Made by a program: the position numbers and the translations under genes
In this document: positions 1-64,000 of the stretch, in pieces
Numbering within the stretch: the first letter of the stretch is position 1
How the letters are laid out: the number at the start of each line of letters is the position of its first letter
Source: Geobacter sp. SVR
Lineage (GTDB): Bacteria; Desulfobacterota; Desulfuromonadia; Geobacterales; Pseudopelobacteraceae
Direction: 5' to 3'
DNA length: 64,000 nucleotides
Assembly (NCBI RefSeq): GCF_016865365.1
Contig: NZ_AP024469.1
Coordinates: 2,572,501-2,636,500 of the forward strand
Notes under the pieces: generated by a model
The model's input: the letters and a program-made list of their open reading frames with translations, nothing else
Told to the model about the DNA's origin: nothing
Database searches by the model: none

Positions 1-456
1 ATCAGCCTCTTCCAGCCGGTACTCTGCATTTACGAAGACCGAATCGTGCAGCTCCTTCAACCGGCCCAACGTGTTGTCTATATCTTTTGACTCGACCGCT
101 TCGATCAGCTGCTCCGTCTTGGTCAATACGAGGCGGAACTTGTGATAGTTCCGAAGATCATTCAGTAACAACTCGCTGGTCAGCCCTTCGATATCCCGCT
201 CCTGGATCTGGGCGAGAAGGGACAGTATGAACTTGGCCTTATCAGCGGAGGTACACTTGTCCGCTATAGCAGAGCGGAGTACGTCCCACCCCATGAACGT
301 GCCGTTGTCCACGTAGAATTTCCTGATAATCAGGAACATCTTCCGCAGTTCGGCGTTGCCGAAGTATTCTGGACTAACAGCAACAAGAAGCTCAGGCCCT
401 TTCTCCTCCATGAGCTTCTTGATTGCGTTGCACTCTACGTGATGGTTACCAGGCAT
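1..456 (-). CDS. Replicative helicase-like protein, N-terminal part (partial)
   Basis: The gene starts at ATG 456 and is still open at the window edge (152 codons). It is preceded by a GAGGT ribosome site inside the end of the upstream dNMP kinase gene, which it overlaps by 11 bases, so the two are probably co-translated. The visible part is helical, with a segment around residues 30-55 (PEYFGNAELRKMF) that resembles the N-terminal domain of DnaB/T4 gp41-type replicative helicases. No Walker motif is visible because the ATPase domain would lie outside the window. The helicase call is therefore an inference from family resemblance and from the replication-type neighbours. Confidence 0.45.
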   Translation of the reverse strand, partial: MPGNHHVECNAIKKLMEEKGPELLVAVSPEYFGNAELRKMFLIIRKFYVDNGTFMGWDVLRSAIADKCTSADKAKFILSLLAQIQERDIEGLTSELLLNDLRNYHKFRLVLTKTEQLIEAVESKDIDNTLGRLKELHDSVFVNAEYRLEEAD

Positions 457-1075
457 GTGTTACCTCGGCTAGCAACGCCCGTACAATTTCGAGATAACTC
501 ACCAACGAACCGTTATTCTCGATCTGGTTAGTCCAGCCTTTGTAGGTGGCCAGGGCATTTTCGCTAGAATGCGAAGCATTGGTGATACCAGGGCAATTGG
601 CCCTGGTTACCTTTATTCTCAGCCCTCCCAATGACTCGACACCTGCCGCTTCGTTCGGAAAGCGCATGTCAGACAGCAGGTAAAGCTTGTCTTCGCTACA
701 CTGACGGAGCGCCTTCTTGACCCAATAGTCGGGGTCCTGCGCACGACGATACTCTGTTCCCCAATACTGCATCAGCGTCCTGGGCTTGAAATACCAGTAG
801 CCATTCGAATACCCGCCGTACTTGGCCAGGTAGTCCTTAAAAAACTGCGGCTTGCCGGGGTTGTGCCGGATACGCAGAATCGCTTCTTTGTCTTCATTGG
901 TCCCCCACAGATTTCGGTGATGCCAGACTACATCGTTTGCATCGAGGAACCTGCCTACTTCATCTTTCAAAGGTGCTGCAAAGGAAAGTTGGATAACACC
1001 GAACTCCCGTACGGCTACCCCGGCAAACGTGTCCTTTCCTGACTGCGCTGCACCGTTAATCCCGATCACCTTCAC
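446..1075 (-). CDS. Phage-type deoxynucleoside monophosphate kinase
   Basis: About 209 residues. The protein begins MKVIGINGAAQSGKDTF, a P-loop (GxxxSGKDT) of the kind seen in phage dNMP kinases, and has the DMRFPNEA and HSSENAL segments typical of that family. The reaction would be ATP-dependent phosphorylation of dNMPs in the cytoplasm to feed DNA replication. I chose GTG 1075 because AAGGAGG lies 5 bases upstream; a longer reading frame to 1120 has no ribosome site. It overlaps the helicase-like gene, which fits a replication module of a phage or conjugative element. Confidence 0.8.
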   Translation of the reverse strand: MKVIGINGAAQSGKDTFAGVAVREFGVIQLSFAAPLKDEVGRFLDANDVVWHHRNLWGTNEDKEAILRIRHNPGKPQFFKDYLAKYGGYSNGYWYFKPRTLMQYWGTEYRRAQDPDYWVKKALRQCSEDKLYLLSDMRFPNEAAGVESLGGLRIKVTRANCPGITNASHSSENALATYKGWTNQIENNGSLVSYLEIVRALLAEVTHAW

Positions 1076-1281
1076 CCAAATCCTCCTTGTGTTTAGCGCT
1101 GCCCTTGCGAGTGATTCCACACTTACGCTAACGGACGTGCCATCAATGGCTTTTGCCTCCCCAGATCAGAGGAATCGAACCTCTCTATGTCGTTCCAAAC
1201 CTCGACAAACGAGCATGAGTCGAATCGGCATTGTCTTTCAATCTTATTTATATAAAAATAATTATCTATATATAAATAAAA

Positions 1282-2616
1282 TTACATAAAAGAAAAAACG
1301 TCACTCGTTTTGAGCTGGTACCCCAGTTTCTGGTACCATCTCGTTCTGTTGGTAGCAAATCTTTTAGCAAGATCTCCTTTATCTACGAGGTCAACGATAA
1401 GTGGTGTAGGCTTCCCATCCAGCCTGCGAACTATTCTACCGGACAATTGCTCAACGAATGACTGGTTATTTGAAGGTCTTCCATTGACGAGGGCATCGAG
1501 GGCCGGAAGATCCAATCCTTTATCTGCTTTACGGACGGTCAGAATCGCGTCAATCATACCATGTGCCAGCTTGTCCCTAAGCGCCAGATCCTGGGCCAAG
1601 GTGGTGCTGCCGGTGTACAGGACGTGCTTTATGCCGCTCTTTTTCAGGTACATCGCTACCTGCTTCAAGGTGCCCACGGTAACGCCTACGGTCAAGACTT
1701 TGCGTCCCTGCTGCACCAACGAAATGGTGAGATCAGCCATGAGTTTATTTCTGGCCAAGTCTTTGCCTAAAGCACTTTGAATCTTGCCCCAATCGTCGGG
1801 GTTTTCACTGTAGAATTTGGTTTCGGTCGGTAGGAAAACAACGTCTGCTTTCAAGGCAGACTCGTCTATCATAACGATCCTCTGATCTGAAACCATATCG
1901 GTCAGCACGTCATTTGCATACCCCTTCTTCATTAGCGTAGCCGTGCAGCCAAGACGGTACTCATTATCCATCTTCATCAGGATCTCTCTGCGAGTATCAG
2001 ATGCAGTGCTGTGAAACTCGTCCAGTAGCAGGCATCCATATTCCTTGCGGATTCTAAGGGTCAACTCGGGATTGGCATGGAGCAATTGAAAGGTCGCAAC
2101 TGCTACGTCATCAAATAGTTTGGCGTTGCGCTCGACAATCTGCACCTGCCGTTTCCAAACTATGTCAAAGGCTGCTTGCCATTGTGTTTGCAGAGAACCC
2201 ATGTCGACAAGAATCAGCACCTTGCTGCCGAGCTGCCCCGCTACCCAAGTCATCGTGACTGTCTTCCCGCACCCGCAGTCCGCTTCCAATACCCCGTATT
2301 TCTCACGAAGAGTAAACTCTAAAAGAGCGTGGGCCGGATCGACTTGATGAGGTCTAAACGTGAAGTCGGGATTCAACTCAAAAGGCTTGCTAAGAGGCAA
2401 GCCTTTCGACCTGCAGTCGATGATGTCAGTCCCTAGCAGGGTTGCTACCGCCTTCAACTTTGTTATGTTAGGGGGCAGGTAAGCAACGCCATCTTTATAT
2501 CTGTAAGTTCTAATGCAGTCTGCGGCGCTGTTGTAGTGCACAAACATGCGGAGGACCTCACGTTTGAGGTCCTCCGGGAGTTGTACCTTCGCCATGTTAC
2601 GAAGAACAATTGGCAT
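1282..2616 (-). CDS. Superfamily 2 DNA/RNA helicase (UvsW/SSL2-like)
   Basis: 444 residues. Walker A is seen as DCGCGKT near residue 113, the DExH box as LLLDEFH, motif III as GCTAT and a motif VI-like LSGRIVRRLDG near the C-terminus, so both RecA-like lobes are present. The N-terminal 90 residues resemble the small substrate-recognition domain of phage UvsW-type helicases. Likely roles are branch migration or strand annealing during replication and recombination of the mobile element. It starts 4 bases after the stop of the winged-helix gene upstream; no good ribosome site is visible, so translational coupling is likely. Confidence 0.85.
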   Translation of the reverse strand: MPIVLRNMAKVQLPEDLKREVLRMFVHYNSAADCIRTYRYKDGVAYLPPNITKLKAVATLLGTDIIDCRSKGLPLSKPFELNPDFTFRPHQVDPAHALLEFTLREKYGVLEADCGCGKTVTMTWVAGQLGSKVLILVDMGSLQTQWQAAFDIVWKRQVQIVERNAKLFDDVAVATFQLLHANPELTLRIRKEYGCLLLDEFHSTASDTRREILMKMDNEYRLGCTATLMKKGYANDVLTDMVSDQRIVMIDESALKADVVFLPTETKFYSENPDDWGKIQSALGKDLARNKLMADLTISLVQQGRKVLTVGVTVGTLKQVAMYLKKSGIKHVLYTGSTTLAQDLALRDKLAHGMIDAILTVRKADKGLDLPALDALVNGRPSNNQSFVEQLSGRIVRRLDGKPTPLIVDLVDKGDLAKRFATNRTRWYQKLGYQLKTSDVFSFM

Positions 2617-2619
2617 TTG

Positions 2620-2958
2620 TTATTTTTTCAACTCGGCAACCACCGCTTTGCCGTGCTCACTTACAAACAGGCGCTGGCGGTGCCGGTAGTGCGGATCGGG
2701 GGCAGTGACGATGAGGTCCAGGCCGTCCGATTCCTTCTTGTGGTGGTTGTAAAACCTGGACAGTATCTTCACTATCCGGGAGGCGTTGCCCTGAGACATG
2801 CCCAGCTCCCCAATCAACTCTTGCGTGGTTACACCTGCCTCACCGTGTTGTACTACAGCAATAAAAAACTCAAGCCACACGGCGGGAATATCGTCCTTTC
2901 CGACAGCACGCCGCAGCGTACCAAGGGCCTTAGCAAAGGCGTACAATCTATCATCCAT
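2620..2958 (-). CDS. Winged-helix DNA-binding protein (MarR-like)
   Basis: 112 residues. Residues 35-75 read as a helix-turn-helix (TTQELIGELGMSQGNASRIVKIL) in the arrangement of MarR/IclR-type winged helices, followed by a wing region rich in His and Arg. It probably regulates genes of the mobile element. GGGGGGAAC precedes the ATG at 2958, and the gene is directly upstream of the SF2 helicase gene, with which it should be co-transcribed. Confidence 0.6.
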   Translation of the reverse strand: MDDRLYAFAKALGTLRRAVGKDDIPAVWLEFFIAVVQHGEAGVTTQELIGELGMSQGNASRIVKILSRFYNHHKKESDGLDLIVTAPDPHYRHRQRLFVSEHGKAVVAELKK

Positions 2959-3014
2959 GTCGTTCCCCCCAAGGTATATACATGGGGATAGTTATACACC
3001 CTTAAATAGTTCTG

Positions 3015-3197
3015 TCAAGCTTTAGTTGACAAGCAAACTGACACACAACCTTGGCAATACTTCCCCAAGTATATGCTTTGTTCCAGGTCTGTCGGCGTTT
3101 CGAGAGTACCGGACTCAATAGCCTCTATCAACGCCACGTTGTTTACGTAGACTTCATGCTGATCGATAGAACTACCACAAATTTGGCACCTTTCCAT
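3015..3197 (-). CDS. Small zinc-ribbon-like protein
   Basis: 60 residues with one CxxC pair near the N-terminus (CQIC) and another near the C-terminus (CQGC), the layout of a small zinc-binding protein. A strong GGGAGGGGG ribosome site precedes the ATG at 3197, which supports that it is translated. Its function is unknown; it is one of several Cys-rich small proteins of this mobile element. Confidence 0.6.
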   Translation of the reverse strand: MERCQICGSSIDQHEVYVNNVALIEAIESGTLETPTDLEQSIYLGKYCQGCVSVCLSTKA

Positions 3198-3335
3198 TTA
3201 ACGGCCCCCTCCCATTTGGGCCAAATCATCGAAGAATAAGGAATGGCTTTGGGGGATCAGTGCCAACACTTCGTTAGCCAGGGTTTTAATCTCCCAATAA
3301 GCACGTTTGTCTAACCCGGAGCATCAAGAAGTTCC

Positions 3336-3647
3336 TCACGCTTCTTGCATCAATTGCCCAAATTCAACTCGCCTCTGGTAAGCAGTGTTTGGATTAATCT
3401 TAGACACTTTCAACGTAGCAAGGGGCCTGCACGTCGGCCAGCGATCTGCAGGCGGTAAGTCCACCTGCATTTTACCGAAAGGTTTGCAATACGGTGACTT
3501 GCCAGCTCTTGCAGACACCCGCGGGAAATCCCGAATATCGAAGGTCAGCGAAATGTGTAGATTGTTGTACCATGACCGGCTGTCAAGATATGTCGCAACA
3601 GGGTCACAGTCCTTATCACCAAGCAAAAAGATTCCGTCTGCTGCCAT
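3336..3647 (-). CDS. Hypothetical protein of the mobile element
   Basis: 103 residues, with no domain I recognise. The composition is protein-like (mixed strands, then a basic amphipathic C-terminal helix around KVSKINPNTAYQRR), unlike the overlapping frame, which is low-complexity. The gene lies 46 bases downstream of the preceding gene, and no clear ribosome site precedes ATG 3647, so the start is uncertain. Confidence 0.45.
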   Translation of the reverse strand: MAADGIFLLGDKDCDPVATYLDSRSWYNNLHISLTFDIRDFPRVSARAGKSPYCKPFGKMQVDLPPADRWPTCRPLATLKVSKINPNTAYQRRVEFGQLMQEA

Positions 3648-3692
3648 GCTGCTGTCGCTGCGGCCCTCTTTTTCATAACTTTGCTCATTACC

Positions 3693-3986
3693 CTAATAGC
3701 GACACTCTGCGGGTTGTAGAGAATCAACTCTCCTCGCACGGCGCACCTCGCTGCCACTAGGAAACACCTTCGCAAACACGTAGTTTTTGAACAGCTTGCA
3801 CAAGGACTCATCGCAGACATGACCGTAGTCGTTTGACAGCAACTTCTTGGCAATCATGTCGTTGCTTATACCGAACAACTTGCGCTTCTTGCTTTCCCCC
3901 AGGTCTGCAAGAAGATTTGGGTAGCCGTACATCTCTTTGATCTGAGTTCGATATTCGTCTACAAACTCACTGACGCTGACTTGCAT
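3693..3986 (-). CDS. Hypothetical protein of the mobile element
   Basis: 97 residues, mostly helical and charged. Its start codon overlaps the stop of the upstream gene (TAATG), so translational coupling is likely. I do not recognise a family. Two cysteines in the middle (VCDESLC) are five residues apart and could bind a metal, but this is not diagnostic. Confidence 0.5.
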   Translation of the reverse strand: MQVSVSEFVDEYRTQIKEMYGYPNLLADLGESKKRKLFGISNDMIAKKLLSNDYGHVCDESLCKLFKNYVFAKVFPSGSEVRRARRVDSLQPAECRY

Positions 3987-4417
3987 TACAGGTTTCCCTC
4001 CCAGCGGCTGCGTATTCCATCCAGGCGGGGGCCGACCTTTACTGCTTGGCCGATCAAGATCGGCTGCAGCAGACTGACGGTGGAGGTAAAGCCTTTACGT
4101 TCCAGTCTTTCGGAGATCTGACGATAGCGATCGATGACGATGCTGTCTCCGACGTAACTCAAGTTGAACGTGTAGAAGTCGTTCTGTCGACCTGTTCTCG
4201 AATAAGACATGTAGAGAATGTGCAATTTGATACTGTTGAACGGGAATGTAGTGTCCAGATGCTGCTTGAGGATGAAGAGGTCACATAAGGCTTGGTCAGT
4301 CTTATACCGCAATGCTACGACTGAGGGAGAAGTAATGGTAAAGCTATTGACATCACTGTTGTTTTCTGCATTTGTGATTTTTCTGGATACTACCTTATTT
4401 CCGTCTTTATGTAGCAC
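3986..4417 (-). CDS. Hypothetical protein of the mobile element
   Basis: 143 residues. The start is a GTG at 4417 because AGGAGG sits four bases upstream; an ATG in another frame at the same place gives only 9 codons. The protein is a mix of strands and helices (IKLHILYMSYSRTG, FYTFNLSYVGDSIVIDRY) with no recognised domain. It is coupled to the next gene downstream through a one-base overlap. Confidence 0.5.
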   Translation of the reverse strand: MLHKDGNKVVSRKITNAENNSDVNSFTITSPSVVALRYKTDQALCDLFILKQHLDTTFPFNSIKLHILYMSYSRTGRQNDFYTFNLSYVGDSIVIDRYRQISERLERKGFTSTVSLLQPILIGQAVKVGPRLDGIRSRWEGNL

Positions 4418-4425
4418 ATGGCCTC

Positions 4426-4680
4426 CTAGAGTTTTGGTGTGATTGTATAGACTTTCTTGCCGTGAAGCATCGCACCAGTCTGAACTACTTCATCCATGCG
4501 GGTGTTGTAATACTTGTGACAAACGTAGATTCCTACACCGATACCGAGCAAAGTGAAGATCATGGCAATCAAAATACTGTTGTAACAGGAGCAAATAAAA
4601 CCTTTCAATGCTGCCAGCTTATCTGACGTAGACTTCTCTTCTACAATGGGCTTGTATGTAGCCATGTCATGGACACTCAT
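4426..4680 (-). CDS. Small single-pass membrane protein
   Basis: 84 residues with one strong membrane segment at roughly residues 32-54 (SILIAMIFTLLGIGVGIYVC). AAAGGAGG precedes the ATG, which overlaps the TGA of the lytic transglycosylase gene upstream as ATGA. This coupling suggests the two proteins act together at the cell envelope, for example in DNA transfer or lysis; that role is inferred from position only. Confidence 0.6.
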   Translation of the reverse strand: MSVHDMATYKPIVEEKSTSDKLAALKGFICSCYNSILIAMIFTLLGIGVGIYVCHKYYNTRMDEVVQTGAMLHGKKVYTITPKL

Positions 4681-5186
4681 GCTGCCTCCTTTATCCTTGC
4701 GGAAACTTGTTTATATAAATCAAATACCTTATCCGCTTCTTTCTTGGCGGCAGGGTTACGGCCTCCCTTATAAAGCATCATCGCGTGTTGCATGTCCCCC
4801 TTAGCGAGAGTTCGTTTTTCGTCTAAAATACATGCAGCCACCATCAAGTCGGCGGTGTCGTAGCCGAAGCGCATTATCGCGTCCGGGGTCTGTCCCAGGC
4901 CCTTGTGGCCCTTTATGGACTTCGCAGTCCGCTTGAAACGGCTCTCGCAGTAGATGTTGCAGGCCCATAACACCGGATCAATGTTCTTGGCGGTCGCTGT
5001 GACGAACACGTCTTTGGCAAAACGTGGATCAACCTCCAACAACCATAGTGTTTTTCTTGTATCGGCCAGTCGCGGATCTTCGTGCATGATCTGTACTGGC
5101 TGCGGCAGGTTCGCCTGAAAATCATTGGCCACTGTCATGAGCCCCATTGTGCCTACTATCAGAAGAGTCAAAGTTGTTTTTATCAT
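4677..5186 (-). CDS. Lytic transglycosylase-like protein (SLT fold)
   Basis: 169 residues with an N-terminal signal-like segment (MIKTTLTLLIVGTMGLMTVA). The SLT core is recognisable in IYCESRFKRTAKSIKGHKGLGQ, where Glu of ESRF would be the catalytic acid and GLGQ is the second conserved block. Members cleave peptidoglycan between MurNAc and GlcNAc, commonly to let a conjugation or phage apparatus pass the wall. AAAGGA precedes the ATG at 5186, and the gene is coupled to the small membrane protein downstream. Confidence 0.75.
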   Translation of the reverse strand: MIKTTLTLLIVGTMGLMTVANDFQANLPQPVQIMHEDPRLADTRKTLWLLEVDPRFAKDVFVTATAKNIDPVLWACNIYCESRFKRTAKSIKGHKGLGQTPDAIMRFGYDTADLMVAACILDEKRTLAKGDMQHAMMLYKGGRNPAAKKEADKVFDLYKQVSARIKEAA

Positions 5187-5215
5187 TCAGAATCCTTTCT
5201 CGCTCCCAGGGCGGT

Positions 5216-5380
5216 TTATTGGGTATTGTCCTCCCTTGGCACAAGCTGGTGTTTATATTCCTTCTCGATCAGATGTGAAACGATTGCTGACTTGTTCTTC
5301 GTGTGTAGAAAGTCCTTCAGTTTTTCCAGCTTTTCGATGACAGAGGGGGCCATCGAAAAGGTTACTATCGTAGCTGCCAT
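5216..5380 (-). CDS. Ribbon-helix-helix (CopG/Arc-like) protein
   Basis: 54 residues. It begins with a short strand (MAATIVTFSMAPSVIEKL) followed by two helices with an NKSAIVSHLIE turn, the pattern of CopG/Arc regulators. GGGAGG precedes the ATG. Such proteins bind palindromic operators as dimers and often control plasmid or phage genes. It could be a ligand for the AT-rich palindromes found between genes of this element; that link is speculation. Confidence 0.6.
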   Translation of the reverse strand: MAATIVTFSMAPSVIEKLEKLKDFLHTKNKSAIVSHLIEKEYKHQLVPREDNTQ

Positions 5381-5611
5381 TACTCCTCCCAAATCAATTT
5401 TACGCTACAGGTAGGGCAGTAGGTGAAACCGCCCAAATACTACAATCGCGGCAAGATGGTCATACATAGTGTTTCCGTTCAAGGTATCAATCTGGTGCGC
5501 TTTGTCCTTTGTTACTGTTCGATATCCCAAAACCGCTCCTTCATTTATTATCTATCATACCTTTTCACTTTTTTGCCTGTCAATAATTATTTATTTATTG
5601 ATAACTATTGA

Positions 5612-5636
5612 CAAACAAAAGCAGGGTTTCCCCTGC
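5612..5636 (-). terminator. Intrinsic terminator downstream of the 5810-6595 gene
   Basis: On the minus strand GCAGGG-GAAA-CCCTGC is followed by TTTTGTTTG. It closes the transcript of the zinc-ribbon gene that ends at 5810. Confidence 0.6.
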
Positions 5637-5809
5637 CCTACGGTTACTTCGGATCCCTCACGGGCTAACAAACAAGCCTCCAGTTGATCGGAGATCAACT
5701 GAAGGATGTCACATCGTGACGCCCAGAAAGCAACTGGTCGGTCCCCTTACTGAGTCGACTACTCCACTCTCAGAGTGTCCGTGCCCCCTTCTGACGGGAA
5801 GCATTTACC

Positions 5810-6595
5810 TCACTTTCTCAGCCTTGCTCTCATCATTCCGTACACCACACCTTTAAGATACTCAGGGGAAACCTGCGATTTCGGTCCAGCCAGGTCCATC
5901 AGTTCCCTGAGATCATCGTCCAGGTCGAGCTTCTCAACGCGAATCTTGAGCTTAGGCTCTTCGACCGGACTCGCTTGTGCTTCCTGAGCTGGCAGGAAAG
6001 GCGGCTGCGCCTCGACCGGAGCTGCGACCTCAGGGATTGGAACACTCTTCACAGAACAGGCTGGGCACAATTTCAGTTTAGACCCGGGTCGATACTGCGT
6101 AACGCCCGAATCCTCCGGTACGAACATCTGCGCCCTGGTTGGAACACCGTCTCTGTAACTGATCGGCCTACGCCCCTTCAGCTCCTTACCGCACCCGTAA
6201 CATGTCACGCTCCAGTTAATGTAAGCGCCGGTCGCGTCTTTGATGATCGGCTTGCCTTCGTAGGTCGTGATTTCGGGGCGGTTGATACTCTGCTGTCGCG
6301 CACGCTCAAAAGCAACGTGTATAGCATCGGCAAAGTCTTTTGGATCGACTCCAGGAAATTCATCGTAGACGTGCAGCTTCTTATGAAAGGTAAGCGCCTT
6401 CCCGTCTGTCTCGGTATTGTCAGGCAAGCGAATAGTGCCTTCGGAGGCCAGCTTGTAGCCTTGCAGTCGAACGATATTCTGGTGCATACCCAGCATAACG
6501 TCTTCGAAGTTATCTACGTTGACATCACTTGGAATAGCTACATAATAGGAGTTTCCTTCTTTGTCCACCAGCCGCCTGAATAATTCACGAGCCAC
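5810..6595 (-). CDS. Zinc-ribbon protein of unknown function
   Basis: 261 residues starting at GTG 6595, seven bases after AGGAGG. The middle carries one zinc-ribbon half (CYGCGKE, near residue 132) and another (LCPAC, near 178). A linker rich in Pro, Ala and Glu follows, then an acidic/basic C-terminal helix. The N-terminal 110 residues are mixed alpha/beta with no family I recognise. It sits alone between AT-rich spacers and is probably a single-gene transcript. Confidence 0.6.
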   Translation of the reverse strand: MARELFRRLVDKEGNSYYVAIPSDVNVDNFEDVMLGMHQNIVRLQGYKLASEGTIRLPDNTETDGKALTFHKKLHVYDEFPGVDPKDFADAIHVAFERARQQSINRPEITTYEGKPIIKDATGAYINWSVTCYGCGKELKGRRPISYRDGVPTRAQMFVPEDSGVTQYRPGSKLKLCPACSVKSVPIPEVAAPVEAQPPFLPAQEAQASPVEEPKLKIRVEKLDLDDDLRELMDLAGPKSQVSPEYLKGVVYGMMRARLRK

Positions 6596-6945
6596 GACGC
6601 TGCCTCCTAAAAAGATTTTCTTAAAAGACTAGCACCGAGTCTACGAACAGACAAGTAGAAAATGTTTAATCGGCAGTCCCTTTGCAAGTTGGGCACATGG
6701 TAAAAAGTACGATATTCTTGCCTGTTGTGAACTTGTAGCTGAGATCTCCGGTGCGTTTACAGCTCTTCGAGATATCCTTTTTTACATAACAACATGATCA
6801 AAAAGTTTTATATACAAATTATTATTTACAAACAAATAAACAAATAAACAAAAGCTACCTTAGGACCATGTCGTGGGGAAAATCCAAACTTTTTTGTCTG
6901 CAGCACAGTTTGTGAGAGCAATTTTGAGAGAGAAGAAATACTGCA

Positions 6946-7104
6946 TCAGCTCATGCCATCTCTCTTTCGAGTAGTCCTGTAGTAGCCTCTTTGCTTGCCA
7001 ACCCTAATCTCTTTCAAGGCTAAGTCTACGAAAGATCCGCAACACTTAACTGATCGGGTGTTTACACTACCAAGCATTGCTGAAATTTTGCAGGATAGAG
7101 TCAT
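6946..7104 (-). CDS. Possible small protein in a mostly empty spacer
   Basis: A 52-codon frame (MTLSCKISAML...) with a basic C-terminus and three cysteines. The composition is plausible, but no ribosome site is visible before the ATG. It is the only frame of note in the 6596-7145 spacer, which otherwise contains an AT-rich palindrome (6805-6850) and, at about 6685-6780 on the minus strand, an open stretch encoding a zinc-ribbon-like CPTCKG end without a usable start codon, perhaps a gene remnant. Confidence 0.25.
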   Translation of the reverse strand: MTLSCKISAMLGSVNTRSVKCCGSFVDLALKEIRVGKQRGYYRTTRKRDGMS

Positions 7105-7145
7105 GCTGGCCACGATAGGTCTTTGTCGTCTTCAATTTCCTGATA

Positions 7146-7409
7146 CTAGTCGGCTACTCTTTCGCCTGTTTCCGGCAGATCGCAAAGCACATCTCCGCCA
7201 TCGAACAAGAAAGTAAAGGTGTTCTCTCCATCCAGGTCTATAGCACCCATACCGAGTGAGTTGTATTCATCCAACAGGATACGGAAATCTTTTAGCTTGC
7301 TACAGCCACGGCTGCATTTTGTCTTGTCTACGTGCATATGCTCACACCCGAATCTTTCGTGGCATGGGGAAACAATAAGGTCGGCGTAAGCGCTGTAATT
7401 CATGGACAT
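7146..7409 (-). CDS. Small Cys/His-rich protein
   Basis: 87 residues with a cluster of potential metal ligands in the N-terminal half (SPCHERFGCEHMHVDKTKC, then RGC) and an acidic C-terminal half. AAGGAGA precedes ATG 7409. The ligand cluster suggests a zinc-binding fold; no family is recognised. Confidence 0.5.
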   Translation of the reverse strand: MSMNYSAYADLIVSPCHERFGCEHMHVDKTKCSRGCSKLKDFRILLDEYNSLGMGAIDLDGENTFTFLFDGGDVLCDLPETGERVAD

Positions 7410-7603
7410 CTCAGCTAATCTCCTTTCTTCCTGTTTTGGTTATTTTCTACTGGAGTACTATAACTAGGTGCCTTGGACGTGGCATTTCACGCAGGCACCT
7501 TGCCCGGCGAACATCTACAAGAGAGATGAAAATACACCTTTGGGCCGCTGATCTCTTGCCGTGTCGCTTCGGCGTTGGAGGGAACGTCATTCAACGGCCC
7601 AAG

Positions 7604-7705
7604 CTAATGCCCTATAAGCTGCTGTCCTTGAGACCGGTCGAGTTTTTGCCGACTTCGGGAGCACCACGGGTAAACGGAAGAACCAACAGTAACGATCTGA
7701 GTCAT
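7604..7705 (-). CDS. Possible 33-residue protein
   Basis: The only support is an excellent ribosome site (AAAAAAGGAG, eight bases before ATG) and its position directly downstream of an AT-rich palindrome at 7750-7785 like those preceding other genes here. The product (MTQIVTVGSSVYPW...) is not recognised. Confidence 0.3.
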   Translation of the reverse strand: MTQIVTVGSSVYPWCSRSRQKLDRSQGQQLIGH

Positions 7706-7813
7706 TTCGAATCTCCTTTTTTAATTACGCCGCGGGACGGACAAGATTATTTCACTTGCAAATAAATATTTACATACAAATACATCTAGACACACAATGG
7801 CCTTCTTCATGCA

Positions 7814-7867
7814 TTACAGGTGAGGCAAGTTTTTTTTGCATTTGCACCCTGACACGCACATAGTCAT
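7814..7867 (-). CDS. Possible 17-residue Cys-rich peptide
   Basis: MTMCVSGCKCKKNLPHL follows a near-ideal ribosome site (GGGAGGAGGT). Three cysteines in seven residues would suit a metal- or Fe-S-binding peptide. It is too short to be certain. Confidence 0.3.
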   Translation of the reverse strand: MTMCVSGCKCKKNLPHL

Positions 7868-8032
7868 ACCTCCTCCCATTACTGCTCTTGTGTAGGAGGA
7901 CGCAGGCACCTCATCACGTACCTGATGACTTGTCAGTCATAACGTAGGGCTCTGGCCCCCTTAGTGTCATGCTTTTATTTTATACTTCTACCTAGTATCG
8001 ATATTGTAGTTTTCCTTTCGAGTGGTGACATG

Positions 8033-8431
8033 TTACCGAGCAAACCGAGACACAGGCATATTCTGCATTCTTCCTAGCGGAGTCATAAAGGTGCCGATGT
8101 TGTTTTTAACAGCAGGCTTACTTAGACTTTCTCGCTTTGACGCACGAGCCATCAACAATCCGCACTCAACAGCTTCGTCCCATATCTGCTGGAGTTGTTC
8201 TACTACCGGCACAGGGAGTCTACTTCTTGCCACATCACATAGCCACAGCTTACAAAGCAGGGATTTTACGCGACAGCCAGTCTGATCGTTCAGATGTCGG
8301 CATCGGATGCAGCACCCTTTCTTGCTTGCTGCAAACAGGCCTGCATTCGGGTCCCAGCCGCAGGTATTATGCTGTTCCAGAAGGGACTTTGCCCGGTCAT
8401 ACATTTGATCGTACATTGCGCTGGTTGACAT
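8033..8431 (-). CDS. Cys-rich hypothetical protein
   Basis: 132 residues from the ATG at 8431, chosen because AGGAGA lies seven bases upstream; the frame extends to 8587 without a ribosome site. The centre carries seven cysteines and a histidine (GCCIRCRHLNDQTGC, then LLCKLWLC), a likely zinc or Fe-S cluster site, with helices on both sides. No family is recognised. An AT-rich palindrome lies upstream at 8652-8692. The 8588-9035 stretch otherwise holds only a 15-codon frame at 8932 with a good ribosome site. Confidence 0.5.
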   Translation of the reverse strand: MSTSAMYDQMYDRAKSLLEQHNTCGWDPNAGLFAASKKGCCIRCRHLNDQTGCRVKSLLCKLWLCDVARSRLPVPVVEQLQQIWDEAVECGLLMARASKRESLSKPAVKNNIGTFMTPLGRMQNMPVSRFAR

Positions 8432-9035
8432 GATTTCTCCTAGTTTAGCTTGCATATCGGTGGCAGCAGTTCCTATGCTGCCATCCCTGCCCTTACTGTT
8501 CTCTACAAACCGAAGTGCATACTCACGAGGGACCTGGCGGGTACTTGAAACGACAATCGCACGTTCCACTCTCCCCCACCTATCCAACCTCCCGTAATGT
8601 CAACAAATCCCCGAATCTCTTCTACATGAACCAACAGCCTTCCATAGCAGTTTTATTTTACATAAAGATAGCTATATATATATAAATAATTTAAGTCAAG
8701 AAAAAACAAATTACCACGTCTACACAGACTGTAGTGTTGGTATCCTACGCCGCGATACGTTGGTTGACTCGGTCTTTCGCGGGTCAATTGCATAGCACAG
8801 TGTAGTAGTCGCGTTCGTCCTTCCGCGGCTACGGCGTGGAGATCCATTTTAAAAAATCAAAGGCTGCTGCATTGCTCTCAGTAAAGAAGATACCAATTCA
8901 TTGCGCATTGGGGAGGGACGAAATGAAAGCACGTGTAATCATGGAAGACCGTTTTGTTATGACGGCATAAAACGAAACTGAAATTTTGGCCCTGCATAGC
9001 GGATGAGGCAGGCCGTGGCTTAAAGGGAGGACATC

Positions 9036-9294
9036 ATGCGAAGAAAGAAATGCCACTACTGTGACAACCATATCGACGTGGAGAATTACTATGCTCCCCT
9101 TGCGGGTGTGGCAGGAAGAATACAGAAAAGACAATCAAGACGATGTAATCAGCCTGGATGATCTCGGAGCAGTGTTCAAGGCAGGCTACTTTCCTTGCAA
9201 TGTTCGATCGCCTGAAAATAGAGCGAAGAGAAGCGTGCACTGGCGTATGCGGAATGGAGGCACTACTATGCGATTGTTGAAATCTGATGCGTAA
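9036..9294 (+). pseudogene. Small zinc-finger-like gene, probably frameshifted
   Basis: A strong ribosome site (AAAGGGAGGA) precedes ATG 9036, which opens MRRKKCHYCDNHID and stops after 41 codons. The next frame, open from 9061 to 9294, continues with protein-like sequence (VWQEEYRKDNQDD, LGAVFKAGYFPC) and overlaps the next gene. The simplest reading is one gene with a +1 frameshift near 9095; two overlapping small genes are the alternative. Confidence 0.35.
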
Positions 9295-9436
9295 GGACAC
9301 TATAGATGATCTGGTAGCTCTGGCAGAAACGATTACCGACATAGGGTTGGAGTTTATTGCCGTACAGCAGACTACGTTGCCGCCTCAAAATCTATGGACA
9401 AAAAAAACCATGAGCCTTAGTACTCCGCAGGCTTGA
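9287..9436 (+). CDS. Possible 49-residue protein
   Basis: ATG 9287 overlaps the end of the preceding frame (ATGCGTAA), a sign of translational coupling. The product begins MRKDTIDDLVALAETITDIG, a plausible amphipathic helix. No family is recognised. Confidence 0.35.
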   Translation: MRKDTIDDLVALAETITDIGLEFIAVQQTTLPPQNLWTKKTMSLSTPQA

Positions 9437-9531
9437 CTACATAATTCACGAGGTACCCAGCTAGAACAAGAACGTAGCAGTTCCATTAAAAGCGGCTGCT
9501 ACGCTCTATTCTAGACGCAAGACGAATAGTT

Positions 9532-9708
9532 TTATGTCAAAGATAGCGCCTCCTTTTGATGTTTTATAGACTCCGAAATTCTGTCCAAGACTATATGTAT
9601 CTGGTCTACTGTTGCCTGCTCCCAGTCCAAATACACGTCTCCCAGTAAAACATATGCACCTGCATACATCTCCATTGTTTCCCCTCTGCAGTTCATTGCG
9701 ACGTACAT
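9532..9708 (-). CDS. Hypothetical small protein
   Basis: 58 residues from ATG 9708, chosen because AAAAGGAGA lies six bases upstream (the frame extends to 9726). The sequence (MYVAMNCRGETMEMYAGAYV...) ends in a charged helix. No family recognised. An AT-rich tract at 9805-9835 lies upstream. Confidence 0.45.
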   Translation of the reverse strand: MYVAMNCRGETMEMYAGAYVLLGDVYLDWEQATVDQIHIVLDRISESIKHQKEALSLT

Positions 9709-9957
9709 TTTGCTTCTCCTTTTCACAGTTTTTGAGGATCGTTTACTAGAAGAATTGGTACGACCATAGTAGTCTCAATAAATCACACTGAATTTGACTT
9801 GTAAACATAATTTTCTATTTTTTTTTAAATAATGAATACCAACTTATGTGTAAAAAACCAATGAGGATTCTGGAGGCAATCCAGGTGAAATTTTACTCTT
9901 GACAACTCATTTACGAAGAAATACTATTTATATACAAATAATTATGGAGACACAAAT

Positions 9958-10146
9958 ATGTATTTATTGATCGAAGTTCCAGCCGCGGGTATGGATTGTC
10001 TGGACTGCTTGTTCGAATCGACTACGGTAGAGGAAGGTATCGCGATAGGCTGGTGTGAAGCATTTCAGCAGATGACTGAGCTTGGTAAACGGTGTGAGAG
10101 GTGCCTTGCTAGCGAGGTAGAGGAAGTATCAACTGAAGCCCTCTAA
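9958..10146 (+). CDS. Small acidic Cys-pair protein
   Basis: 62 residues with two CxxC pairs (CLDC at about 14-17 and CERC at about 46-49), the layout of a zinc-binding protein. It starts at ATG 9958 with GGAG about nine bases upstream, immediately after an AT-rich palindrome (9925-9950) that probably contains its promoter. Confidence 0.5.
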   Translation: MYLLIEVPAAGMDCLDCLFESTTVEEGIAIGWCEAFQQMTELGKRCERCLASEVEEVSTEAL

Positions 10147-10284
10147 AAAATGACAAACGCGCCCCGCACTCTCGACAAAAACGGTTTAAATTTTCCAACG
10201 AACATGGTTCTAGGGTAGCATATTTTTAAGTACTTGCCAATAATTATTTATATGTAAATAAAAATAATTTCAAAGGAGCTGCAC

Positions 10285-10464
10285 ATGGCTGTAGAAGCAG
10301 AGTTTTTCACCGTTCAGGAAATCATTGTGAAGTACAAACTGTCGGAGAGTACCATCTACCGAAAAGAGAAGGCCGGTACATTTCCCAAGAAGGTGAAGCT
10401 GAGTGAGCGCCGGGTAGGTTTTCGAGCGCATGAGGTGCTTGCTTGGGCGGCGGCTTTGAATTGA
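10285..10464 (+). CDS. AlpA-family DNA-binding protein / excisionase-like
   Basis: 59 residues, starting at ATG 10285 with AAAGGAG nine bases upstream. The sequence has the AlpA/Xis helix-turn-helix signature: FFTVQEIIVKYKLSESTIYRK, then GTFPKKVKLSERRVGF and EVLAW. AlpA-like proteins act as excisionase or integrase activators in P4-type elements, and a P4-type integrase is encoded just beyond the insertion sequence downstream. It should therefore be the recombination directionality factor of this element. An AT-rich palindrome (10238-10268) precedes it. Confidence 0.8.
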   Translation: MAVEAEFFTVQEIIVKYKLSESTIYRKEKAGTFPKKVKLSERRVGFRAHEVLAWAAALN

Positions 10465-10485
10465 TTCGAAGGCCAAACGAGAAAC

Positions 10486-10516
10486 GGCCAGGGAGAATTC
10501 CCCTGGCCCTCTTTTG
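10486..10516 (+). terminator. Intrinsic terminator after the AlpA-like gene
   Basis: GGCCAGGG...CCCTGGCC followed by CTCTTTT, 22 bases after the AlpA stop codon. Confidence 0.65.
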
Positions 10517-10607
10517 GGTTATGGTCTATTCCTGCACCGTCAGTGGTCTGAGCTATCTTCACATTTGAGGACACACCTTATATCCTAACGGACCAGGAGG
10601 GTGTGTC

Positions 10608-10907
10608 ATGAGAATGAACCGAAAATACGATGCCGAGTTTAAAGCTGAAGCGGTGAAGCTGGTTTTGGAAGACAACCGCACCATTCGCGAAGTTGAAAGC
10701 AGTCTCGGGATCACGCATGGAGTCTTAAAAGGATGGATCCGGAAACACCGTGACCAGCAGGATCCGGCTATAGCCAGTCAAATATCTGCCGAAGCAGAGC
10801 TTAAGCAACTCCGCAAAGAGAACGAGCAACTCCGTCGGGAGCGTGAAATCCTAAAAAAAGCTGTGGCCATCTTCTCAACGGATCCGCATCGTTATTCGGG
10901 TTCATAA
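10608..10907 (+). CDS. IS3-family transposase OrfA
   Basis: 99 residues: an N-terminal helix-turn-helix (RKYDAEFKAEAVKLV ... LGITHGVLKGWIRKH) that recognises the terminal repeats, then a leucine-zipper-like coiled coil (LKQLRKENEQLRREREILKKA). A run of seven A followed by G near 10853-10860 is a likely slippery site for -1 frameshifting to make the OrfAB transposase. Confidence 0.92.
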   Translation: MRMNRKYDAEFKAEAVKLVLEDNRTIREVESSLGITHGVLKGWIRKHRDQQDPAIASQISAEAELKQLRKENEQLRREREILKKAVAIFSTDPHRYSGS

Positions 10908-10930
10908 CCGAGCACCGCTCCGAATTCGGA

Positions 10931-11758
10931 GTGAAGGAGATGTGCCGAGTTCTGGGAGTGACTCGGAGTTGGTACTACGCCCATGCGGCCGGCCGAGTAA
11001 CGAATCGGCAGCGCGAAGACCAGGCGTTGTTGCCAACGATCAAATCAGCCTTCGAAGAGAGCGACAAAACATATGGCGCGAAACGGATTACCCATAACCT
11101 ACGGCAGTTAGGGCGGCGCGTCGGTAAAAACCGCATCTGGCGCCTGATGCGAGAAAACGGCCTTAAAGTCAAGACGACGCGGAAGTTCAAGGTTACAACG
11201 AATTCAGATCACAAGCGTCCTGTAGCGGACAATCTGGTGAAGCGTCAATTCTCCGCTGACGCTCCCAATCGGCTCTGGACCGGCGACATAACGTACATTG
11301 AAACGGTCCAGGGCTGGCTGTACTTGGCAGTGGTCCTCGATGTATTCTCCCGCCGGATCGTGGGCTGGAGCATGAACAAACGCATGACGGATGATCTTGT
11401 TATAGCTGCCCTTACCAATGCGATAGTCAGGCGTCGGCCGTCACCAGGATTCATCTTTCACACGGATCGTGGTTCGCAATATTGCAGCAAACGGTTTCGT
11501 GCCGTGGTCGGGAAAGCAGCTGGCATCCAAAGCATGAGCGGAACCGGATGCTGCTATGACAATGCAATTACGGAGACCTTTTTCTCCACATTGAAGAGAG
11601 AACTGATTTACCACTGCTCCTTCACGACCCGGCAAGAAGCACAGAGCCGGATATTTCGTTACATCGAAGGTTTCTACAACCGCAAGAGGATTCACTCTGC
11701 GATTGGCTATCTCACTCCTGAACAGTTTGAGCAGCAGGAGCTAAAGATGGCAGCATAG
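10931..11758 (+). CDS. IS3-family transposase OrfB (DDE integrase domain)
   Basis: 275 residues. It has the HTH_21 region near the N-terminus and an rve/DDE core: the first Asp in TGDITYI, the second in HTDRGSQYCS and the Glu in NAITETFFSTLKRE. It is probably made mainly as an OrfAB fusion by frameshifting. The protein is identical to that of copy 2, so both copies may be active. Confidence 0.93.
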   Translation: MKEMCRVLGVTRSWYYAHAAGRVTNRQREDQALLPTIKSAFEESDKTYGAKRITHNLRQLGRRVGKNRIWRLMRENGLKVKTTRKFKVTTNSDHKRPVADNLVKRQFSADAPNRLWTGDITYIETVQGWLYLAVVLDVFSRRIVGWSMNKRMTDDLVIAALTNAIVRRRPSPGFIFHTDRGSQYCSKRFRAVVGKAAGIQSMSGTGCCYDNAITETFFSTLKRELIYHCSFTTRQEAQSRIFRYIEGFYNRKRIHSAIGYLTPEQFEQQELKMAA

Positions 11759-13112
11759 AATTTTGAGTGTGTCCTCTATTGCGAAGACAGGTCAGTCTGA
11801 CCGGTAGATCCCCCAACAGCTCCTTCAGTTTTTCCTCCCATTTCAGCAGCGCCTGCTTCTTCTCCTCCGCATATCCATATAGGTTATATGTCCCTTCCAC
11901 GACCGGCAGGGCGTGGTTTAGGACCATATCTACATGGCGCTCACTGATGCCGAGCGAGTTCATCATGGTGGAGGCGGTCCTGCGGAGATCGTGGGGTGTC
12001 CACCTGGGCATTCCGTAGTACTCCTCCTTTACAATCCCCTTATCTTTGTGTGCCACCTCTTTACGGACCAGTTTGTTCATGGCTGACTCCTTGATCGGAA
12101 TCGCCTTCTTGATAGCCCCCTTCCGCACATTACCGGATCTGGCAGTCGGGAAGGCCACGCCGCTGAGCCAGGATTTCGGATCTCCCATGATCACCTTGGC
12201 CAGCGGCGTCAGGTAGACCAAATGAGGTCGTGGCTGGCGCTTCATCCCTTTCTTCTTCTCCGTCTTGATCTTTTCCGGTGGGATGATCCACCAATCCCCA
12301 TCGATGTCTATCGCCTCGATGGTGGCAACCTCCCCAGGCCGCTGGGCGGTAACGAGGGTCAGGAGCAGGGCCTTCCTTACGGCATCACTCCCAGGACCAT
12401 AACATATTCGTTTCCAGGCTGCCGGTATTTCGGTTTGAGAGAGGTATCTGTCCCTGGACACCTGGACCACTTCGGGAACGTAGCTGGCGAATCCGCCAAG
12501 AAAAGGGTTGAAATCTACCCATTCATGGATCAGGGCGTAGCCGAACATCCTTCTGGCGGCTTTGATAAGGTTTCTGGATGCGCCAGGGGACTCTTTCGCC
12601 ACCGCAGCGATAAGCTTGTGGGCATGCCTCGGCTTGAAATCCTTAGGGTCCATGTGTCCGTGGGTGGGAACGAGGTGCTTGTTGAGAGCGCTCTTGTTAG
12701 TGCCGTACCATTCGGCAGAGTGGTACCGTTTGGACCACTTCTCCAGAAATGTATAGGCCAGCTCTGCTATGGTCGCAGGGACTCCATCCTCACTAATGAC
12801 TGCCGTGGATTCTGGAGCTGCGACTGCAGGGAAGGTAGTAGGGACAGCCTTTGCTATCTCTGCCGGATCTTCTCCGGCTTGCACCCGCTTATATAGTTCC
12901 CCGTATTCAACCCTAGCCTGTGCCAGAGTAATTGTGCCATAAATACCAAGATTGATCCGACGCTCTCGTTTATTGATGGTATAACGATAGGTAAAGGATA
13001 TGCTCCCTGTTGTATAGACGGTGACTATAAATCCGCCCCGCCCTTCGCTGACGATATATTTCTTGTTTCTGGGTTTAAGGCTCTTTAAAAATCTGTCTGT
13101 GAAATTTGGCAT
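11712..13112 (-). CDS. P4-type tyrosine integrase, C-terminal tail replaced by IS sequence
   Basis: About 466 residues. The N-terminal 100 residues are the DUF4102-type arm-binding domain (FTDRFLKSLKPRNKKY ... GTITLAQARVEY), followed by a core-binding SAM-like domain and the catalytic domain with Arg (TAQRPGEVA), HxxR (HDLRR), a second His (LNHA) and Tyr (TYNLYGY). The last native residues before the insertion point are ELLGDLPVRL; the remaining ~25 residues and the stop codon come from the insertion sequence. All catalytic residues are intact, so it may still work. ATG 13112 is chosen because AAGGAAGG lies nearby. The tRNA fragment beside its start is the expected attachment site. Confidence 0.9.
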   Translation of the reverse strand: MPNFTDRFLKSLKPRNKKYIVSEGRGGFIVTVYTTGSISFTYRYTINKRERRINLGIYGTITLAQARVEYGELYKRVQAGEDPAEIAKAVPTTFPAVAAPESTAVISEDGVPATIAELAYTFLEKWSKRYHSAEWYGTNKSALNKHLVPTHGHMDPKDFKPRHAHKLIAAVAKESPGASRNLIKAARRMFGYALIHEWVDFNPFLGGFASYVPEVVQVSRDRYLSQTEIPAAWKRICYGPGSDAVRKALLLTLVTAQRPGEVATIEAIDIDGDWWIIPPEKIKTEKKKGMKRQPRPHLVYLTPLAKVIMGDPKSWLSGVAFPTARSGNVRKGAIKKAIPIKESAMNKLVRKEVAHKDKGIVKEEYYGMPRWTPHDLRRTASTMMNSLGISERHVDMVLNHALPVVEGTYNLYGYAEEKKQALLKWEEKLKELLGDLPVRLTCLRNRGHTQNSMLPSLAPAAQTVQE

Positions 13113-13333
13113 AGGCAACCTTCCTTTCTGAAACGCATTTACGTCTTCACACTATATCGTGGCACTCACCTCGCCCCCTTTGAGTACCGACTGAGTACCG
13201 AAAATTGTGCTGGCAATGTATGACGACTCGTGATTACTTATAGTGCCATACAATAGTTTAAATAATTGAATTTGTAAATATTTTTCTTCAAAAGGTGAAG
13301 GCTATTGGGTACCTATGACAACCTATAAAAAGA

Positions 13334-13384
13334 CTGCAGTCTCATCTTCCCAAGCTGAAGGTCGCGGGTTCGAATCCCGTTTCA
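13334..13384 (+). other. tRNA-Gly(CCC)-like 3' fragment, probable attachment site
   Basis: The sequence reads as the 3' half of a tRNA: an anticodon loop TTCCCAA, then a complete T arm (CGGGTTCGAATCCCG) and the start of the 3' acceptor strand. No 5' half is present upstream. Its place 220 bases from the integrase start makes it the likely att core left by integration into a tRNA-Gly gene. The intact gene would be at the other end of the element, outside the window. Confidence 0.65.
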
Positions 13385-13433
13385 AAGAAATCAAGGGGCT
13401 AGCTCGAAAGACCTGGCCCCTTGATTTCTTTTT
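13384..13433. terminator. Strong intrinsic terminator beside the attachment site
   Basis: A near-perfect hairpin, AAATCAAGGGGC ... GCCCCTTGATTTCTTTTT, directly follows the tRNA fragment. It has a U-run in the plus direction and an A-run that would also serve the minus strand. Confidence 0.7.
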
Positions 13434-14610
13434 GTGGTTCCCGCCCCAAATAAACACTCGTGCCGTGACTCCTGCTACCGGTGAGATTTCAGAAAGGGGA
13501 AACGAGAGTAGAGCGCATCAAACCCGACTCTGCGCAGAGATCAATGCGGCTTGGTTTAGACACGCACAATCCGAAGTGGGCATGTCAAACTCAAGGAGTT
13601 CTAGCAGCCTGCCATCTCCTTCATGCCAGAGGGGCAGAGAAGTTTACTGGCATATGACATTGGGAGAAATGCCGGGCCTTGGAGATGGCAAGGCAAAGGT
13701 GATACCCAATAAATTGCAGATGGAAAACGACAGTTTGGCAGTTCGCCGTGGGGGAGATGCAAGAAGATACGGTCAATTGGCGGGCTTCTTATCTTGGGCA
13801 GTTTGTTTTAGTGTTAAGGTCTTGGCAGGTTTTTTTCCAATTATTGTCCCAATGAACAAAGAGTCCCAGATCGAGGGAGTCCAGACCGCAAAGAAAAAAC
13901 TGGAAATGTTCAGCAGGTGGGTTTTGCGCATGGTGTGTCACAGGTGGCGCCATGCAGAAAGAGGGCTCCGCCACCCCGCTAGGGAGGCCCTCAATTGACA
14001 GAGGCTTCACCTTTAATGGCAGTACGAATATGTTGAATTCTGGCTTTATCGAGTTGGGTAATAGATCACTTTTAGAGATTATCAATCATAATTTTGACGA
14101 ACATGTAGCAAACTTCTTCGTTAAGTGGAAAGATGAGTGACCGAGTCTTAATTGTCATTTTAGGGGTAATCTTAGTTAAAGGCAATGTCCAACTTACATT
14201 GGAAGGCGGACCTTGAAAGTAAAATGTGTTCCAGATAGCTCATATTTACTTTTGGGCATCCAACGCGCGACGGCACACAGTCTTCGCTTCGCTCAGCCGG
14301 TGCGCCTTGTGACGTTGTAATGAAGTTTGCTCTATCCAGCGCCTCGTTTTATCCGCATCGGGGAGCTAGTAATCACTCGAAAAGGCGTTCCTGTTTCTAT
14401 GAAGCCTGAATTTATCATACCCGAAAAGATTGGTAATTGTTCTAAATTATTGTTGTGCTTGATTTTGTTATTGCAACACATGATTTTTATTGTTTTTTCA
14501 AATCAGTTTCCGTTCCAAAAAATCAAGCGTTTACAAGTGTTTTTTTGAGTGTGACGGATTCTATGCCTCACTTCGTTCCATATTTGTTCTTAAGTATAGG
14601 AGAGCACCAG
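13434..14610. other. Stretch without supported gene, right of the mobile element
   Basis: Open frames here have poor composition and no ribosome sites. A structured sequence at about 14258-14322 (ends CCAACG ... CGTTG with a stem in between) faintly resembles an integron attC site but has no integrase or cassette beside it. Nothing else was identified. Confidence 0.5.
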
Positions 14611-15948
14611 CTATCTTCCGGGAATAATCGCTCCGATCAAATCCTCCACCAACCTCAGTCCTCCCCGATATCCGGTATAGCCGCGATCCAGAACGGCCCG
14701 GTTTGAAACCGGGAAGCTGACTGAGAGCTGCGGCGCACCCAATTCCGCTGCCAGCTCGCGTTCCAGTGAGGTTCCAACGACAAAAGCAGGAGCAAAGACG
14801 TTCCGATAGCTGCCAACAGGCCACTGTTCACGCAGATGGGAAATGACCCGGCTACCGTCGGTCTCGAAAACCAGCTGCACGGGATACTGCGATCGCAGCT
14901 GCGCTATCTGTGCATGCAGATGCTGTCCCTCTTCTTCAGTCCTGAAGGGGTCGGTGCACACCGTCAACTCCGGCAGCCAGCCAAGGTCGTCGGCCAGGAA
15001 CCTGGTCAGGGAGCCGGCGTAGTTGGCATCTCCGACCACCACGGCATAGCGCTGCAGGTCCAGATCGTTGAAACAGTCGGTCAGCGGCTCCAGGTAGCGG
15101 TAGTAGCGCCGGTGCTCCGTGTCGATCACCGCAGAAACTCTCCTGGCACTGACCCTGGCTGCAGCGCCGACGGCACGCAGGAACGGTTCCGTGGCGCCGG
15201 CACCGACCGGCAGCGGTAGACTCAGATACGGCGTAGCGTGCAACTCCTCGAACAGCCGGGCAGCGCCGAGACCATAGGCCTGGGATATGACGATATTCAG
15301 CGAGGCGGACCCTGCCTGACGGATGGTATCGATCGAGTCTTCAGCCAGGAAAAACGAATTGACCTCCAGCCCGAGCGCTTCCAGCAGACGACGCACCTCC
15401 TCGAGGTTGCCGCGCCAGAACGGGTCATAGTACGGGACCACCCCCCAGAGATTGACCCGTTTTCTCCGCTTGGCTACCCCTCGCTCCAGAAAATCCCGAA
15501 ACAGAGCCTGCAGCACCAGGTCATAGCCGTCATAGGAGGTTCCCCGGAATCCGCCGGTCTCTGCGCCGATGATCGGCACCCCCTGAGCGCGAAAATCCCC
15601 CACCACCGCCTGGATGTCGTCGCCGATTACCTCGGTTACGCAACTGGTCAACACAGCATAGATGCTCCCCTCGATGACCTTGAGCGTGTTCTCGATCTGC
15701 TCCCGGAGGCGGCTGTCGCCGCCAAAGACCACGTCGCGCTCACCGATACTCGAGCTCGGTATGGCCAGGGTCCCGCAGTAACCACCCACCTGCAGCGCCG
15801 AGCCACCGTTCTGGGTCCAGGCAAAGTTGCCGGCACAGCCCGACGGGGAATGCAGGATCGGGATGCCGCCCGGCAGGGCGGTAACGGTAGCGGCAGCCCC
15901 CCCCTGGGCACAGGTATAGCGGGGGCGTTCGATGAAATGCTCACTCAT
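14611..15948 (-). CDS. Nitrogenase-like beta subunit (NifK-like)
   Basis: 445 residues from ATG 15948 (GGAGGT seven bases upstream). It belongs to the NifK/oxidoreductase component 1 family: cysteines at 13 (YTCAQGG), 38 (SPSGCAGN) and 103 (LTSCVTEVIGDD) correspond to the three P-cluster ligands of NifK. It is shorter than NifK (about 520), lacking the long N-terminal extension. The ATG overlaps the stop of the NifD-like gene as ATGA, so the two subunits are made together as an alpha2-beta2 enzyme. It would carry electrons via a P-cluster to the alpha-subunit cofactor. The methylthio-alkane reductase type is the best fit given the sulfur genes around it; true nitrogenase is unlikely. Confidence 0.85.
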   Translation of the reverse strand: MSEHFIERPRYTCAQGGAAATVTALPGGIPILHSPSGCAGNFAWTQNGGSALQVGGYCGTLAIPSSSIGERDVVFGGDSRLREQIENTLKVIEGSIYAVLTSCVTEVIGDDIQAVVGDFRAQGVPIIGAETGGFRGTSYDGYDLVLQALFRDFLERGVAKRRKRVNLWGVVPYYDPFWRGNLEEVRRLLEALGLEVNSFFLAEDSIDTIRQAGSASLNIVISQAYGLGAARLFEELHATPYLSLPLPVGAGATEPFLRAVGAAARVSARRVSAVIDTEHRRYYRYLEPLTDCFNDLDLQRYAVVVGDANYAGSLTRFLADDLGWLPELTVCTDPFRTEEEGQHLHAQIAQLRSQYPVQLVFETDGSRVISHLREQWPVGSYRNVFAPAFVVGTSLERELAAELGAPQLSVSFPVSNRAVLDRGYTGYRGGLRLVEDLIGAIIPGR

Positions 15949-17462
15949 GCTTCGGTACCTCCGGAGGCGATGTAGGCAAAGGGATTGGCACCGTACCACT
16001 CGCTGCGATACGGGAGCCGGACGTTTTCAGCCAGGTTCCGGTTGTAGATCGGGTTCTTAAGCTGGCGATACAGCCGGCGAGCCAGCTCGTAGACGCCTTT
16101 GTAGCCGATATAGGCCAGACCGGTGTTGTAGATGACATGGGTGGGTATGCCGAGCTTGGCGGCAGTGCCGTTGCCGTTGGCATGCCCCAGGAACAGGTCC
16201 GGCTTGAGACGCCTGAGCAGGTTGGCCTCCTCGAAGGGCTGCACATTGGCGATATCGACCACGTAATCTTCTTCGGTCGATTGCGCCAACTTCCGATATT
16301 CCACATCGGCGAACTCGTCGTGGTGGAACGAACGGATGCCGACCACCCGGAAGCCGAGCTCCTCCAGCAGCCGGGCGGTCGCCAGTGCGCGGAACTCGCC
16401 GGCACTGATAAAGACCGTTTTTCCCTCAAACAGCGGCCTGAATTCCCTCAGGGCATCCCGAAGCTCCCGCTCTTCCCGGGCGATAATGCCATCCGCCGCC
16501 GTCTCGAAACCGAAGCGGGCCGCCACGTCCCTGAGCCACAGGCCGGTGTTTTCGATGCCGATAGGCATGTGCTGGATCAACGCCGGCACGCCGAAGCGCT
16601 CCTCCAGGTAGGACAGGAAATAGTCGTCGTGCGTCGGGCAGGTGCTGATCGAAAGCGCCGCCTGGGTGGCCTTGACCATGCTCTCGGGATGGCTGAAAAC
16701 CGGAAAGACATTCACATCCAGACCCAGTTCCTTCAGGAGCCGCTCCAGTTCCAGTTCGTCGACCCTCCCCATGGAGGAAACATTCATCAGGTTGACGGTA
16801 CGCGGCAGTCGTTCCAGCCCCTTGAAGGGGGCCAGACCGTTGTCGCCGGCCTCCTGCTCCCCGGGCCGCAGCAGGGTCCGACCGATGCCGTGATAAACGG
16901 CATCATAGGCAGTGGCCCAGATTTTGGTCTTGAAGCCCTCACAATGCACCGGCAGCAGCCGGGCATTGACTTCCGGCTGAAGCCGCTGGATCACCCCGTC
17001 GATGTCATCACCGATGATGCCCGGCACACAACCGGAGACCACGGTGATCGAATAGGGCTTGTAGCGCTGATCCGCTTCGATGATGGCCTGCTCCAGCTTT
17101 TCCTCACCCCCGGTAATGACATCGGTCTCGTTCATGGCGGTGCTCAGCCAGCGGGCATCGGTGGCCTTACCCTGCCGAACGGTGCTGCCGAAACGTACAT
17201 TGGCATTCTGTGAGTGGCTGCAGCTCCCGCAGCCGACGGCGCTGTGCAGCAGCACCACGTTATCCGGCAGGGAGTTGAGCATGGCCAAAGCCGGCAGGAG
17301 CAGACAGATCGAACCCTGGGTAAAGCTGCGCTCGCCGTCGTTCTGCAGGCACGATTTCTTGCCGCTCCTGCCAGCCAGCTCGCAGATGCTTCCGCCGTGG
17401 GCGATGCAGGCCTTGAGCCGGTCCTCGCGCTTGGGGGGTGTCTTCAGATCGATGTGACTCAT
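15945..17462 (-). CDS. Nitrogenase-like alpha subunit (NifD-like), probable C-S bond reductase
   Basis: 505 residues from ATG 17462 (AAAGGAGA four bases upstream). P-cluster cysteines are seen at 53 (GSIC), 78 (SAVGC) and 145 (VSGCVPGIIGDD). Cys275 (STCP) and His442 (PTHVIYNTG, aligned with the MHSWDYSG block of NifD) stand where NifD binds FeMo-co, so an active-site cofactor of the NifB type is probable, unlike CfbD or Bch proteins, which lack both ligands. Transporter, cysteine and sulfur-carrier genes around it point to organosulfur reduction as in methylthio-alkane reductase. No nifB, nifE or nifN lies in the window, so the cofactor must be made elsewhere. Confidence 0.85.
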   Translation of the reverse strand: MSHIDLKTPPKREDRLKACIAHGGSICELAGRSGKKSCLQNDGERSFTQGSICLLLPALAMLNSLPDNVVLLHSAVGCGSCSHSQNANVRFGSTVRQGKATDARWLSTAMNETDVITGGEEKLEQAIIEADQRYKPYSITVVSGCVPGIIGDDIDGVIQRLQPEVNARLLPVHCEGFKTKIWATAYDAVYHGIGRTLLRPGEQEAGDNGLAPFKGLERLPRTVNLMNVSSMGRVDELELERLLKELGLDVNVFPVFSHPESMVKATQAALSISTCPTHDDYFLSYLEERFGVPALIQHMPIGIENTGLWLRDVAARFGFETAADGIIAREERELRDALREFRPLFEGKTVFISAGEFRALATARLLEELGFRVVGIRSFHHDEFADVEYRKLAQSTEEDYVVDIANVQPFEEANLLRRLKPDLFLGHANGNGTAAKLGIPTHVIYNTGLAYIGYKGVYELARRLYRQLKNPIYNRNLAENVRLPYRSEWYGANPFAYIASGGTEA

Positions 17463-17507
17463 GGTTCTCCTTTCGACAGACATCGGAAACAAAAAGGTAA
17501 CAATGGT

Positions 17508-18164
17508 TCAGAGCTTCCGATCTTCCGCCAGCCGCTTGTAGTAGGAATGGCTGGTGTAGAGCGCGCCCACGGGGTTGTGGGCCAGCACCCGGTCCTTGAC
17601 CACCAGGTAGGTGACCGGTGCCGCGGAATACTTGATGAACATGGAGTCGTGGCCGACGCACAGGCCAATGATCACGTTCAGGTCGGTCTTTTCCCTGGCC
17701 AGGATGCGGGCCTGGAGCACCGGGTTGCAGGCCGACTCGTGCGTGCCCTTGTTGATCTTGTGTTCTTCGGGAATGCCCAGCTCGGTCTTGTCCACCGAGC
17801 CCACCTTGCAGGCCACGGTATAGCTCTTCACCCCCTGGGCGTCCAGGAACTTGATGAAGTTCCTGGTTTCGTTGATCAGGCCGACGCAGGTGGCGACCCC
17901 CACCTTCTTGGCCCCGATGCGGCGGGCAAAAGCTGCCACCTCCTCCACCCGGGTCAGCCGGCCGTAATAGGTCCCCTCGATCTCGGCGGCAGAGCAGGAT
18001 ATCTTCGACACCAGCGGGTCTTCGCGGTAGATGCGGTTGACCTCCTCGATCTCCCGCTGCTCCTCGGCCTCGGTCAGACAGAATGGGGGAAAGGTGGAGG
18101 TACGCGAGTTACAGTTGACCGTGGCGCAGTCGCCGCAGGTCAGGATTCTTTTTCTGGTTGTCAT
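17508..18164 (-). CDS. DUF1847 metal-binding protein linked to the nitrogenase-like genes
   Basis: 218 residues with conserved cysteines at the N-terminus (LTCGDCATVNC), in the middle (ATCVGLIN, TVACKVG) and in the C-terminal half (ESACNP, GLCVGHDS), the profile of DUF1847 proteins. These are thought to bind a metal or Fe-S cluster, but their role is not known to me. Its place directly upstream of the NifD-like gene suggests assembly of, or electron transfer to, the enzyme. AAGGAA precedes ATG 18164. Confidence 0.7.
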   Translation of the reverse strand: MTTRKRILTCGDCATVNCNSRTSTFPPFCLTEAEEQREIEEVNRIYREDPLVSKISCSAAEIEGTYYGRLTRVEEVAAFARRIGAKKVGVATCVGLINETRNFIKFLDAQGVKSYTVACKVGSVDKTELGIPEEHKINKGTHESACNPVLQARILAREKTDLNVIIGLCVGHDSMFIKYSAAPVTYLVVKDRVLAHNPVGALYTSHSYYKRLAEDRKL

Positions 18165-18216
18165 GTCCGGTCGTTCCTTTGTGCGATGGTATTCCGATCT
18201 CACGTCGAAGATGTGG

Positions 18217-19125
18217 TCAGTTTCTCCAGCGCAGCAGATGCCGCTCCAGGCGCTCCGTGCCCCACGTGATGGCCGTTACGACAATGCTGATGAAAATGAT
18301 GCCGACGATCACCCGCTGATAGTCGGCGAAGTCCGCGAAGTTCTTGATGTACCAGCCCACCCCGGAATTGGCGCCGATCAGTTCGGCCGCAGCCAGCAGC
18401 ACAAAGGCAAAGACCAGCGCCAGGGTCGCCCCGGTACAGATGGAGGGCATGGCCCCGGGCAGGATGATGCGCAGCAACAGGGTGCGTTCCTTCAGGTTGA
18501 GCACCCGGGCCGAGTCCAGCAGCCCCTTGGGGATGTTGAAGACGCCGTTGACGGTGTTGATGAAGATCGGCCAGAAGGCGCCTATGAAGATCACGAAGAT
18601 CGAAGCCAGCCGGAAGGTGGGCAAAAGCGCGATTGCGTAGGGGATGTAGACGATGGGCGGAATCGGCCCCAACACCTTGGTCAGCGGGTTGACCGCATGG
18701 TACATGCGGGTGCGCCAGCCGACCAGCAGCCCCAGCGGCAGCGCCGTGCCCAGCGCCAGCAGGTACCCGCTGACCAGCAGGATCAGCGAATTGACCAGCC
18801 CCTTGAGCATGTCCGGCAGTTCGGCCACGAACAGCTTCAGCACCGCTTCCGGCTGCGGAAAGAGCATCTTGTCCAGCACCGGAAAACGGGTTGTGGACAG
18901 GTACCAGGCCAGCAGCAGCGCCAGGATGATGGCACTCACATCGGCGGCACCCCGGCGCGCATGTTCACAGGTGGCAGTAGCCTGCCGCAGTTGGGCAATC
19001 GCCATGATAACGATGGAAACGGTTAATAAATGTAAGGGCACTTGCCCTGTCGACGGCCACAGCAGGGCCGTCAGCAGAGCTATGAACAGCAGATTGGTAG
19101 CGGTGGCTACGCTTTTTATAGTCAT
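18217..19125 (-). CDS. ABC transporter permease (SsuC/TauC family)
   Basis: 302 residues with about seven hydrophobic segments and the permease EAA-like loop (ARVLNLKERTLLLRIILPGAMPSI). The N-terminal ~60 residues add two extra membrane segments compared with typical SsuC (about 260). It belongs to the family importing sulfonates, taurine, nitrate and related anions. It pairs with the ATPase at 21124-21939 and the binding proteins at 19282 and 20342. AGGA precedes ATG 19125. Confidence 0.88.
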   Translation of the reverse strand: MTIKSVATATNLLFIALLTALLWPSTGQVPLHLLTVSIVIMAIAQLRQATATCEHARRGAADVSAIILALLLAWYLSTTRFPVLDKMLFPQPEAVLKLFVAELPDMLKGLVNSLILLVSGYLLALGTALPLGLLVGWRTRMYHAVNPLTKVLGPIPPIVYIPYAIALLPTFRLASIFVIFIGAFWPIFINTVNGVFNIPKGLLDSARVLNLKERTLLLRIILPGAMPSICTGATLALVFAFVLLAAAELIGANSGVGWYIKNFADFADYQRVIVGIIFISIVVTAITWGTERLERHLLRWRN

Positions 19126-19169
19126 TCCTGTAGCACTCCTGCTGCGGTGAGATTGCCGTCAGATCGGCA

Positions 19170-19270
19170 CCGGCCCGCAGGAACCCGCGGAGGCGTAGTA
19201 CCCAAAGGGTATAAACAGCGCTACGCCGCACAAGAGGTTCCGAGGACACGGTGTCGAGATGGCGTGCATA
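19170..19270. repeat. Palindromic intergenic repeat, copy a
   Basis: It contains the shared core CGGAGGCGTAG ... CAGCGCTACGCCGCACAAG, itself a stem-loop, flanked by partly complementary arms. The other copies are at 21968-22090 and 49076-49210. It sits between the permease and binding-protein genes of one operon. Confidence 0.7.
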
Positions 19271-19281
19271 TCGCCTCCGCC

Positions 19282-20310
19282 TTAGTTGTTCTTTTTGTAG
19301 AAGGTGAGCATCTCCTGATAAACCTTCTCCTTGGGATATCGCTTGACGACGGAATCCAGGGCCTGCTTGTAGATGTCGGTGTTGATATGCTTGTCAATCG
19401 CGTAATCCTGGGGGATATAACCGGCGTCCCGAATGTGCTGCCAGAAATCCAGGATCCCCTTGCGCAACGGATCGGGGTTGGATTCGGCCACCTTGTTGAC
19501 GTAGGTCTCGTTACGCACGATCTCTTCGTCGATCTTCAGCGACTTGGTGTAAATCTGGACCGTTTCCTCCGGATTGGTCTTGTAGAACTTGTAGGCCCGG
19601 ATCAGCGCCGCCAGGAAACGGCGATGGACATCCTTGTTTTCGTTCAGGCTCTTGGTCGGGGCCACGATGCGGCAGCAGGTGTACTTGGGATAGAATTCCT
19701 CGATATAATGGGCAACCTTGAGGCCGCTGTTCTTCTCGGCCAGGGAAAAATGGGGCGGCCACAGGAGCCCCGCATCCACGGCCCCCTTCTTGACCGCCTC
19801 CGCCACGGCCGCGGCCGAGCCGAACTCCACGAAGGTCACATCCTTCTTGTAGTCGATGCCGGCTTTCTTCAGGGCTCCCTTGAAGACCACATCGCCGGTG
19901 GAAAGCTTGACCAGGCCGATCTTTTTGCCCTTGAAGATCTTGAGATCATTGCCGGACAGCTCGGCCAGGCGCTCCGGACGGGCCACGATGGCCTGGCCGC
20001 CGATCATCATGCCGCCGAAGAAGGTGAAGTCGCTTCCCTTGCTGATGAACAGGAGCGGAGCCGTGGTGCCGAAGGTGCCTACATCCAGTTTCTCGGCCTT
20101 GAGAGCGGCCATTCCCTCGGCGGCGCTCCCGAACTGGAACAGTTCAACATCAACCCCTTCTTCCTTGAAATACCCCTTTTCCTTGGCTACGAAATACAGC
20201 CCGTGAGCCGGTTCCGGCACATAGCCGACCTTGAGTTTGGGCAGATCTGCGGCCATGGCTGTGCCAGCCAGAAGCATCAGTGAGACAAGCAGTGCGGACA
20301 ATCGTTTCAT
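19282..20310 (-). CDS. ABC substrate-binding protein (SsuA/TauA/NMT1 family)
   Basis: 342 residues starting MKRLSALLVSLMLLAGTAMA, a clear signal peptide cleaved after AMA, so the protein is periplasmic. The fold signature is KVGYVPEPAHGLYFVAKEKGYFKEEGVDVELF, typical of SsuA/TauA proteins. A vicinal Cys pair (YTCCR) lies in the second lobe and recurs in two other binding proteins of this locus. It should deliver an organosulfur substrate to the permease encoded next to it. ATG 20310 is chosen at the signal peptide. Confidence 0.88.
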   Translation of the reverse strand: MKRLSALLVSLMLLAGTAMAADLPKLKVGYVPEPAHGLYFVAKEKGYFKEEGVDVELFQFGSAAEGMAALKAEKLDVGTFGTTAPLLFISKGSDFTFFGGMMIGGQAIVARPERLAELSGNDLKIFKGKKIGLVKLSTGDVVFKGALKKAGIDYKKDVTFVEFGSAAAVAEAVKKGAVDAGLLWPPHFSLAEKNSGLKVAHYIEEFYPKYTCCRIVAPTKSLNENKDVHRRFLAALIRAYKFYKTNPEETVQIYTKSLKIDEEIVRNETYVNKVAESNPDPLRKGILDFWQHIRDAGYIPQDYAIDKHINTDIYKQALDSVVKRYPKEKVYQEMLTFYKKNN

Positions 20311-20341
20311 GTTTGTGTTCCTCCTTTTGAGTGTGGATCGA

Positions 20342-21127
20342 TTACTGTGCTGCCGCTGCCGGTGGCTGGGAAAACAGGGCTCCCGAGTTGGCGGGACAGC
20401 AGTTGGGGGTACAGACCGCCTTGCTGAAGAGGTTCTGCAGGGCGCTGTCGATCGGTCCCAGCAGCAGACGGTCAAGGGCATCGCAATAGATTTCCTCATA
20501 CACATGACCGGCCAGAAAATCGCGTTTCATCTCCGGCTGCTGCAAGCCTGACAGTCGCCAGATCCGCTCCAGTTTCCAATAGTCCGGATTGGGGTCATAC
20601 CACTGTGCCGGACGAATCCCGGCAATGACCTCGGGGTGGTTATGGACGGTGCGGTAGGCGCGTATCAGGGCCGCGGTCAACTGGATCAGCAGCCCCTTTT
20701 CCGATCCGGGCCATGACGGCGGAACAAGCACCACAACGCCACGGCCATCCTCTTCGGCGCGGATGCTTTCGTCGAGTTCGGCCAACGTGTTCGTGCTGAT
20801 GGGGGTGCCCCCACCCGCGACGATCCTGAAGCCCTTGCCGGCTGCTATGGCGCGCAGGGTATCGGCCGTCGCGAAGGCCCCCACGTCGATGGTCCCGGCC
20901 TCGAGCGCGGCCAACCCGCCGGCGGAATCGGCGAATCTGACCAGGGTTACTGCCACCCCTTCCTTCGCAAAATGCCCCTTTGCCGCCGCAATCCGGCACA
21001 GGGCGCTCCCCGGATGGTCGAGATATCCCAGCCTGATGGTCCTGGCGGCACCGTCGCTCACCGTGGCAAGAACGATCCCGGCCATCAGCGCCAGCATGGC
21101 CGCCAGGTGGAGAAGCTCGGCGTTCAT
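20342..21127 (-). CDS. Shortened substrate-binding protein
   Basis: 261 residues with an N-terminal membrane/signal segment (LAAMLALMAGIVLATVSDGAA) and the first-lobe signature IRLGYLDHPGSALCRIAAAKGHFAKEG. It is about 80 residues shorter than its relatives: the loss falls in the second lobe between GFRIVAGGG and PSWPGSEKG. The C-terminus has a Cys cluster (CTPNCCPANS). It overlaps the ATPase gene upstream by four bases. A deleted copy with altered binding, or a decaying gene, are both possible. Confidence 0.65.
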   Translation of the reverse strand: MNAELLHLAAMLALMAGIVLATVSDGAARTIRLGYLDHPGSALCRIAAAKGHFAKEGVAVTLVRFADSAGGLAALEAGTIDVGAFATADTLRAIAAGKGFRIVAGGGTPISTNTLAELDESIRAEEDGRGVVVLVPPSWPGSEKGLLIQLTAALIRAYRTVHNHPEVIAGIRPAQWYDPNPDYWKLERIWRLSGLQQPEMKRDFLAGHVYEEIYCDALDRLLLGPIDSALQNLFSKAVCTPNCCPANSGALFSQPPAAAAQ

Positions 21128-21939
21128 ATGCTGTCTCCCTCCGAGCGCACGATCCTCCCCTCGTCCAGTTCCGAGAGGATGTTCTCGTGCAGCAGGGTGA
21201 CCAGCCTGTCCCGCAGGCCGAGGAAGGAATCCCTGAGATACAGCTCCTGACGGATGCGGGGACGTGGCAGATCGACCTCGAAGACCCCCTTGATCGTGCC
21301 CGGGTTGAGTCCCAGCACAACGATCCGGTTGGCCAGCAGGATGGCCTCCTCGACATCATGGGTAACGAAGAAGACCGTCTTGCGTTCCCCCTCCTTCTGC
21401 TGCCAGAGCTGCAGCAGCAGGTCCTGGAGCTTGGCTCGGGTAATGGCGTCCAGGGCTCCGAAGGGTTCATCCATCAGCAGCACCGGAGAATTGATCGCAA
21501 AGGCACGGGCAATGGCGGCCCGCTGCCGCATGCCGCCGGACATCTGCCCCGGCAGCTTTTCGCTCGCTCCCCCCAGGCCGACCAGCTCCAGATAGCCGAC
21601 GGCTGCCTCGCGGTACTCGCCCCTGCTCTTGCCGGGGAAGGCCTGCTCCAGGGCCAGGACGATGTTCTGGCCGGCGGTCATCCAGGGAAACAGGGAGTAG
21701 TCCTGAAACACGACGCCCCGGTCCAGACCCGGCCCGCTGATCGCGGCGCCATCCAGGGTGATGCTGCCCGAGGTCGGCAGTGACAGGCCGGCCAGCAGTC
21801 GCAACAAGGTACTCTTGCCGCAGCCCGAGGGCCCCAGCAGACAGATGAAATCCCCCGCCTCGGCGGTAAGCGTGATATCCCGCAGAACCTGATGGCTGCC
21901 GTAGGCATAACTGACATTGTCTATGGTTACCTCATGCAT
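21124..21939 (-). CDS. ABC transporter ATPase (SsuB/TauB family)
   Basis: 271 residues. Walker A GPSGCGKST, Q loop (VFQDYSLFPWM), signature MSGGMRQR and Walker B (VLLMDEPFGALD) with the H loop THDVEEA are all present. It energises import by the neighbouring permease. GGAG precedes the ATG. The overlap with the shortened binding protein indicates one operon. Confidence 0.92.
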   Translation of the reverse strand: MHEVTIDNVSYAYGSHQVLRDITLTAEAGDFICLLGPSGCGKSTLLRLLAGLSLPTSGSITLDGAAISGPGLDRGVVFQDYSLFPWMTAGQNIVLALEQAFPGKSRGEYREAAVGYLELVGLGGASEKLPGQMSGGMRQRAAIARAFAINSPVLLMDEPFGALDAITRAKLQDLLLQLWQQKEGERKTVFFVTHDVEEAILLANRIVVLGLNPGTIKGVFEVDLPRPRIRQELYLRDSFLGLRDRLVTLLHENILSELDEGRIVRSEGDSI

Positions 21940-21967
21940 TGGTACTCCAGTGGGAAGTATTAGTCCT

Positions 21968-22090
21968 AAGGTTGCTCAAAAATAGTCAGATCGTCGCACC
22001 CGCAGGAAGCCCCGCGGAGGCGTAGCAGCGCTACGCCGCACAAGAGGGCTTTCGAGGACGGCGGCGAGATGGCTGTTTTTGAGCAACCTT
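21968..22090. repeat. Palindromic intergenic repeat, copy b, with perfect 15-bp arms
   Basis: Arms AAGGTTGCTCAAAAA (21968-21982) and TTTTTGAGCAACCTT (22076-22090) are perfectly complementary and enclose the shared CGGAGGCGTAG/CTACGCCGC core. The right arm reaches the stop codon of the NifH-like gene, so the whole spacer can form one long hairpin in the transcript. Confidence 0.75.
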
Positions 22091-22091
22091 C

Positions 22092-22967
22092 TCAGATGCT
22101 CTGGCCGGTGCTGCGGACCTCTCCCGTCTCCACCGCCACTATCTGATCGGACCATCCGGCGGCCCAGCGGCGCAGTTCGTGGACATCCAGCGGCTCGGGC
22201 ACCTTGGACTCGGTGTGGGCTGCAATCCTGGCCGCCAGAGTTTTGTAGACAGCAGCCTGCTCGGAATCCGGGAAGGCCTCGATGGTGGTCTTGCCCTGCA
22301 GCTCGGCCTGGGTGACGGTGATCGAACGGGGCACGTATTCCACTACCTGCGTGTTGGTGCGGGCCACAAAGTCGTCGATGATGTGGCGCGCATAGGGGGC
22401 GTTGATCGAATTGGCGATCACCCCTCCCAGCAGGGCACCGCCGTTGTTGGAGTACTTCTTGATGCCGGTGAACAGGTTGTTGGCCGCGTAGATGGCCATG
22501 AAATCCGAAGAGGATACGGTGAAGACATGCTCGGCAATGCCCTCGCGCACCGGCACGGCAAACCCGCCGCAGACGACGTCGCCGAGCACGTCGTAGATGA
22601 CGAAATCCAGGTCCAGCAGCTCGAAGATCCGCTGCTGCTTGAGCAGCTCCACGGCGGTGATGATGCCGCGTCCCGCGCAGCCGACCCCCGGGGCCGGCCC
22701 TCCGGCTTCGACGCAGTAGACGCCGTTGAAGCCCTGGAAGATCAGATCCTCCGCCTTGGCGTTCTTCTTCTCGCGCAGCGTGTCGAGGATGGTGGGGATA
22801 TATTCGCCGCCGCGCAGCGTCACGGTCGAATCGCTCTTCGGGTCGCAGCCGATCTGCATCACCTTGTAGCCTGCCACCGACAGGGCAGCGCTGATATTGG
22901 ACGTGGTGGTCGATTTGCCGATGCCACCCTTGCCATAGATGGCGATCTGTTTCGGTTTTTTTGCCAT
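22092..22967 (-). CDS. Nitrogenase-like Fe protein (NifH-like reductase)
   Basis: 291 residues. Walker A GKGGIGKST at 12-20, switch I CDPKSD at 41-46, and the two bridging [4Fe-4S] ligands Cys97 (GVGCAGRG) and Cys133 (VLGDVVCGG) are all present. Arg100, the site ADP-ribosylated in NifH, is conserved too. It is the ATP-dependent electron donor to the NifDK-like enzyme encoded downstream. GAGGAA precedes the ATG. It lies between the NifX-like gene and an ABC transporter in one long operon. Confidence 0.9.
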   Translation of the reverse strand: MAKKPKQIAIYGKGGIGKSTTTSNISAALSVAGYKVMQIGCDPKSDSTVTLRGGEYIPTILDTLREKKNAKAEDLIFQGFNGVYCVEAGGPAPGVGCAGRGIITAVELLKQQRIFELLDLDFVIYDVLGDVVCGGFAVPVREGIAEHVFTVSSSDFMAIYAANNLFTGIKKYSNNGGALLGGVIANSINAPYARHIIDDFVARTNTQVVEYVPRSITVTQAELQGKTTIEAFPDSEQAAVYKTLAARIAAHTESKVPEPLDVHELRRWAAGWSDQIVAVETGEVRSTGQSI

Positions 22968-22979
22968 GTATTCCTCGTT

Positions 22980-23324
22980 TTATTTCAGATAGTTGAAGCG
23001 TTTCCCACGAATCAGGGTCTCGATCGCCTCTGAGATCGGCCCGGGCAGTGCAAAGGCCATGATGCGATGGTTGATCAGGGCGTCGATGGCCCCCGGTCCG
23101 ATCTGGGCTGCGACGACTCCGCGGCAGTCCGCCAGTGCGGCCGCGGTCCTGGCAAGGGCATCCGCATCATGCTGGTGGCCGGAACAGGGCGGGCTGACCT
23201 GCCTCGTTTCGAGCAGTCGGCTTTCGCTGCCGCGCAGCTGGTAGATGTCGAACGAATCCGCCCGTCCGAAATGCGCATCCACCGTAACGCCATCATTGGT
23301 TGCCACCGCTATTTTGACGTCCAT
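22980..23324 (-). CDS. NifX/NafY-like cofactor-binding protein
   Basis: 114 residues from ATG 23324. It fits the dinitrogenase iron-molybdenum cofactor family (NifX/NafY/NifB C-terminal domain): AVATNDGVTVDAHFGRADSFDIY at the start, then GVVAAQIGPGAIDALINHRI. Such proteins carry NifB-co or FeMo-co-like clusters. Its place directly before the NifH-like gene supports the idea that the NifD-like subunit takes a NifB-derived cofactor. A conserved leader element lies upstream at 23526-23584. Confidence 0.8.
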   Translation of the reverse strand: MDVKIAVATNDGVTVDAHFGRADSFDIYQLRGSESRLLETRQVSPPCSGHQHDADALARTAAALADCRGVVAAQIGPGAIDALINHRIMAFALPGPISEAIETLIRGKRFNYLK

Positions 23325-23525
23325 CGCCGTGCTCCGTCGGAAAATCCTGAGTCCGTGACGCCTCCCTGTCTGCACGCCTGAAAGGCCTCCGCCTTTGCAG
23401 TGCGGCGGCTTGGAGCGTTACGGCAGAGGACCGGCCCGCTCCAGCGACCGCAGCAGCCTGGCGAGGTTCGGGCCCCGGCTTCTTTCAAGCTCACAGACAG
23501 TCCGGGCCACGGATCCAGGAAAACG

Positions 23526-23584
23526 AAAAAAGGCCAAGGCCGGACGTGCTCAGTCCTGCCTTGACCTCCAGTTTGTCTGGTCGG
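23526..23584 (-). promoter_or_regulatory. Leader/attenuator element 1 (intercistronic)
   Basis: On the minus strand: CCGACCAGACAAACTGG (small CCAG/CTGG hairpin), then AGGTCAAGGC ... GCCTTGGCCT and a T-run. It lies between the serine acetyltransferase and NifX-like genes with no visible promoter, so it would meter read-through into the nitrogenase-like genes. Confidence 0.75.
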
Positions 23585-23617
23585 TCCCGGTTGTTCCTCT
23601 CCGGCAAACTCCGGGGA

Positions 23618-24484
23618 TCAAATGCTGTAGTCGAACTCCACGTACTGGTCCATGAGCTTGCTCGGCTGAGGTCCCCCCGGCTTGCCCACCACCCGGGCCG
23701 GAATGCCGGCCACGGTGCAATTCGGCGGCACCTCGTTCAGCACGACGCTGCCGGCGGCGATCTTGGAACCGGCGCCGATTTTGATGTTGCCGAGGATCTT
23801 GGCCCCGGCGCCGATCAGGACCCCCTTGCCGACCTTGGGATGGCGATCCCCCGCCTCTTTCCCGGTGCCGCCGAGCGTTACCTCATGCAGCATGGAGACG
23901 TCGTCCTCCACCACGGCGGTCTCGCCGATAACCACGCTGGTTCCGTGATCGATCAGGATACCCGTGCCGATCCGGGCCGCCGGATGGATATCCACGTCAA
24001 AGGCCTCGGAGATCCTGCTTTGCAGGTGGAGCGCCAGGGCATGACGCTCCTGCCGCCAGAGCCAGTGGGCCGCGCGATAGGACTGCAGCGCCTGGAATCC
24101 CTTGAAGTTGAGATACGGCAGGGCCAGGCTTTTTGCGGCCGGGTCCCGCTCCACGACCGCCGACAGATCGCGGCGCAGGGCCCTGCGGATCTCCTCGGAG
24201 GAGGTCATTGCTTCGTAGAGCACATCCCGCAGAGACGTGGTCGTCAGATAGGAAGAGGACAACTTGCCGGCCAGCAGATACGACAAGGATGCTTCAAGGG
24301 AGCCGTGCTTGAGAACGGAATCGTGCAGATATCCCGCCAGCATCGGTTCGGATTTGGCCGTTATGAAGACATCCTGGCGCAGCCGTGTCCAGATCTGATC
24401 GGACGTGTCCGGCTTTCCGTCGTGCCGATTCCGTTCCCGATTGATCCGGCTCAATGTCATAGTTTCGGAATAAGTCGGCATCAT
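23618..24484 (-). CDS. cysE: Serine O-acetyltransferase (EpsC/CysE type)
   Basis: 288 residues. The C-terminal half is a left-handed beta-helix made of hexapeptide repeats (VDIHPAARIGTGILIDHGTSVVIGE ... GAKILGNIKIGAGSKIAAGSVV), preceded by the helical SAT domain. It makes O-acetylserine from serine and acetyl-CoA for cysteine synthase. The C-terminus ends FDYSI; a terminal Ile is what enters the active site of cysteine synthase in the known SAT-CysK complex. Its position after the encapsulin and desulfurase genes is the classical family 2 encapsulin arrangement. GGAGG precedes ATGATG at 24484. Confidence 0.92.
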   Translation of the reverse strand: MMPTYSETMTLSRINRERNRHDGKPDTSDQIWTRLRQDVFITAKSEPMLAGYLHDSVLKHGSLEASLSYLLAGKLSSSYLTTTSLRDVLYEAMTSSEEIRRALRRDLSAVVERDPAAKSLALPYLNFKGFQALQSYRAAHWLWRQERHALALHLQSRISEAFDVDIHPAARIGTGILIDHGTSVVIGETAVVEDDVSMLHEVTLGGTGKEAGDRHPKVGKGVLIGAGAKILGNIKIGAGSKIAAGSVVLNEVPPNCTVAGIPARVVGKPGGPQPSKLMDQYVEFDYSI

Positions 24485-24497
24485 GGGCCTCCTCGTG

Positions 24498-26243
24498 TTA
24501 CCGGATCTGCCTCAGGGCGTACACCAGGCGATCGATCTCTTCGAAGGTGTTGTAAAAGGAGTACGACGGCCGCACGGTCGCCTCCAGACCGAAGCGGCGT
24601 AGCGACGGCTGGGCGCAGTGGTGCCCGGCACGTACGGCAATGCCGTGCTGGTCGAGGTACCGGCCGACCTCCGGCACGGAGCGGTCCTTCAGGACAAAGG
24701 AGGTAACCGCCACCTTGTCGCGGGCATTTCCTACCAGGGTCAGGCTGTTAACGTATTTCAACTGCTCGGTCGCGTATTCCAGCAGCCGGTGCTCGTGGGC
24801 GGCAATAGGGCCGAGGCCGATCCGGGTAACGTAATCGAGCGCCAGCCCCAGTCCGTAGGCATCGGCCACGTTGGGGGTGCCGGCCTCGAACCTGGCCGGA
24901 ACATCGCTGTACACGGTCTCCTCGAAGGTGACATCCTTGATCATGTTGCCTCCCCCTTGCCAGGGAGGAAGCGCTTCCAGCAGTTCCCTGCGGCCATAAA
25001 CCGCACCGATGCCGGTGGGGCCGAAGATCTTGTGGCCGGAGAAGACGAAGAAATCAACCCCCAGGGCCTGTACGTCCACCGGCAGATGGGCCACCGATTG
25101 GGCGCCGTCGATCAGCACATGCGAACCGTTGCGCTTGGCAAGATGGGTCATCTCGGCGATGGGAAGCACGGTGCCGAGGCTGTTGTTGGCCTGGGCCAGG
25201 CCCACGATCCTGGTGCGCGGCCCCAACAGGCGCTGGTATTCATCCAGCCTGATTTCGCCGTTATCGTTGATCGGGATGACCCTGATGACCGCCCCCCGTT
25301 CTTTGGCCACGATCTGCCAGGGGACGATGTTGGCGTGATGTTCCAGTTCCGACAGCAGGATTTCGTCCCCCTGCTGGAGAAAGCGCTGGCCGTAGGCATG
25401 TGCCACCAGGTTGATCCCCTCGGTGGTGCCGCGCACAAAGACGATCTCTTCGCTGGAACCGGCCTTCAGGTAATCGCGCACCGTGTCCCTGGCCCCCTCG
25501 AAGGCATCGGTGGCCCGGGCCGCCAGGCTATGGGCGCCGCGGTGGATGTTGGAGTTGTCCTCTTCGTAGAAACGTTTCAGCCCGTCGATGACCTGACGCG
25601 GCTTCTGGGTGGTGGCGGCATTGTCGAACCAGACCAGCGGCTTGCCGTGCACCTGCTGGTGCAGGATCGGGAAATCCTGGCGGATGGCAGCCACGTTGAA
25701 AGCCGGGGAACCGGTCAGCTTGCCCTGCTTCGGCAGGCTCGCCTCCAGCAGACGGCTGAACGGGTCGGCATAGTGCCCCTGTCGGTCGGTGCTGCCGCGC
25801 AGGTCGTGACGGCATGACTGGATATTGGCCACAAACCCCTTCAGGCTGCCGTGTTGGGAGACATTGTCCGTATAGGTCTGCTGCCGCACCAGGTTGTCGG
25901 CGTGCCGTCCCAGCGGGACCGCAGTCGGTCCGCCCGTTGCGGGCACCTCGAACGCTGCGGGGATGGGGGCGCCCGACCGGTTGCTGCCGGCCCTGATGGC
26001 CTCGAACGCCTGGGCGACCAGGGCCAGTCCGGCATCACCGGACGCCAACGAATCAAGGCTGCCGACGTTACCGGGGAGCGTGACCGACGTGGCCGCGGTT
26101 TCCTGTTGGGCCCGCTCGATCAGTTCCCGGGCAATGCCGAGCGAATCAACTCCAGGTACTGATGACGCCGGTAACCCCGCGGCAGTCTGGTTATAGAGCC
26201 TGGTGGCCACCTGGGCCACCAGCTCGGGAGTGATATCTGACAT
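24498..26243 (-). CDS. Cysteine desulfurase (SufS type) with encapsulin-targeting N-terminal extension
   Basis: 581 residues from ATG 26243 (AAAGGA upstream). The catalytic part, from about residue 182, is a group II cysteine desulfurase: PLP lysine 405 (SGHKIFG) and active Cys543 (GHHCAQP). The preceding ~180 residues are rich in Ala, Gly, Pro and Ser and look disordered, as in the cargo-loading domains of desulfurases enclosed by family 2 encapsulins. The shell gene is immediately upstream. It removes sulfur from cysteine as persulfide; inside the shell the sulfur may be stored, as reported for family 2A systems. Confidence 0.9.
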   Translation of the reverse strand: MSDITPELVAQVATRLYNQTAAGLPASSVPGVDSLGIARELIERAQQETAATSVTLPGNVGSLDSLASGDAGLALVAQAFEAIRAGSNRSGAPIPAAFEVPATGGPTAVPLGRHADNLVRQQTYTDNVSQHGSLKGFVANIQSCRHDLRGSTDRQGHYADPFSRLLEASLPKQGKLTGSPAFNVAAIRQDFPILHQQVHGKPLVWFDNAATTQKPRQVIDGLKRFYEEDNSNIHRGAHSLAARATDAFEGARDTVRDYLKAGSSEEIVFVRGTTEGINLVAHAYGQRFLQQGDEILLSELEHHANIVPWQIVAKERGAVIRVIPINDNGEIRLDEYQRLLGPRTRIVGLAQANNSLGTVLPIAEMTHLAKRNGSHVLIDGAQSVAHLPVDVQALGVDFFVFSGHKIFGPTGIGAVYGRRELLEALPPWQGGGNMIKDVTFEETVYSDVPARFEAGTPNVADAYGLGLALDYVTRIGLGPIAAHEHRLLEYATEQLKYVNSLTLVGNARDKVAVTSFVLKDRSVPEVGRYLDQHGIAVRAGHHCAQPSLRRFGLEATVRPSYSFYNTFEEIDRLVYALRQIR

Positions 26244-26364
26244 GGCGTTTGTCCTTTGAGAGGTTAGAGGCAAATCCCCCTGAATCCCCTTTAGGCCCTT
26301 TGGGTCCTTTGCTAAAGGGGGACTTTAAAACTCCCCCCTTTGAAAAAGGGGGGCTGGGGGGGAT

Positions 26365-27822
26365 TTAAATCCCCGCCCCGGAGTTATAGGCCACCGGTAT
26401 GCTATGCTCGTAATGGTGGTAATAGCCGACCTCCACATTCTCAAGCACGCCAATGGCGTCGTCGGTGAGTACCGCGGCCGAGAAATAGAGCGACAGCAGG
26501 TACGAAGCGACCCCCAGGTTGTCCAGCCCCATCAGGCGCGCCGACAGGCTCGGCGAAATCTCGCCCGGAATGCCCTGCTGGTGAAGCCCGACCACCCCCT
26601 GGTCTTCTTCGCCGACCCGCAGCAGCAGGATGTTGGTGGTGCCGAGCCACTGGTTGAAGGAATAGCGGCTCTTGACCTCCAGCTTGTCGGTCGGGACCAG
26701 CGGCACGCCGCGCCACAGGATGACCGGCGACCCGAACAGGTTGGTGGTGACGGGCGGCACGCCGCGCCAGGTGCACTCCCGCTCAAAGGCGGCAATGGCC
26801 TTGGGATGGGCCAGGAAGAAGGAGGGTTTCTTCCAGACCAGGGCCAGGAGTTCGTCCAGGTCATCGGGGGTTGGTGCACCGTAGCGGGCGCTGATGCGGT
26901 GCTTGGGGTGCACCGAGTGGAGCAGGCCGAACGCCTTGTTGTTGATCAGCTCCCACTCCTGGCGCTCCTTGATCCCCTCGATGGTGAGACGGAGCTGTTC
27001 TTCCAGCTGATTGTAGGGATTGTTGTACAGGTCGGACACCCTGGTATGCACGCGTACCACCGTCTGCACGGCGGACAGGGAATATTCGCGGGGGTTTTCC
27101 GAGTAATCCACAAAGGTCTCGGGAATGATCACATTCTCCGCCAGGCCCGAAACCAGGTCGATATTGCGCTCGCCGTACTTGTTGACGGTTGCCAGCAGTT
27201 CCAGGTGTTCATCTACCGCCTTGGTGAACTCGCTCTTCAAGGCCGCATTGCTGTCGAGAACAGTCTGCAGGTCGGTGCGGGACAGGGTCAGCAGCACACA
27301 GGGATTGATGGTGCGGATGGTGACATCCGACGGCTTTTCCGAGGCCAGGTCGGCCTCCCCGAAATACTCCCCCTCGGTCAACAAGGCAATGCGCAGATCG
27401 CTGCCGTGGACCCCCTTGCTGAGCACTTCCACCTGCCCTTGGGCAATGATGAAAAACTTGTTGCGATCCTTTCCTTCGACAACGAGCGTATTGCCGAGGG
27501 TAACCCTCTCCGTCTTGAAACTGGTGGCGATCTTTTCCAGAATGCCGTCGGAGAGCTTGGCAAAAAGCGGTACGCTGCGCAGCGCCTGGGGCTCGAAGGA
27601 AGCCGCGCCATTGACAAGGGTGAACTCGACCCGCTCCGCGTTCGGCAGCTCGACGCGGGTCCGGTTGACGCGGTAGGTGCCCCCTTCCACATGCACCCAG
27701 GGAAGCAGGTTGAGCAGGTGGCGCGGCGTGATGGAGGCAAGCTGCGGCGGCGTCTTGGTGGTGTTCGCGAGGTTGCGGGCCACGGATGTGGTAACACTGC
27801 GCTGCACAAGGCTGTCTGACAT
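26365..27822 (-). CDS. Family 2 encapsulin shell protein with cNMP-binding-like domain
   Basis: 485 residues. The N-arm ([15 protein letters not shown]) and the [16 protein letters not shown] block match SrpI-type encapsulins, an HK97-fold protein cage. A cyclic-nucleotide-binding-like domain is inserted at about residues 83-205 (GEYFGEADL block), which defines family 2B. The Arg that normally holds the cyclic phosphate is not seen after that block (SEKPSDVTI), so nucleotide binding is doubtful. The next gene encodes a desulfurase with a long disordered extension, its expected cargo. AAAGGAG precedes the ATG. It is not evidence for a prophage despite the capsid fold. Confidence 0.9.
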
Positions 27823-27839
27823 AATGCTGGCTCCTTTGA

Positions 27840-28073
27840 TTAGTGATTCGGCTTCCTGATGACCACTTTATGGATGGTATCCTTGACATGAATTGTCTCA
27901 AGAACCTCGTATCCCTGCTCTGTTACCGTTCGCGGCACATTGTCCAGCGGTTCGCCGGCCATGAGCAGGATTTCCGTCAGATCGCCCGGCTGCAGTTGTT
28001 CCAGGTGAAGCTTGGTCTTGACAAAGGTCATGGGGCAGCGTTCCCCGGTGATGTCGAGATGATGAATGCTCAT
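27840..28073 (-). CDS. TusA-family sulfur carrier
   Basis: 77 residues with the family signature [12 protein letters not shown]; Cys13 would carry the persulfide. TusA-like proteins relay sulfane sulfur between desulfurases, rhodaneses and DsrE-type proteins in the cytoplasm. It overlaps the DsrE-family gene upstream by four bases and precedes the encapsulin gene, so all three are probably co-expressed for sulfur trafficking. Confidence 0.9.
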
Positions 28074-28549
28074 ATGAATAGCGTCTGCCCCCCTTTGGAA
28101 AGTTCCAGAAAGGAAGCGACGCCGAGTACGTCCTTCACCTCCGGTATGAAATCGTCCCTGGTCAGTTCCAGAACATGCATGGCCATTTCACAGGCGTAAA
28201 AATTGACCCCCAGTGCCTTGGATGCCCCGAACAGTTCTTCCAGCGTTGCCACGTTCTTGCCCTTCATCATGCCGTTCATCAGGATCGGGCTGAGCCCCCC
28301 GAAGTTAAGCCGGCTGAGCGGCAGTTTTTTCCGACCGCCCAGGAGAAAGTTGAACAGGCGTGCCAGCCCTCCCTGACCGAGAAAACTGCGTCCGGTCTGC
28401 TTCTTGATACTGTTCAGCCCCCAGAACGTGAAGAAGATGTTGACCTCGTAACCGACTGCCGCGGCCCCCGAAGCGAGCGTAAAAACGGCAATGACCTTGT
28501 CGAAGTCGCCGCTCATGCTGATCAGGGAAAGTTTCTTGCTTTCGGCCAT
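28070..28549 (-). CDS. DsrE2-like sulfur-relay protein
   Basis: 159 residues from ATG 28549 (AAGGAA five bases upstream). It begins KLSLISMSGDFDKVIAVFTLASGAAAVGYEVNIFFTFWG, a DsrE2 signature with a hydrophobic stretch, and carries the conserved Cys in NFYACEMAMHVLEL. DsrE2 proteins work with TusA and rhodaneses to pass persulfide sulfur. It is the first gene of the encapsulin operon, 23 bases after the leader's T-run. Confidence 0.88.
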   Translation of the reverse strand: MAESKKLSLISMSGDFDKVIAVFTLASGAAAVGYEVNIFFTFWGLNSIKKQTGRSFLGQGGLARLFNFLLGGRKKLPLSRLNFGGLSPILMNGMMKGKNVATLEELFGASKALGVNFYACEMAMHVLELTRDDFIPEVKDVLGVASFLELSKGGQTLFI

Positions 28550-28571
28550 AGCGATTCCTTGTGGTGCAGGT

Positions 28572-28638
28572 AAAAAAAAGGAGGTCAAGGATGGGGCGTA
28601 CGCCACTCGTTCCTTGACCTCCAGTAGTTCTGGTCAGT
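28572..28638 (-). promoter_or_regulatory. Leader/attenuator element 2 (encapsulin operon)
   Basis: Minus strand: CTGACCAGAACTACTGG, then a perfect GAGGTCAAGGA ... TCCTTGACCTC terminator stem with a T-run ending 23 bases before the DsrE2 start codon. Typical attenuator geometry. Confidence 0.8.
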
Positions 28639-28682
28639 CATTGATGTATCGGTACCGGGGACTACTGATGCCGATGTTGCAA

Positions 28683-28745
28683 AGACTAGCAGATTGTTTT
28701 CCGGACGTCAAACAAAAAATATTATCTCTACAGATTTTGTATTTA
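28683..28745 (-). promoter_or_regulatory. Promoter and upstream AT box of the encapsulin operon
   Basis: Minus strand: TTGACG (28706-28711), 17-base spacer, TAGTCT (28683-28688). Directly upstream is the AT box AAATACAAAATCTGTAGAGA followed by TAATATTTTTTG, shared with the other transcription units of the locus. Confidence 0.65.
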
Positions 28746-28771
28746 TTATTGCCGCGGCACATGCTGCCGCA

Positions 28772-29722
28772 CTACTCCGGCTGTTCAGACAGTTGCGTCG
28801 TAATGTAACGCTCTCCCGAATCCGGCAGGATCACGACCACCAGTTTACCGGCATACTCCTGCCGGCCGGCCACCTGCAGGGCCGCCCAGACCGCGGCACC
28901 GGACGAGATGCCGCACAGGATTCCCTCCTCCAGCGCCACGCGCCGGGCAGTATTGAAGGCCGCCTCGTTGGTGACCTGAACGACTTCGTCGATGATCTTC
29001 CGGTTCAGGATACCGGGGATGAAGCCGGCTCCGATCCCCTGGATGCGGTGCGGCCCTGGCCTGCCGCCGGACAGGACCGGCGAGGCTTCGGGCTCTACCG
29101 CCACCGAGCGGAACGAAGGCTTGCGGCTTTTCAGCACCTCGGAGACCCCGGTGATGGTACCGCCGGTGCCTACGCCTGCCACCAGGATGTCGGCCTGACC
29201 GGCCGTATCGGCCCAGATTTCCTCGGCGGTCGTTTCCCGGTGCACCTGCGGATTGGCCGGATTCTCGAACTGGAGCGGAATGAAGCTGCCGGGGATCACC
29301 CGCGCCAGTTCTTTGGCCTTGTTGACCGAACCGGTCATACCGTCCGGCCCCGGCGTCAGCACCAGTTCGGCACCCAGCATCTGCATCAGCTTGCGGCGCT
29401 CGATCGACATGGTCTCCGGCATGGTTATCACCAGACGGTAGCCCTTGGCCCGACAGGCAAAGGCCAGACCGATGCCGGTATTGCCGGAGGTCGGCTCGAT
29501 CACCGTCATGCCCGGCTTGAGCTTCCCTTCCCGTTCGGCCGCCTCGATCATGGCTGCACCGATACGGCACTTGACGCTGTTGAGCGGATTGAAGGACTCC
29601 ACCTTGGCGACAATGCTTGCCGGCAGCCCCGCGGAGAGGGTGCGCAGGCGCACCAGAGGGGTACGGCCGATGGCGCCGATGATGTCGTCGTAGATGGTAT
29701 TGCGGAAGGAGGTATGTGACAT
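28772..29722 (-). CDS. cysK: Cysteine synthase A (O-acetylserine sulfhydrylase)
   Basis: 316 residues. The PLP lysine lies in [11 protein letters not shown] and the substrate loop in [12 protein letters not shown]; the GTGGTITG phosphate-binding loop is present. It makes cysteine from O-acetylserine and sulfide. A second copy of the same family is encoded at 52569-53522 (about half identical by eye), suggesting separate roles or different partners. It follows the ABC transporter operon and lies just before the encapsulin promoter. Confidence 0.93.
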
Positions 29723-29768
29723 GGTCCAGATCCCTTTAATTTCAAATGGTCTAAAAAACAGAACTGCA

Positions 29769-29872
29769 ATGGAACACGGATTACACGGATTAAGCGGATG
29801 TACGCGGATTTTGAAATCTTTTGTTTTTGAATCCGTGAAAATCCGTTACATCCGCGTCATCCGTGTCCCATT
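29769..29872. repeat. Long inverted repeat made of CGGAT units
   Basis: Left half has ACGGATT/GCGGATG units spaced about nine bases apart and the right half is its imperfect complement, so the spacer between cysK and the ABC ATPase gene folds into one long hairpin. A related sequence is at 43915-43998. Confidence 0.65.
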
Positions 29873-29883
29873 GCCTTTGATTT

Positions 29884-30756
29884 TTAAATCACGTAATCCG
29901 CTTCGTGCAGGATGTCGTACTTGTACATCGCCAAAAGCCGCTCCTTGAGCGCCACCAGTTCCGGCGCCGCCCGCCGCCGGGGGCGGGGAACATCCACCGT
30001 GATCCGGTTGCGGATGCTGCCCGGCAGCGGGGAAAACACCACAATCTCGTCCGAAAGGTATACCGCCTCGTCCACGTCGTGGGTGACGAGCACGATGGTT
30101 TTGCCGGTCTCCTGCCAGAGCCGCAGCAGATCCTCCTGCAGACGTTCGCGGGTCAGGGCGTCCACGGCCGCGAACGGCTCGTCCATCAGGATGATGCGCG
30201 GCTCCACCGACAGGGCCCTGGCAAGGGCCAGACGCTGGCGCATGCCGCCGGAGAGCTGCGAGGGGTATTTGTTTTCGGAGCCGGTCAGTCCCACCAGCCG
30301 CAGGTAATGGCCGGCAGCTCCCTCCCGTTCGCTTTTAGGCACGCCGCGCAGCTTGAGGGTGAAAAGCACGTTCTGACGGGCGGTCATCCAGGGGAAAACG
30401 GCATAATCCTGGAATATCATGGCAATGTCGTGCTTGGGATTGTCCCGGAACAGGCTGTTGGCAATGGGGGAAAGAAAGCGGTATTTCCTGCGGTACTCCT
30501 CCATGTCCCTGCGGGTAGCGGGCAGAGGCTCCAGCACCAGTTTGTCGTCGATCCACACCTGGCCGTCGCTGGGGGCCTGGAGACCGGCCAGGATCTCCAG
30601 GAAGGTGGACTTGCCGCAGCCGGACGGGCCGAGCAGCGACACGAAGGAGCCGCTCTCGATGCTCAGTGAAACGGAGTTGAGCGCCGTGAACCCCTCGGCA
30701 GTGCGGTCGTCGTTGATCACCGAAAAGAATTTGCTGATGCGCCTCGCCTCGATCAT
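29884..30756 (-). CDS. ABC transporter ATPase (SsuB/TauB family), second system
   Basis: 290 residues with Walker A GPSGCGKST, signature LSGGMRQR, Walker B IILMDEPFAAVD and THDVDEA. Residues 70-100 form an insertion (ATRRDMEEYRRKYRFLSPIANS) between Walker A and the Q loop (IFQDYAVFPWM) that is absent from the other two ATPases. It is encoded immediately after its permease. Confidence 0.9.
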   Translation of the reverse strand: MIEARRISKFFSVINDDRTAEGFTALNSVSLSIESGSFVSLLGPSGCGKSTFLEILAGLQAPSDGQVWIDDKLVLEPLPATRRDMEEYRRKYRFLSPIANSLFRDNPKHDIAMIFQDYAVFPWMTARQNVLFTLKLRGVPKSEREGAAGHYLRLVGLTGSENKYPSQLSGGMRQRLALARALSVEPRIILMDEPFAAVDALTRERLQEDLLRLWQETGKTIVLVTHDVDEAVYLSDEIVVFSPLPGSIRNRITVDVPRPRRRAAPELVALKERLLAMYKYDILHEADYVI

Positions 30757-30760
30757 GCCG

Positions 30761-31618
30761 TCACCTCCCGACCCGCCAGACAGCCAGTTTCAGCTCGACG
30801 TACTTCATCACCTCGATCAGAAACCAGCCGATGAAGCCGAGCAGCAGCATGCAGACCACCATCCGGTCGATCTGGAAGTATTCCTTGGCTTCCAGCAGCA
30901 GAAAGCCGATGCCGCTGCGGCCGCCGTACATCTCGGCAATGACCAGCATGATCAGCCCCAGGGCGATGCCGATCTTGATCCCCATGATCACCGAGCCCAG
31001 GGCATGCCAGATGTAGACCCGGGTGATCAGGGTGAATTCGCTGGCGCCAAAGACCCGCGCGGAGGCCAGGTAGCGCGGATCGGTCTCCTTGACCCCCTGG
31101 TAGGTGTTGAACAGGATCGGATAGAAGACGCCCAGGAATATCAGGAAGACCTGCATCGGCAGGCCAACCCCCAGCACGATGATGGTTATCGGCACCCAGG
31201 CCGGCGGCGGCACCGGTGCCAGGATCTGGAACAGGGGCAGGCAGTGCTTGCGGATGAACAGGTTCCACCCCATCAGGACGCCGATGGGGAAGCCGGTTGC
31301 CAGGGCGATCGCAAAACCGAGACCGAAGCGGAGCGCGCTGGAACGGATGTGTTCGCCGAGATTGAGGGTCAGCAACATCTCCTTGAAGGTTATCAGTGTC
31401 ACCGTCGGAGTCGGCACCAGGGTCTTCGGCACCACCCCCAGGCGCGGCAGAAGCTCCCAGAGCAGGAGCAGCGGCACCAGCACGGTCAGGAACTCCCGGG
31501 AAAAGATGCTGCCGAACGAGGCGCGGCAAAATGCCCCGGCCTCCCGTACCAGCAGGTTCCACCAGCGCAATGGCCGGGAACCGTACAAGGTGCCGTATGT
31601 CACTTTGTCAGCAGGCAT
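30761..31618 (-). CDS. ABC transporter permease (SsuC/TauC family), second system
   Basis: 285 residues with about six membrane segments and the EAA-like loop (ASARVFGASEFTLITRVYIWHALGSVI). The start overlaps the end of the lipoprotein binding-protein gene by 19 bases, so the two are translated together. It belongs to the sulfonate/taurine/nitrate importer family. Confidence 0.9.
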   Translation of the reverse strand: MPADKVTYGTLYGSRPLRWWNLLVREAGAFCRASFGSIFSREFLTVLVPLLLLWELLPRLGVVPKTLVPTPTVTLITFKEMLLTLNLGEHIRSSALRFGLGFAIALATGFPIGVLMGWNLFIRKHCLPLFQILAPVPPPAWVPITIIVLGVGLPMQVFLIFLGVFYPILFNTYQGVKETDPRYLASARVFGASEFTLITRVYIWHALGSVIMGIKIGIALGLIMLVIAEMYGGRSGIGFLLLEAKEYFQIDRMVVCMLLLGFIGWFLIEVMKYVELKLAVWRVGR

Positions 31619-32496
31619 CGCTGTTCTCCCAGCATCTTTTTCAGATCCTCGCTGACCGCCGCAAAGGTGGAGGTCGGATACTGTTCGAGCGCTGCCACCG
31701 GGTACCCGAGATTGGCGGCAATGGCCTGCCTGAGCGACGACGGCGGCAGGTCGTTGGTTGTCGTCAGGGCGGCCACCAGAGGTTTGACCCTCTCCACGGC
31801 CTGCTCCCGCACCACCAGGAAATACTCGGCCTGGGCAATGGCCGGCGGGCAGCAGTCATCGGCTCCGGCCTTGATCTCCCAGTTCTGGTAGAGGATCTTG
31901 TGCCCCGCCAGTTCCGCCAGCACCCCATGGGCCCCCTTGACAAGGGCTCCGTCGATGGATTTCGACTCCAGGGCCGGCAGCATGTCGGCAAAGGGCATAT
32001 AGCTGTAACGGATCGATTTCGGATCCAGCCCGTGCTTGCGGGCATCCTTGTTGAACTGGTGATTGATGATGCAGTCGGCCTCCAGGGCAGCCAGGTGCTT
32101 TCCTTTGAGATCGCCCAGACGCAGCTTCAGATCCTTGCGCACCACCAGGGTGGCGCCGTAGGGAAACTGGATCACCCCGGCCACCTTGAGCCTTTCGCCG
32201 CCGGGGGCCTTGATCAGCTTGAGCGCCTTCTCGGTATCCACGAAACCGGCCTCCACCTCGCCGGACAGCAGGGAATAGCCGACATCCCCGCCGGTGCCGA
32301 AGGTGACGAGTTTCCAGCCGGAGCCCTTGCCGTTCACCGCGTAGAGCGGCCCGAGCAGCGGATTGGGGTGATAGCCGATTTTCACGGGCCGTTCCGCTGC
32401 CGCGCTTCCGGCCGTGGGCCGGTCCTGGCACGCGGCAAGTAAAAAGCAGGCAACCGCCAGGAGAAGTACAGCCAGGTGTCGCTTGAATATCTGCAT
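31600..32496 (-). CDS. Lipoprotein substrate-binding protein (NMT1/SsuA-like)
   Basis: 298 residues from ATG 32496 (GAGG upstream). The leader ends in a lipobox LLAAC, so the mature protein is anchored at Cys. The binding fold begins VKIGYHPNPLLGPLYAVNGKG. A Cys pair (DDCCPP) lies in the second lobe. It is the partner of the permease and ATPase encoded downstream. Confidence 0.85.
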   Translation of the reverse strand: MQIFKRHLAVLLLAVACFLLAACQDRPTAGSAAAERPVKIGYHPNPLLGPLYAVNGKGSGWKLVTFGTGGDVGYSLLSGEVEAGFVDTEKALKLIKAPGGERLKVAGVIQFPYGATLVVRKDLKLRLGDLKGKHLAALEADCIINHQFNKDARKHGLDPKSIRYSYMPFADMLPALESKSIDGALVKGAHGVLAELAGHKILYQNWEIKAGADDCCPPAIAQAEYFLVVREQAVERVKPLVAALTTTNDLPPSSLRQAIAANLGYPVAALEQYPTSTFAAVSEDLKKMLGEQRCLLTK

Positions 32497-32526
32497 GGTC
32501 AATGTCCTCGGCAGTGTATGAACAAA

Positions 32527-32561
32527 GCGGTTCCGCCCGTGAGTAGTGCTGGCGGAACCGC
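32527..32561 (-). terminator. Hairpin between two binding-protein genes
   Basis: A perfect 11-bp stem, GCGGTTCCGCC ... GGCGGAACCGC, followed on the minus strand by TTTGTT. It can act as a weak terminator or 3'-end stabiliser and so lower expression of the downstream transporter genes. Confidence 0.5.
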
Positions 32562-32600
32562 CGTGTCGTTATTCAGCTTCCATCCTGATGCGGAGAAAGC

Positions 32601-33491
32601 TTACTTGCCCCAGGTGATACCTTTGAATTCGGCCGCGTACAGCTTGCTGCCCGGGTTCTCCCTGATGTTCTTGAGGGCCACCAGTTCGTCGGCCAGAGCC
32701 GAGAGCCCCTTTTCCTGAATAACCGTGGTGAACTTGAGCCGGTCGTTGCCCTGCCTGATGGCATCCTCCGGCGCGCCGGTGTACTTCTTGGCGATCTCCA
32801 CCACCTGTTTGCCCTTGGGGTCCTTCAGGATAAAGGCATTGGCCTCCTTGATCGCCTCGACAAAGCGCTTGAGCGCCTCGGGATTCTCCTTGAGGTAGCT
32901 GCTGCGGGCATTGATGGTCCGGCAGGGGATCTGGGACGCGGCATCGCGCAGCACCACCTTGTAACCCTTCAGCTCGGCGATGCTGACGTGCGGTTCCTCC
33001 AGAATGGCGCCGTCCACCTTGCCCGCTTCCAGGGCGGCGATGGCCGGGCCGCCGGCCAGTTTTTCCAGGATGTACTCGCCGCCGTTCTCCCGGGCCTTCT
33101 TCTCATAGGCGATGACCGCCTCGCAGGTGGGGGAGATACCGGCGATGTGCTTCCCTTTCAGATCCTTCCAGGCTGCGATCGGCGCGCCGTTGGCCACGGC
33201 GGCGATGGCCACGGTCGGGCATGACCAGAACACGTCGGCCTGGCCGGAGACGACTGCGTCGCGGGCTGCGGTAAGCTCCTTGGCTTCGACGATGCTGACA
33301 TCGAGGTTGTGTTTCTTGAACAGCCCCAGTTCCTGCGCCACATACAGGTTCAGGTGGTGGGTGGTCTTGGCATCGGATACGACGATCCTGGCCGGCGCCT
33401 CTTCTTTTTTGGCCGTGGCCACACCGGCTATGCCCACCGTGAGAGCGGCAACCGCGGCAATGCTCCCTGCAATCAGCCTTGCGTTCTTCAT
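32601..33491 (-). CDS. Periplasmic substrate-binding protein (SsuA-like)
   Basis: 296 residues from ATG 33491 (GGAGG upstream), with a signal peptide ending GVATA. The first lobe reads LNLYVAQELGLFKKHNLDVSIVEAKE, and the second carries IPCRTINARSS at the place where relatives here have a Cys pair. It has no permease of its own nearby and probably shares the transporter encoded downstream, giving it a second specificity. Confidence 0.87.
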   Translation of the reverse strand: MKNARLIAGSIAAVAALTVGIAGVATAKKEEAPARIVVSDAKTTHHLNLYVAQELGLFKKHNLDVSIVEAKELTAARDAVVSGQADVFWSCPTVAIAAVANGAPIAAWKDLKGKHIAGISPTCEAVIAYEKKARENGGEYILEKLAGGPAIAALEAGKVDGAILEEPHVSIAELKGYKVVLRDAASQIPCRTINARSSYLKENPEALKRFVEAIKEANAFILKDPKGKQVVEIAKKYTGAPEDAIRQGNDRLKFTTVIQEKGLSALADELVALKNIRENPGSKLYAAEFKGITWGK

Positions 33492-33551
33492 ATCTGCCTC
33501 CTTGTCATGGATATCCAGAGGCAATGCCTCATGGAAGGTCTTTTCCTGGCC

Positions 33552-34529
33552 CTATTTGCCTGTCCCTGAACCGGCAGGAACGGCAGCAGGCCCGCTGGCA
33601 ATGGGAAGTCGCGTGTCCTTGGACCATCCGATCCAGGAACTGTCGTAGTTATGCAGCCGTTCCACCGGCCAGCCTGCCAGATAGAGAGCAAAAAGGGCCT
33701 GCGTGGAACGCACCCCTGACTGGCAGTAGAAATACTGGTCCTTGCTGGGGTCAAAGCCGAGCCTGCTCAGCAAATTGTTCAATGTCGCGGCATCTACCCA
33801 TTCGGACTGGTTTTCCGGGCGTTTCAACAGCTCCCAGGAGCTGTGCCTGCTACCCGGGATCCTGCCGGCGCGATAGGCCCCCTTCTTCAGCTCGTCACCG
33901 GTAAATTCCTTCAGGTCGCGCGTATCCCACAGCTGGGCCGATGGATTAGCGTGCAGACCTGCAATCTCGGGGGTGTCGACCCGCAGGCGGGGGCTGACGA
34001 TCCGGGCTGCAAAACTGCCGGGGCGTGCCGGCAGGGGGGGTGCCAGCAGGTCTACCGGGTAGCCGGCTGCCCTCCAGGCCTTGATTCCGCCATCCAGCAC
34101 CCTGACATCGCCCTTGCCGTAGTAGTCAAAGGCCCACCATAGCCGCGTGGCATCGTATTTACTGTCGTAGACCACCACCGTTGAGTCCTGATCGATGCCA
34201 AGCTGCCGGGCCAGTTTGGTGAAACTGTCGGCAGCGATGATATTGCCGCTGACACCGTCCTGCGTCTCCGCTGGCGCCTCGATGGCCGGACGATCCACCT
34301 GAAAAGCGCCGGGTATGTGTCCCAGACGGTACTCCAGGCTGTTCTCCGCTGCCAGAATCACCAGCTTCGAATCCCGGGCATCGACCAGCCGTTTCAGTTC
34401 ATGGACGTCAATCAGAGCAGACCCACGCGGGTAGCCCTTGTAATCTGTCTGTCCTGCTGTAGCTCCCGAGACCATCGTGGTCGTTAAAAGGATGCAAAGC
34501 AGGGCCTGGCGAATCAATGTAGCTTTCAT
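33552..34529 (-). CDS. Exported two-domain rhodanese (thiosulfate sulfurtransferase-like)
   Basis: 325 residues from ATG 34529 (AAGGAG upstream), with a signal peptide (LLCILLTTTMVSGATAG). Two rhodanese domains follow: the N-terminal one is inactive, with Asp in the loop (VVYDSKYDATR), and the C-terminal one has active Cys269 (FYCQSGVRST). It would transfer sulfane sulfur outside the cytoplasm. It is the first gene of its operon, 20 bases after leader element 3, ahead of two binding proteins and an ABC transporter. Confidence 0.88.
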   Translation of the reverse strand: MKATLIRQALLCILLTTTMVSGATAGQTDYKGYPRGSALIDVHELKRLVDARDSKLVILAAENSLEYRLGHIPGAFQVDRPAIEAPAETQDGVSGNIIAADSFTKLARQLGIDQDSTVVVYDSKYDATRLWWAFDYYGKGDVRVLDGGIKAWRAAGYPVDLLAPPLPARPGSFAARIVSPRLRVDTPEIAGLHANPSAQLWDTRDLKEFTGDELKKGAYRAGRIPGSRHSSWELLKRPENQSEWVDAATLNNLLSRLGFDPSKDQYFYCQSGVRSTQALFALYLAGWPVERLHNYDSSWIGWSKDTRLPIASGPAAVPAGSGTGK

Positions 34530-34548
34530 GAGCGACTCCTTGGGGAAT

Positions 34549-34605
34549 AAAAAAAGGCCAGGCAGGGAAATTCCCATGCCTGGCCTCCAGTGTTTCTGGT
34601 CAGCC
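34549..34605 (-). promoter_or_regulatory. Leader/attenuator element 3 (rhodanese-transporter operon)
   Basis: Minus strand: GGCTGACCAGAAACACTGG, then AGGCCAGGCATGGG ... CCCTGCCTGGCCT with a T-run ending 20 bases before the rhodanese ATG. Confidence 0.8.
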
Positions 34606-34643
34606 TGCATCTGTACGTACTGCCCTCAGTCGAAGGTATCGTG

Positions 34644-34703
34644 TCAGTAGCACACCGCCGAACCGGTGTCAACGAAATAATATTAAATCTATCAATTTAG
34701 TTC
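34644..34703 (-). promoter_or_regulatory. Promoter and AT box of the rhodanese operon
   Basis: Minus strand: TTGACA (34667-34672), 17-base spacer, TACTGA (34644-34649). The AT box upstream reads CTAAATTGATAGATTTAAT. Confidence 0.65.
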
Positions 34704-34710
34704 CATATCG

Positions 34711-35271
34711 TCATCCTGAATGACTGCGGCAGGCAGTCATCTGGTAGATGGCGGCAACGGCGTGGCTGCGGTAATAATGACTGATGCGCCGTAACCCGTG
34801 CGGCGCCATGACGGCGTCCAGTTCCTGGTGGGTTAGCGTTTTCGAGCATTCGGCACAGGCGAAGTAATCCCCGCAGGTGACATCGCAGCGCTCCTGCGGC
34901 TGGCGGCAGCGGACCTCCATCAGCAGGTAGCCTCCCGGCCTGAGATTGGCCGTGACATTCTCCAGATAGCGGTCACGCCCGCTGCTGTCCATGATGATGT
35001 TGAACACGTAGGTGGAAAGCACCACATCCACGTTCAGCCTGCTCTGGGGCAGTTCCTCGGTCGACAGCAGCCGCTCGATATGCCGCCGGGCCGGACAGCC
35101 ATGCAGTTTTTCGACCTGGCCGGGAAGGTCGGCGGCATAGACGCTGAAGCCTTCCCGGGCCAGGTATACCGCATTGCGCATGGTGCCGGTTCCGTAATCC
35201 AGAACCGCCCGGGCCTGCTGAATCTTGAAAAACCGACTGTACCGCTTCACACTCTCGGCAACTGCTGCCAT
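34711..35271 (-). CDS. Class I SAM-dependent methyltransferase with Cys motif
   Basis: 186 residues. The SAM-binding motif I is AVLDYGTGTMRNAVYLAREG, followed by motif II (VYAADLP) and the LRPGGYLLMEV block. A Cys-rich loop (RCDVTCGDYFACAECSKTL) near residue 130 is unusual for the family and may bind zinc. It is the last gene of the unit led by the ribbon-helix-helix gene, directly after the degenerate NifH. Its substrate is unknown; thiol or metallocofactor methylation are possible. Confidence 0.75.
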   Translation of the reverse strand: MAAVAESVKRYSRFFKIQQARAVLDYGTGTMRNAVYLAREGFSVYAADLPGQVEKLHGCPARRHIERLLSTEELPQSRLNVDVVLSTYVFNIIMDSSGRDRYLENVTANLRPGGYLLMEVRCRQPQERCDVTCGDYFACAECSKTLTHQELDAVMAPHGLRRISHYYRSHAVAAIYQMTACRSHSG

Positions 35272-35291
35272 GTCGACTCCTTCCGGGGAAC

Positions 35292-36158
35292 TCAGATGGC
35301 TGCGCCATCGGTGACCAATCCATTATCCAGGGCATGCAGACGATTGCCCCAGGCGCGTGCCCACTCCCGCAGCTGTTCGGGCCGCATCGGCTGCGGCAGC
35401 CCGTTGCCCCTGCGCCCGTTGCATTCGTCCACGATCTGGTTTGCCAGGCGGCGATAGAAGTAGGACTGGTTTGACAGGGGCGATGCCTCGATCACGGTCC
35501 TGCCGTGCAGTTCACACTGGCGGACGACCAGGGAACGCGGTATTGGCGCCAGCGTGCGGGTGTGTGTGTTCCGGGCGAAATCCGAGATAAAGGACTCCTC
35601 GAACGAGCAGGTGATGCTGTTGGGCAGCAGACCTCCCACAGGAACGGGGACATGAGAGTCCCGGAAGCGCTCCAACTGGACCAGAATATCGTTGACCGCA
35701 GCGAGCGACATAAAGTCAGCCGTTGTTACGGCAAAGATGCGTTTCACGGTGATCTTCTCGGCCAATGCGTGCAGGAAGCCGTCATGATCACCGGAAATAT
35801 CGTACAGCACGAAATCAGGCAGCAGTGCCGTAATCAGGCCATGTTCCAGCAGTTGGTCGAGCGCCAGGGCTGCCGCGGACTCCTTTTTAATCCGGGGCCG
35901 TCCGAATTCAATGCAAAAGGCCCCCTTGAAGCCGCGCGTGACAACGGAATCGAACGTGACACGGCCCGTTCCGGCATACTCGTCCCAGACCGTCGGAACC
36001 GGACAGCCCTTGTTGAGCATGCTGCAGGAATCGGCTTTCGGTCCGCAGCCGATCTGCAGAACACGGAAGCCGGCCTCAACAAGGGCTGCGGTTATATTGG
36101 AGGTCAAGGTCGAACTGCCGACACCACCTTTGCCATAGAGCACGATATGTTCAGTCAT
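35292..36158 (-). CDS. Degenerate NifH-like protein lacking cluster and P-loop residues
   Basis: 288 residues, aligned along its length with the NifH-like protein at 22092-22967. The P-loop is GKGGVGSST, so the lysine equal to NifH Lys15 is Ser15; switch I is GCGPKAD, with Gly for Asp39. Both [4Fe-4S] ligands are gone: the GVGCAGRG segment is GRPRIKKES, and the DVLGDVVCGG segment is DISGDHDGF. It should not bind the cluster and probably does not hydrolyse ATP normally. The reading frame is intact, so it may be a regulatory or assembly protein that docks like an Fe protein. Confidence 0.85.
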   Translation of the reverse strand: MTEHIVLYGKGGVGSSTLTSNITAALVEAGFRVLQIGCGPKADSCSMLNKGCPVPTVWDEYAGTGRVTFDSVVTRGFKGAFCIEFGRPRIKKESAAALALDQLLEHGLITALLPDFVLYDISGDHDGFLHALAEKITVKRIFAVTTADFMSLAAVNDILVQLERFRDSHVPVPVGGLLPNSITCSFEESFISDFARNTHTRTLAPIPRSLVVRQCELHGRTVIEASPLSNQSYFYRRLANQIVDECNGRRGNGLPQPMRPEQLREWARAWGNRLHALDNGLVTDGAAI

Positions 36159-36236
36159 GGTCGCCTCGTTCGCGTACGTGCTGCATACTTCCTCTCTCTG
36201 TCGCCGGGGATTCTGGCGACGTTCTTCAACAGCCTG

Positions 36237-37286
36237 TTAATGTGCCTTTATGTGCAGGTCTGCGTCGCCGCTCCTGAATTCCTTGTCCAGCTTCTTCCAC
36301 AGCCCTTCCTTGGGTTCGTTCCGGGCCAACGTGGCCAGGGCGTTGCCGTACAGGCGGACATTGATCCGGTTGTCGATCGATTCGTTGGAAGTGATATAGT
36401 CCGCCTTCTTCATGAACTCCCAGAACTGGAGTACCGATTTTCGGTGCGGATCCGGGCTGACCAGGAGGTGCCCGCCGTAGATATCCTTGTACAGGTCGGT
36501 CTTGTCGATCGGGACATACTTGGCCACCACGTCAACGGTACCGTTCTTGTCCTCCAGGTAGAACTTGTAGGCGCGCAGTAGGGCCACCAGGAACTTTTCC
36601 AGGTCGGCCTGGCGCTCCTTGATGGTGGAGGTCAGTGCCACCTGGCGGCAGCAGGTATGGGACTTGATCACGTCGCCGGAGTACTTGACCACCTTCAGGC
36701 CCTGCTTCTCAGCCAGGGTGAAATACGGGATCCAGACCAGGCCTGCGTCCAGCGATCCCTTCTTGACCGCCTCCAACACGGCTGCGGGCGAATCGAACTC
36801 CTTGATCGTCAGATCCTTCTTCCAGTCCACCCCCGCCTCGTGCAGCGCGGCGCGGAAGACCACGTCCCCGGTCGCCAACCGCACCGCCCCGATCGTGGCC
36901 CCCTTGAAGTTCTTCAGCTCCTTGAACCGTTCGGCCTTCTCCGGCTTGGCGATCAGGCCGTGCCCCTCACCCATCTGGCCGCCGAACACGGTGAAGTCGG
37001 CCCCCTTGGCGATAAAGGCCAGCGGCGCCGAAGTGCCGAAGGAGCCGATATCCAGCTTGCCCGTCTTGAGTGCCGTCAGCCCCTCACCCGAATTGGTGAA
37101 GCGCGCCAGTTCCACATCCAGCCCCTCCTGCTGAAAAAAGCCTTTTTCCTTGGCCACGAAATAGAGCAGGTGTCCCGAAGTCGGCAGGTAGCCCGCCTTC
37201 AGTTTCTTCAGGTCAGCCGCCTGGCTGACGGATACGCCCAGCGCCACAGCGATCAGGGCCAGTAGCATCGTTTTCCATCGCATCAT
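36237..37286 (-). CDS. Periplasmic substrate-binding protein (SsuA/TauA family)
   Basis: 349 residues, with a signal peptide ending VSQA. It is the closest relative here of the protein at 19282-20310: KAGYLPTSGHLLYFVAKEKGFFQQEGLDVEL and the same HTCCR Cys pair. ATG 37286 is preferred because AAGGAG lies six bases upstream, although ATG 37292 is possible. It has no transporter of its own in this unit and lies between the UroD-like and degenerate NifH genes. Confidence 0.87.
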   Translation of the reverse strand: MMRWKTMLLALIAVALGVSVSQAADLKKLKAGYLPTSGHLLYFVAKEKGFFQQEGLDVELARFTNSGEGLTALKTGKLDIGSFGTSAPLAFIAKGADFTVFGGQMGEGHGLIAKPEKAERFKELKNFKGATIGAVRLATGDVVFRAALHEAGVDWKKDLTIKEFDSPAAVLEAVKKGSLDAGLVWIPYFTLAEKQGLKVVKYSGDVIKSHTCCRQVALTSTIKERQADLEKFLVALLRAYKFYLEDKNGTVDVVAKYVPIDKTDLYKDIYGGHLLVSPDPHRKSVLQFWEFMKKADYITSNESIDNRINVRLYGNALATLARNEPKEGLWKKLDKEFRSGDADLHIKAH

Positions 37287-37320
37287 CTTCATCTCCTTGT
37301 TTGTAATGTAGTGTCTCTAC

Positions 37321-38385
37321 TCAAACTGTACCCGGATCGACACCCCAGCGGCCGTACTCCCGGGCGGCGGCCATCAGGGCATGGATGTTTTCCGGCGGCG
37401 TGTTGATCGGCAGGGCGCAGCCCATGCCGAGGATATAGCCCTTGGGATTGCCGACCCCCTTGGCGAGGCATTCGCGCACATTGGCGCGCACCGTCTCCGG
37501 TGTACCCATCACCATGCTGGCGGTCGGCCGGACATTGCCGACCAGCGCCACCCGATCGCCGACAACCGAGCGCGCCTCGGCCAGGTCGACCTCGTCATCC
37601 AGGCTCAGCACGCCGGCTCCGCTGTCGGCCATGTCCCACCAGATCCGCGAACTGTTGCCGCAGATATGCAGCGAGGGGGGCGCTCCCGCCACTTCGGCAA
37701 TGACTGCTATCAGTTCCTTCAGATACGGCAGGGCGAATTCCCGGAACTGCGCCGGGCTGATCAGCGTGCCGGAAGCGACCGGTTCGGCCAGACCGATGCG
37801 GGCACCCATACCGATAACCGCGCGGGCAAAGGGGATAATGCTGTCGGTGGCAAAGCGCAGCAGGCGGTGGATGAAGTCGGGATCGCGGCGCAGGTCGCGC
37901 AGGAAATGCTCGGTGCCCCTGATGTTGGCGGCCGTGGTAAAAGGACCGGCCGTGGTCAGCGACACCGGCACCTGATTGCCGACCTCCTTGAGTACGATCC
38001 CGGTCGCTTCCAGGAACAGCGGCAGGCGTCCGTCAGCCTGCGGGTCGGGAACGCTCAGCCGGTCCAGGTCGCGCTTCTCCTTGAGGGCATAGTCGATCAC
38101 ATAGGCGGTATTGTCGGGAAAAGCCAGGCGGCTGCCGACCGCCTCGGCAATGCCGGTCAACCCCGGCCCGATGTTGATCAGGTCCATGCCGTATTCGCGC
38201 CAGGCCTTGAGCTGTCCGGCGGCCAGCAGCGCTGCCGAAGTCTGGTATTCCCCCACCGTCACCCCGATCGTCCGCGCCGCATAGTCGCTCATCAGCAGCA
38301 AGACCGGGATACGGTCATAGGGCTGTCCGCTCAGCGCCGCGACCGTCCGTTCACGGGAGGTCATGGTCTCCTTGAAGGTGCTCAT
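37321..38385 (-). CDS. MtaA/UroD-family methyltransferase
   Basis: 354 residues, a uroporphyrinogen decarboxylase-fold protein with the zinc ligands of corrinoid-linked methyltransferases: HxC (LHICGNSSRIW) and a distal Cys (GMGCALP). Such enzymes move a methyl group between a corrinoid protein and a thiol or other acceptor. The conserved N-terminal residues of true UroD (heme synthesis) are absent. It overlaps the small gene upstream as ATGA; a second start (ATG after AAGGAGACC) lies seven codons in. Confidence 0.82.
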   Translation of the reverse strand: MSTFKETMTSRERTVAALSGQPYDRIPVLLLMSDYAARTIGVTVGEYQTSAALLAAGQLKAWREYGMDLINIGPGLTGIAEAVGSRLAFPDNTAYVIDYALKEKRDLDRLSVPDPQADGRLPLFLEATGIVLKEVGNQVPVSLTTAGPFTTAANIRGTEHFLRDLRRDPDFIHRLLRFATDSIIPFARAVIGMGARIGLAEPVASGTLISPAQFREFALPYLKELIAVIAEVAGAPPSLHICGNSSRIWWDMADSGAGVLSLDDEVDLAEARSVVGDRVALVGNVRPTASMVMGTPETVRANVRECLAKGVGNPKGYILGMGCALPINTPPENIHALMAAAREYGRWGVDPGTV

Positions 38386-38585
38386 GCCGCTGCGTCCACC
38401 TCGATTGATTCGATTTCATCGTGGACAAAAACACGGGTACGATAATACGCATCTGCTGCGGTTACCCGTGCCACGGGACTTCCGTACCAGACATGCAGTT
38501 CCGGCGTGCCGATCACCCGCATGATCTCGCTTCCTGCCACGACCAGACTTCCTTCCTTCAACAGCAAGGCCTTCTCTTTCCGCAT
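38382..38585 (-). CDS. Small protein coupled to the methyltransferase
   Basis: 67 residues from ATG 38585 (GGAGGTGGC upstream; the frame runs on to 38750 without a ribosome site). The sequence (MRKEKALLLKEGSLVVAGSEI...) reads as a small all-beta protein. No family is recognised. The four-base overlap with the methyltransferase gene suggests the two proteins act together. Confidence 0.65.
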   Translation of the reverse strand: MRKEKALLLKEGSLVVAGSEIMRVIGTPELHVWYGSPVARVTAADAYYRTRVFVHDEIESIEVDAAA

Positions 38586-38647
38586 GACGCCACCTCCTTC
38601 CCCAGTTGTTATCCCTGGTTGCCGGTTGTCGATCCGCCTCTTCCCTA

Positions 38648-38823
38648 CCTGAATCCGTGAAGCCTGGAAGCCGAAGCGAGCGTCATGCCGGGGCTCGATC
38701 GTCGCCGGCTCCGTTTCATGCCGGCATTGCGGCCTCATCGACGACGACATGCTTCTTATGCCGGAAATGCACGAGCAGAGGCATGGGTAGCGAGTGAAGG
38801 CTGGAAGGATTCACGGACTCAGG
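38648..38823. repeat. Long palindromic intergenic sequence
   Basis: CCTGAATCCGTGAAGCCTGG at one end is matched by the near-complement ending GGATTCACGGACTCAGG at the other, with further complementary segments inside. The 175-bp spacer can fold into a single extended hairpin. Confidence 0.6.
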
Positions 38824-38832
38824 GCATATTTC

Positions 38833-39033
38833 TCAGGCCCTCGCGCCGTTTTTCAACGGACCGCCAGGCGGACTGGTGCTGCCGGTATAGCGTTCCAGCG
38901 CGTGCCGCATGATGTCCGAAACATTGATTGCCTGCCGGTGCGCGATCTCCTGGAGTGTTCTGCGCTCCCCCTCGCTGACCCTCATCGAAATCACCTGTGA
39001 GCGGGGCTTCCTTGCTGCTTTTCCTTTTCCCAT
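38833..39033 (-). CDS. Ribbon-helix-helix regulator at the head of an operon
   Basis: 66 residues from ATG 39033 (AAGGGAGA upstream). After a basic tail, SQVISMRVSEGERRTLQEIAHRQAINVSDIMRHALERY is a typical CopG/Arc ribbon-helix-helix. It is preceded by two leader elements in tandem and heads the unit carrying the methyltransferase, binding protein and degenerate NifH. It may regulate this locus, for example at the shared AT boxes. Confidence 0.75.
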   Translation of the reverse strand: MGKGKAARKPRSQVISMRVSEGERRTLQEIAHRQAINVSDIMRHALERYTGSTSPPGGPLKNGARA

Positions 39034-39060
39034 ACGAATTCTCCCTTGATGTACCTGGCT

Positions 39061-39120
39061 AAAAAAACGAGGCCGGAAACCCCGTACGGGAAATCCGGCC
39101 TCCAGTGTCACTGGTCAGCC
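39061..39120 (-). promoter_or_regulatory. Leader/attenuator element 4 (proximal of a tandem pair)
   Basis: Minus strand: GGCTGACCAGTGACACTGG, then AGGCCGGATTTCCCG ... ACCCCGGCCTCG stem and a run of T ending 28 bases before the ribbon-helix-helix start. Confidence 0.78.
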
Positions 39121-39235
39121 ACCGTGGGTGCAAAGAGTCACCCCGGATCTGCCATCGCATTGCAACACACCATCGTATCTGAGCCAGTGCTGTTCAAAGT
39201 GTCCCGGGCAGGATCGCCACCCGTGGGCGCATCGT

Positions 39236-39288
39236 AAAAAAAAGAGGCCAAGGAAAAAACTCCTTGGCCTCCAGTGTGTCCGGTCAGC
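39236..39288 (-). promoter_or_regulatory. Leader/attenuator element 5 (distal of a tandem pair)
   Basis: Minus strand: GAGCTGACCGGACACACTGG, then AGGCCAAGGAGT ... CTTGGCCTC stem and a T-run. The small stem here is CCGG/CTGG, a G-T pair where other copies have A-T or G-C. Confidence 0.78.
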
Positions 39289-39320
39289 TCAACGGCAATC
39301 AGCGTAATCACGTTTTGGAT

Positions 39321-39385
39321 ACAATAAATGATTCCTGTGCCGCAGGTCAAGCAAAAAATACTTTATCTATAAATTTAATAGTTAA
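39321..39385 (-). promoter_or_regulatory. Promoter and AT box upstream of the tandem leaders
   Basis: Minus strand: TTGACC (39345-39350), 17-18-base spacer, TTATTG/TATTGT. The AT box upstream reads ATTAAATTTATAGATAAAG followed by TATTTTTTG. Confidence 0.65.
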
Positions 39386-39391
39386 TATTGA

Positions 39392-39916
39392 TCAGTTCTT
39401 GAAATAGGCATACCCTTCCCTGGTCTGCAGCCGGATGATTTCGTTCACCGCGCCCGGCACCACAACGGCCGCGGGTATCACGGCGTCGGCACCAAGCGTG
39501 CGGGCTTTGAGGGTATTGTTGCAGGCCTTGAAGGCAACACCCTTGTCCTTCAGGGCCTGCACCTGGTCGGCATAGGGTTTGCCATCGGAATCCACGGCCC
39601 CTTTCAGCATGAAATCCAGTCCCTCGCCGTAGCCCACCACTGCCACCTCGGCGGTTGGCTCGGCCTTGAGGTAGTTCGTGACATAGCGTAGAACAACGGG
39701 GACATCGTCATCATCATTGATCTGGAATACGACCTTGGGATGCCAGTTCGATGCGGCCGGATTGCCGGCTTTGGCGGCAGACGCGGGAGTCCGGTCCCCC
39801 GGACCGGCCTGTGAGGACGGCGCAGGGGTGTTGGCGGACTCGGCGGCAATGCCGGTGCCGGTCCCGACGATGAGCGAGATCCACAAAACCAGGGCAGTGA
39901 CTGTCGTTCTGTTCAT
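39392..39916 (-). CDS. Exported DsrE-family sulfur protein
   Basis: 174 residues from ATG 39916 (GTGGAGGAAG upstream), with a signal peptide ending GIAAES. After a Pro/Ala-rich linker, residues 60-174 form a DsrE/YchN-like domain (KVVFQINDDDDVPVVLRYVTNYLK ... AVVGYGEGLDFML) with a Cys at the usual persulfide place (FKACNNTL). It would handle sulfane sulfur outside the cytoplasm, perhaps with the exported rhodanese. It follows the hydrolase gene, separated by an intercistronic leader element. Confidence 0.83.
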   Translation of the reverse strand: MNRTTVTALVLWISLIVGTGTGIAAESANTPAPSSQAGPGDRTPASAAKAGNPAASNWHPKVVFQINDDDDVPVVLRYVTNYLKAEPTAEVAVVGYGEGLDFMLKGAVDSDGKPYADQVQALKDKGVAFKACNNTLKARTLGADAVIPAAVVVPGAVNEIIRLQTREGYAYFKN

Positions 39917-39994
39917 TTCGTCTTCCTCCACGGTCGATGATTTCCCTATAAGTATACCAGGGGTTGCAAAGCTTCCTTCTTCAGAGAACCTCAG

Positions 39995-40060
39995 AAAATA
40001 AAAAGGAGGCCAAGGTTGAGAGCGGCTGCTCTGCCTTGACCTCCAGTCTGTCTGGTCGGC
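39995..40060 (-). promoter_or_regulatory. Leader/attenuator element 6 (intercistronic)
   Basis: Minus strand: GGCCGACCAGACAGACTGG, then AGGTCAAGGCAGAG ... CCTTGGCCTCC and a T-run. It lies between the hydrolase and DsrE genes with no visible promoter. The intercistronic copies 1 and 6 share CCGACCAGACA, unlike the 5' leaders. Confidence 0.78.
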
Positions 40061-40076
40061 CGGTATAGTTCGGCTC

Positions 40077-40646
40077 TCAATCGATGAGCGTTTTCAGGAG
40101 CTCAAGGCCCTGTGGCCAACTCCCCAGGCCGCTCTCCGCATTGATATGCCCGGCCTCGCCGACGGTCAGGAAACGGCTGCCCCAGTCAGCGGCGCATTGG
40201 CTGTTGAATGCGACGCTTCCGAAGGGGTCGTTGGTGCTTGCCACTACAATGCTCGGAAAGGGCAAACGGGTACGGGGAAGCGGAGAGAATCCGGTTGCCT
40301 CCCGGGGAAAGACCGGACCGTCGGGATCAGCCGCCGCCACCAGCAGCGCGCCGCGGACAGTCCGTGCGGAAACGGCGGCCCAATGGGCCACCAGCAGACA
40401 GGCCATACTATGGGCGACCAGCACGGTATCCGGGCCGGCCTGTGCCACGGCATGTTCGAGTGATACGATCCAGTCGGAGCAGACCGGTCTGTGCCAGTCA
40501 TGCTGGTTGACGCGGATGAAAGAGGGGTCTGCCTTCTCCCAAAGGGTCTGCCAGTGCCGGGGGCCGGAACCTCCGAAACCTGGCAGAACAAGGATCTTGG
40601 GAGACCCGTTTATTGCAGGCGCTGCGATGATATCTGACGTAGTCAT
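40077..40646 (-). CDS. RBBP9/YdeN-family serine hydrolase
   Basis: 189 residues from ATG 40646 (AAAGGAAG upstream). The triad of this alpha/beta-hydrolase family is visible: Ser in AHSMACL, Asp in STNDPFG and His in EAGHINAESG. The oxyanion region is VLPGFGGSGPRHWQ. Its substrate is unknown; position in a sulfur unit would suit a thioester or ester. It follows the YHS-domain gene by 17 bases. Confidence 0.85.
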   Translation of the reverse strand: MTTSDIIAAPAINGSPKILVLPGFGGSGPRHWQTLWEKADPSFIRVNQHDWHRPVCSDWIVSLEHAVAQAGPDTVLVAHSMACLLVAHWAAVSARTVRGALLVAAADPDGPVFPREATGFSPLPRTRLPFPSIVVASTNDPFGSVAFNSQCAADWGSRFLTVGEAGHINAESGLGSWPQGLELLKTLID

Positions 40647-40663
40647 GGCTTCCTTTCTACGAT

Positions 40664-40885
40664 TCATGCGTTGGCCGATGGTTTCCTGTCATCGGGGCAC
40701 GACGTGCATTGCTGTCCGGTATCGGCTATGCAGGCTTTACAGCAGTAGCGCCGGGGCGTCTTTTGAAACCGGGACAGACAGGTTCTGCAGCAGAAATAGT
40801 AGAGTTTCCCCTGGTAGTTGATTACGGCCGCCTTTTGCCAATCCAGCGACTCGCCGCATACCGGATCCTGTACTATGTAGTGCAT
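40664..40885 (-). CDS. Small YHS-domain protein with extra cysteines
   Basis: 73 residues from ATG 40885 (AAAGGAGGA upstream). Residues 5-40 form a YHS/TRASH metal-binding domain (VQDPVCGESLDW ... YYFCCRTCLSRF), followed by a second Cys set (YCCKACIADTGQQCTSC). It probably binds a soft metal such as copper or zinc. It is the first gene of the unit led by leader element 7. Confidence 0.75.
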   Translation of the reverse strand: MHYIVQDPVCGESLDWQKAAVINYQGKLYYFCCRTCLSRFQKTPRRYCCKACIADTGQQCTSCPDDRKPSANA

Positions 40886-40960
40886 GAACAGTCCTCCTTT
40901 GTGCATGAGACAACATGTTGCTGCAGATAAAGAGAAGCTTGGAGCGTGAGCGTGGTGTTT

Positions 40961-41017
40961 AAAAAGCCAAGGCCGGATTCATGGCAACGAATCCGGCCTC
41001 CAGTCTCACTGGTCAGC
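40961..41017 (-). promoter_or_regulatory. Leader/attenuator element 7 (YHS-hydrolase-DsrE unit)
   Basis: Minus strand: GGCTGACCAGTGAGACTGG, then AGGCCGGATTCG ... GAATCCGGCCTTGG and a short T-run, about 75 bases before the YHS start codon. Confidence 0.78.
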
Positions 41018-41040
41018 CACCCTAGCCTAAGGGTGTAATC

Positions 41041-41110
41041 AATCTAGCACTCGAAAAATCTGATGTCAATCGTACAAATATATTTTATCTATCAATTTAA
41101 TATTTAATAC
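41041..41110 (-). promoter_or_regulatory. Promoter and AT box of the YHS unit
   Basis: Minus strand: TTGACA (41064-41069), 17-base spacer, TAGATT (41041-41046), the best promoter of the set. The AT box reads ATTAAATTGATAGATAAAA. Confidence 0.7.
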
Positions 41111-41180
41111 AATATCATCCAGGCGAACCATCAAGAAAACCAAGAGAATTATTAAAAAACAGGATTCAATACGAGTAAAC

Positions 41181-42824
41181 TTAAAACTTCATAGCCGCCA
41201 TGAAAGCCCGTTCAAACGTGGGATCGCCCGCCAAGTCGACCACTGTGACCCGCTCGACCACATCCTGGAGCTGCGGCCGCAGGCGATGGTCCAGGAGCAG
41301 CATTTCTCCTCCGCTGCGTGAGGTATTGCCGAGGAAAGCCACCTTCCCTTCCGCCTCGGGGGGCAGCAGTCCGATGCTGATCAGACTGCGCTCCCGCAGG
41401 TGGTAGCCGAACGAACCGGCAATTAACACTCGGTCCAGATCGCCGGGACCGAGGCCGGCGCGCTCCAGCAGCAGTTCGATCCCGGCCCGGATGGCCCCCT
41501 TGGACAATTGCACCTGACGCACATCCTTCTGACTGAACGCCACTCGTCGGCTCAGCCGAAAGACACTGCCGGCATCGGTCTTCTCGATCAGGTCGGCAAA
41601 CAGTGTGCCGCTGCCATTCAGCTTGCCACTGGGCAGGATCGCACCCTGCTCGACCAACACCGCCACCAGATCCATCAATCCGCTCCCGCAGATCCCGGCC
41701 GGCTCCACGGCGCCGATCACGCCCAGCTCAAGCTCGCCGTCAGGTGCGAGTTCCACGCGTTCTATGGCGCCAACGGCAGCCCGCATGCCGCAGGAGATGT
41801 TCATCCCCTCGAAGGCAGGGCCGGCCGCGGTGGCCGAGGCGAGCAGAACACCGTCCGCCGCCAGCGCCAGCTCGCCGTTCGTGCCGATGTCGATGAAAAG
41901 CGTGTTTCCGGGCAGGTCCGCCAGGCCGGAAGCGAGCATGCCGGCGCTGATGTCGGCCCCCACATAGGCCGAGATCACCGGGGGGAGGTAGACGATGCCG
42001 GCCGGAGCGATCGCCAGCCCGATGTCGGAGGCCCCGATATGGCAGCCGCCTCTGATGACCAGGGTAAAGGGGTGCCTGCCCAGCGGCGCCGGATCGATCC
42101 CGGCCGCCAGGTGCAGCATGCAGGTATTGCCGCTGAAGACCGCCTCGTAGATCCGATCAGCGGGGATTGTTGCTGCAGAGGCGGCCTCGGCGATAATTGC
42201 GTTCAATTCCCGGATCAACTCCCGGTGCAGCACCTCAAGACCGCCATCAGCGGCAAACCTGATTCTCGACAGAACATCCTGGGCATGCAGGCTCTGCGGA
42301 TTGAGACGGGAGGCGCCGGCCAGTTCGGCTCCGCTGTTCAGATCCACCACTGCGGCAACCAGCGTGGTTGTGCCGATATCGACGACCAGCCCGTACGTAG
42401 CTGTCGTGGTATCGCCCTGTTCGAAACCCAGCAACCGGTCGCCTGCCAGGACTGCCGTACGATCGGCTCCGGCATGATAATTCTTGGTGATGTACGGCAG
42501 CAAATCAACGTCCCCGGCCTGCCCGGCACACTGCACCTGCAGGCCGGTCTCCTCCCTCTGCACCGTTTCCACGGTTACGTCACCGAAGACATGGCTGTGA
42601 CAAGCCAGCACCATATCAGGACCCGCATCAACAGGGGCGTCGACATGCACCACCACATTGGCCAGGTCGTCGCCCGGCAGGCGCACCAGGCACTTGGCAC
42701 AGTGCCCCGCTCCGTTGCAGGGTGCCTCGATCAGGACACCTGCCTGACGGGCAGCCTCCAGAATCGTGGAGCCCTGCTCGATGGACGCAGATCTGTTGTC
42801 TGGCAAAAACCGTACGGTTACCAC
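41181..42824 (-). CDS. Reductive activator of corrinoid proteins (RACE, RamA-like family)
   Basis: 547 residues. The N-terminal ~90 residues are a plant-type [2Fe-2S] ferredoxin domain (Cys36, Cys42, Cys45 and Cys75), followed by the DUF4445/ASKHA ATPase region (LVVDIGTTTLVAAVVDL ... LFIDIGTNGELAL). Such proteins use ATP to reduce Co(II) corrinoid back to the active Co(I) form after accidental oxidation. The GTG start at 42824 shares one base with the stop of the upstream methyltransferase gene. Confidence 0.9.
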   Translation of the reverse strand: MVTVRFLPDNRSASIEQGSTILEAARQAGVLIEAPCNGAGHCAKCLVRLPGDDLANVVVHVDAPVDAGPDMVLACHSHVFGDVTVETVQREETGLQVQCAGQAGDVDLLPYITKNYHAGADRTAVLAGDRLLGFEQGDTTTATYGLVVDIGTTTLVAAVVDLNSGAELAGASRLNPQSLHAQDVLSRIRFAADGGLEVLHRELIRELNAIIAEAASAATIPADRIYEAVFSGNTCMLHLAAGIDPAPLGRHPFTLVIRGGCHIGASDIGLAIAPAGIVYLPPVISAYVGADISAGMLASGLADLPGNTLFIDIGTNGELALAADGVLLASATAAGPAFEGMNISCGMRAAVGAIERVELAPDGELELGVIGAVEPAGICGSGLMDLVAVLVEQGAILPSGKLNGSGTLFADLIEKTDAGSVFRLSRRVAFSQKDVRQVQLSKGAIRAGIELLLERAGLGPGDLDRVLIAGSFGYHLRERSLISIGLLPPEAEGKVAFLGNTSRSGGEMLLLDHRLRPQLQDVVERVTVVDLAGDPTFERAFMAAMKF

Positions 42825-43846
42825 TACTTCGCCCCTTCTTTCACAACGGATGTCATGGCCCTGATGGCCTCCAGCGAAGTGGAGGTGGAGAGGCCGCAGG
42901 CTGGCGAGATGATGTCGATGCCCTCCCTGACCAGGGTTTCTGTACGGCGGGCCACCTTTTCCGGGTCGCCGCTCTCCAGCAGAATCGTGCTCACATTGCC
43001 CATAGTGGTGAGCTGCGGGTACTCCTGCTTGAGCATCCTCAGGTTGACAAAGGCGTCGGTGCTGACGGCATCGGCGTGCAGCAGCGGGATGGAGGGCTTG
43101 ACCGCCTTCATCTCGCCGCAGATGTGCACCATGACCGGCACGCCGGCGGCGTGGATGCCGTCGATGACCTTGTTGAGGTATTTCACGGCATATTCATCGA
43201 ACATTTTAGGGCCGAGGATCTCACCGGTGGCGGTCGGGTCGCCGATACAGATGGCGGTGGCACCGCTCTCCACCAGCACGTGGGCAAAGCCGATCAGGAA
43301 ATCGCTGACATACTCCAGCACCCGGTGGGCCTGCTCCCGTTCCTTGCGCAGCTCCTTCAGAAACTGCATTGGATCGACCAGCGAGGCGGCAGTGCTGATC
43401 GGGCCGGTCAGGCTGCCGATCACCGGCTGATCCGGATGAAGGCGCGCCAGGCGCTCAGCCGCGCCAGCCACCTGTCCGATCCGCCCTTGGCCGAGCATGG
43501 CCTTGACATCCTTAAACACCACATCTCGGGTGCCGGCAAACGATTCCCGGGCGATCTTCGGTTCGCAGGCCAGGGAGCCGAAATCGATCTCGCTCCCCAG
43601 CACTTCGGCCTCCACGGTCATGCAGAAGGGAATGCCCAGGTTCTCGAAGCCGGTTTCGGCATGGATATCCCCTGCCAGCGCGGACATGCGTCCGGCCTGA
43701 AAGTGGGCCTCGGGCAAGGTGTTGCCGGTCCTGGTCATGACATCAACGATGGCTGCGTTCATCATGCCGCCGGTGCAGATCACCGGCGGACGGTCCACCT
43801 GTCTGCCGTTCAGGACGTTCAGCAGTCGCTCTTTCGGACTCAGCAT
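42824..43846 (-). CDS. MtaA/MtbA-type corrinoid methyltransferase
   Basis: 340 residues, the most MtaA-like of the three: zinc ligands HxC (VHICGEMKAV) and Cys (SPACGLSTS), with the NTLPEAHFQAGRMSALA block typical of methylcobamide:CoM methyltransferases. In an organism without coenzyme M the acceptor would be another thiol or tetrahydrofolate; the direction is unknown. It lies directly before the activator gene. An imperfect CGGAT repeat lies upstream. Confidence 0.87.
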   Translation of the reverse strand: MLSPKERLLNVLNGRQVDRPPVICTGGMMNAAIVDVMTRTGNTLPEAHFQAGRMSALAGDIHAETGFENLGIPFCMTVEAEVLGSEIDFGSLACEPKIARESFAGTRDVVFKDVKAMLGQGRIGQVAGAAERLARLHPDQPVIGSLTGPISTAASLVDPMQFLKELRKEREQAHRVLEYVSDFLIGFAHVLVESGATAICIGDPTATGEILGPKMFDEYAVKYLNKVIDGIHAAGVPVMVHICGEMKAVKPSIPLLHADAVSTDAFVNLRMLKQEYPQLTTMGNVSTILLESGDPEKVARRTETLVREGIDIISPACGLSTSTSLEAIRAMTSVVKEGAK

Positions 43847-43914
43847 CTGTGCACTCCATGTACTCCGGGAAGTAATTGAAACCAGTCATGATCAAAGGCA
43901 ATGACACGCGGATC

Positions 43915-43998
43915 ACATCTAATGTGAGCGGACTTCACGGATCAGGTAAAAACAGAGGCAATTCAAAATCCGCGTAAATCCGTTCAATCCGCGTTCCA
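43915..43998. repeat. CGGAT-unit inverted repeat, second copy
   Basis: GCGGATCACATCTAATGTG and related units are matched by ATCCGCGTAAATCCG and TCAATCCGCG at the other end. Related to the repeat at 29769-29872. Confidence 0.55.
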
Positions 43999-45042
43999 TT
44001 ATCCTGGACGTTGTAACCGGGGCGGCCAACCGATCTCGGCCACGGCATCCATCATGGCCTGAATATTCTCAAAAGGGGTCTCGGTCGGCAGGCTGCAGCC
44101 CGAAGCGACGATATAGCCCCGCGGCGAATCGCCGGCCGTGGCGACGCACTCGCGGACCGCCTGCCGCACATCGGCCGGGCTGCCCAGCAGCATAACCTCA
44201 GAGGGCTTGATATTGCCCATGATGCGTACCCGACTGCCAACGTCGTGCCGTGCCTGCGCAAGGCTGGCATCATTGTCGATACTGATGCAGTCCGCTCCGG
44301 CATCGGCCATCAGACCCCAGATCTTCTCGGTTTTGCCGCAGATATGCAGGGTCACGCTCTTGCCGTGCAGGTGAATGAACTCGATCAGCCGCTTCAGATA
44401 GGGGTAGGAGAACTCCCGGAACTGGCGCGGACCTATGACGGTGCTGGATGACATCGGATCGGTCAGGCTCGGCGCACAGCCGCAGTCGATAATGGCCTCG
44501 GCATAGCGGATACCGGATTCCAGCGCCAGCTGGCAGAGCCGGTGGACCGCCTCCGGCCTTTTCAGCATCAGGCGCACCAGATTTTCGGTGCCGATCAGAA
44601 ACGAGGCCGTGGTAAAGGGGCAGGTCAGCGCACCGGTGACCGGCACCTCACGGCCGACAGCCTCTACCACCCGCTGCATCGCCTCCAGGTGGGCGGGAAG
44701 GTTACCGTCGGTAGCAGGGTTGACCGGCTTCAAACGCGCAATCTCATCGAGACTGGCAATGGCCGGCGCCTCCAGATAGGCGGTTTCGTTCTCCGGATAG
44801 TGCACGCGGGCCCCCATGGCTTCGGCCAGGGTGTAAAGATCGGTGAAAACCCGGATGACATCATAGCCGAAGCGCCGGTAGGCGGCGATCTGCGCCTCGG
44901 CGATCAGCAGGCCATTGCCGCGGAACTGGGAAACCTTGGCGCCGATCACCCGCGCGGCCGTGTTGCCAACGATGGGTACGCAGGGTAACCGGTCGATAGC
45001 CTCACCTTTGGCATAGGCGGCGAAACGCTCCAATGGGGTCAT
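43999..45042 (-). CDS. MtaA/UroD-family methyltransferase
   Basis: 347 residues from ATG 45042 (GGAAA upstream; a longer frame to 45084 has no ribosome site). Zinc ligands are HxC (LHICGKTEKIW) and Cys (ASGCSLPTETP). It is clearly the closest relative of the protein at 37321-38385, with the same PYLKxLI and SGAGxxSLD-type blocks, so one probably arose by duplication. It is the gene after the corrinoid protein, the expected partner for methyl transfer. Confidence 0.85.
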   Translation of the reverse strand: MTPLERFAAYAKGEAIDRLPCVPIVGNTAARVIGAKVSQFRGNGLLIAEAQIAAYRRFGYDVIRVFTDLYTLAEAMGARVHYPENETAYLEAPAIASLDEIARLKPVNPATDGNLPAHLEAMQRVVEAVGREVPVTGALTCPFTTASFLIGTENLVRLMLKRPEAVHRLCQLALESGIRYAEAIIDCGCAPSLTDPMSSSTVIGPRQFREFSYPYLKRLIEFIHLHGKSVTLHICGKTEKIWGLMADAGADCISIDNDASLAQARHDVGSRVRIMGNIKPSEVMLLGSPADVRQAVRECVATAGDSPRGYIVASGCSLPTETPFENIQAMMDAVAEIGWPPRLQRPG

Positions 45043-45136
45043 GGTACTGTTTCCAGTTTTTTCAATAAACATAGGCATTTGCATTTAATTTACCCATTGG
45101 ACAGACAGAAAGAGCTGAACTATACTTTTCGAAATG

Positions 45137-45213
45137 TGGGCATATAGCTTAGCTGGTAGAGCAGCCGACTCTTAATCGGCAGGTCCTTGGTTCGATCCCA
45201 AGTATGCCCACCA
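45137..45213 (+). tRNA. tRNA-Lys (CUU)
   Basis: A complete cloverleaf with encoded CCA: acceptor TGGGCAT pairs with ATGCCCA, the anticodon stem CCGA/TCGG encloses a loop with CTT, and the T arm is CTTGGTTCGATCCCAAG. It lies on the opposite strand between the corrinoid-protein and methyltransferase genes. Confidence 0.95.
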
Positions 45214-45234
45214 TTTCCTTTCTCCCCCCGTTTT

Positions 45235-45885
45235 TCACGCGCTCCCCACCAATTCTTTCGCCACCTTGACCGCTTCGGCCGCATTGACCGCATAGCCGTC
45301 CGCACCGATGCGTTTGGCGAATCCTGGAGAGATCGGTCCGCCGCCGACCATGACCTTGATCCCATCCCGGATGCGGGCTTCCTCCAGGAGCCGTACCACC
45401 GTACCCATGCCTTCCATGGTGGTGGTCATCAGCGTCGAAAGGGCAATGATGTCCGCCTTCACTTCGCGGGCAGCATCGACAAAACGCTGGGGTGGCACAT
45501 CCCGCCCCAGGTCGACCACATGGAAGCCGCCGGTCTCGAACATGATCCGCACCATGTTCTTGCCGATATCGTGGGTATCCCCCTCCACCACGCCGATCAC
45601 GACCGTGCCCCTGGCCTCGCCGGTTGTCTTCAGGTGCGGCTTGAGCACCTCCAGCCCGGCGTACATGGCGTCGGAACACATCAGCAGCTCGGGGATGAAG
45701 TATTCCTCCTCCTCGAACAGTTGCCCGGCCCGGGCCATGCCCTCCGAGAGCCCCTGCTGGATGGCGTCGTAGGCTTCCACGCCATCCTCCAGGGCCGCGT
45801 GCGCCGCTGCAACGGCCCGTTCCTCGTCCATTTCCACCACTGCGTTGGACAGCTCTTTGAAATGGGATTCGTCGTGTGCTGACAT
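45235..45885 (-). CDS. Corrinoid (B12-binding) protein, MtaC/MtbC type
   Basis: 216 residues from ATG 45885 (GAGAGGAG upstream). The N-terminal ~90 residues are the helical cap; the rest is the Rossmann B12 domain with the lower-axial histidine 105 in EGDTHDIGKN, the STLMTTTMEGM loop and VMVGGGPIS. It carries the methyl group between a substrate-specific enzyme and MtaA-type methyltransferases. Its promoter and leader (47369-47510) are now separated from it by the second IS3 copy, so expression may be altered. Confidence 0.92.
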   Translation of the reverse strand: MSAHDESHFKELSNAVVEMDEERAVAAAHAALEDGVEAYDAIQQGLSEGMARAGQLFEEEEYFIPELLMCSDAMYAGLEVLKPHLKTTGEARGTVVIGVVEGDTHDIGKNMVRIMFETGGFHVVDLGRDVPPQRFVDAAREVKADIIALSTLMTTTMEGMGTVVRLLEEARIRDGIKVMVGGGPISPGFAKRIGADGYAVNAAEAVKVAKELVGSA

Positions 45886-46041
45886 TCCGTTTCTCCTCTC
45901 GGGCCTTCTGTTGATAAAAACCGCAACGTTATCCGTTGGGCTGATTTCAGTGAGGCTGACACCCTGCCTTATCCCCTCACCCTGAGCTATCTTCACATTT
46001 GAGGACACACCTTATATCCTAACGGACCAGGAGGGTGTGTC

Positions 46042-46341
46042 ATGAGAATGAACCGAAAATACGATGCCGAGTTTAAAGCTGAAGCGGTGAAGCTGGTTTT
46101 GGAAGACAACCGCACCATTCGCGAAGTTGAAAGCAGTCTCGGGATCACGCATGGAGTCTTAAAAGGATGGATCCGGAAACACCGTGACCAGCAGGATCCG
46201 GCTATAGCCAGTCAAATATCTGCCGAAGCAGAGCTTAAGCAACTCCGCAAAGAGAACGAGCAACTCCGTCGGGAGCGTGAAATCCTAAAAAAAGCTGTGG
46301 CCATCTTCTCAACGGATCCGCATCGTTATTCGGGTTCATAA
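46042..46341 (+). CDS. IS3-family transposase OrfA (copy 2)
   Basis: 99 residues, identical to OrfA of copy 1: helix-turn-helix followed by a leucine-zipper-like coiled coil, and the A7G slippery site near the 3' end. Confidence 0.92.
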   Translation: MRMNRKYDAEFKAEAVKLVLEDNRTIREVESSLGITHGVLKGWIRKHRDQQDPAIASQISAEAELKQLRKENEQLRREREILKKAVAIFSTDPHRYSGS

Positions 46342-46364
46342 CCGAGCACCGCTCCGAATTCGGA

Positions 46365-47192
46365 GTGAAGGAGATGTGCCGAGTTCTGGGAGTGACTCGG
46401 AGTTGGTACTACGCCCATGCGGCCGGCCGAGTAACGAATCGGCAGCGCGAAGACCAGGCGTTGTTGCCAACGATCAAATCAGCCTTCGAAGAGAGCGACA
46501 AAACATATGGCGCGAAACGGATTACCCATAACCTACGGCAGTTAGGGCGGCGCGTCGGTAAAAACCGCATCTGGCGCCTGATGCGAGAAAACGGCCTTAA
46601 AGTCAAGACGACGCGGAAGTTCAAGGTTACAACGAATTCAGATCACAAGCGTCCTGTAGCGGACAATCTGGTGAAGCGTCAATTCTCCGCTGACGCTCCC
46701 AATCGGCTCTGGACCGGCGACATAACGTACATTGAAACGGTCCAGGGCTGGCTGTACTTGGCAGTGGTCCTCGATGTATTCTCCCGCCGGATCGTGGGCT
46801 GGAGCATGAACAAACGCATGACGGATGATCTTGTTATAGCTGCCCTTACCAATGCGATAGTCAGGCGTCGGCCGTCACCAGGATTCATCTTTCACACGGA
46901 TCGTGGTTCGCAATATTGCAGCAAACGGTTTCGTGCCGTGGTCGGGAAAGCAGCTGGCATCCAAAGCATGAGCGGAACCGGATGCTGCTATGACAATGCA
47001 ATTACGGAGACCTTTTTCTCCACATTGAAGAGAGAACTGATTTACCACTGCTCCTTCACGACCCGGCAAGAAGCACAGAGCCGGATATTTCGTTACATCG
47101 AAGGTTTCTACAACCGCAAGAGGATTCACTCTGCGATTGGCTATCTCACTCCTGAACAGTTTGAGCAGCAGGAGCTAAAGATGGCAGCATAG
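46365..47192 (+). CDS. IS3-family transposase OrfB (copy 2)
   Basis: 275 residues, identical to OrfB of copy 1, with the DDE residues in TGDITYI, HTDRGSQYC and NAITETFF all intact. Confidence 0.93.
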   Translation: MKEMCRVLGVTRSWYYAHAAGRVTNRQREDQALLPTIKSAFEESDKTYGAKRITHNLRQLGRRVGKNRIWRLMRENGLKVKTTRKFKVTTNSDHKRPVADNLVKRQFSADAPNRLWTGDITYIETVQGWLYLAVVLDVFSRRIVGWSMNKRMTDDLVIAALTNAIVRRRPSPGFIFHTDRGSQYCSKRFRAVVGKAAGIQSMSGTGCCYDNAITETFFSTLKRELIYHCSFTTRQEAQSRIFRYIEGFYNRKRIHSAIGYLTPEQFEQQELKMAA

Positions 47193-47368
47193 AATTTTGA
47201 GTGTGTCCTCTATTGCGAAGACAGGTCACCCGGCCTTCGACCACCCTCTCCCGGCGGGAGAGGGAAAGATTTATTATCCCTTCTCCCTTGGGGAGAAGGT
47301 GCCCCGAAGGGGCGGATGAGGGAATTTTTGATGTGCCACGAAAAATTAGCCGGACATCGCTCAAAACG

Positions 47369-47431
47369 AAAAAAGGCCAGGCATCGGGGGAATATCCCTT
47401 TCAACCTGGCCTCCGGTCTTTCCGGTCAGCC
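47369..47431 (-). promoter_or_regulatory. Leader/attenuator element 8 (corrinoid unit, cut off by the IS)
   Basis: Minus strand: GGCTGACCGGAAAGACCGG, then AGGCCAGGTTG ... GCCTGGCCT and a T-run. The small stem is CCGG/CCGG. About 230 bases would have separated it from the corrinoid gene before the insertion. Confidence 0.78.
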
Positions 47432-47462
47432 CTCCCCTGCTCGTGCAGGGGGCGCATGTGTT

Positions 47463-47510
47463 GTCATATCAGGGTGCAGCACACCGGTTCAAACAAAATT
47501 ATTGATTACT
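47463..47510 (-). promoter_or_regulatory. Promoter and AT box of the corrinoid unit
   Basis: Minus strand: TTGAAC (47487-47492), 17-18-base spacer, TATGAC. The AT box is weaker here (AGTAATCAATAATTTTGT) and overlaps the end of the ATPase gene. Confidence 0.5.
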
Positions 47511-48296
47511 ATCCCTGGCCGCTGCCTGACGGTGCACCAGATGGAATTCCTCGAACAGCTCACGGCGGAAGGCCGCAAACCCGTCGTCGGTCCGCTCCCG
47601 CGGATAGGGCAGCGTCACATCCAGGACACTGCGGACCCGGCCGGGATCAGGGGCCATCAGCACCACCCTTTGCCCCAGGGCAATAGCCTCGTCGAGGTCA
47701 TGGGTCACGAACACCACGGTCGGCCGCTTTTCGTTCCAAATCCGCAGCAACTCGTCCTGCAGGTACAGGCGGGTGAAGGCATCCAGCGCGGCAAACGGCT
47801 CATCCATGAACAGGACGCTCGGTTCAACGGCAAGGGCCCGGGCAATGGAAACCCGCTGCTTCATGCCCCCGGACAGTTCATGGGGGTGTTTGTCGGCCGC
47901 CTGCCGCAGCCCTACCAACTCCAGCGCCGCCAGGGCCTTTTCACGCGCTTCGCCGGGCGGCAGCCTGCGGGCCTGCAGACCGAAGAGCACATTGCCCAGG
48001 ACTGTTCGCCAGGGAAAGAGGCCGTAATCCTGGAAGATCATGACATGGTCCGGATCAGGCCCGCTCACGGCCTTGCCGTCGATCAACACAGAGCCCTGGC
48101 TGGGACGCTCGAACCCGGCCATCAGGTTGATCAGGGTGGTCTTGCCGCAACCGCTGGGGCCCACCAGGCAGACGAACTCCCCGGCCTTGATCTCCAGGTC
48201 CAGGCGGCTCAAGGCGACCTGTTCCTCGCCGCGGGCCGAGCGGAACGTTTTGCCGACCCCTTCCATGCGTATCTTCACCGTAGTATCCGTGCTCAT
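47499..48296 (-). CDS. ABC transporter ATPase (SsuB/TauB family), third system
   Basis: 265 residues from ATG 48296; the longer frame upstream is the permease gene read out of frame. Walker A GPSGCGKTT, Q loop IFQDYGLFPW, signature LSGGMKQR, Walker B VLFMDEPFAALD and THDLDEA are complete. The ATG overlaps the permease stop as ATGA. It is the last gene of the unit that starts with the Rrf2 regulator. Confidence 0.92.
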   Translation of the reverse strand: MSTDTTVKIRMEGVGKTFRSARGEEQVALSRLDLEIKAGEFVCLVGPSGCGKTTLINLMAGFERPSQGSVLIDGKAVSGPDPDHVMIFQDYGLFPWRTVLGNVLFGLQARRLPPGEAREKALAALELVGLRQAADKHPHELSGGMKQRVSIARALAVEPSVLFMDEPFAALDAFTRLYLQDELLRIWNEKRPTVVFVTHDLDEAIALGQRVVLMAPDPGRVRSVLDVTLPYPRERTDDGFAAFRRELFEEFHLVHRQAAARDSNQ

Positions 48297-49051
48297 GCCG
48301 AGATACCCCAGCGCCGGCCGATCACCTTCTCGGCCGCTTTCATGCCCTTGTAGATGGCGAGCCCCAGCACCCCGACCAGCAGCATGCCTGCCATGATCTG
48401 ATCGGTGCGCAGGAAGTTCCTGGCATCCACGATCATGAAGCCGAGGCCGGACTGGGCTCCGAGCATCTCGCCGGCCACCAGGTGGATCCAGGCGGTGCCC
48501 ACGGCGATGTGCAGACCCACCATGATGCCCGGGAACGCGGCCGGGACAATCACGCGCACAAAGGTCAGAAAGGGCGCGGCGCCGAAGTTGGCCGCCACCT
48601 TGAGGTAAATGGCCGGAACGGCTCTCACGGCGCTGATCGTCGTCAAAAGAACCGGGTAAAAGGCGGCCAGGAAAATGATGAACACCGCCGGCGCATTGCC
48701 GATGCCGAACCACAGCACTGCCAGCGGAAACCAGGCGATCGGCGAAATCGGCCGCAGCACCTGGATCAAAGGATCGATGGCGGCATGACAGCGGCTGAAG
48801 CGTCCCAGGAAAAGCCCCAGCGGGATGGCGACGGCCACGGCCAGCAGGTAGGCGCCGGCAAAGCGGGCCAGGCTGATGGAGATGTGCCCCCACAGCACGC
48901 CGCTGTCAGACAGCTCTTTGATCGCCTTCAGCACATCGGTGGGGGCCGGCAACTGCTCCGGGGTGTAGCGGCCGGCCGCCAGTTGCCAGAGGATCGTAAA
49001 CACAACCAGCGAACAGACTGGCAAAAGTATGTGAGAGGATTTTGTCTTCAT
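48293..49051 (-). CDS. ABC transporter permease (SsuC/TauC family), third system
   Basis: 252 residues with about six membrane segments and the conserved cytoplasmic loop (LKVAANFGAAPFLTFVRVIVPAAFPGI). It pairs with the ATPase downstream and the Tat-exported binding protein upstream. A palindromic repeat separates it from the binding-protein gene. Confidence 0.9.
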   Translation of the reverse strand: MKTKSSHILLPVCSLVVFTILWQLAAGRYTPEQLPAPTDVLKAIKELSDSGVLWGHISISLARFAGAYLLAVAVAIPLGLFLGRFSRCHAAIDPLIQVLRPISPIAWFPLAVLWFGIGNAPAVFIIFLAAFYPVLLTTISAVRAVPAIYLKVAANFGAAPFLTFVRVIVPAAFPGIMVGLHIAVGTAWIHLVAGEMLGAQSGLGFMIVDARNFLRTDQIMAGMLLVGVLGLAIYKGMKAAEKVIGRRWGISA

Positions 49052-49075
49052 GATTTCCTAGAATATCTGCCTGAA

Positions 49076-49210
49076 TAGAACGAGATTTTTTCGTCATGGC
49101 AAGGCTGTCGAGGGATTGCGCGGAGGCGTAGCACCGAGGGTGTAAACAGCGCTACGCCGCACAAGGAATCCCGAAGACTTACGCAGCCAGGACAAAAAAG
49201 GCTCGTTCTA
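49076..49210. repeat. Palindromic intergenic repeat, copy c
   Basis: It has the core CGGAGGCGTAG ... CAGCGCTACGCCGCACAAG inside copy-specific arms TAGAACGAGATTTTTTCGTC and its near-complement ending GGCTCGTTCTA. The right arm includes the stop codon of the binding-protein gene. Confidence 0.72.
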
Positions 49211-50173
49211 TGCTTTTTTCGCGAACCTGTCGTCCAGGTAGCCCGCCAGATCCACCTTCTCCTTGGCAACGCCGAACTTGATCATGTAGTCCTGGGTGGC
49301 GCTGAAATCGGCCCGGTTCGGCACCAGGTTGAGAAAGCTCAGACGGTCGCGCGGGCTTGTCAGCACCTTTTCGACGATCTCCGCCCTTTGCCCGATGATC
49401 TTGGTGGAACCTTTGGCAGCCTGGACCGGATTGGCCTCGATAAAGGCGGCGGTGCGGATGAAGCCCGAAACCATCTCCTGGACCGCCTCGGGATGGCTGG
49501 CCACGATGTTCTCACGCAGGTTCAGCACGCAGCAGATATGGTCGTGCCAGATGTCCTTGGACAGGACCAGGATCTTGCCGACCTTCTGGGCTTCGGCCTG
49601 GGCGCCGAACGGCTCGGCCACGATGTAGCCGTGAATGCGGCCGGTGGCCAGGGCATTGACCATCTCGGGCGGGGCCATGTCGATGATCTTCAAGTCCCGG
49701 GCCGGGTCGATGTGCCGCTCGGTCAGTACCTTGCGCAGCAACAGGTTGTGTGTCGAAAAGGGGCTGGGAATGGCGATGGTCTTGCCCTTCAGGTCTTCGA
49801 TGCGGTTGATCTCGCCGCTGTTCTTGACGGTGATCACGCTGCCGTTGCGGTGCCCCAGCAGCACCACCTTTACCGGCACCCCTTTCTGGCGCAGGGTCAG
49901 GCCGATCGGGGTCAGCAGGAAGGCGCCGTCTATGGCACCCGCCTTGAGCGCTTCGGCAATCTCGGGCCAGGAGGAAAATTTGACCGGCTGGATGCCGACC
50001 GTCTTGAACTGCTCGCGTTCGGCCGCAATCATCAGCAGATGGTCGGTGATCGGCAGGTAACCGATCTTGAGATTGACCTTGGCCCCTCCGGCCCAGGCGA
50101 AGCGGGTGATCGGCGTTGTGGCGGCAGTGGCCAGGGCCAGTCCGGATGTCTTCAAAAAGTCGCGTCTATTCAT
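49208..50173 (-). CDS. Tat-exported substrate-binding protein (SsuA/NrtA-like)
   Basis: 321 residues from ATG 50173 (GGAGGGA upstream). The N-terminus MNRRDFLKTSGLALA has a twin-arginine-like motif, so it is probably exported folded. The fold starts LKIGYLPITDHLLMIAAERE and a Cys pair (HICCVL) lies in the second lobe. Its start overlaps the end of the CO dehydrogenase-like gene. It serves the permease and ATPase encoded downstream. Confidence 0.87.
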   Translation of the reverse strand: MNRRDFLKTSGLALATAATTPITRFAWAGGAKVNLKIGYLPITDHLLMIAAEREQFKTVGIQPVKFSSWPEIAEALKAGAIDGAFLLTPIGLTLRQKGVPVKVVLLGHRNGSVITVKNSGEINRIEDLKGKTIAIPSPFSTHNLLLRKVLTERHIDPARDLKIIDMAPPEMVNALATGRIHGYIVAEPFGAQAEAQKVGKILVLSKDIWHDHICCVLNLRENIVASHPEAVQEMVSGFIRTAAFIEANPVQAAKGSTKIIGQRAEIVEKVLTSPRDRLSFLNLVPNRADFSATQDYMIKFGVAKEKVDLAGYLDDRFAKKA

Positions 50174-52178
50174 GGTGATGTCCCTCCTCATGATCGTGGG
50201 TATGGTCGTGTCCGTGGGCATGGGCCCAGTCGTGGGCGGCTTGAGCGTTGATTGCCATCAGCCGGGGCAGAGCGGCCGGGGCGGCCGGAGTCCATCCCAG
50301 GCGGGCCCGGCGCTGGTCGAAGTCGTCCACAATTCGCCGGGCCAGGGCGACCGGGTCCTGGTCGACCACCATCACGCCCCCCAGCAACTGCTGCGTATCC
50401 TCGTAAAAGAAGCGGGCCACCTTGTCGGAACCGGCCACCGGCGGCGCAATGCAGTGATAGGAGTTGAGCCCCAGCAGGCGGAAGCCCAGGGCCGCGCCGA
50501 TCCCTTTTTCGTTGGACCATTCCGGGCTGGAAAAGGCCAGCGGAAGCGCTGGAAGCGCCTGTTCCGAAGCAACGGCGATCGTGCGGAAAAAGGCGGAGGC
50601 GCGGGCATTGTCGAGACATTCGCCCATATGCCAGACCGGCGGCAGATCGTGCGGTTTCAGGGCCGCGTTCAGGCCCGGGCCGGCCCCTTCGAGCCCCTCG
50701 GGCAGGCAGAAGCCCATCCGCAGCAGGGCAAAGGCGGCGCAGCCGTTCGTCAACAGCAGGACATCGTGGGCGATCAGTTCCTCGGCCACTGTGACGATGG
50801 CCTCCTCAAAGACCACCTTGGGATTGTTGCACCCGACCAGGTTGACCACCCCGCGGATGCGGCCGCTCTTGAGATGGTCGAGCAGCACCTCGGCGCCGCC
50901 GAAGGTCTGCAGAATGTTTTCCACGGAAAAACCGACCTCGGCTTCCATGCTGGCCGGAGGGACGAATACCTTGCCCTCCTGGCGCTCGCCATAGGCGGTG
51001 ATCCCGCGCCGTACGATCCGTTCTGCGAGTTGGTCGGCCTGATCGAGATTGCTGTGGTGATGGTCGAAGGCAATGTGTTCGGCCCCCGGCAGCCGGGCCG
51101 AATCGCTGGTTGTTACGACGCGGGTGTGGAAACAGGCCGCCACATCCATGATCCCCGGGAACACGTCCTGCACGTCCGCCACCCACAGGTCGAGGGCCCC
51201 GGTGGCCAGGGTCAGCTCGGCCCCGAGCGCATTGGCCAGCGGCGTTATGTCGCCGAATTTTGCCAGGGCCGAATGGCCGGAGCAGCAGATTCCGTACAGC
51301 CTGATCGTTTCAGCGCCGGCGGCCCGGGCCTCCCGGATCAGGTCGTCTCTGCGGGCCGCCTTGACGATGGCCGCCACCAGGACCGGAGAGTGGCCGTGCA
51401 CCGCGATATTGACGGTATCCAGGGTTATGGCCCCCAGATTGGTGGTGATCCGGCTGCGTTTGGGCAGACCGTAGAGGCAATCCATGGCGATGCTGGAGCC
51501 GACCACGCTGCTCCAGGCAAAAGCCAGGCCGCAGCGCAGGACCTGCCGGGCAATGTTCTCCCAGTCGCCGTCCGTTCCGGTCGTGGTGCGGTGCAGCGAC
51601 TCGAACACCTCGTGGTAGGCGCCCACCGGCAGGATATCCAGTTCCTTCCATTTTGCCAGCCGCTCCGGCGGCGCCGTGGCCTCCAGGGTCCGGTGCGGCC
51701 CCGGCAGGGTGCGGCACAGGTCCTCCAGCAGGATCAGGGCGATCTCCCCGGCCATTGCTTCGGTGGATTTCGTCTCGTGGTAGATGCCGAAGGCCTTGGC
51801 CGTGGCAGCGACCTTTTCCGGCCCCAGGATGGGCAGATCGAGCGATCCGTCGGCCGCCCCCTTGAGCGCCAGCATGACCTCGCGCCCCCGCGCCCCGTGG
51901 GCCGCCACACCGGCGGCGGTCCAGCGCAGGATATTGCGGGCAACGATGAGATGGGCGTCGGCTCCGCACACGCCGCGGGGGCTCTTGGGGGTAATCCTGC
52001 AGGGCCCCATGTGACAGTTCTTGCAGCAGGTGCCGTTCAGGCCGAAACCGCAGTGCGGTTTCTGGGCGTCGAAACGGTCAAAGGGGGTTTCGATTCCGGC
52101 TTGCTCGAGGTGGCGGAGCATCTCGCGCACCGCCGGATCGGGTGTGCGGGCGAGGACTTCTGATTTGGTGGGAAACAC
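50166..52178 (-). CDS. CO dehydrogenase (CooS) homologue with altered active site
   Basis: 670 residues. D-cluster cysteines 43 and 51 and B-cluster cysteines 52, 55, 60 and 71 (CGFGLNGTCCKNCHMGPC) are intact. Of the C-cluster ligands, His261 (HGHSP), Cys299 (GICCSG), Cys450 (VGCNN), Cys480 (NGCAA) and Cys521 (MGECLDN) are present, but the equivalent of Cys333 in Carboxydothermus CODH-II is Asp338 (DVQDVFP). The catalytic Lys563 is Gln596 (TQQLLGG). It ends in a His-rich tail suited to nickel binding. It may not oxidise CO; it could supply low-potential electrons or act on another substrate. Confidence 0.85.
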   Translation of the reverse strand: MFPTKSEVLARTPDPAVREMLRHLEQAGIETPFDRFDAQKPHCGFGLNGTCCKNCHMGPCRITPKSPRGVCGADAHLIVARNILRWTAAGVAAHGARGREVMLALKGAADGSLDLPILGPEKVAATAKAFGIYHETKSTEAMAGEIALILLEDLCRTLPGPHRTLEATAPPERLAKWKELDILPVGAYHEVFESLHRTTTGTDGDWENIARQVLRCGLAFAWSSVVGSSIAMDCLYGLPKRSRITTNLGAITLDTVNIAVHGHSPVLVAAIVKAARRDDLIREARAAGAETIRLYGICCSGHSALAKFGDITPLANALGAELTLATGALDLWVADVQDVFPGIMDVAACFHTRVVTTSDSARLPGAEHIAFDHHHSNLDQADQLAERIVRRGITAYGERQEGKVFVPPASMEAEVGFSVENILQTFGGAEVLLDHLKSGRIRGVVNLVGCNNPKVVFEEAIVTVAEELIAHDVLLLTNGCAAFALLRMGFCLPEGLEGAGPGLNAALKPHDLPPVWHMGECLDNARASAFFRTIAVASEQALPALPLAFSSPEWSNEKGIGAALGFRLLGLNSYHCIAPPVAGSDKVARFFYEDTQQLLGGVMVVDQDPVALARRIVDDFDQRRARLGWTPAAPAALPRLMAINAQAAHDWAHAHGHDHTHDHEEGHHHE

Positions 52179-52387
52179 GGATTTCTTCTCTAAAAGTAAA
52201 ATTCGCCTCAGCGAGGCGGGCTATAGATATAGACGACGCAGTAATTCCGCCTCAAGATGCTCATGTGTATACCCGATAAAAACAATCAAAAACAAACTTT
52301 CCATCGATAAAACCGTTAAATACGAGGAACGCCGGCCATCCTCATGCTGCGGAATGAAGGGGCCGGACGCCCCTTGTGTACAACCAG

Positions 52388-52567
52388 TTAAATGCCGCTG
52401 CCGTCGATGTGCCCATTCCGATTCAAGCGGATCTTCTCGTTTTTATCCACCTGGATTACCCGTCCATCCTGAACCACCAGCGTAACGGTGCCGAAGCGGA
52501 TCGAGCCGAGCGCCCGGCGTACAAGCCGTTCCAGTTCCGAGTTCCAAAGATCTGCTGGAGTTGACAT
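52388..52567 (-). CDS. DUF2292 (YezD-like) small protein
   Basis: 59 residues from ATG 52567, one base after the stop of cysK. The sequence (LERLVRRALGSIRFGTVTLVVQDGRVIQVDKNEKIRL) is typical of the YezD family, found in sulfur-assimilation operons of many bacteria, function unknown to me. The 52179-52387 stretch after it holds only a short GC hairpin, with no clear promoter for the next gene. Confidence 0.82.
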   Translation of the reverse strand: MSTPADLWNSELERLVRRALGSIRFGTVTLVVQDGRVIQVDKNEKIRLNRNGHIDGSGI

Positions 52568-52568
52568 G

Positions 52569-53522
52569 TCAGAACCCCTCGAACAGCGGGGTCGAAAGAT
52601 AGCGCTCGGCGCCGTCCGGAAGCACCACGACGATAGTCTTTCCTTCGAATTCGTCCTGTTTTGCCAGTCTGACTGCAGCAGCGACCGCAGCCCCGCTGGA
52701 GATCCCGGCCAGCAGCCCTTCCTCCTGTGCCAGACGCCGGGCAAACTCGATCGCCTCTTCACTGCTCACCTGTTCGACCCGGTCAACCACCGCCAGATCG
52801 AGCGTATCCGGGATGAAACCTGCCCCTATCCCCTGTATCTTGTGCGGTGCCGGCCTGAGTTCCTGACCGGCCAGCTTCTGGGTGATGACCGGGCTTTCCT
52901 TCGGCTCCACGGCAACCGACAGGATCTTCTTGCCCTTGGTGTTCTTGATGAAACGGGAAACCCCGCTGATTGTCCCGCCGGTGCCGACGCCCGAAACAAG
53001 CACATCGATTGCCCCTGCCGAATCTTCCCAGATTTCCGGTCCGGTGGTTTCCTGGTGTATTTCAGGATTTGCCTGGTTTTTGAACTGCTGGGGGATGAAG
53101 TATTTTTCCGGCTCTGCGGCGGCGATATCCTCGGCCCGCTTGATAGCCCCTTTCATCCCCTCTGCCCCCGGCGTCAGTATCAGGGTGGCACCAAGCGCTG
53201 CAAGCACACGGCGTCGTTCGATGCTCATGGTTTCCGGCATGGTCAGGGTCAGCTTGTAGCCACGGGCGGCGGCGACATATGCCAAGGCGATACCGGTGTT
53301 GCCGCTGGTCGGCTCGATGATTTCCACCCCCGGTTTCAGGACGCCACGCTTCTCGGCATCCCAGATCATATTGGCGCCGATGCGGCACTTGACTGAATAT
53401 GACGGGTTGCGGGCCTCGACCTTTGCCAGAATGGTGGCCTTTGCCCCGTCGGCAATATGATTGAGGCGGACCAGGGGTGTTCTGCCGATCGACTGTGAAT
53501 TGTCCTGATAAACGGTGCTCAT
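52569..53522 (-). CDS. cysK: Cysteine synthase A, second copy
   Basis: 317 residues with the PLP lysine in [11 protein letters not shown], the [12 protein letters not shown] substrate loop and GTGGTISG. It makes cysteine from O-acetylserine and sulfide. Its gene lies directly after the Rrf2 regulator gene, the pair known from the CymR-CysK control system of Bacillus, so this copy may double as the sensor partner of that regulator. Confidence 0.93.
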
Positions 53523-53570
53523 TATTACTCTCCTTTTTTCGGTTTTGACGTGTGCTGCGGTTGCTGACGT

Positions 53571-54032
53571 TCAGATACTGTAATCGATAGTATTTGCACG
53601 GTGTAATTGTGCGGCTTGACTGCGCCTGATCATGTCGGACAGGGTTGTTTTATCCATCACGGATGAGATGGCGCTCTTGACATCCAGCATGACAAACTTT
53701 ATCCCGCAGCTTTCCAGGTCACAGCACTCGTCCAGGTATCCGGGGCCGTTCTTCCCCAGGCACTGGACCGGAGAGAAATCACCCTCCAGGACCCTGACCA
53801 CCATGCCGATGGTGATTTCCCCCGGAGAGAACGCCAACTGGTACCCTCCCCCCTTGCCTATCCTGCTTTTCAGAATGTTTCCTTTGCGCAGGGCAAGCAG
53901 GATCGTTTCGAGAAACTTCTTCGGGATGTTTTCCGCAGTGGCCAGATCCGAAATGAGAACAGGTCCTCGACCGTGACATTTCGCCAGATATGTCAGTGCC
54001 TTCAACGCATATTCGGTCTTCCGCGAGATCAT
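53571..54032 (-). CDS. Rrf2-family (CymR/IscR-like) regulator ending in a SAT-like tail
   Basis: 153 residues from ATG 54032 (GGAG seven bases upstream; ATG 54038 is also possible). The N-terminus MISRKTEYALKALTYLA and the winged helix are typical of Rrf2 proteins. Four cysteines at 91, 103, 104 and 109 could bind an Fe-S cluster as in IscR. The last residues, TIDYSI, repeat the DYSI tail of the serine acetyltransferase in this locus, the segment by which that enzyme binds cysteine synthase. It is likely the master regulator of the locus, controlled through CysK. Leader element 9 precedes it. Confidence 0.85.
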   Translation of the reverse strand: MISRKTEYALKALTYLAKCHGRGPVLISDLATAENIPKKFLETILLALRKGNILKSRIGKGGGYQLAFSPGEITIGMVVRVLEGDFSPVQCLGKNGPGYLDECCDLESCGIKFVMLDVKSAISSVMDKTTLSDMIRRSQAAQLHRANTIDYSI

Positions 54033-54069
54033 GCGCATGCTCCATAGTGAAAAATTGCGGTTTGAAAAT

Positions 54070-54122
54070 AAAAAAAGGCCAAAGGATATCGATCCTTTGG
54101 CCTCCGGTAGCTCCGGTCAGCC
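54070..54122 (-). promoter_or_regulatory. Leader/attenuator element 9 (Rrf2 unit)
   Basis: Minus strand: GGCTGACCGGAGCTACCGG, then AGGCCAAAGGATCG ... ATCCTTTGGCCT and a run of T about 35 bases before the Rrf2 start. The small stem is CCGG/CCGG. Confidence 0.8.
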
Positions 54123-54142
54123 GGCAGTGCCAGGCAGACTTA

Positions 54143-54175
54143 CTGATAAAGTCTATATAGTTTGTATTTAATACC
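54143..54175 (-). promoter_or_regulatory. AT box and probable promoter of the Rrf2 unit
   Basis: Minus strand: TATTAAATACAAACTATATA followed by GACTTTATC, closely like the box of the encapsulin operon (TAAATACAAA shared). A clear -35/-10 pair is not evident. Confidence 0.5.
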
Positions 54176-54278
54176 GTCTCTTCCGTTTGCTGTCAACTCC
54201 TTTTTCGGCTTGTCGTGGAAATTGGGGGCGGCCAGCGCTTCGATTCCCGAAAGAGCATCTGGTCCAAAGCTTAATGCT

Positions 54279-55166
54279 CTAGCTTTTTCTGTAAGCTTGA
54301 GGCGCAACATCCCGGCACTTTTGCTCAATCTGATGGGCAATTCTTTGGATCATTTCAGCGGTAAGTGGTGTTTCAGTGCTTATCTTGGAAAGAAACTGGG
54401 GATTCTTACCATTGAAAATCAAAAAATCCGGTCTCTTTCGATCAACATACCATCCGGGCAGCGCAAGTACGGGTTTTACCGCGACCTGAGCACCTACTGC
54501 CTTATTGAGCCAGTTAGACAACCAGGCTGCTTGACGCTTCGCCTGTTCAAGAGGTTCCGGTTCTTTCCAGGTTGGAAAGTGCAAGGTCTGTCCGTCATAA
54601 GTTACTCTGGCATCTTCCTGACCATTGCCTCTGTCCGGTTTAGCCCGTCCCTTGGTCTCGATAGCGAAAACTCCATTCCCTCCTACGACAATATGATCGA
54701 TATTGAAGCTGTCTACCTGAAAATCGTGATATACGCGGAATCCATCAAGCATGAGTTGATTCAGTTCTTGCCCGACCGCCCGTTCACAATCAAGCCCTAA
54801 CTGTTCTTTATGTCTTTGCCGTGTCGCTCTGTTCAGCCGCACACCGAAATATGCTGTAAAGCAAAGGGCCAATACTATGAAGATCACCGGAGAACCCTTT
54901 GTATTAGCAACATAACGTGTTGTGAGGTACGAAGAGTAACAGAGTAGAGGAATAATCCCTGAGAAAGTCAGATACTGACCGATATCATCGTTCAACTGCT
55001 CAATCCGCTTGTTAATAGATTCTCCGGGAGCGCGCAGCATCTGGGAGGTCAGTGGAGTTCTTCTATGCTTGCGCTGATGGCGAATCCATAGAGCGATACC
55101 AATTGGTACGCACAAGGGTATAAGGAATATTGCTGCTGGTAAGAGTTGAATGAAGAATGTGTTCAT
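54279..55166 (-). CDS. Membrane-anchored NERD-domain protein
   Basis: 295 residues. Two membrane segments lie at about 4-27 and 66-95; residues 120-240 form a NERD nuclease-related domain (GLDCERAVGQELNQLMLDGFRVYHDFQVDSFNIDHIVVGGNGVFAIETKG), with the D-x-G/E-x-K pattern of restriction-like nucleases. It would cut or process DNA at the membrane. No ribosome site is visible at ATG 55166. Its neighbours are an HNH nuclease and a helicase. Confidence 0.8.
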   Translation of the reverse strand: MNTFFIQLLPAAIFLIPLCVPIGIALWIRHQRKHRRTPLTSQMLRAPGESINKRIEQLNDDIGQYLTFSGIIPLLCYSSYLTTRYVANTKGSPVIFIVLALCFTAYFGVRLNRATRQRHKEQLGLDCERAVGQELNQLMLDGFRVYHDFQVDSFNIDHIVVGGNGVFAIETKGRAKPDRGNGQEDARVTYDGQTLHFPTWKEPEPLEQAKRQAAWLSNWLNKAVGAQVAVKPVLALPGWYVDRKRPDFLIFNGKNPQFLSKISTETPLTAEMIQRIAHQIEQKCRDVAPQAYRKS

Positions 55167-55195
55167 GTAGTTACCATTAGTGAAAGGTCAACTGG

Positions 55196-56200
55196 TTATA
55201 ACCGCCATTCCTTGCGGTGTTCAGACAAATACTCTTGAGCCGGCCAGAGGTCGCGATCGATCGGTGGGATGATGCCACGACCGGAGAGCATGGTAAGCAA
55301 GCCGGGGAAGTTGGGATCGATGCCAATGTATCGTGATGTAATGACGGTGTAGTTGTCGGAGACGCCGAGCATCCCCTCATCAAATCCCCAGTGGCAGGTG
55401 CAACAGAGGGCCATGCCGTTACGGATGTCGTCGTTTTGGCTTTTGCTCCATGGCACGATGTGGGCCGCCTCCACCACCGTGTGGCCGTCGGGAGTGACAA
55501 TGCGGATACCGCACAGGGCGCAACGATGGTCGTAGGCCTTGGTCACTACTTTGCGGAATGCTTGGTCCCGCACGTCAGCCCGGTAGGTGCCCGCTTCCAC
55601 GATCTCCCTCACCAGTGGCAGGTGGGCCTGCTCTTCCAACACTCGGCTGTAGTAAAACGCCTCCCGGTTGATCAGCGACTGTTCCCTGAGCTGCGCCGCC
55701 GCCTCTGATGAGAAACAGGAGAGGAGTAGCGCTTCCCTCAGAGCCTCACGCCCTTCCCCGCTCTGCATGACCTGAAACAGCCCTTCGTTCAGCTTGGCAC
55801 CCAGAGCATATTTGCGCAGGTAGCTGACGGAGGAAGTGTTGTTAATGACCGCATCGGTGACGGCTTTGCCCGGCTGGGGGACCAGTTCCCAGAACGGCCC
55901 GCGGGACAAGCGAGAAAAAGGAAAGGCGATGCTGCTGGTCTGGCCCAGCGGCACGACCCGCCGCCAATAGAGGTTGAACAGTTCGTTCAGTTCCACCAGA
56001 TCGGCGGTGACAGAGATGAACGGCGTGGTGATGACGCCGCGATGCACCAAGTCCAGCACTGCCAGGAGCAGCAGCGGCTTGTGTGGCGCACGGCGTTTGG
56101 TTGCGTCGGTCCAGACCGCACCGGGGGCACGGGAGAGGGAGGAGAAATATTTTGTAAAGTCCTGATAAATATTAATTATTTTATCTTTTATTCCTATCAA
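55196..56200 (-). CDS. HNH endonuclease
   Basis: 334 residues. The C-terminal part has the HNH core: CALCGIRI, HTVVEAAHIVPWSKSQNDDIRNGMALC and CTCHWGFDEG, with two Cys pairs for structural zinc. The N-terminal 200 residues (HKPLLLLAVLDLVHRG) resemble the N-terminal region of restriction-type HNH proteins. The frame opens at a TTG (56200) with no ribosome site, so the start is uncertain. Confidence 0.85.
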   Translation of the reverse strand: MIGIKDKIINIYQDFTKYFSSLSRAPGAVWTDATKRRAPHKPLLLLAVLDLVHRGVITTPFISVTADLVELNELFNLYWRRVVPLGQTSSIAFPFSRLSRGPFWELVPQPGKAVTDAVINNTSSVSYLRKYALGAKLNEGLFQVMQSGEGREALREALLLSCFSSEAAAQLREQSLINREAFYYSRVLEEQAHLPLVREIVEAGTYRADVRDQAFRKVVTKAYDHRCALCGIRIVTPDGHTVVEAAHIVPWSKSQNDDIRNGMALCCTCHWGFDEGMLGVSDNYTVITSRYIGIDPNFPGLLTMLSGRGIIPPIDRDLWPAQEYLSEHRKEWRL

Positions 56201-56443
56201 AAGCTAATCGTCCCTATGATTGTTGATTACACAATTACAAAAATTGAAACCAATAAAAGAGGGTTACCGGAGCTGTGCTCCCACCATGTCGTCAGACATA
56301 CAGACTCGAAAAATTTACCAAATCTACCGTGGTAGGTCCTTCACTTAAGCTTTGCATTTGGATATTCATCAAACAAAGACGCCAGAGTCGCCATTTCGAA
56401 TACGACAACTACCCAGCCGTCATGACTCCCCTATCACCGGAAA

Positions 56444-59400
56444 TTACCCGCCCCTTCTATTATCCTCAAACATCTCCACCGGCATCGGATACCTGAGCCG
56501 CCAGACCATCTTGATCGGCCGCTCGCTCTCGTAACTCACCATATCCACCGGCCCCAGGTAGGTGAACGGCACTGTCACGTTGTTTCGTCTTTTCTGGCCA
56601 CGGGCAAAGACCAGAATCGTATACCCCTGTTCCTGATGATGAATCAAATTCTGGCCGTCCATATGGTGCTGGGCGGTGTTGGCCTGGGATTCCCAATGCA
56701 GTAGCTCCCGGCTGATGGGGTAATCCACATACATGGTGCTGGGGGAGAACTCCTTTTCCGTCTTCTGGAATGTCACCAGCAGGGCATAAGTCTTTATGTC
56801 TGCAAAATGAAACGAACCGACTCCGGTCTGACCGGCGCTCTCCAGGTTTGCCCGGCCAAAGGCAGCTTGAATCTCTTTGTTGCCATACTGAGCGTGTAAC
56901 TCCAGCGGCACGAAAAACGGCAACTCCGGGGCGGTCCCGGCAACCTCAGTGGTATCCAGCGACCAAGCCAGAATTTCATCCAAGTCGGCGCAAATCGTCG
57001 GGTTGGCGGCCAGACGCTGGAAGGCATCTTCCAACGAAGCAATTCTGACCTTTTCCGCCTTATCCCCCCAGATTCGGTAATAGAGCAGCATGGCTGATGA
57101 TCCGGGCAACGCCAGCGCCTCGGTAACCTGTCCGGCCGCAAGCTTGGCCAGCACCTGGCGCAGCAACTCTGCTTCCTGTGGTCCATTGATGAAGGCAGCC
57201 CGGATCAGAGCCTTCTTCAGCCTCGCCAGATCGGGGTCAACAGGGATCGGTGCTAGTTGGGCCTTGGCTTTCCACTCGCTCCACGATTCCTTGGCCAGCA
57301 GCACCTCCGGCTCGTAATCGTGGTAACGGATAAAGTTGCCAAAAGTCAGCTCCTGTCCAGTCTCGCTGGTAAAGGTTTGCAACCGGTCCGGCACCTGGAC
57401 CGCCATCCGGCCGAGATTTTCCCGGATGTTCTCCAATACATATTGACGGGAAAGGCGGTCTAACTGGATGGCACAGCCAGCCGGAAGATGGGGAAAGTCC
57501 TGCTCCACTTCTTTGTCGATGGAGAAGCGGTGCCGGGGGAGCAGAGCTTTCAGTTTGGTGTCAATGCGGTAGCGGCGGTGAGCCTGGCCGACAAAGTCGA
57601 GCACCGTGAGACAATCCTTCTCCGGGGCATGGCGCAGACCACGGCCGAGTTGCTGAAGAAAGACCGTCAGGCTCTCGGTGGGGCGGAGGAAAAGAACGGT
57701 GTTGATCTCCGGCACGTCCACCCCTTCACTCAGTTTGTCCACGGTAAAGAGAAAGGTGATCTGACCGTTTCTGAACTGGTCTAGCAGAGTGGTGCACTGG
57801 TCAGTGTCGATACCGGAGACAAAGGGGGCTGACGGAATACCCCGCTGGGTGAACTGCTCGGCCATGTATTCGGCATGGCGGATAGTGACGCAGAAGCCGA
57901 TTCCCTTGAGACCTGCCACATCCGGTTCATAACGGTGCAGGGCAGTGATGATGGCCTCCACCCGCTGACGGGCACGGGCTTGATCCAGCACGTAGACATT
58001 TTCCAGAGCTGCGGCATCGTACTTGCCATTGCGCCAGAATTGATCGCCGTTGATGGCTATGGGATCGGCAATACCGAAATAGTGGAAGGGGCAGAGGAGC
58101 TTTTCTTCCAGCGCCTCGGGAAGGCGGATTTCTGCGGCAAAGCGATTGCCGAAATCGGCGGCGACATTATCGCCGTCCATCCGCTCCGGAGTGGCAGTCA
58201 GCCCTAGCAGAATCTGCGGAGTAAAATAGTCGAAGATGGGGCGATAGCTGCTGGCCGTGCCGTGGTGGGCCTCGTCAACCACGATGTAATCATAGAAGTC
58301 GCTTCCTACCTGCTCCCACAGCCGGCGGGAGGTAAGCATGCCCACAGAGCAGAACAGGTGCTCCAGGCGGGTGGCTTCATAGGGACCAACTTGCAATTCG
58401 CCAAAATTCTGGTCGCGCAGGATATTGCGGAAAGTTGCCTGGGCTTGCTGGAGAATCTCCTGACGGTGTGCCAAGAACAGGATCCGCGCCTGCCTCTGGC
58501 GCTGTTCGAAGAAACGCTTGAAGTCGAAAGCAGCCACCACGGTCTTACCGGTGCCAGTGGCGGCGATGACTAGATTGCGCCAGCGGTCATGGGCGCTCCG
58601 CTCCCGTTCCAATGCTTCCAGAATCCGTTCCTGAAAGGGATGGGGGCGAAGATCGAAAAAGACTGCTGGGCCGTCCAGGCGGGGATTACGGGCTCGGTTG
58701 ATGGCGTTACGAAATGCAACCGGATTCTCCGGATCGAATGCTACGAACTCACGGCTGTTCCAGTAGGTCTCGAACTCCACGGAGAATTTTTCGAGGATGT
58801 GCCCCATATCCTGGGCTGTGACCTTGAGGTTCCATTCCAGGCCGCTGGTAATGGCGGCATGGGACATATTGGCAGAACCGATGTAGGCGGTGGAAAAACC
58901 GCTGTTGCGCCTGAAGTGATACGCCTTGGCATGGAGCCGGGTCCGCTCGGTGTCGTAAGAGACCCGGACCGAGACATTGGGCTGCCGGGCCAGCCATTCC
59001 ACGGCCGGGGCATCGGAGGCTCCCATGTAGGAGGTAGTGATCAACCGTACCGGTACCTGCCGGTCCCGCAGATCATCAAAGGCCGGAATCAAGAGGCGCA
59101 GGCCGGACCATTTGATGAACGAGACGAGGATATCCACATCATCGGCGGAACGCATCTCTTCCAGCAATTCATGGGCGAGCTGTGGTTCTTGGGGGGAGCC
59201 AGTGAAGAGACTGCTTTCTGCCAGGGGAGTGTGGGGACGGGAGATGCCTGATTGGCCGTAGCTGGGAGGAGTAATTTCAAGAAGGATGGGCTTTTGTTCC
59301 GGAACAAGACGATGCTTTTCGAGGTGGCTTCTGCCAGGTTCTTGAGTCACCTGTCCGAGAATCCGGTTACAGAGCAGCAGGCGTCGTTCCGACTCCGGTT

Positions 59401-59569
59401 CCTCCCGCAGAGCCTGCTCCAGCACCCTGGCCACGAAGGCGGCATAGCGGGCCGGCTGCTCCTCGGGATCGATCTTGCCAAAGACACGCCGCAATTCAGG
59501 GCGCTTTGCCAGTGCCTCTTGTAAGGCTTCGTCTAGAAGTGCTTCATATAGACCATGAGCTAAATGCAT
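56444..59569 (-). CDS. PLD-nuclease/SF2-helicase/DUF3427 fusion protein
   Basis: 1,041 residues. A phospholipase D-like nuclease domain lies at about 130-300 (HAKAYHFRRNSGFSTAYIGSANMS). A DEAH helicase follows: Walker A ATGTGKT, YIVVDEAHHG, LGLTATPERMDG, then LFLRPTESLTVFLQQLGRGLRH. The C-terminal ~350 residues match DUF3427. Such fusions act on foreign or damaged DNA and often sit in defence clusters. GAGG precedes ATG 59569. With the HNH and NERD genes downstream it may form a defence set; this is inference. Confidence 0.85.
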   Translation of the reverse strand: MHLAHGLYEALLDEALQEALAKRPELRRVFGKIDPEEQPARYAAFVARVLEQALREEPESERRLLLCNRILGQVTQEPGRSHLEKHRLVPEQKPILLEITPPSYGQSGISRPHTPLAESSLFTGSPQEPQLAHELLEEMRSADDVDILVSFIKWSGLRLLIPAFDDLRDRQVPVRLITTSYMGASDAPAVEWLARQPNVSVRVSYDTERTRLHAKAYHFRRNSGFSTAYIGSANMSHAAITSGLEWNLKVTAQDMGHILEKFSVEFETYWNSREFVAFDPENPVAFRNAINRARNPRLDGPAVFFDLRPHPFQERILEALERERSAHDRWRNLVIAATGTGKTVVAAFDFKRFFEQRQRQARILFLAHRQEILQQAQATFRNILRDQNFGELQVGPYEATRLEHLFCSVGMLTSRRLWEQVGSDFYDYIVVDEAHHGTASSYRPIFDYFTPQILLGLTATPERMDGDNVAADFGNRFAAEIRLPEALEEKLLCPFHYFGIADPIAINGDQFWRNGKYDAAALENVYVLDQARARQRVEAIITALHRYEPDVAGLKGIGFCVTIRHAEYMAEQFTQRGIPSAPFVSGIDTDQCTTLLDQFRNGQITFLFTVDKLSEGVDVPEINTVLFLRPTESLTVFLQQLGRGLRHAPEKDCLTVLDFVGQAHRRYRIDTKLKALLPRHRFSIDKEVEQDFPHLPAGCAIQLDRLSRQYVLENIRENLGRMAVQVPDRLQTFTSETGQELTFGNFIRYHDYEPEVLLAKESWSEWKAKAQLAPIPVDPDLARLKKALIRAAFINGPQEAELLRQVLAKLAAGQVTEALALPGSSAMLLYYRIWGDKAEKVRIASLEDAFQRLAANPTICADLDEILAWSLDTTEVAGTAPELPFFVPLELHAQYGNKEIQAAFGRANLESAGQTGVGSFHFADIKTYALLVTFQKTEKEFSPSTMYVDYPISRELLHWESQANTAQHHMDGQNLIHHQEQGYTILVFARGQKRRNNVTVPFTYLGPVDMVSYESERPIKMVWRLRYPMPVEMFEDNRRGG

Positions 59570-59869
59570 TGAACCTCATGCAGGCGGGGAGGGGAAATTC
59601 CTGTAGGCTCGGCAGGCCCAGCATATTGGGACGAATAGTACACCAACTGCCAGCAAATAGAATATATTTTTAATGTTTATGATCTCAGTTTGCATAACTC
59701 TTTCCTTTTTTCAGCACATAAACCCAAATACCCACACGGCAGCTTGTCCCTGACCTCCACCTCCACATAACCATTCTCGACGCGGCCAATCTGCTTGAAA
59801 CCACTGGCACTTTCATTTTAAATTTCGGAATCATAGAAGAACAAACGCAAAGGAACACTTTAATTACAT

Positions 59870-59904
59870 AAAAAAACGGCCCCACTTTTTGAAAATGGAG
59901 CCGC
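59870..59904 (-). terminator. Intrinsic terminator of the 63021-59936 operon
   Basis: Minus strand: CGGCTCCATTTTCAAAAAGTGGGGCCG followed by a run of T, about 32 bases after the ABC ATPase stop. The rest of the 59570-59935 spacer has no supported gene. Confidence 0.75.
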
Positions 59905-59935
59905 ATCCAACTCGGACTGTCATCCCATTGTATTT

Positions 59936-60928
59936 CTATCCAACCAACTCACCCTTCCTCAAAGCACTACGAACGCTGCCCAGTTCTGCGTCCATTTGCT
60001 CAAAACGCCGCAGGCTGAGCCGTTCCGCTTCGGATGTCTCAATGATTTTCACGATGCCGCCGTTTCCGAACACCAGACGGCGCTGTCCCATCAGCGCCAG
60101 GATCGGATCATGGGTAGCCATGAGTACGATCTTGTTCTTGCCGGTCAGAAGCGCCAGGGCCCGCTTTCGGTCAATACCGGCATTCTCGATCTCGTCGATC
60201 AGGACGATCGGCGAACTGCTCAGGCAGGCCACATCGGCGATCATGAGCGCCCGGGACTGGCCGCCCGAGAGAGCGGTGACTGGAGTATCCGCAGCCAAGC
60301 ATTCGCCTGCCAGGGTATTGGCCAGATCGATAACCGTTGCCGCAACATCCGCCACATTTCCGATCATCCGGCTCTCGGCGTGCATCACGATAAATTCTTC
60401 AACAGTCAGATCCATGACGAAATTCATGTTCTGGGAAAGCTGCGCCACCAGTTTTTTGTCCACTGCATACCGCATATGCGGTTCAGGTGCGGTGCCATTG
60501 ATCAGTATCCGTCGGCCGGTGGGACTGTCACCTTGGGCCAGCCACTCGATATCGGCCAAAAAACGGCTTTTTCCGGAGCCGGTGGGACCGACAATGCAGG
60601 TGACCTCGCCCGGGCGCAGGTCAATGGCAAAGGATTCCGCGTTTCCCGACTTGGTTTTGCCACCGATGACCGTGATCGAATGGAGCGTTTCCGACTGGTC
60701 TATATGCCCACGCGATTTCTCTGTCAGGTGGGCCTCAAACCGGTCTAACAGCTCTTGGCGGGTAAGGCCGATATCCTCAAGCACTTCATCCTGCAGCGCG
60801 GCTATGCTGGCGGCAACCGTCGGGGCCGGAGGCAACTCGCGCACTCCCATTACCCGGAAATAATCCAGCGCATCGGGATGCATGCGCACTAGTTCCGGCA
60901 CTGCTATTTCAGAGTATGGCTCAGTCAT
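59936..60928 (-). CDS. ABC ATPase without permease, DUF1858-like N-terminus
   Basis: 330 residues. The first ~45 residues (AVPELVRMHPDALDYFRVMGV) resemble DUF1858/DUF542-type domains. The ATPase has Walker A GPTGSGKS, signature LSGGQSR and Walker B VLIDEIENAG, closer to UvrA/ABC-F-like soluble ATPases than to importers. No membrane protein is encoded nearby. It overlaps the G3E GTPase gene as ATGA. A role in metallocofactor assembly is suggested by the company it keeps. Confidence 0.75.
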   Translation of the reverse strand: MTEPYSEIAVPELVRMHPDALDYFRVMGVRELPPAPTVAASIAALQDEVLEDIGLTRQELLDRFEAHLTEKSRGHIDQSETLHSITVIGGKTKSGNAESFAIDLRPGEVTCIVGPTGSGKSRFLADIEWLAQGDSPTGRRILINGTAPEPHMRYAVDKKLVAQLSQNMNFVMDLTVEEFIVMHAESRMIGNVADVAATVIDLANTLAGECLAADTPVTALSGGQSRALMIADVACLSSSPIVLIDEIENAGIDRKRALALLTGKNKIVLMATHDPILALMGQRRLVFGNGGIVKIIETSEAERLSLRRFEQMDAELGSVRSALRKGELVG

Positions 60929-61620
60929 TGTTTAGCATTCAAGTCGATCTTGCGGACATTGCCCATCTGGAAGTCGGCACCGATGCGCCGCTGGCCGAGA
61001 CAGTAGGAGCAGAGGGCCGCCGGCATGGAAAACCGGAGCAGTTTCCCCCGCAGTTCGTCCACAGGGGGGGCGTTTTGCAGCAGGCGCCCCAGCTCCTGGG
61101 CCCCCTGCCCTGTCAGGCCATTGACGTGGATGATGGTAGCACCGGCATTCACCTGCCGCACCCGGTGGGCAAAGACCTCCCGCTCGGCCTGGGAAACAAT
61201 GTCCCCCTTGGTGATTACGACGATATCGGCCATTTTGAGCATCGGGCCGATCTTGCGCGGCGTATCGACGCCGCTCAGGTTGTCCACCACGCAGACGGCG
61301 CAGACATCCTTCACATGGGGTGCGCACCGGTTGCACAAACCGGCACTCTCGCTCATCAACAGATCAAACCCCTCCTGGTGTCCCCACGCAAGACACTCCT
61401 CGATATTGCTGACGAAATAATGGTCGGGACAGAGATTGCCGGAGAACCCGGTGCGGGAGATTATCCCGTGGCGCTCGTACACGGCCTGGTCGCTGGAGGA
61501 GAGGCAATCGAACTTGATTACGCCGAGCGAGACCTGCGCGGCGTGCAGTGATGCTGCGGTCTTGCAGATGACGGCGGTCTTGCCGGACGACGGCGGGCCG
61601 GCGAAGGTTACCAGGCGCAT
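60925..61620 (-). CDS. G3E-family (CobW/HypB-like) GTPase
   Basis: 231 residues with Walker A GPPSSGKT and the base-specificity motif ITKGD. Cysteines cluster in SAGLCNRCAPHVKDVCAVC and in ALCSYCLG, probable metal sites. G3E GTPases insert metals or cofactors (nickel, cobalt, cobalamin). It lies one base after the binding-protein homologue and overlaps the ABC ATPase gene, so the three are made together. Confidence 0.82.
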   Translation of the reverse strand: MRLVTFAGPPSSGKTAVICKTAASLHAAQVSLGVIKFDCLSSSDQAVYERHGIISRTGFSGNLCPDHYFVSNIEECLAWGHQEGFDLLMSESAGLCNRCAPHVKDVCAVCVVDNLSGVDTPRKIGPMLKMADIVVITKGDIVSQAEREVFAHRVRQVNAGATIIHVNGLTGQGAQELGRLLQNAPPVDELRGKLLRFSMPAALCSYCLGQRRIGADFQMGNVRKIDLNAKQ

Positions 61621-61621
61621 G

Positions 61622-62605
61622 TCAGCGCTGTTCCCGACCGCTGCGGAAGGCGGCGTTGGCGGTTGCGATCAGCTCTTTGATGTCCTGCCCGGTGATGTAG
61701 TCCCACCCGATCCACTTGAAGGAGGCATTGTCCGGCAGGTGATTGTCCACGTCGGGGTGCACCGCCGGAAAGAAGGCATCGGCAAAGATAGCCGACACCT
61801 GCGGTCCGGTCAGAAAAGCGATCAGGTCCGCCAACGCTTCAGTTTTATCCGTTTTGACCAGCATGGTGACCGGGCTGATCAGGGCGCCGTCTTCGGGCCA
61901 GATGACCTCGATATCATCCCGTCCTTTCAGGTTTTGGGCGAAAAAGAGCGGCATGACGCTGATTGCCGGGGAATCGGCATTGCTCCCCACGGCTGCCTTC
62001 ACCATCTGTGACGGATGCCAGCCATGCCGGACATTGCGCCCAAGCGCCTGCAGCCCTTCCGGACCGGCATCCTTGAAAATCGTCATCAGGAGCGTTTCGC
62101 AGAAGGTGCCGTCCTTGTGACCGCGGATGGCCATGCTGTCGGCATATTCCGGTGCGAGCAGGTCCTGCCAGCGTTTCGGAACGGGACGGTTCCCGAGCCG
62201 TTTGAGATCGACGACCGGCACCAGCAGGTTCATGGCCAGCATGGTGTAGCATCCGTTCGGATCGCATACGCCCAGCCGGGAGAGATGCCGGTCACCGGCA
62301 TAGTGGTTGACGCTGCTGAAAAGACGGGTGTCGATGAAGCGCGACACAAAGGCGGGTTCGAAAAAGCTGTTGAAACCGGGGGAGATGACGATATCCGGCA
62401 GCTCGTCGAGGGAGGTGATGGACTCTACCGTATCGTAATACTCTGATTCGATATTGGCGTTACCTTCCAGGCAGTACGTGAGACCCGCAGAATGCTGCGG
62501 ATCGAGCGACGCCAGGAAATCCTCGAATGCCTGTTCCAGCGGAACCTTGACCGGACAGGGCAGCAGGGCCAGCAGGTTCAGGCCGGCGCCGTTCACTGGA
62601 CACAC
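61622..62605 (-). CDS. Binding-protein homologue without signal peptide
   Basis: 327 residues related to family 1 extracellular solute-binding proteins (PDIVISPGFNSFFEPAFV, YADSMAIRGHKDGTFCETLL, DGALISPVTMLVK). It starts MCPVNGAGLNLLALLPCPVK with no export signal, and its ATG is within the end of the preceding gene (13-base overlap). It therefore probably stays in the cytoplasm, unusual for this fold. It could hold an anionic metal-oxo ligand or a cofactor precursor. Confidence 0.72.
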   Translation of the reverse strand: MCPVNGAGLNLLALLPCPVKVPLEQAFEDFLASLDPQHSAGLTYCLEGNANIESEYYDTVESITSLDELPDIVISPGFNSFFEPAFVSRFIDTRLFSSVNHYAGDRHLSRLGVCDPNGCYTMLAMNLLVPVVDLKRLGNRPVPKRWQDLLAPEYADSMAIRGHKDGTFCETLLMTIFKDAGPEGLQALGRNVRHGWHPSQMVKAAVGSNADSPAISVMPLFFAQNLKGRDDIEVIWPEDGALISPVTMLVKTDKTEALADLIAFLTGPQVSAIFADAFFPAVHPDVDNHLPDNASFKWIGWDYITGQDIKELIATANAAFRSGREQR

Positions 62606-63021
62606 TCTGTAGTCTCTGTAGTCGATGCCGAACAGGACTGAAGGTCATCGTGACGCTCCAGCGCCGCCGGGGTGACACCGATCCAGGAGTTGATCTCATC
62701 CAGATCAAAGCCGCACTTTCTGCGGACGCCTACCTGCAGTAATGGCCTTCGGATGAGAAGATGGTCCTGGAGCATGGCTGCAAGCGCAGATTCCCTGTCG
62801 TATTCGTCAGGATTTACCTCGCCAGTCTTGATACGTGGGGCGTTCTTATTGAACCATTGCTTGAACTGCAGCTCACCGAAATACGACAAGAGCTCGTCGG
62901 CAGTCCAGGGATGCTCGAGTATATTGCGGACTTCAACCGTGTGGCCGGCCTCTTTCAAGGTTTCAATCTGTTTCAGACCGGTCAGGCATCCCGGCTTGGT
63001 GAAAAAGATGACGTGCGACAT
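62593..63021 (-). CDS. ArsC/Spx-fold nitrogenase-associated protein (NifO-like)
   Basis: 142 residues from ATG 63021 (GAGG upstream). It has a thioredoxin-like ArsC fold (VIFFTKPGCLTGLKQIETLKEAGHTVEVRNILEHPWTADELLSYFG) matching the nitrogenase-associated NifO/arsenate-reductase-like family. The N-terminal CLTGLK has a single Cys where ArsC has its active Cys. It heads the operon with the leaderless binding protein, GTPase and ATPase, tying that set to nitrogenase-type cofactors. Confidence 0.78.
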   Translation of the reverse strand: MSHVIFFTKPGCLTGLKQIETLKEAGHTVEVRNILEHPWTADELLSYFGELQFKQWFNKNAPRIKTGEVNPDEYDRESALAAMLQDHLLIRRPLLQVGVRRKCGFDLDEINSWIGVTPAALERHDDLQSCSASTTETTECVQ

Positions 63022-63285
63022 AGTGGTCCTCGCTTGATTGAAGTACTCGCCCTGTTGTTTTATACACGACACGTGCCAAGCAAAAACATCAATGACTATC
63101 GTACGTTATGTGATCATGCGTAAAACGATAGCATCCCTGATGACAACTATTAGGGCAGAGCTGCTACAAAATCGGTCGGACGCGGCATGACCTTGCAGAA
63201 GGGTAATGGTCGGCGGGAAAGACGCTTATCACTCGTAGGCTCCCTGTCTCCGATGATCGGTGCACGGAGAAAATGCACAATACTG

Positions 63286-63318
63286 TTGACAACAAAACGC
63301 ACAAGTTGTATATGCAAC
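63286..63318 (+). promoter_or_regulatory. marR promoter with overlapping operator
   Basis: TTGACA (63286-63291), 17-base spacer, TATATG (63309-63314). The palindrome-like GTTGTATATGCAAC (63305-63318) covers the -10 box, so binding there would block the promoter (autorepression). Confidence 0.75.
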
Positions 63319-63320
63319 CT

Positions 63321-63773
63321 ATGCGAGAAACCATGGACAAAGACCGTGCGACAGATGTTGCAGAGCTCATTGCCAGCCAATGCCTGGCCGGCAGGGTACG
63401 GCGGCTGAACCGGGTTGTCACGAACCTGTATGACCGGGCTTTGCAGCCGTACGGGATCAAGATAAACCAGGCAAACATACTGATCAGCCTTCTGGTGCAG
63501 GGGGAAACCCGCCCTGGTGAGATCGGCTCACGGCTGCAGATGGAGAAGTCGACGGTGAGCCGCACACTCGACCGGATGAAAAAGAGCGGCTGGATAGAGA
63601 CCAACGGGACCGGTCCGGGACAAACCGTCCGGATCACCGAAGCAGGCCGGCAATTGATGGTTGATACGCACGACGCGTGGCAGCATGCTCAACGCAAGGC
63701 AACGGAGCTGTTGGGCGAAGACGGAGCCCAAGCGATCCTCGCAATCGTGAAGCGCCTGCGGCAGGCACGATAA
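63321..63773 (+). CDS. MarR-family transcriptional regulator
   Basis: 150 residues counted from ATG 63321. The winged helix is clear: PGEIGSRLQMEKSTVSRTLDRMKKSGWIET, with helices ANILISLLVQ before it. The frame opens at 63273, but that start lies upstream of the promoter; transcription starting near 63321 would give a leaderless mRNA, or start at ATG 63333. It probably represses itself and the next gene through two matching operators, responding to a small molecule. Confidence 0.87.
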   Translation: MRETMDKDRATDVAELIASQCLAGRVRRLNRVVTNLYDRALQPYGIKINQANILISLLVQGETRPGEIGSRLQMEKSTVSRTLDRMKKSGWIETNGTGPGQTVRITEAGRQLMVDTHDAWQHAQRKATELLGEDGAQAILAIVKRLRQAR

Positions 63774-63789
63774 TTTTTTTATCCCCAAA

Positions 63790-63803
63790 GTTGCATATAC
63801 AAC
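63790..63803 (+). promoter_or_regulatory. Second MarR operator, before the last gene
   Basis: GTTGCATATACAAC is the exact reverse complement of the operator at 63305-63318. It lies 17 bases upstream of the next start codon. Confidence 0.75.
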
Positions 63804-63820
63804 CACATCAGGAGGCACTG

Positions 63821-64000
63821 ATGAAAGAGCTGATCAGGGAAGCAGTTCAGCGTTTGATTGTCGAGAACAAGGGCAACTGGTCCGATTCGCTGTCGGAGCG
63901 CTATTTCGATGAACCGCTGGTTAATTTTGCCTCGGGCGATGACCCGCTGTTCGAGGACTTCAAACAGATCATCGGACCGTGGCACCGCACCCCCAGGGAG
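63821..64000 (+). CDS. 4Fe-4S protein related to epoxyqueuosine-reductase-like family (partial)
   Basis: The first 60 residues of a gene that runs out of the window. It starts at ATG 63821 with AGGAGG six bases upstream. The segment ERYFDEPLVNFASGDDPLFEDFKQIIGPWHRTPRE matches the N-terminal region of 4Fe-4S double-cluster proteins of the QueG/reductive-dehalogenase-like group. The Fe-S cysteines would lie beyond the window. Confidence 0.6.
   Translation, partial: MKELIREAVQRLIVENKGNWSDSLSERYFDEPLVNFASGDDPLFEDFKQIIGPWHRTPRE

Follow-up and report, generated by a model that had tools for sequence, protein, structure and literature searches.

An Rrf2-family regulator encoded next to cysK in Geobacter sp. 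SVR ends in a conserved peptide of the serine acetyltransferase type and probably reads cysteine supply through CysK

The window, by which is meant the whole 64,000-nucleotide stretch of Geobacter sp. SVR DNA that was analysed, carries on its minus strand a presumed operon in which the gene of an Rrf2-family regulator (rrf2) is followed by cysK and by a gene encoding a DUF2292 protein, the last gene of the set (Table 1). The regulator terminates in RANTIDYSI, the last four residues being encoded by GAT TAC AGT ATC, followed by TGA. Approximately 29 kb away, also on the minus strand, lies the gene of a serine acetyltransferase (SAT) whose C-terminus reads VEFDYSI, with the codons GAC TAC AGC ATT and then TGA. 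The common DYSI end of these two proteins (IDYSI and FDYSI), to which an earlier note on this DNA had drawn attention, can be read directly from the window sequence, and the view taken there that the match does not stem from recent DNA copying is borne out; the codons differ and the protein families are unrelated, so that neither gene can have been copied recently from the other. The window holds two occurrences of the degenerate string GAYTAYAGYAT, at the ends of these two genes and nowhere else, against an expectation of 0.05; no shuffle out of 100 gave two matches. Only three frames of at least 80 residues in the window end in an aromatic residue, any residue and isoleucine ([YFW]xI, hereafter aromatic-x-Ile), namely the SAT, the Rrf2 regulator and an ABC-transporter ATPase. 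Four Rrf2 genes are present in the genome, a single contig of 4.72 Mb, among them a second copy of the regulator (C1:1821644-1822102) that ends in VVDFSI and has directly behind it a cysK 85% identical to that of the window.

Table 1. Features of the rrf2-cysK locus and of related sulfur genes in the window.
Feature	Position in window	Strand	Basis or remark
Rrf2-family regulator, 155 aa	53571..54038	-	PF02082, 116.3 bits vs curated cut-off 30; stop codon 53571-53573
C-terminal DYSI tail of regulator, putative anchor	53574..53585	-	terminal Ile and Tyr/Phe at -3 in 50/50 readable orthologues
cysK, cysteine synthase A, next gene of operon, presumed partner	52569..53522	-	TIGR01139, 467 bits vs cut-off 351
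DUF2292 (OscA-like) protein, 59 aa from inner ATG, ends HIDGSGI	52388..52567	-	PF10055, 61.5 bits vs cut-off 22
Likely promoter of rrf2 operon: TTGACA, 17 bases, TATTAA	54168..54196	-	by eye
Structured leader between promoter and rrf2, strong terminator hairpin at its end	54069..54155	-	fold z-score
Serine acetyltransferase ending FDYSI (tail 23621-23632)	23618..24484	-	TIGR01172, 228 bits vs cut-off 211
ABC-transporter ATPase ending HEADYVI (tail 29887-29898)	29884..30756	-	directly upstream of second cysK
Second CysK of window	28772..29722	-	TIGR01139, 447 bits vs cut-off 351

Orthologues of the regulator were collected from 57 related genomes, which gave 52 rows at E <= 1e-39, of which 51, lying in 40 genomes, were read (G055:C155:154338 was left out). 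Two shorter rows were also left out, one cut by a contig end (G018) and one a fragment (G044:C282), and dropping L033, which has an internal stop, leaves 50 readable orthologues. The survey of orthologous C-termini that the earlier note had proposed as a check found the terminal isoleucine in all 50, in every case within a [YF]xI end, the commonest tails being DFSI (17 of 50) and DYSI (14 of 50); the isoleucine codon is ATC in 29, ATT in 12 and ATA in 9. Nearly all orthologues can be aligned to their last residues, and in an alignment of the 48 non-identical full rows (L024, whose start is missing, being left out) the isoleucine is invariant, the -3 position is phenylalanine in 27 and tyrosine in 21, and the -4 position is aspartate in 41. 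Since the isoleucine never varies while all three of its codons are used, the tail is under selection as a peptide rather than carried along as inherited DNA, and its conservation across orthologues shows that the ending shared with SAT is not due to chance. The eight columns preceding the last six residues rank with the most poorly conserved positions of the protein in this alignment, in which one other stretch is as variable.

The predicted fold of the regulator (AlphaFold, 58 sequences) has a mean pLDDT of 89.9, with the tail modelled as a coil after the last helix (residues 133-149) and a pLDDT of 64 in the last block, so that on sequence and model together the regulator is predicted to present what characterises a SAT-type partner, a free C-terminal isoleucine on a flexible tail. 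The closest solved structure to this fold is that of CymR (2y75, E 1.3e-10). CymR of Bacillus, Staphylococcus and Listeria resembles the regulator in its Rrf2 fold, in its connection with cysteine metabolism and in a C-terminal aromatic-x-Ile (MFYI in the Listeria and S. aureus chains); it differs in that the regulator has conserved loop cysteines where the aligned CymR chains have none, adjoins cysK and the DUF2292 gene, and has a D[YF]SI-like tail. Against the CymR equivalog model NF047409 the regulator scores 75.1 bits, and nine relatives and wider homologues score 66.6 to 96.0 bits, all below the cut-off of 195, and orthology with CymR was therefore rejected. A four-cysteine pattern is present in 48 of the 50 readable orthologues, the exceptions being the window copy, in which one of the four lies at a different place, and L047; both have four cysteines in other spacing. 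These residues suggest a second input through an Fe-S cluster or thiols. The Fe-S Rrf2 regulators IscR, NsrR and RirA likewise have conserved cysteines in the loop that follows the winged helix; the regulator is nevertheless separable from them, as it scores 61 bits against an IscR cut-off of 208, and as none of the eight NsrR/RirA-like paralogues (assigned by eye) of the same genomes has an isoleucine tail. The regulator belongs to a distinct four-cysteine subfamily, whose proposed mechanism is known in kind from CymR.

Peptides of this type are reported to dock on CysK. The C-terminal isoleucine of CysE is reported to contribute 80% of the interaction energy with H. influenzae CysK; the best CysK-binding peptides described in the same source (MNYDI, YGYDI, and MNWNI) have an aromatic residue at the third-last place; and DFSI is given there as the native CysK-binding CysE tail of another bacterium, with a crystal structure on CysK, other native CysE tails being YGDGI (Salmonella) and MNLNI (PMC9547175). 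By sequence, the regulator tails DFSI, DYSI, and MYDI match this binder type in having an aromatic residue at -3. CymR and CysK are reported to form a regulatory repressor complex in which CysK is the sensor, via O-acetylserine (OAS) (PMC2940859), and OAS is likewise named as the signal for the CymR-CysK repressor complex in PMC2869319. A 2026 article names CymR among proteins with a C-terminal isoleucine motif, and reports that the tail of the CdiA toxin (GYGI) and that of EGL-9 reach CysK or its homologue (PMC12895370). CdiA and EGL-9 offer a parallel as non-SAT proteins that use the motif for CysK (PMC12895370); they differ in being a toxin and a hydroxylase, whereas here the carrier is a regulator and perhaps also a transporter ATPase and a DUF2292 protein. 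The SAT-CysK cysteine synthase complex is a parallel as well, with the same kind of terminal peptide, but the carrier in the present case is a DNA-binding protein and not the enzyme that makes OAS.

The reading we favour, with a probability of roughly 0.72, is that the regulator is a CymR-like Rrf2 sulfur regulator that reads cysteine supply through CysK, as the retention of the tail in close relatives would lead one to expect. By analogy it most likely works as CymR does, by the same docking. The flexible aromatic-x-Ile tail with its free carboxylate would plug the active site of the neighbouring CysK in the manner of the SAT tail. With ample cysteine and sulfide, OAS would be low, the complex would hold and rrf2-cysK-DUF2292 would be repressed; when sulfide is short, OAS would accumulate, take the active site and expel the tail, and repression would be lifted. 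CymR and SAT are the models from which docking, release by OAS and the direction of the effect are taken here. In the literature collection searched, no paper joined Rrf2, cysK, Geobacter and a regulon.

Many Geobacterales have, about 20 bases behind a TTGAC box, an inverted repeat, TATCTATAG..TAGATA, that reaches the rrf2 start codon. The repeat TCTATAGNNNNANTAGAYA has 18 exact matches in 12 of 39 genomes, against none for the reversed control; nine lie 18 bases before the rrf2 frame and behind a TTGAC box, five at contig ends with the same flanking sequence, one directly before cysK (G023), two in the gap behind rrf2 (G019 and G020), and one elsewhere (G040). The position of the repeat over the rrf2 promoter fits an autorepressor. 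The window itself contains no match to it with up to two mismatches allowed, whereas a presumed operator precedes the second copy at C1:1821623-1821641. Between promoter and rrf2 the window has a structured leader, with a fold z-score of -4.06 for 54041-54160, which could be a small RNA; it gives a sub-threshold Rfam match to Qrr (E 0.0061, 30.3 of 50 bits), and a known riboswitch was rejected, with no Rfam match at gathering score in the leader (only tRNA elsewhere). A similar leader element precedes the second copy in G001 and occurs once elsewhere, in G049.

The earlier note had interpreted the tail as mimicry of SAT, and this interpretation survives in part. A regulator whose gene immediately precedes cysK, and whose closest solved fold is CymR, does carry a conserved, flexible SAT-type peptide, but imitation of this particular SAT is rejected as the origin, as the tail is more widely spread than the tailed SAT. 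Eight of the 57 genomes yielded the long, tailed SAT, and all eight read, including that of the window, end in D[YF][SC]I. In 23 of the 57 a shorter SAT could be read, and none of these 23 ends in [YFW]xI (that of L086 ends in GRI). Of the 40 genomes with the regulator, five have the long SAT and 35 were found without it, and in 18 of these 35 a short, untailed SAT was read. As far as these searches reach, most of these species have the tail on the regulator and not on SAT, which suggests a possible role for the peptide pocket of CysK where SAT is untailed. Since other Rrf2 clades and CymR carry the tail too, regulator and SAT are better viewed as sharing a CysK anchor. The cysK-centred survey of the phylum described below also met 24 SAT-like genes next to cysK, of which only five end in GxGI (L249, L250, L268, L270, and L309) and one more ends in isoleucine.

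Tailed Rrf2 proteins are encoded beside cysK outside this subfamily as well. Within it, cysK lies downstream of the regulator in 36 of 51 orthologue loci, the other 15 including the unreadable L033; some of those without cysK precede sulfate-transport genes (L097, L100, and L105). In a survey centred on cysK, 110 cysK places, drawn from the best-scoring listed among 247 genomes of the phylum and not at random (30 automatic best matches and 80 chosen in list order, with some skipped), were scanned with an Rrf2 model lacking the tail, so that the survey did not start from the tail. A same-strand Rrf2 gene lies just upstream of cysK, with a gap of -4 to 306 bases, in 22 of the 110, two Rrf2 genes downstream of cysK being excluded. 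Nineteen of these 22 end in aromatic-x-Ile (untailed: L299, L313, and L315); five belong to the Geobacter-type subfamily, without which 14 of 17 are tailed. G037 and G040 each carry a member of a second Rrf2 subfamily, with an FVYYI-like end, whose gene shares 4 bases with another cysK; the Geobacter sp. SVR member of that subfamily (L196:3677-4138; C1:3705176-3705637) has lost the aromatic-x-Ile and ends in ERELTAG. In the pooled Rrf2 set 58 of 61 cysK-adjacent genes are tailed, against 65 of 116 that are not adjacent (Fisher p 1.3e-8; four more were unplaceable), an association that gains no further support when relatedness is taken into account, the tail hardly ever differing within seven independent pairs. 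This independent-pairs test has no power, because tailed proteins are spread over so much of the tree, which was built from 181 rows and 135 columns and contains many unresolved forks and 13 tail changes. Several separate Rrf2 clades beside cysK are tailed on this tree.

The tail is not special to the subfamily, since 12 of 22 control paralogues from the same genomes also end in aromatic-x-Ile; eight of the 22, the NsrR/RirA-like proteins, form one clade and are all untailed. In another survey of the phylum 21 of 26 Rrf2 proteins are tailed. From a scan of bacterial genomes the best 80 named homologues of a larger number were taken, of which 79 were readable (L122, which runs off its contig, was dropped); among these 79, 40 end in [YFW]xI, 36 lack the isoleucine and three have the isoleucine without the aromatic residue. 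By record title the tailed homologues belong to Geobacterales, Alphaproteobacteria (some ending in MYDI), Acidobacteriota, Omnitrophota, Fibrobacterota, Myxococcota, and others; the motif is absent from all Bacteroidota and Rhizobium rows of the best 80. Ten loci outside Geobacterales, mostly tailed, viewed gene by gene, revealed no sulfur genes by eye, and cys-gene queries matched only some of the others. In L220 and L231 a tailed Rrf2 gene (ending YHI) lies directly before an IscS/NifS-like gene and not cysK. The earlier note had held that orthologues lacking the isoleucine while keeping the same regulon would speak against docking. No such case was found among the readable members of the subfamily, but outside it 3 of the 61 cysK-adjacent Rrf2 proteins are untailed, and a sulfur link without the tail does exist, as the untailed rhizobial L145 and L151 lie beside cysHDN.

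This breadth is what lends weight to the view that aromatic-x-Ile is a general element of Rrf2 proteins, serving as a latch on the dimer or cluster site or as a dock for some other protein, and is unrelated to CysK. The frequencies just given for the best-80 homologues, the phylum survey and the control paralogues would all be expected on that account, as would the many tailed Rrf2 genes seen without sulfur neighbours and the two beside an IscS-like gene. We nevertheless hold it to be unlikely. A variable linker parts the tail from the fold and the tail is predicted to be a loose coil; the tail equals or resembles known CysK-binding peptides, and cysK is a recurrent neighbour; an unrelated ATPase has the same ending only where cysK follows; and CymR, itself tailed, is reported to bind CysK (PMC2940859; PMC12895370).

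It is also conceivable that the regulator acts mainly on the enzyme, as a CysK inhibitor that replaces a missing SAT tail, with gene control being secondary. The 18 regulator genomes with an untailed short SAT and no long SAT found accord with this, since the regulatory site of CysK would otherwise seem unused there. A repressor is, however, usually far scarcer than a biosynthetic enzyme, and the conserved repeat covering the regulator's promoter points to transcription as the output, so that this account appears decidedly improbable. Least credible of all is that the tail arose by chance or acts as a generic C-terminal signal, for example a degradation tag. As background, 838 stop-to-stop frames of at least 200 residues in the fetched loci, shadow frames included, were considered; a terminal isoleucine alone is not rare among them (78 of 838), while 21 end in [YFW]xI, of which 15 are Rrf2 or SAT genes (sorted by hand) and six are others. 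Against both stands an ending found in 50 of 50 readable orthologues, written with all three isoleucine codons and with tyrosine or phenylalanine at -3 throughout; this conservation already contradicts coincidence.

Comparable endings are found on other proteins encoded beside cysK. The ATPase family, represented by 11 members including that of the window, is tailed in all six cases with cysK downstream and in none of the five without; the tailed members carry nine extra residues, ending in DYVI, DYSI, or DWSI, and the five untailed members stop before these. The members fall into two similarity groups, so that the tail may represent a single gain and the Fisher value of 0.002 does not come from independent cases. 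In the literature collection searched, no paper joined C-terminal isoleucine, cysteine synthase and ABC transporter. The DUF2292 protein scores 30.9 of 85 bits against the OscA model, below its cut-off. A GxGI end is present in all 13 readable DUF2292 proteins encoded directly behind cysK (2-26 bases, window included), and in two of nine not behind an intact cysK, L016, with no cysK near, and L102, where only the last 25 CysK residues precede it; the other seven lack GxGI, one of them (L029) ending in a plain isoleucine, and L053 was dropped as its frame was not readable. The L102 locus, in which a tailed rrf2 stands before the CysK remnant, reflects either a deleted cysK or a misassembly. The GxGI end of these proteins recurs on the five SAT-like genes named above and in the YGDGI of Salmonella CysE. 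In L237 and L254 the gene directly behind cysK encodes a MetX-like acetyltransferase (by eye), with the ends DVYEI and MEYAI; these are possibly further tailed CysK partners.

SAT-type tails occur on at least four unrelated sulfur-operon proteins, the SAT, the Rrf2 regulator, the sulfur-type ABC-transporter ATPase, and the DUF2292/OscA-like protein, and one OAS-read active site could therefore switch transcription, uptake, and synthesis together. That CysK is the hub of such a C-terminal "Ile code" is a tentative proposal from the endings themselves, to which we give slightly less than even odds. Multi-partner reading by CysK would be the new part, the regulator alone being a variation on the known CymR principle. 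With the regulator, that principle would reach beyond Firmicutes into Desulfobacterota and, judging by the tail sequences, into several further phyla, with a four-residue peptide as its concrete chemical basis. If the tails of the ATPase and of DUF2292 bind as well, CysK, a metabolic enzyme, would gate a transporter directly through the kind of peptide used for gene control, and the DUF2292 family, tied to sulfur starvation by model name, would gain a mechanism.

On the minus strand at 21-34 kb of the window lies a sulfur-type cluster with the SAT, a DsrE2-like gene (79 of 210 bits), CysK, an ABC transporter, and rhodanese-like genes. A shell-like protein (26365-27822, minus strand) and a cysteine desulfurase that is extended by a long stretch at its N-terminus (24498-26273, minus strand) resemble, by eye, a sulfur-type encapsulin and its cargo. 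Nitrogenase-like D/K and H proteins (by eye; 14611-17492 and 22092-22967, minus strand), which may form a methylthio-alkane reductase, are encoded among sulfonate-type transporter genes. Two transposase-like frames, identical by eye (46365-47192 and 10931-11758, plus strand), flank the cluster at 14-34 kb.
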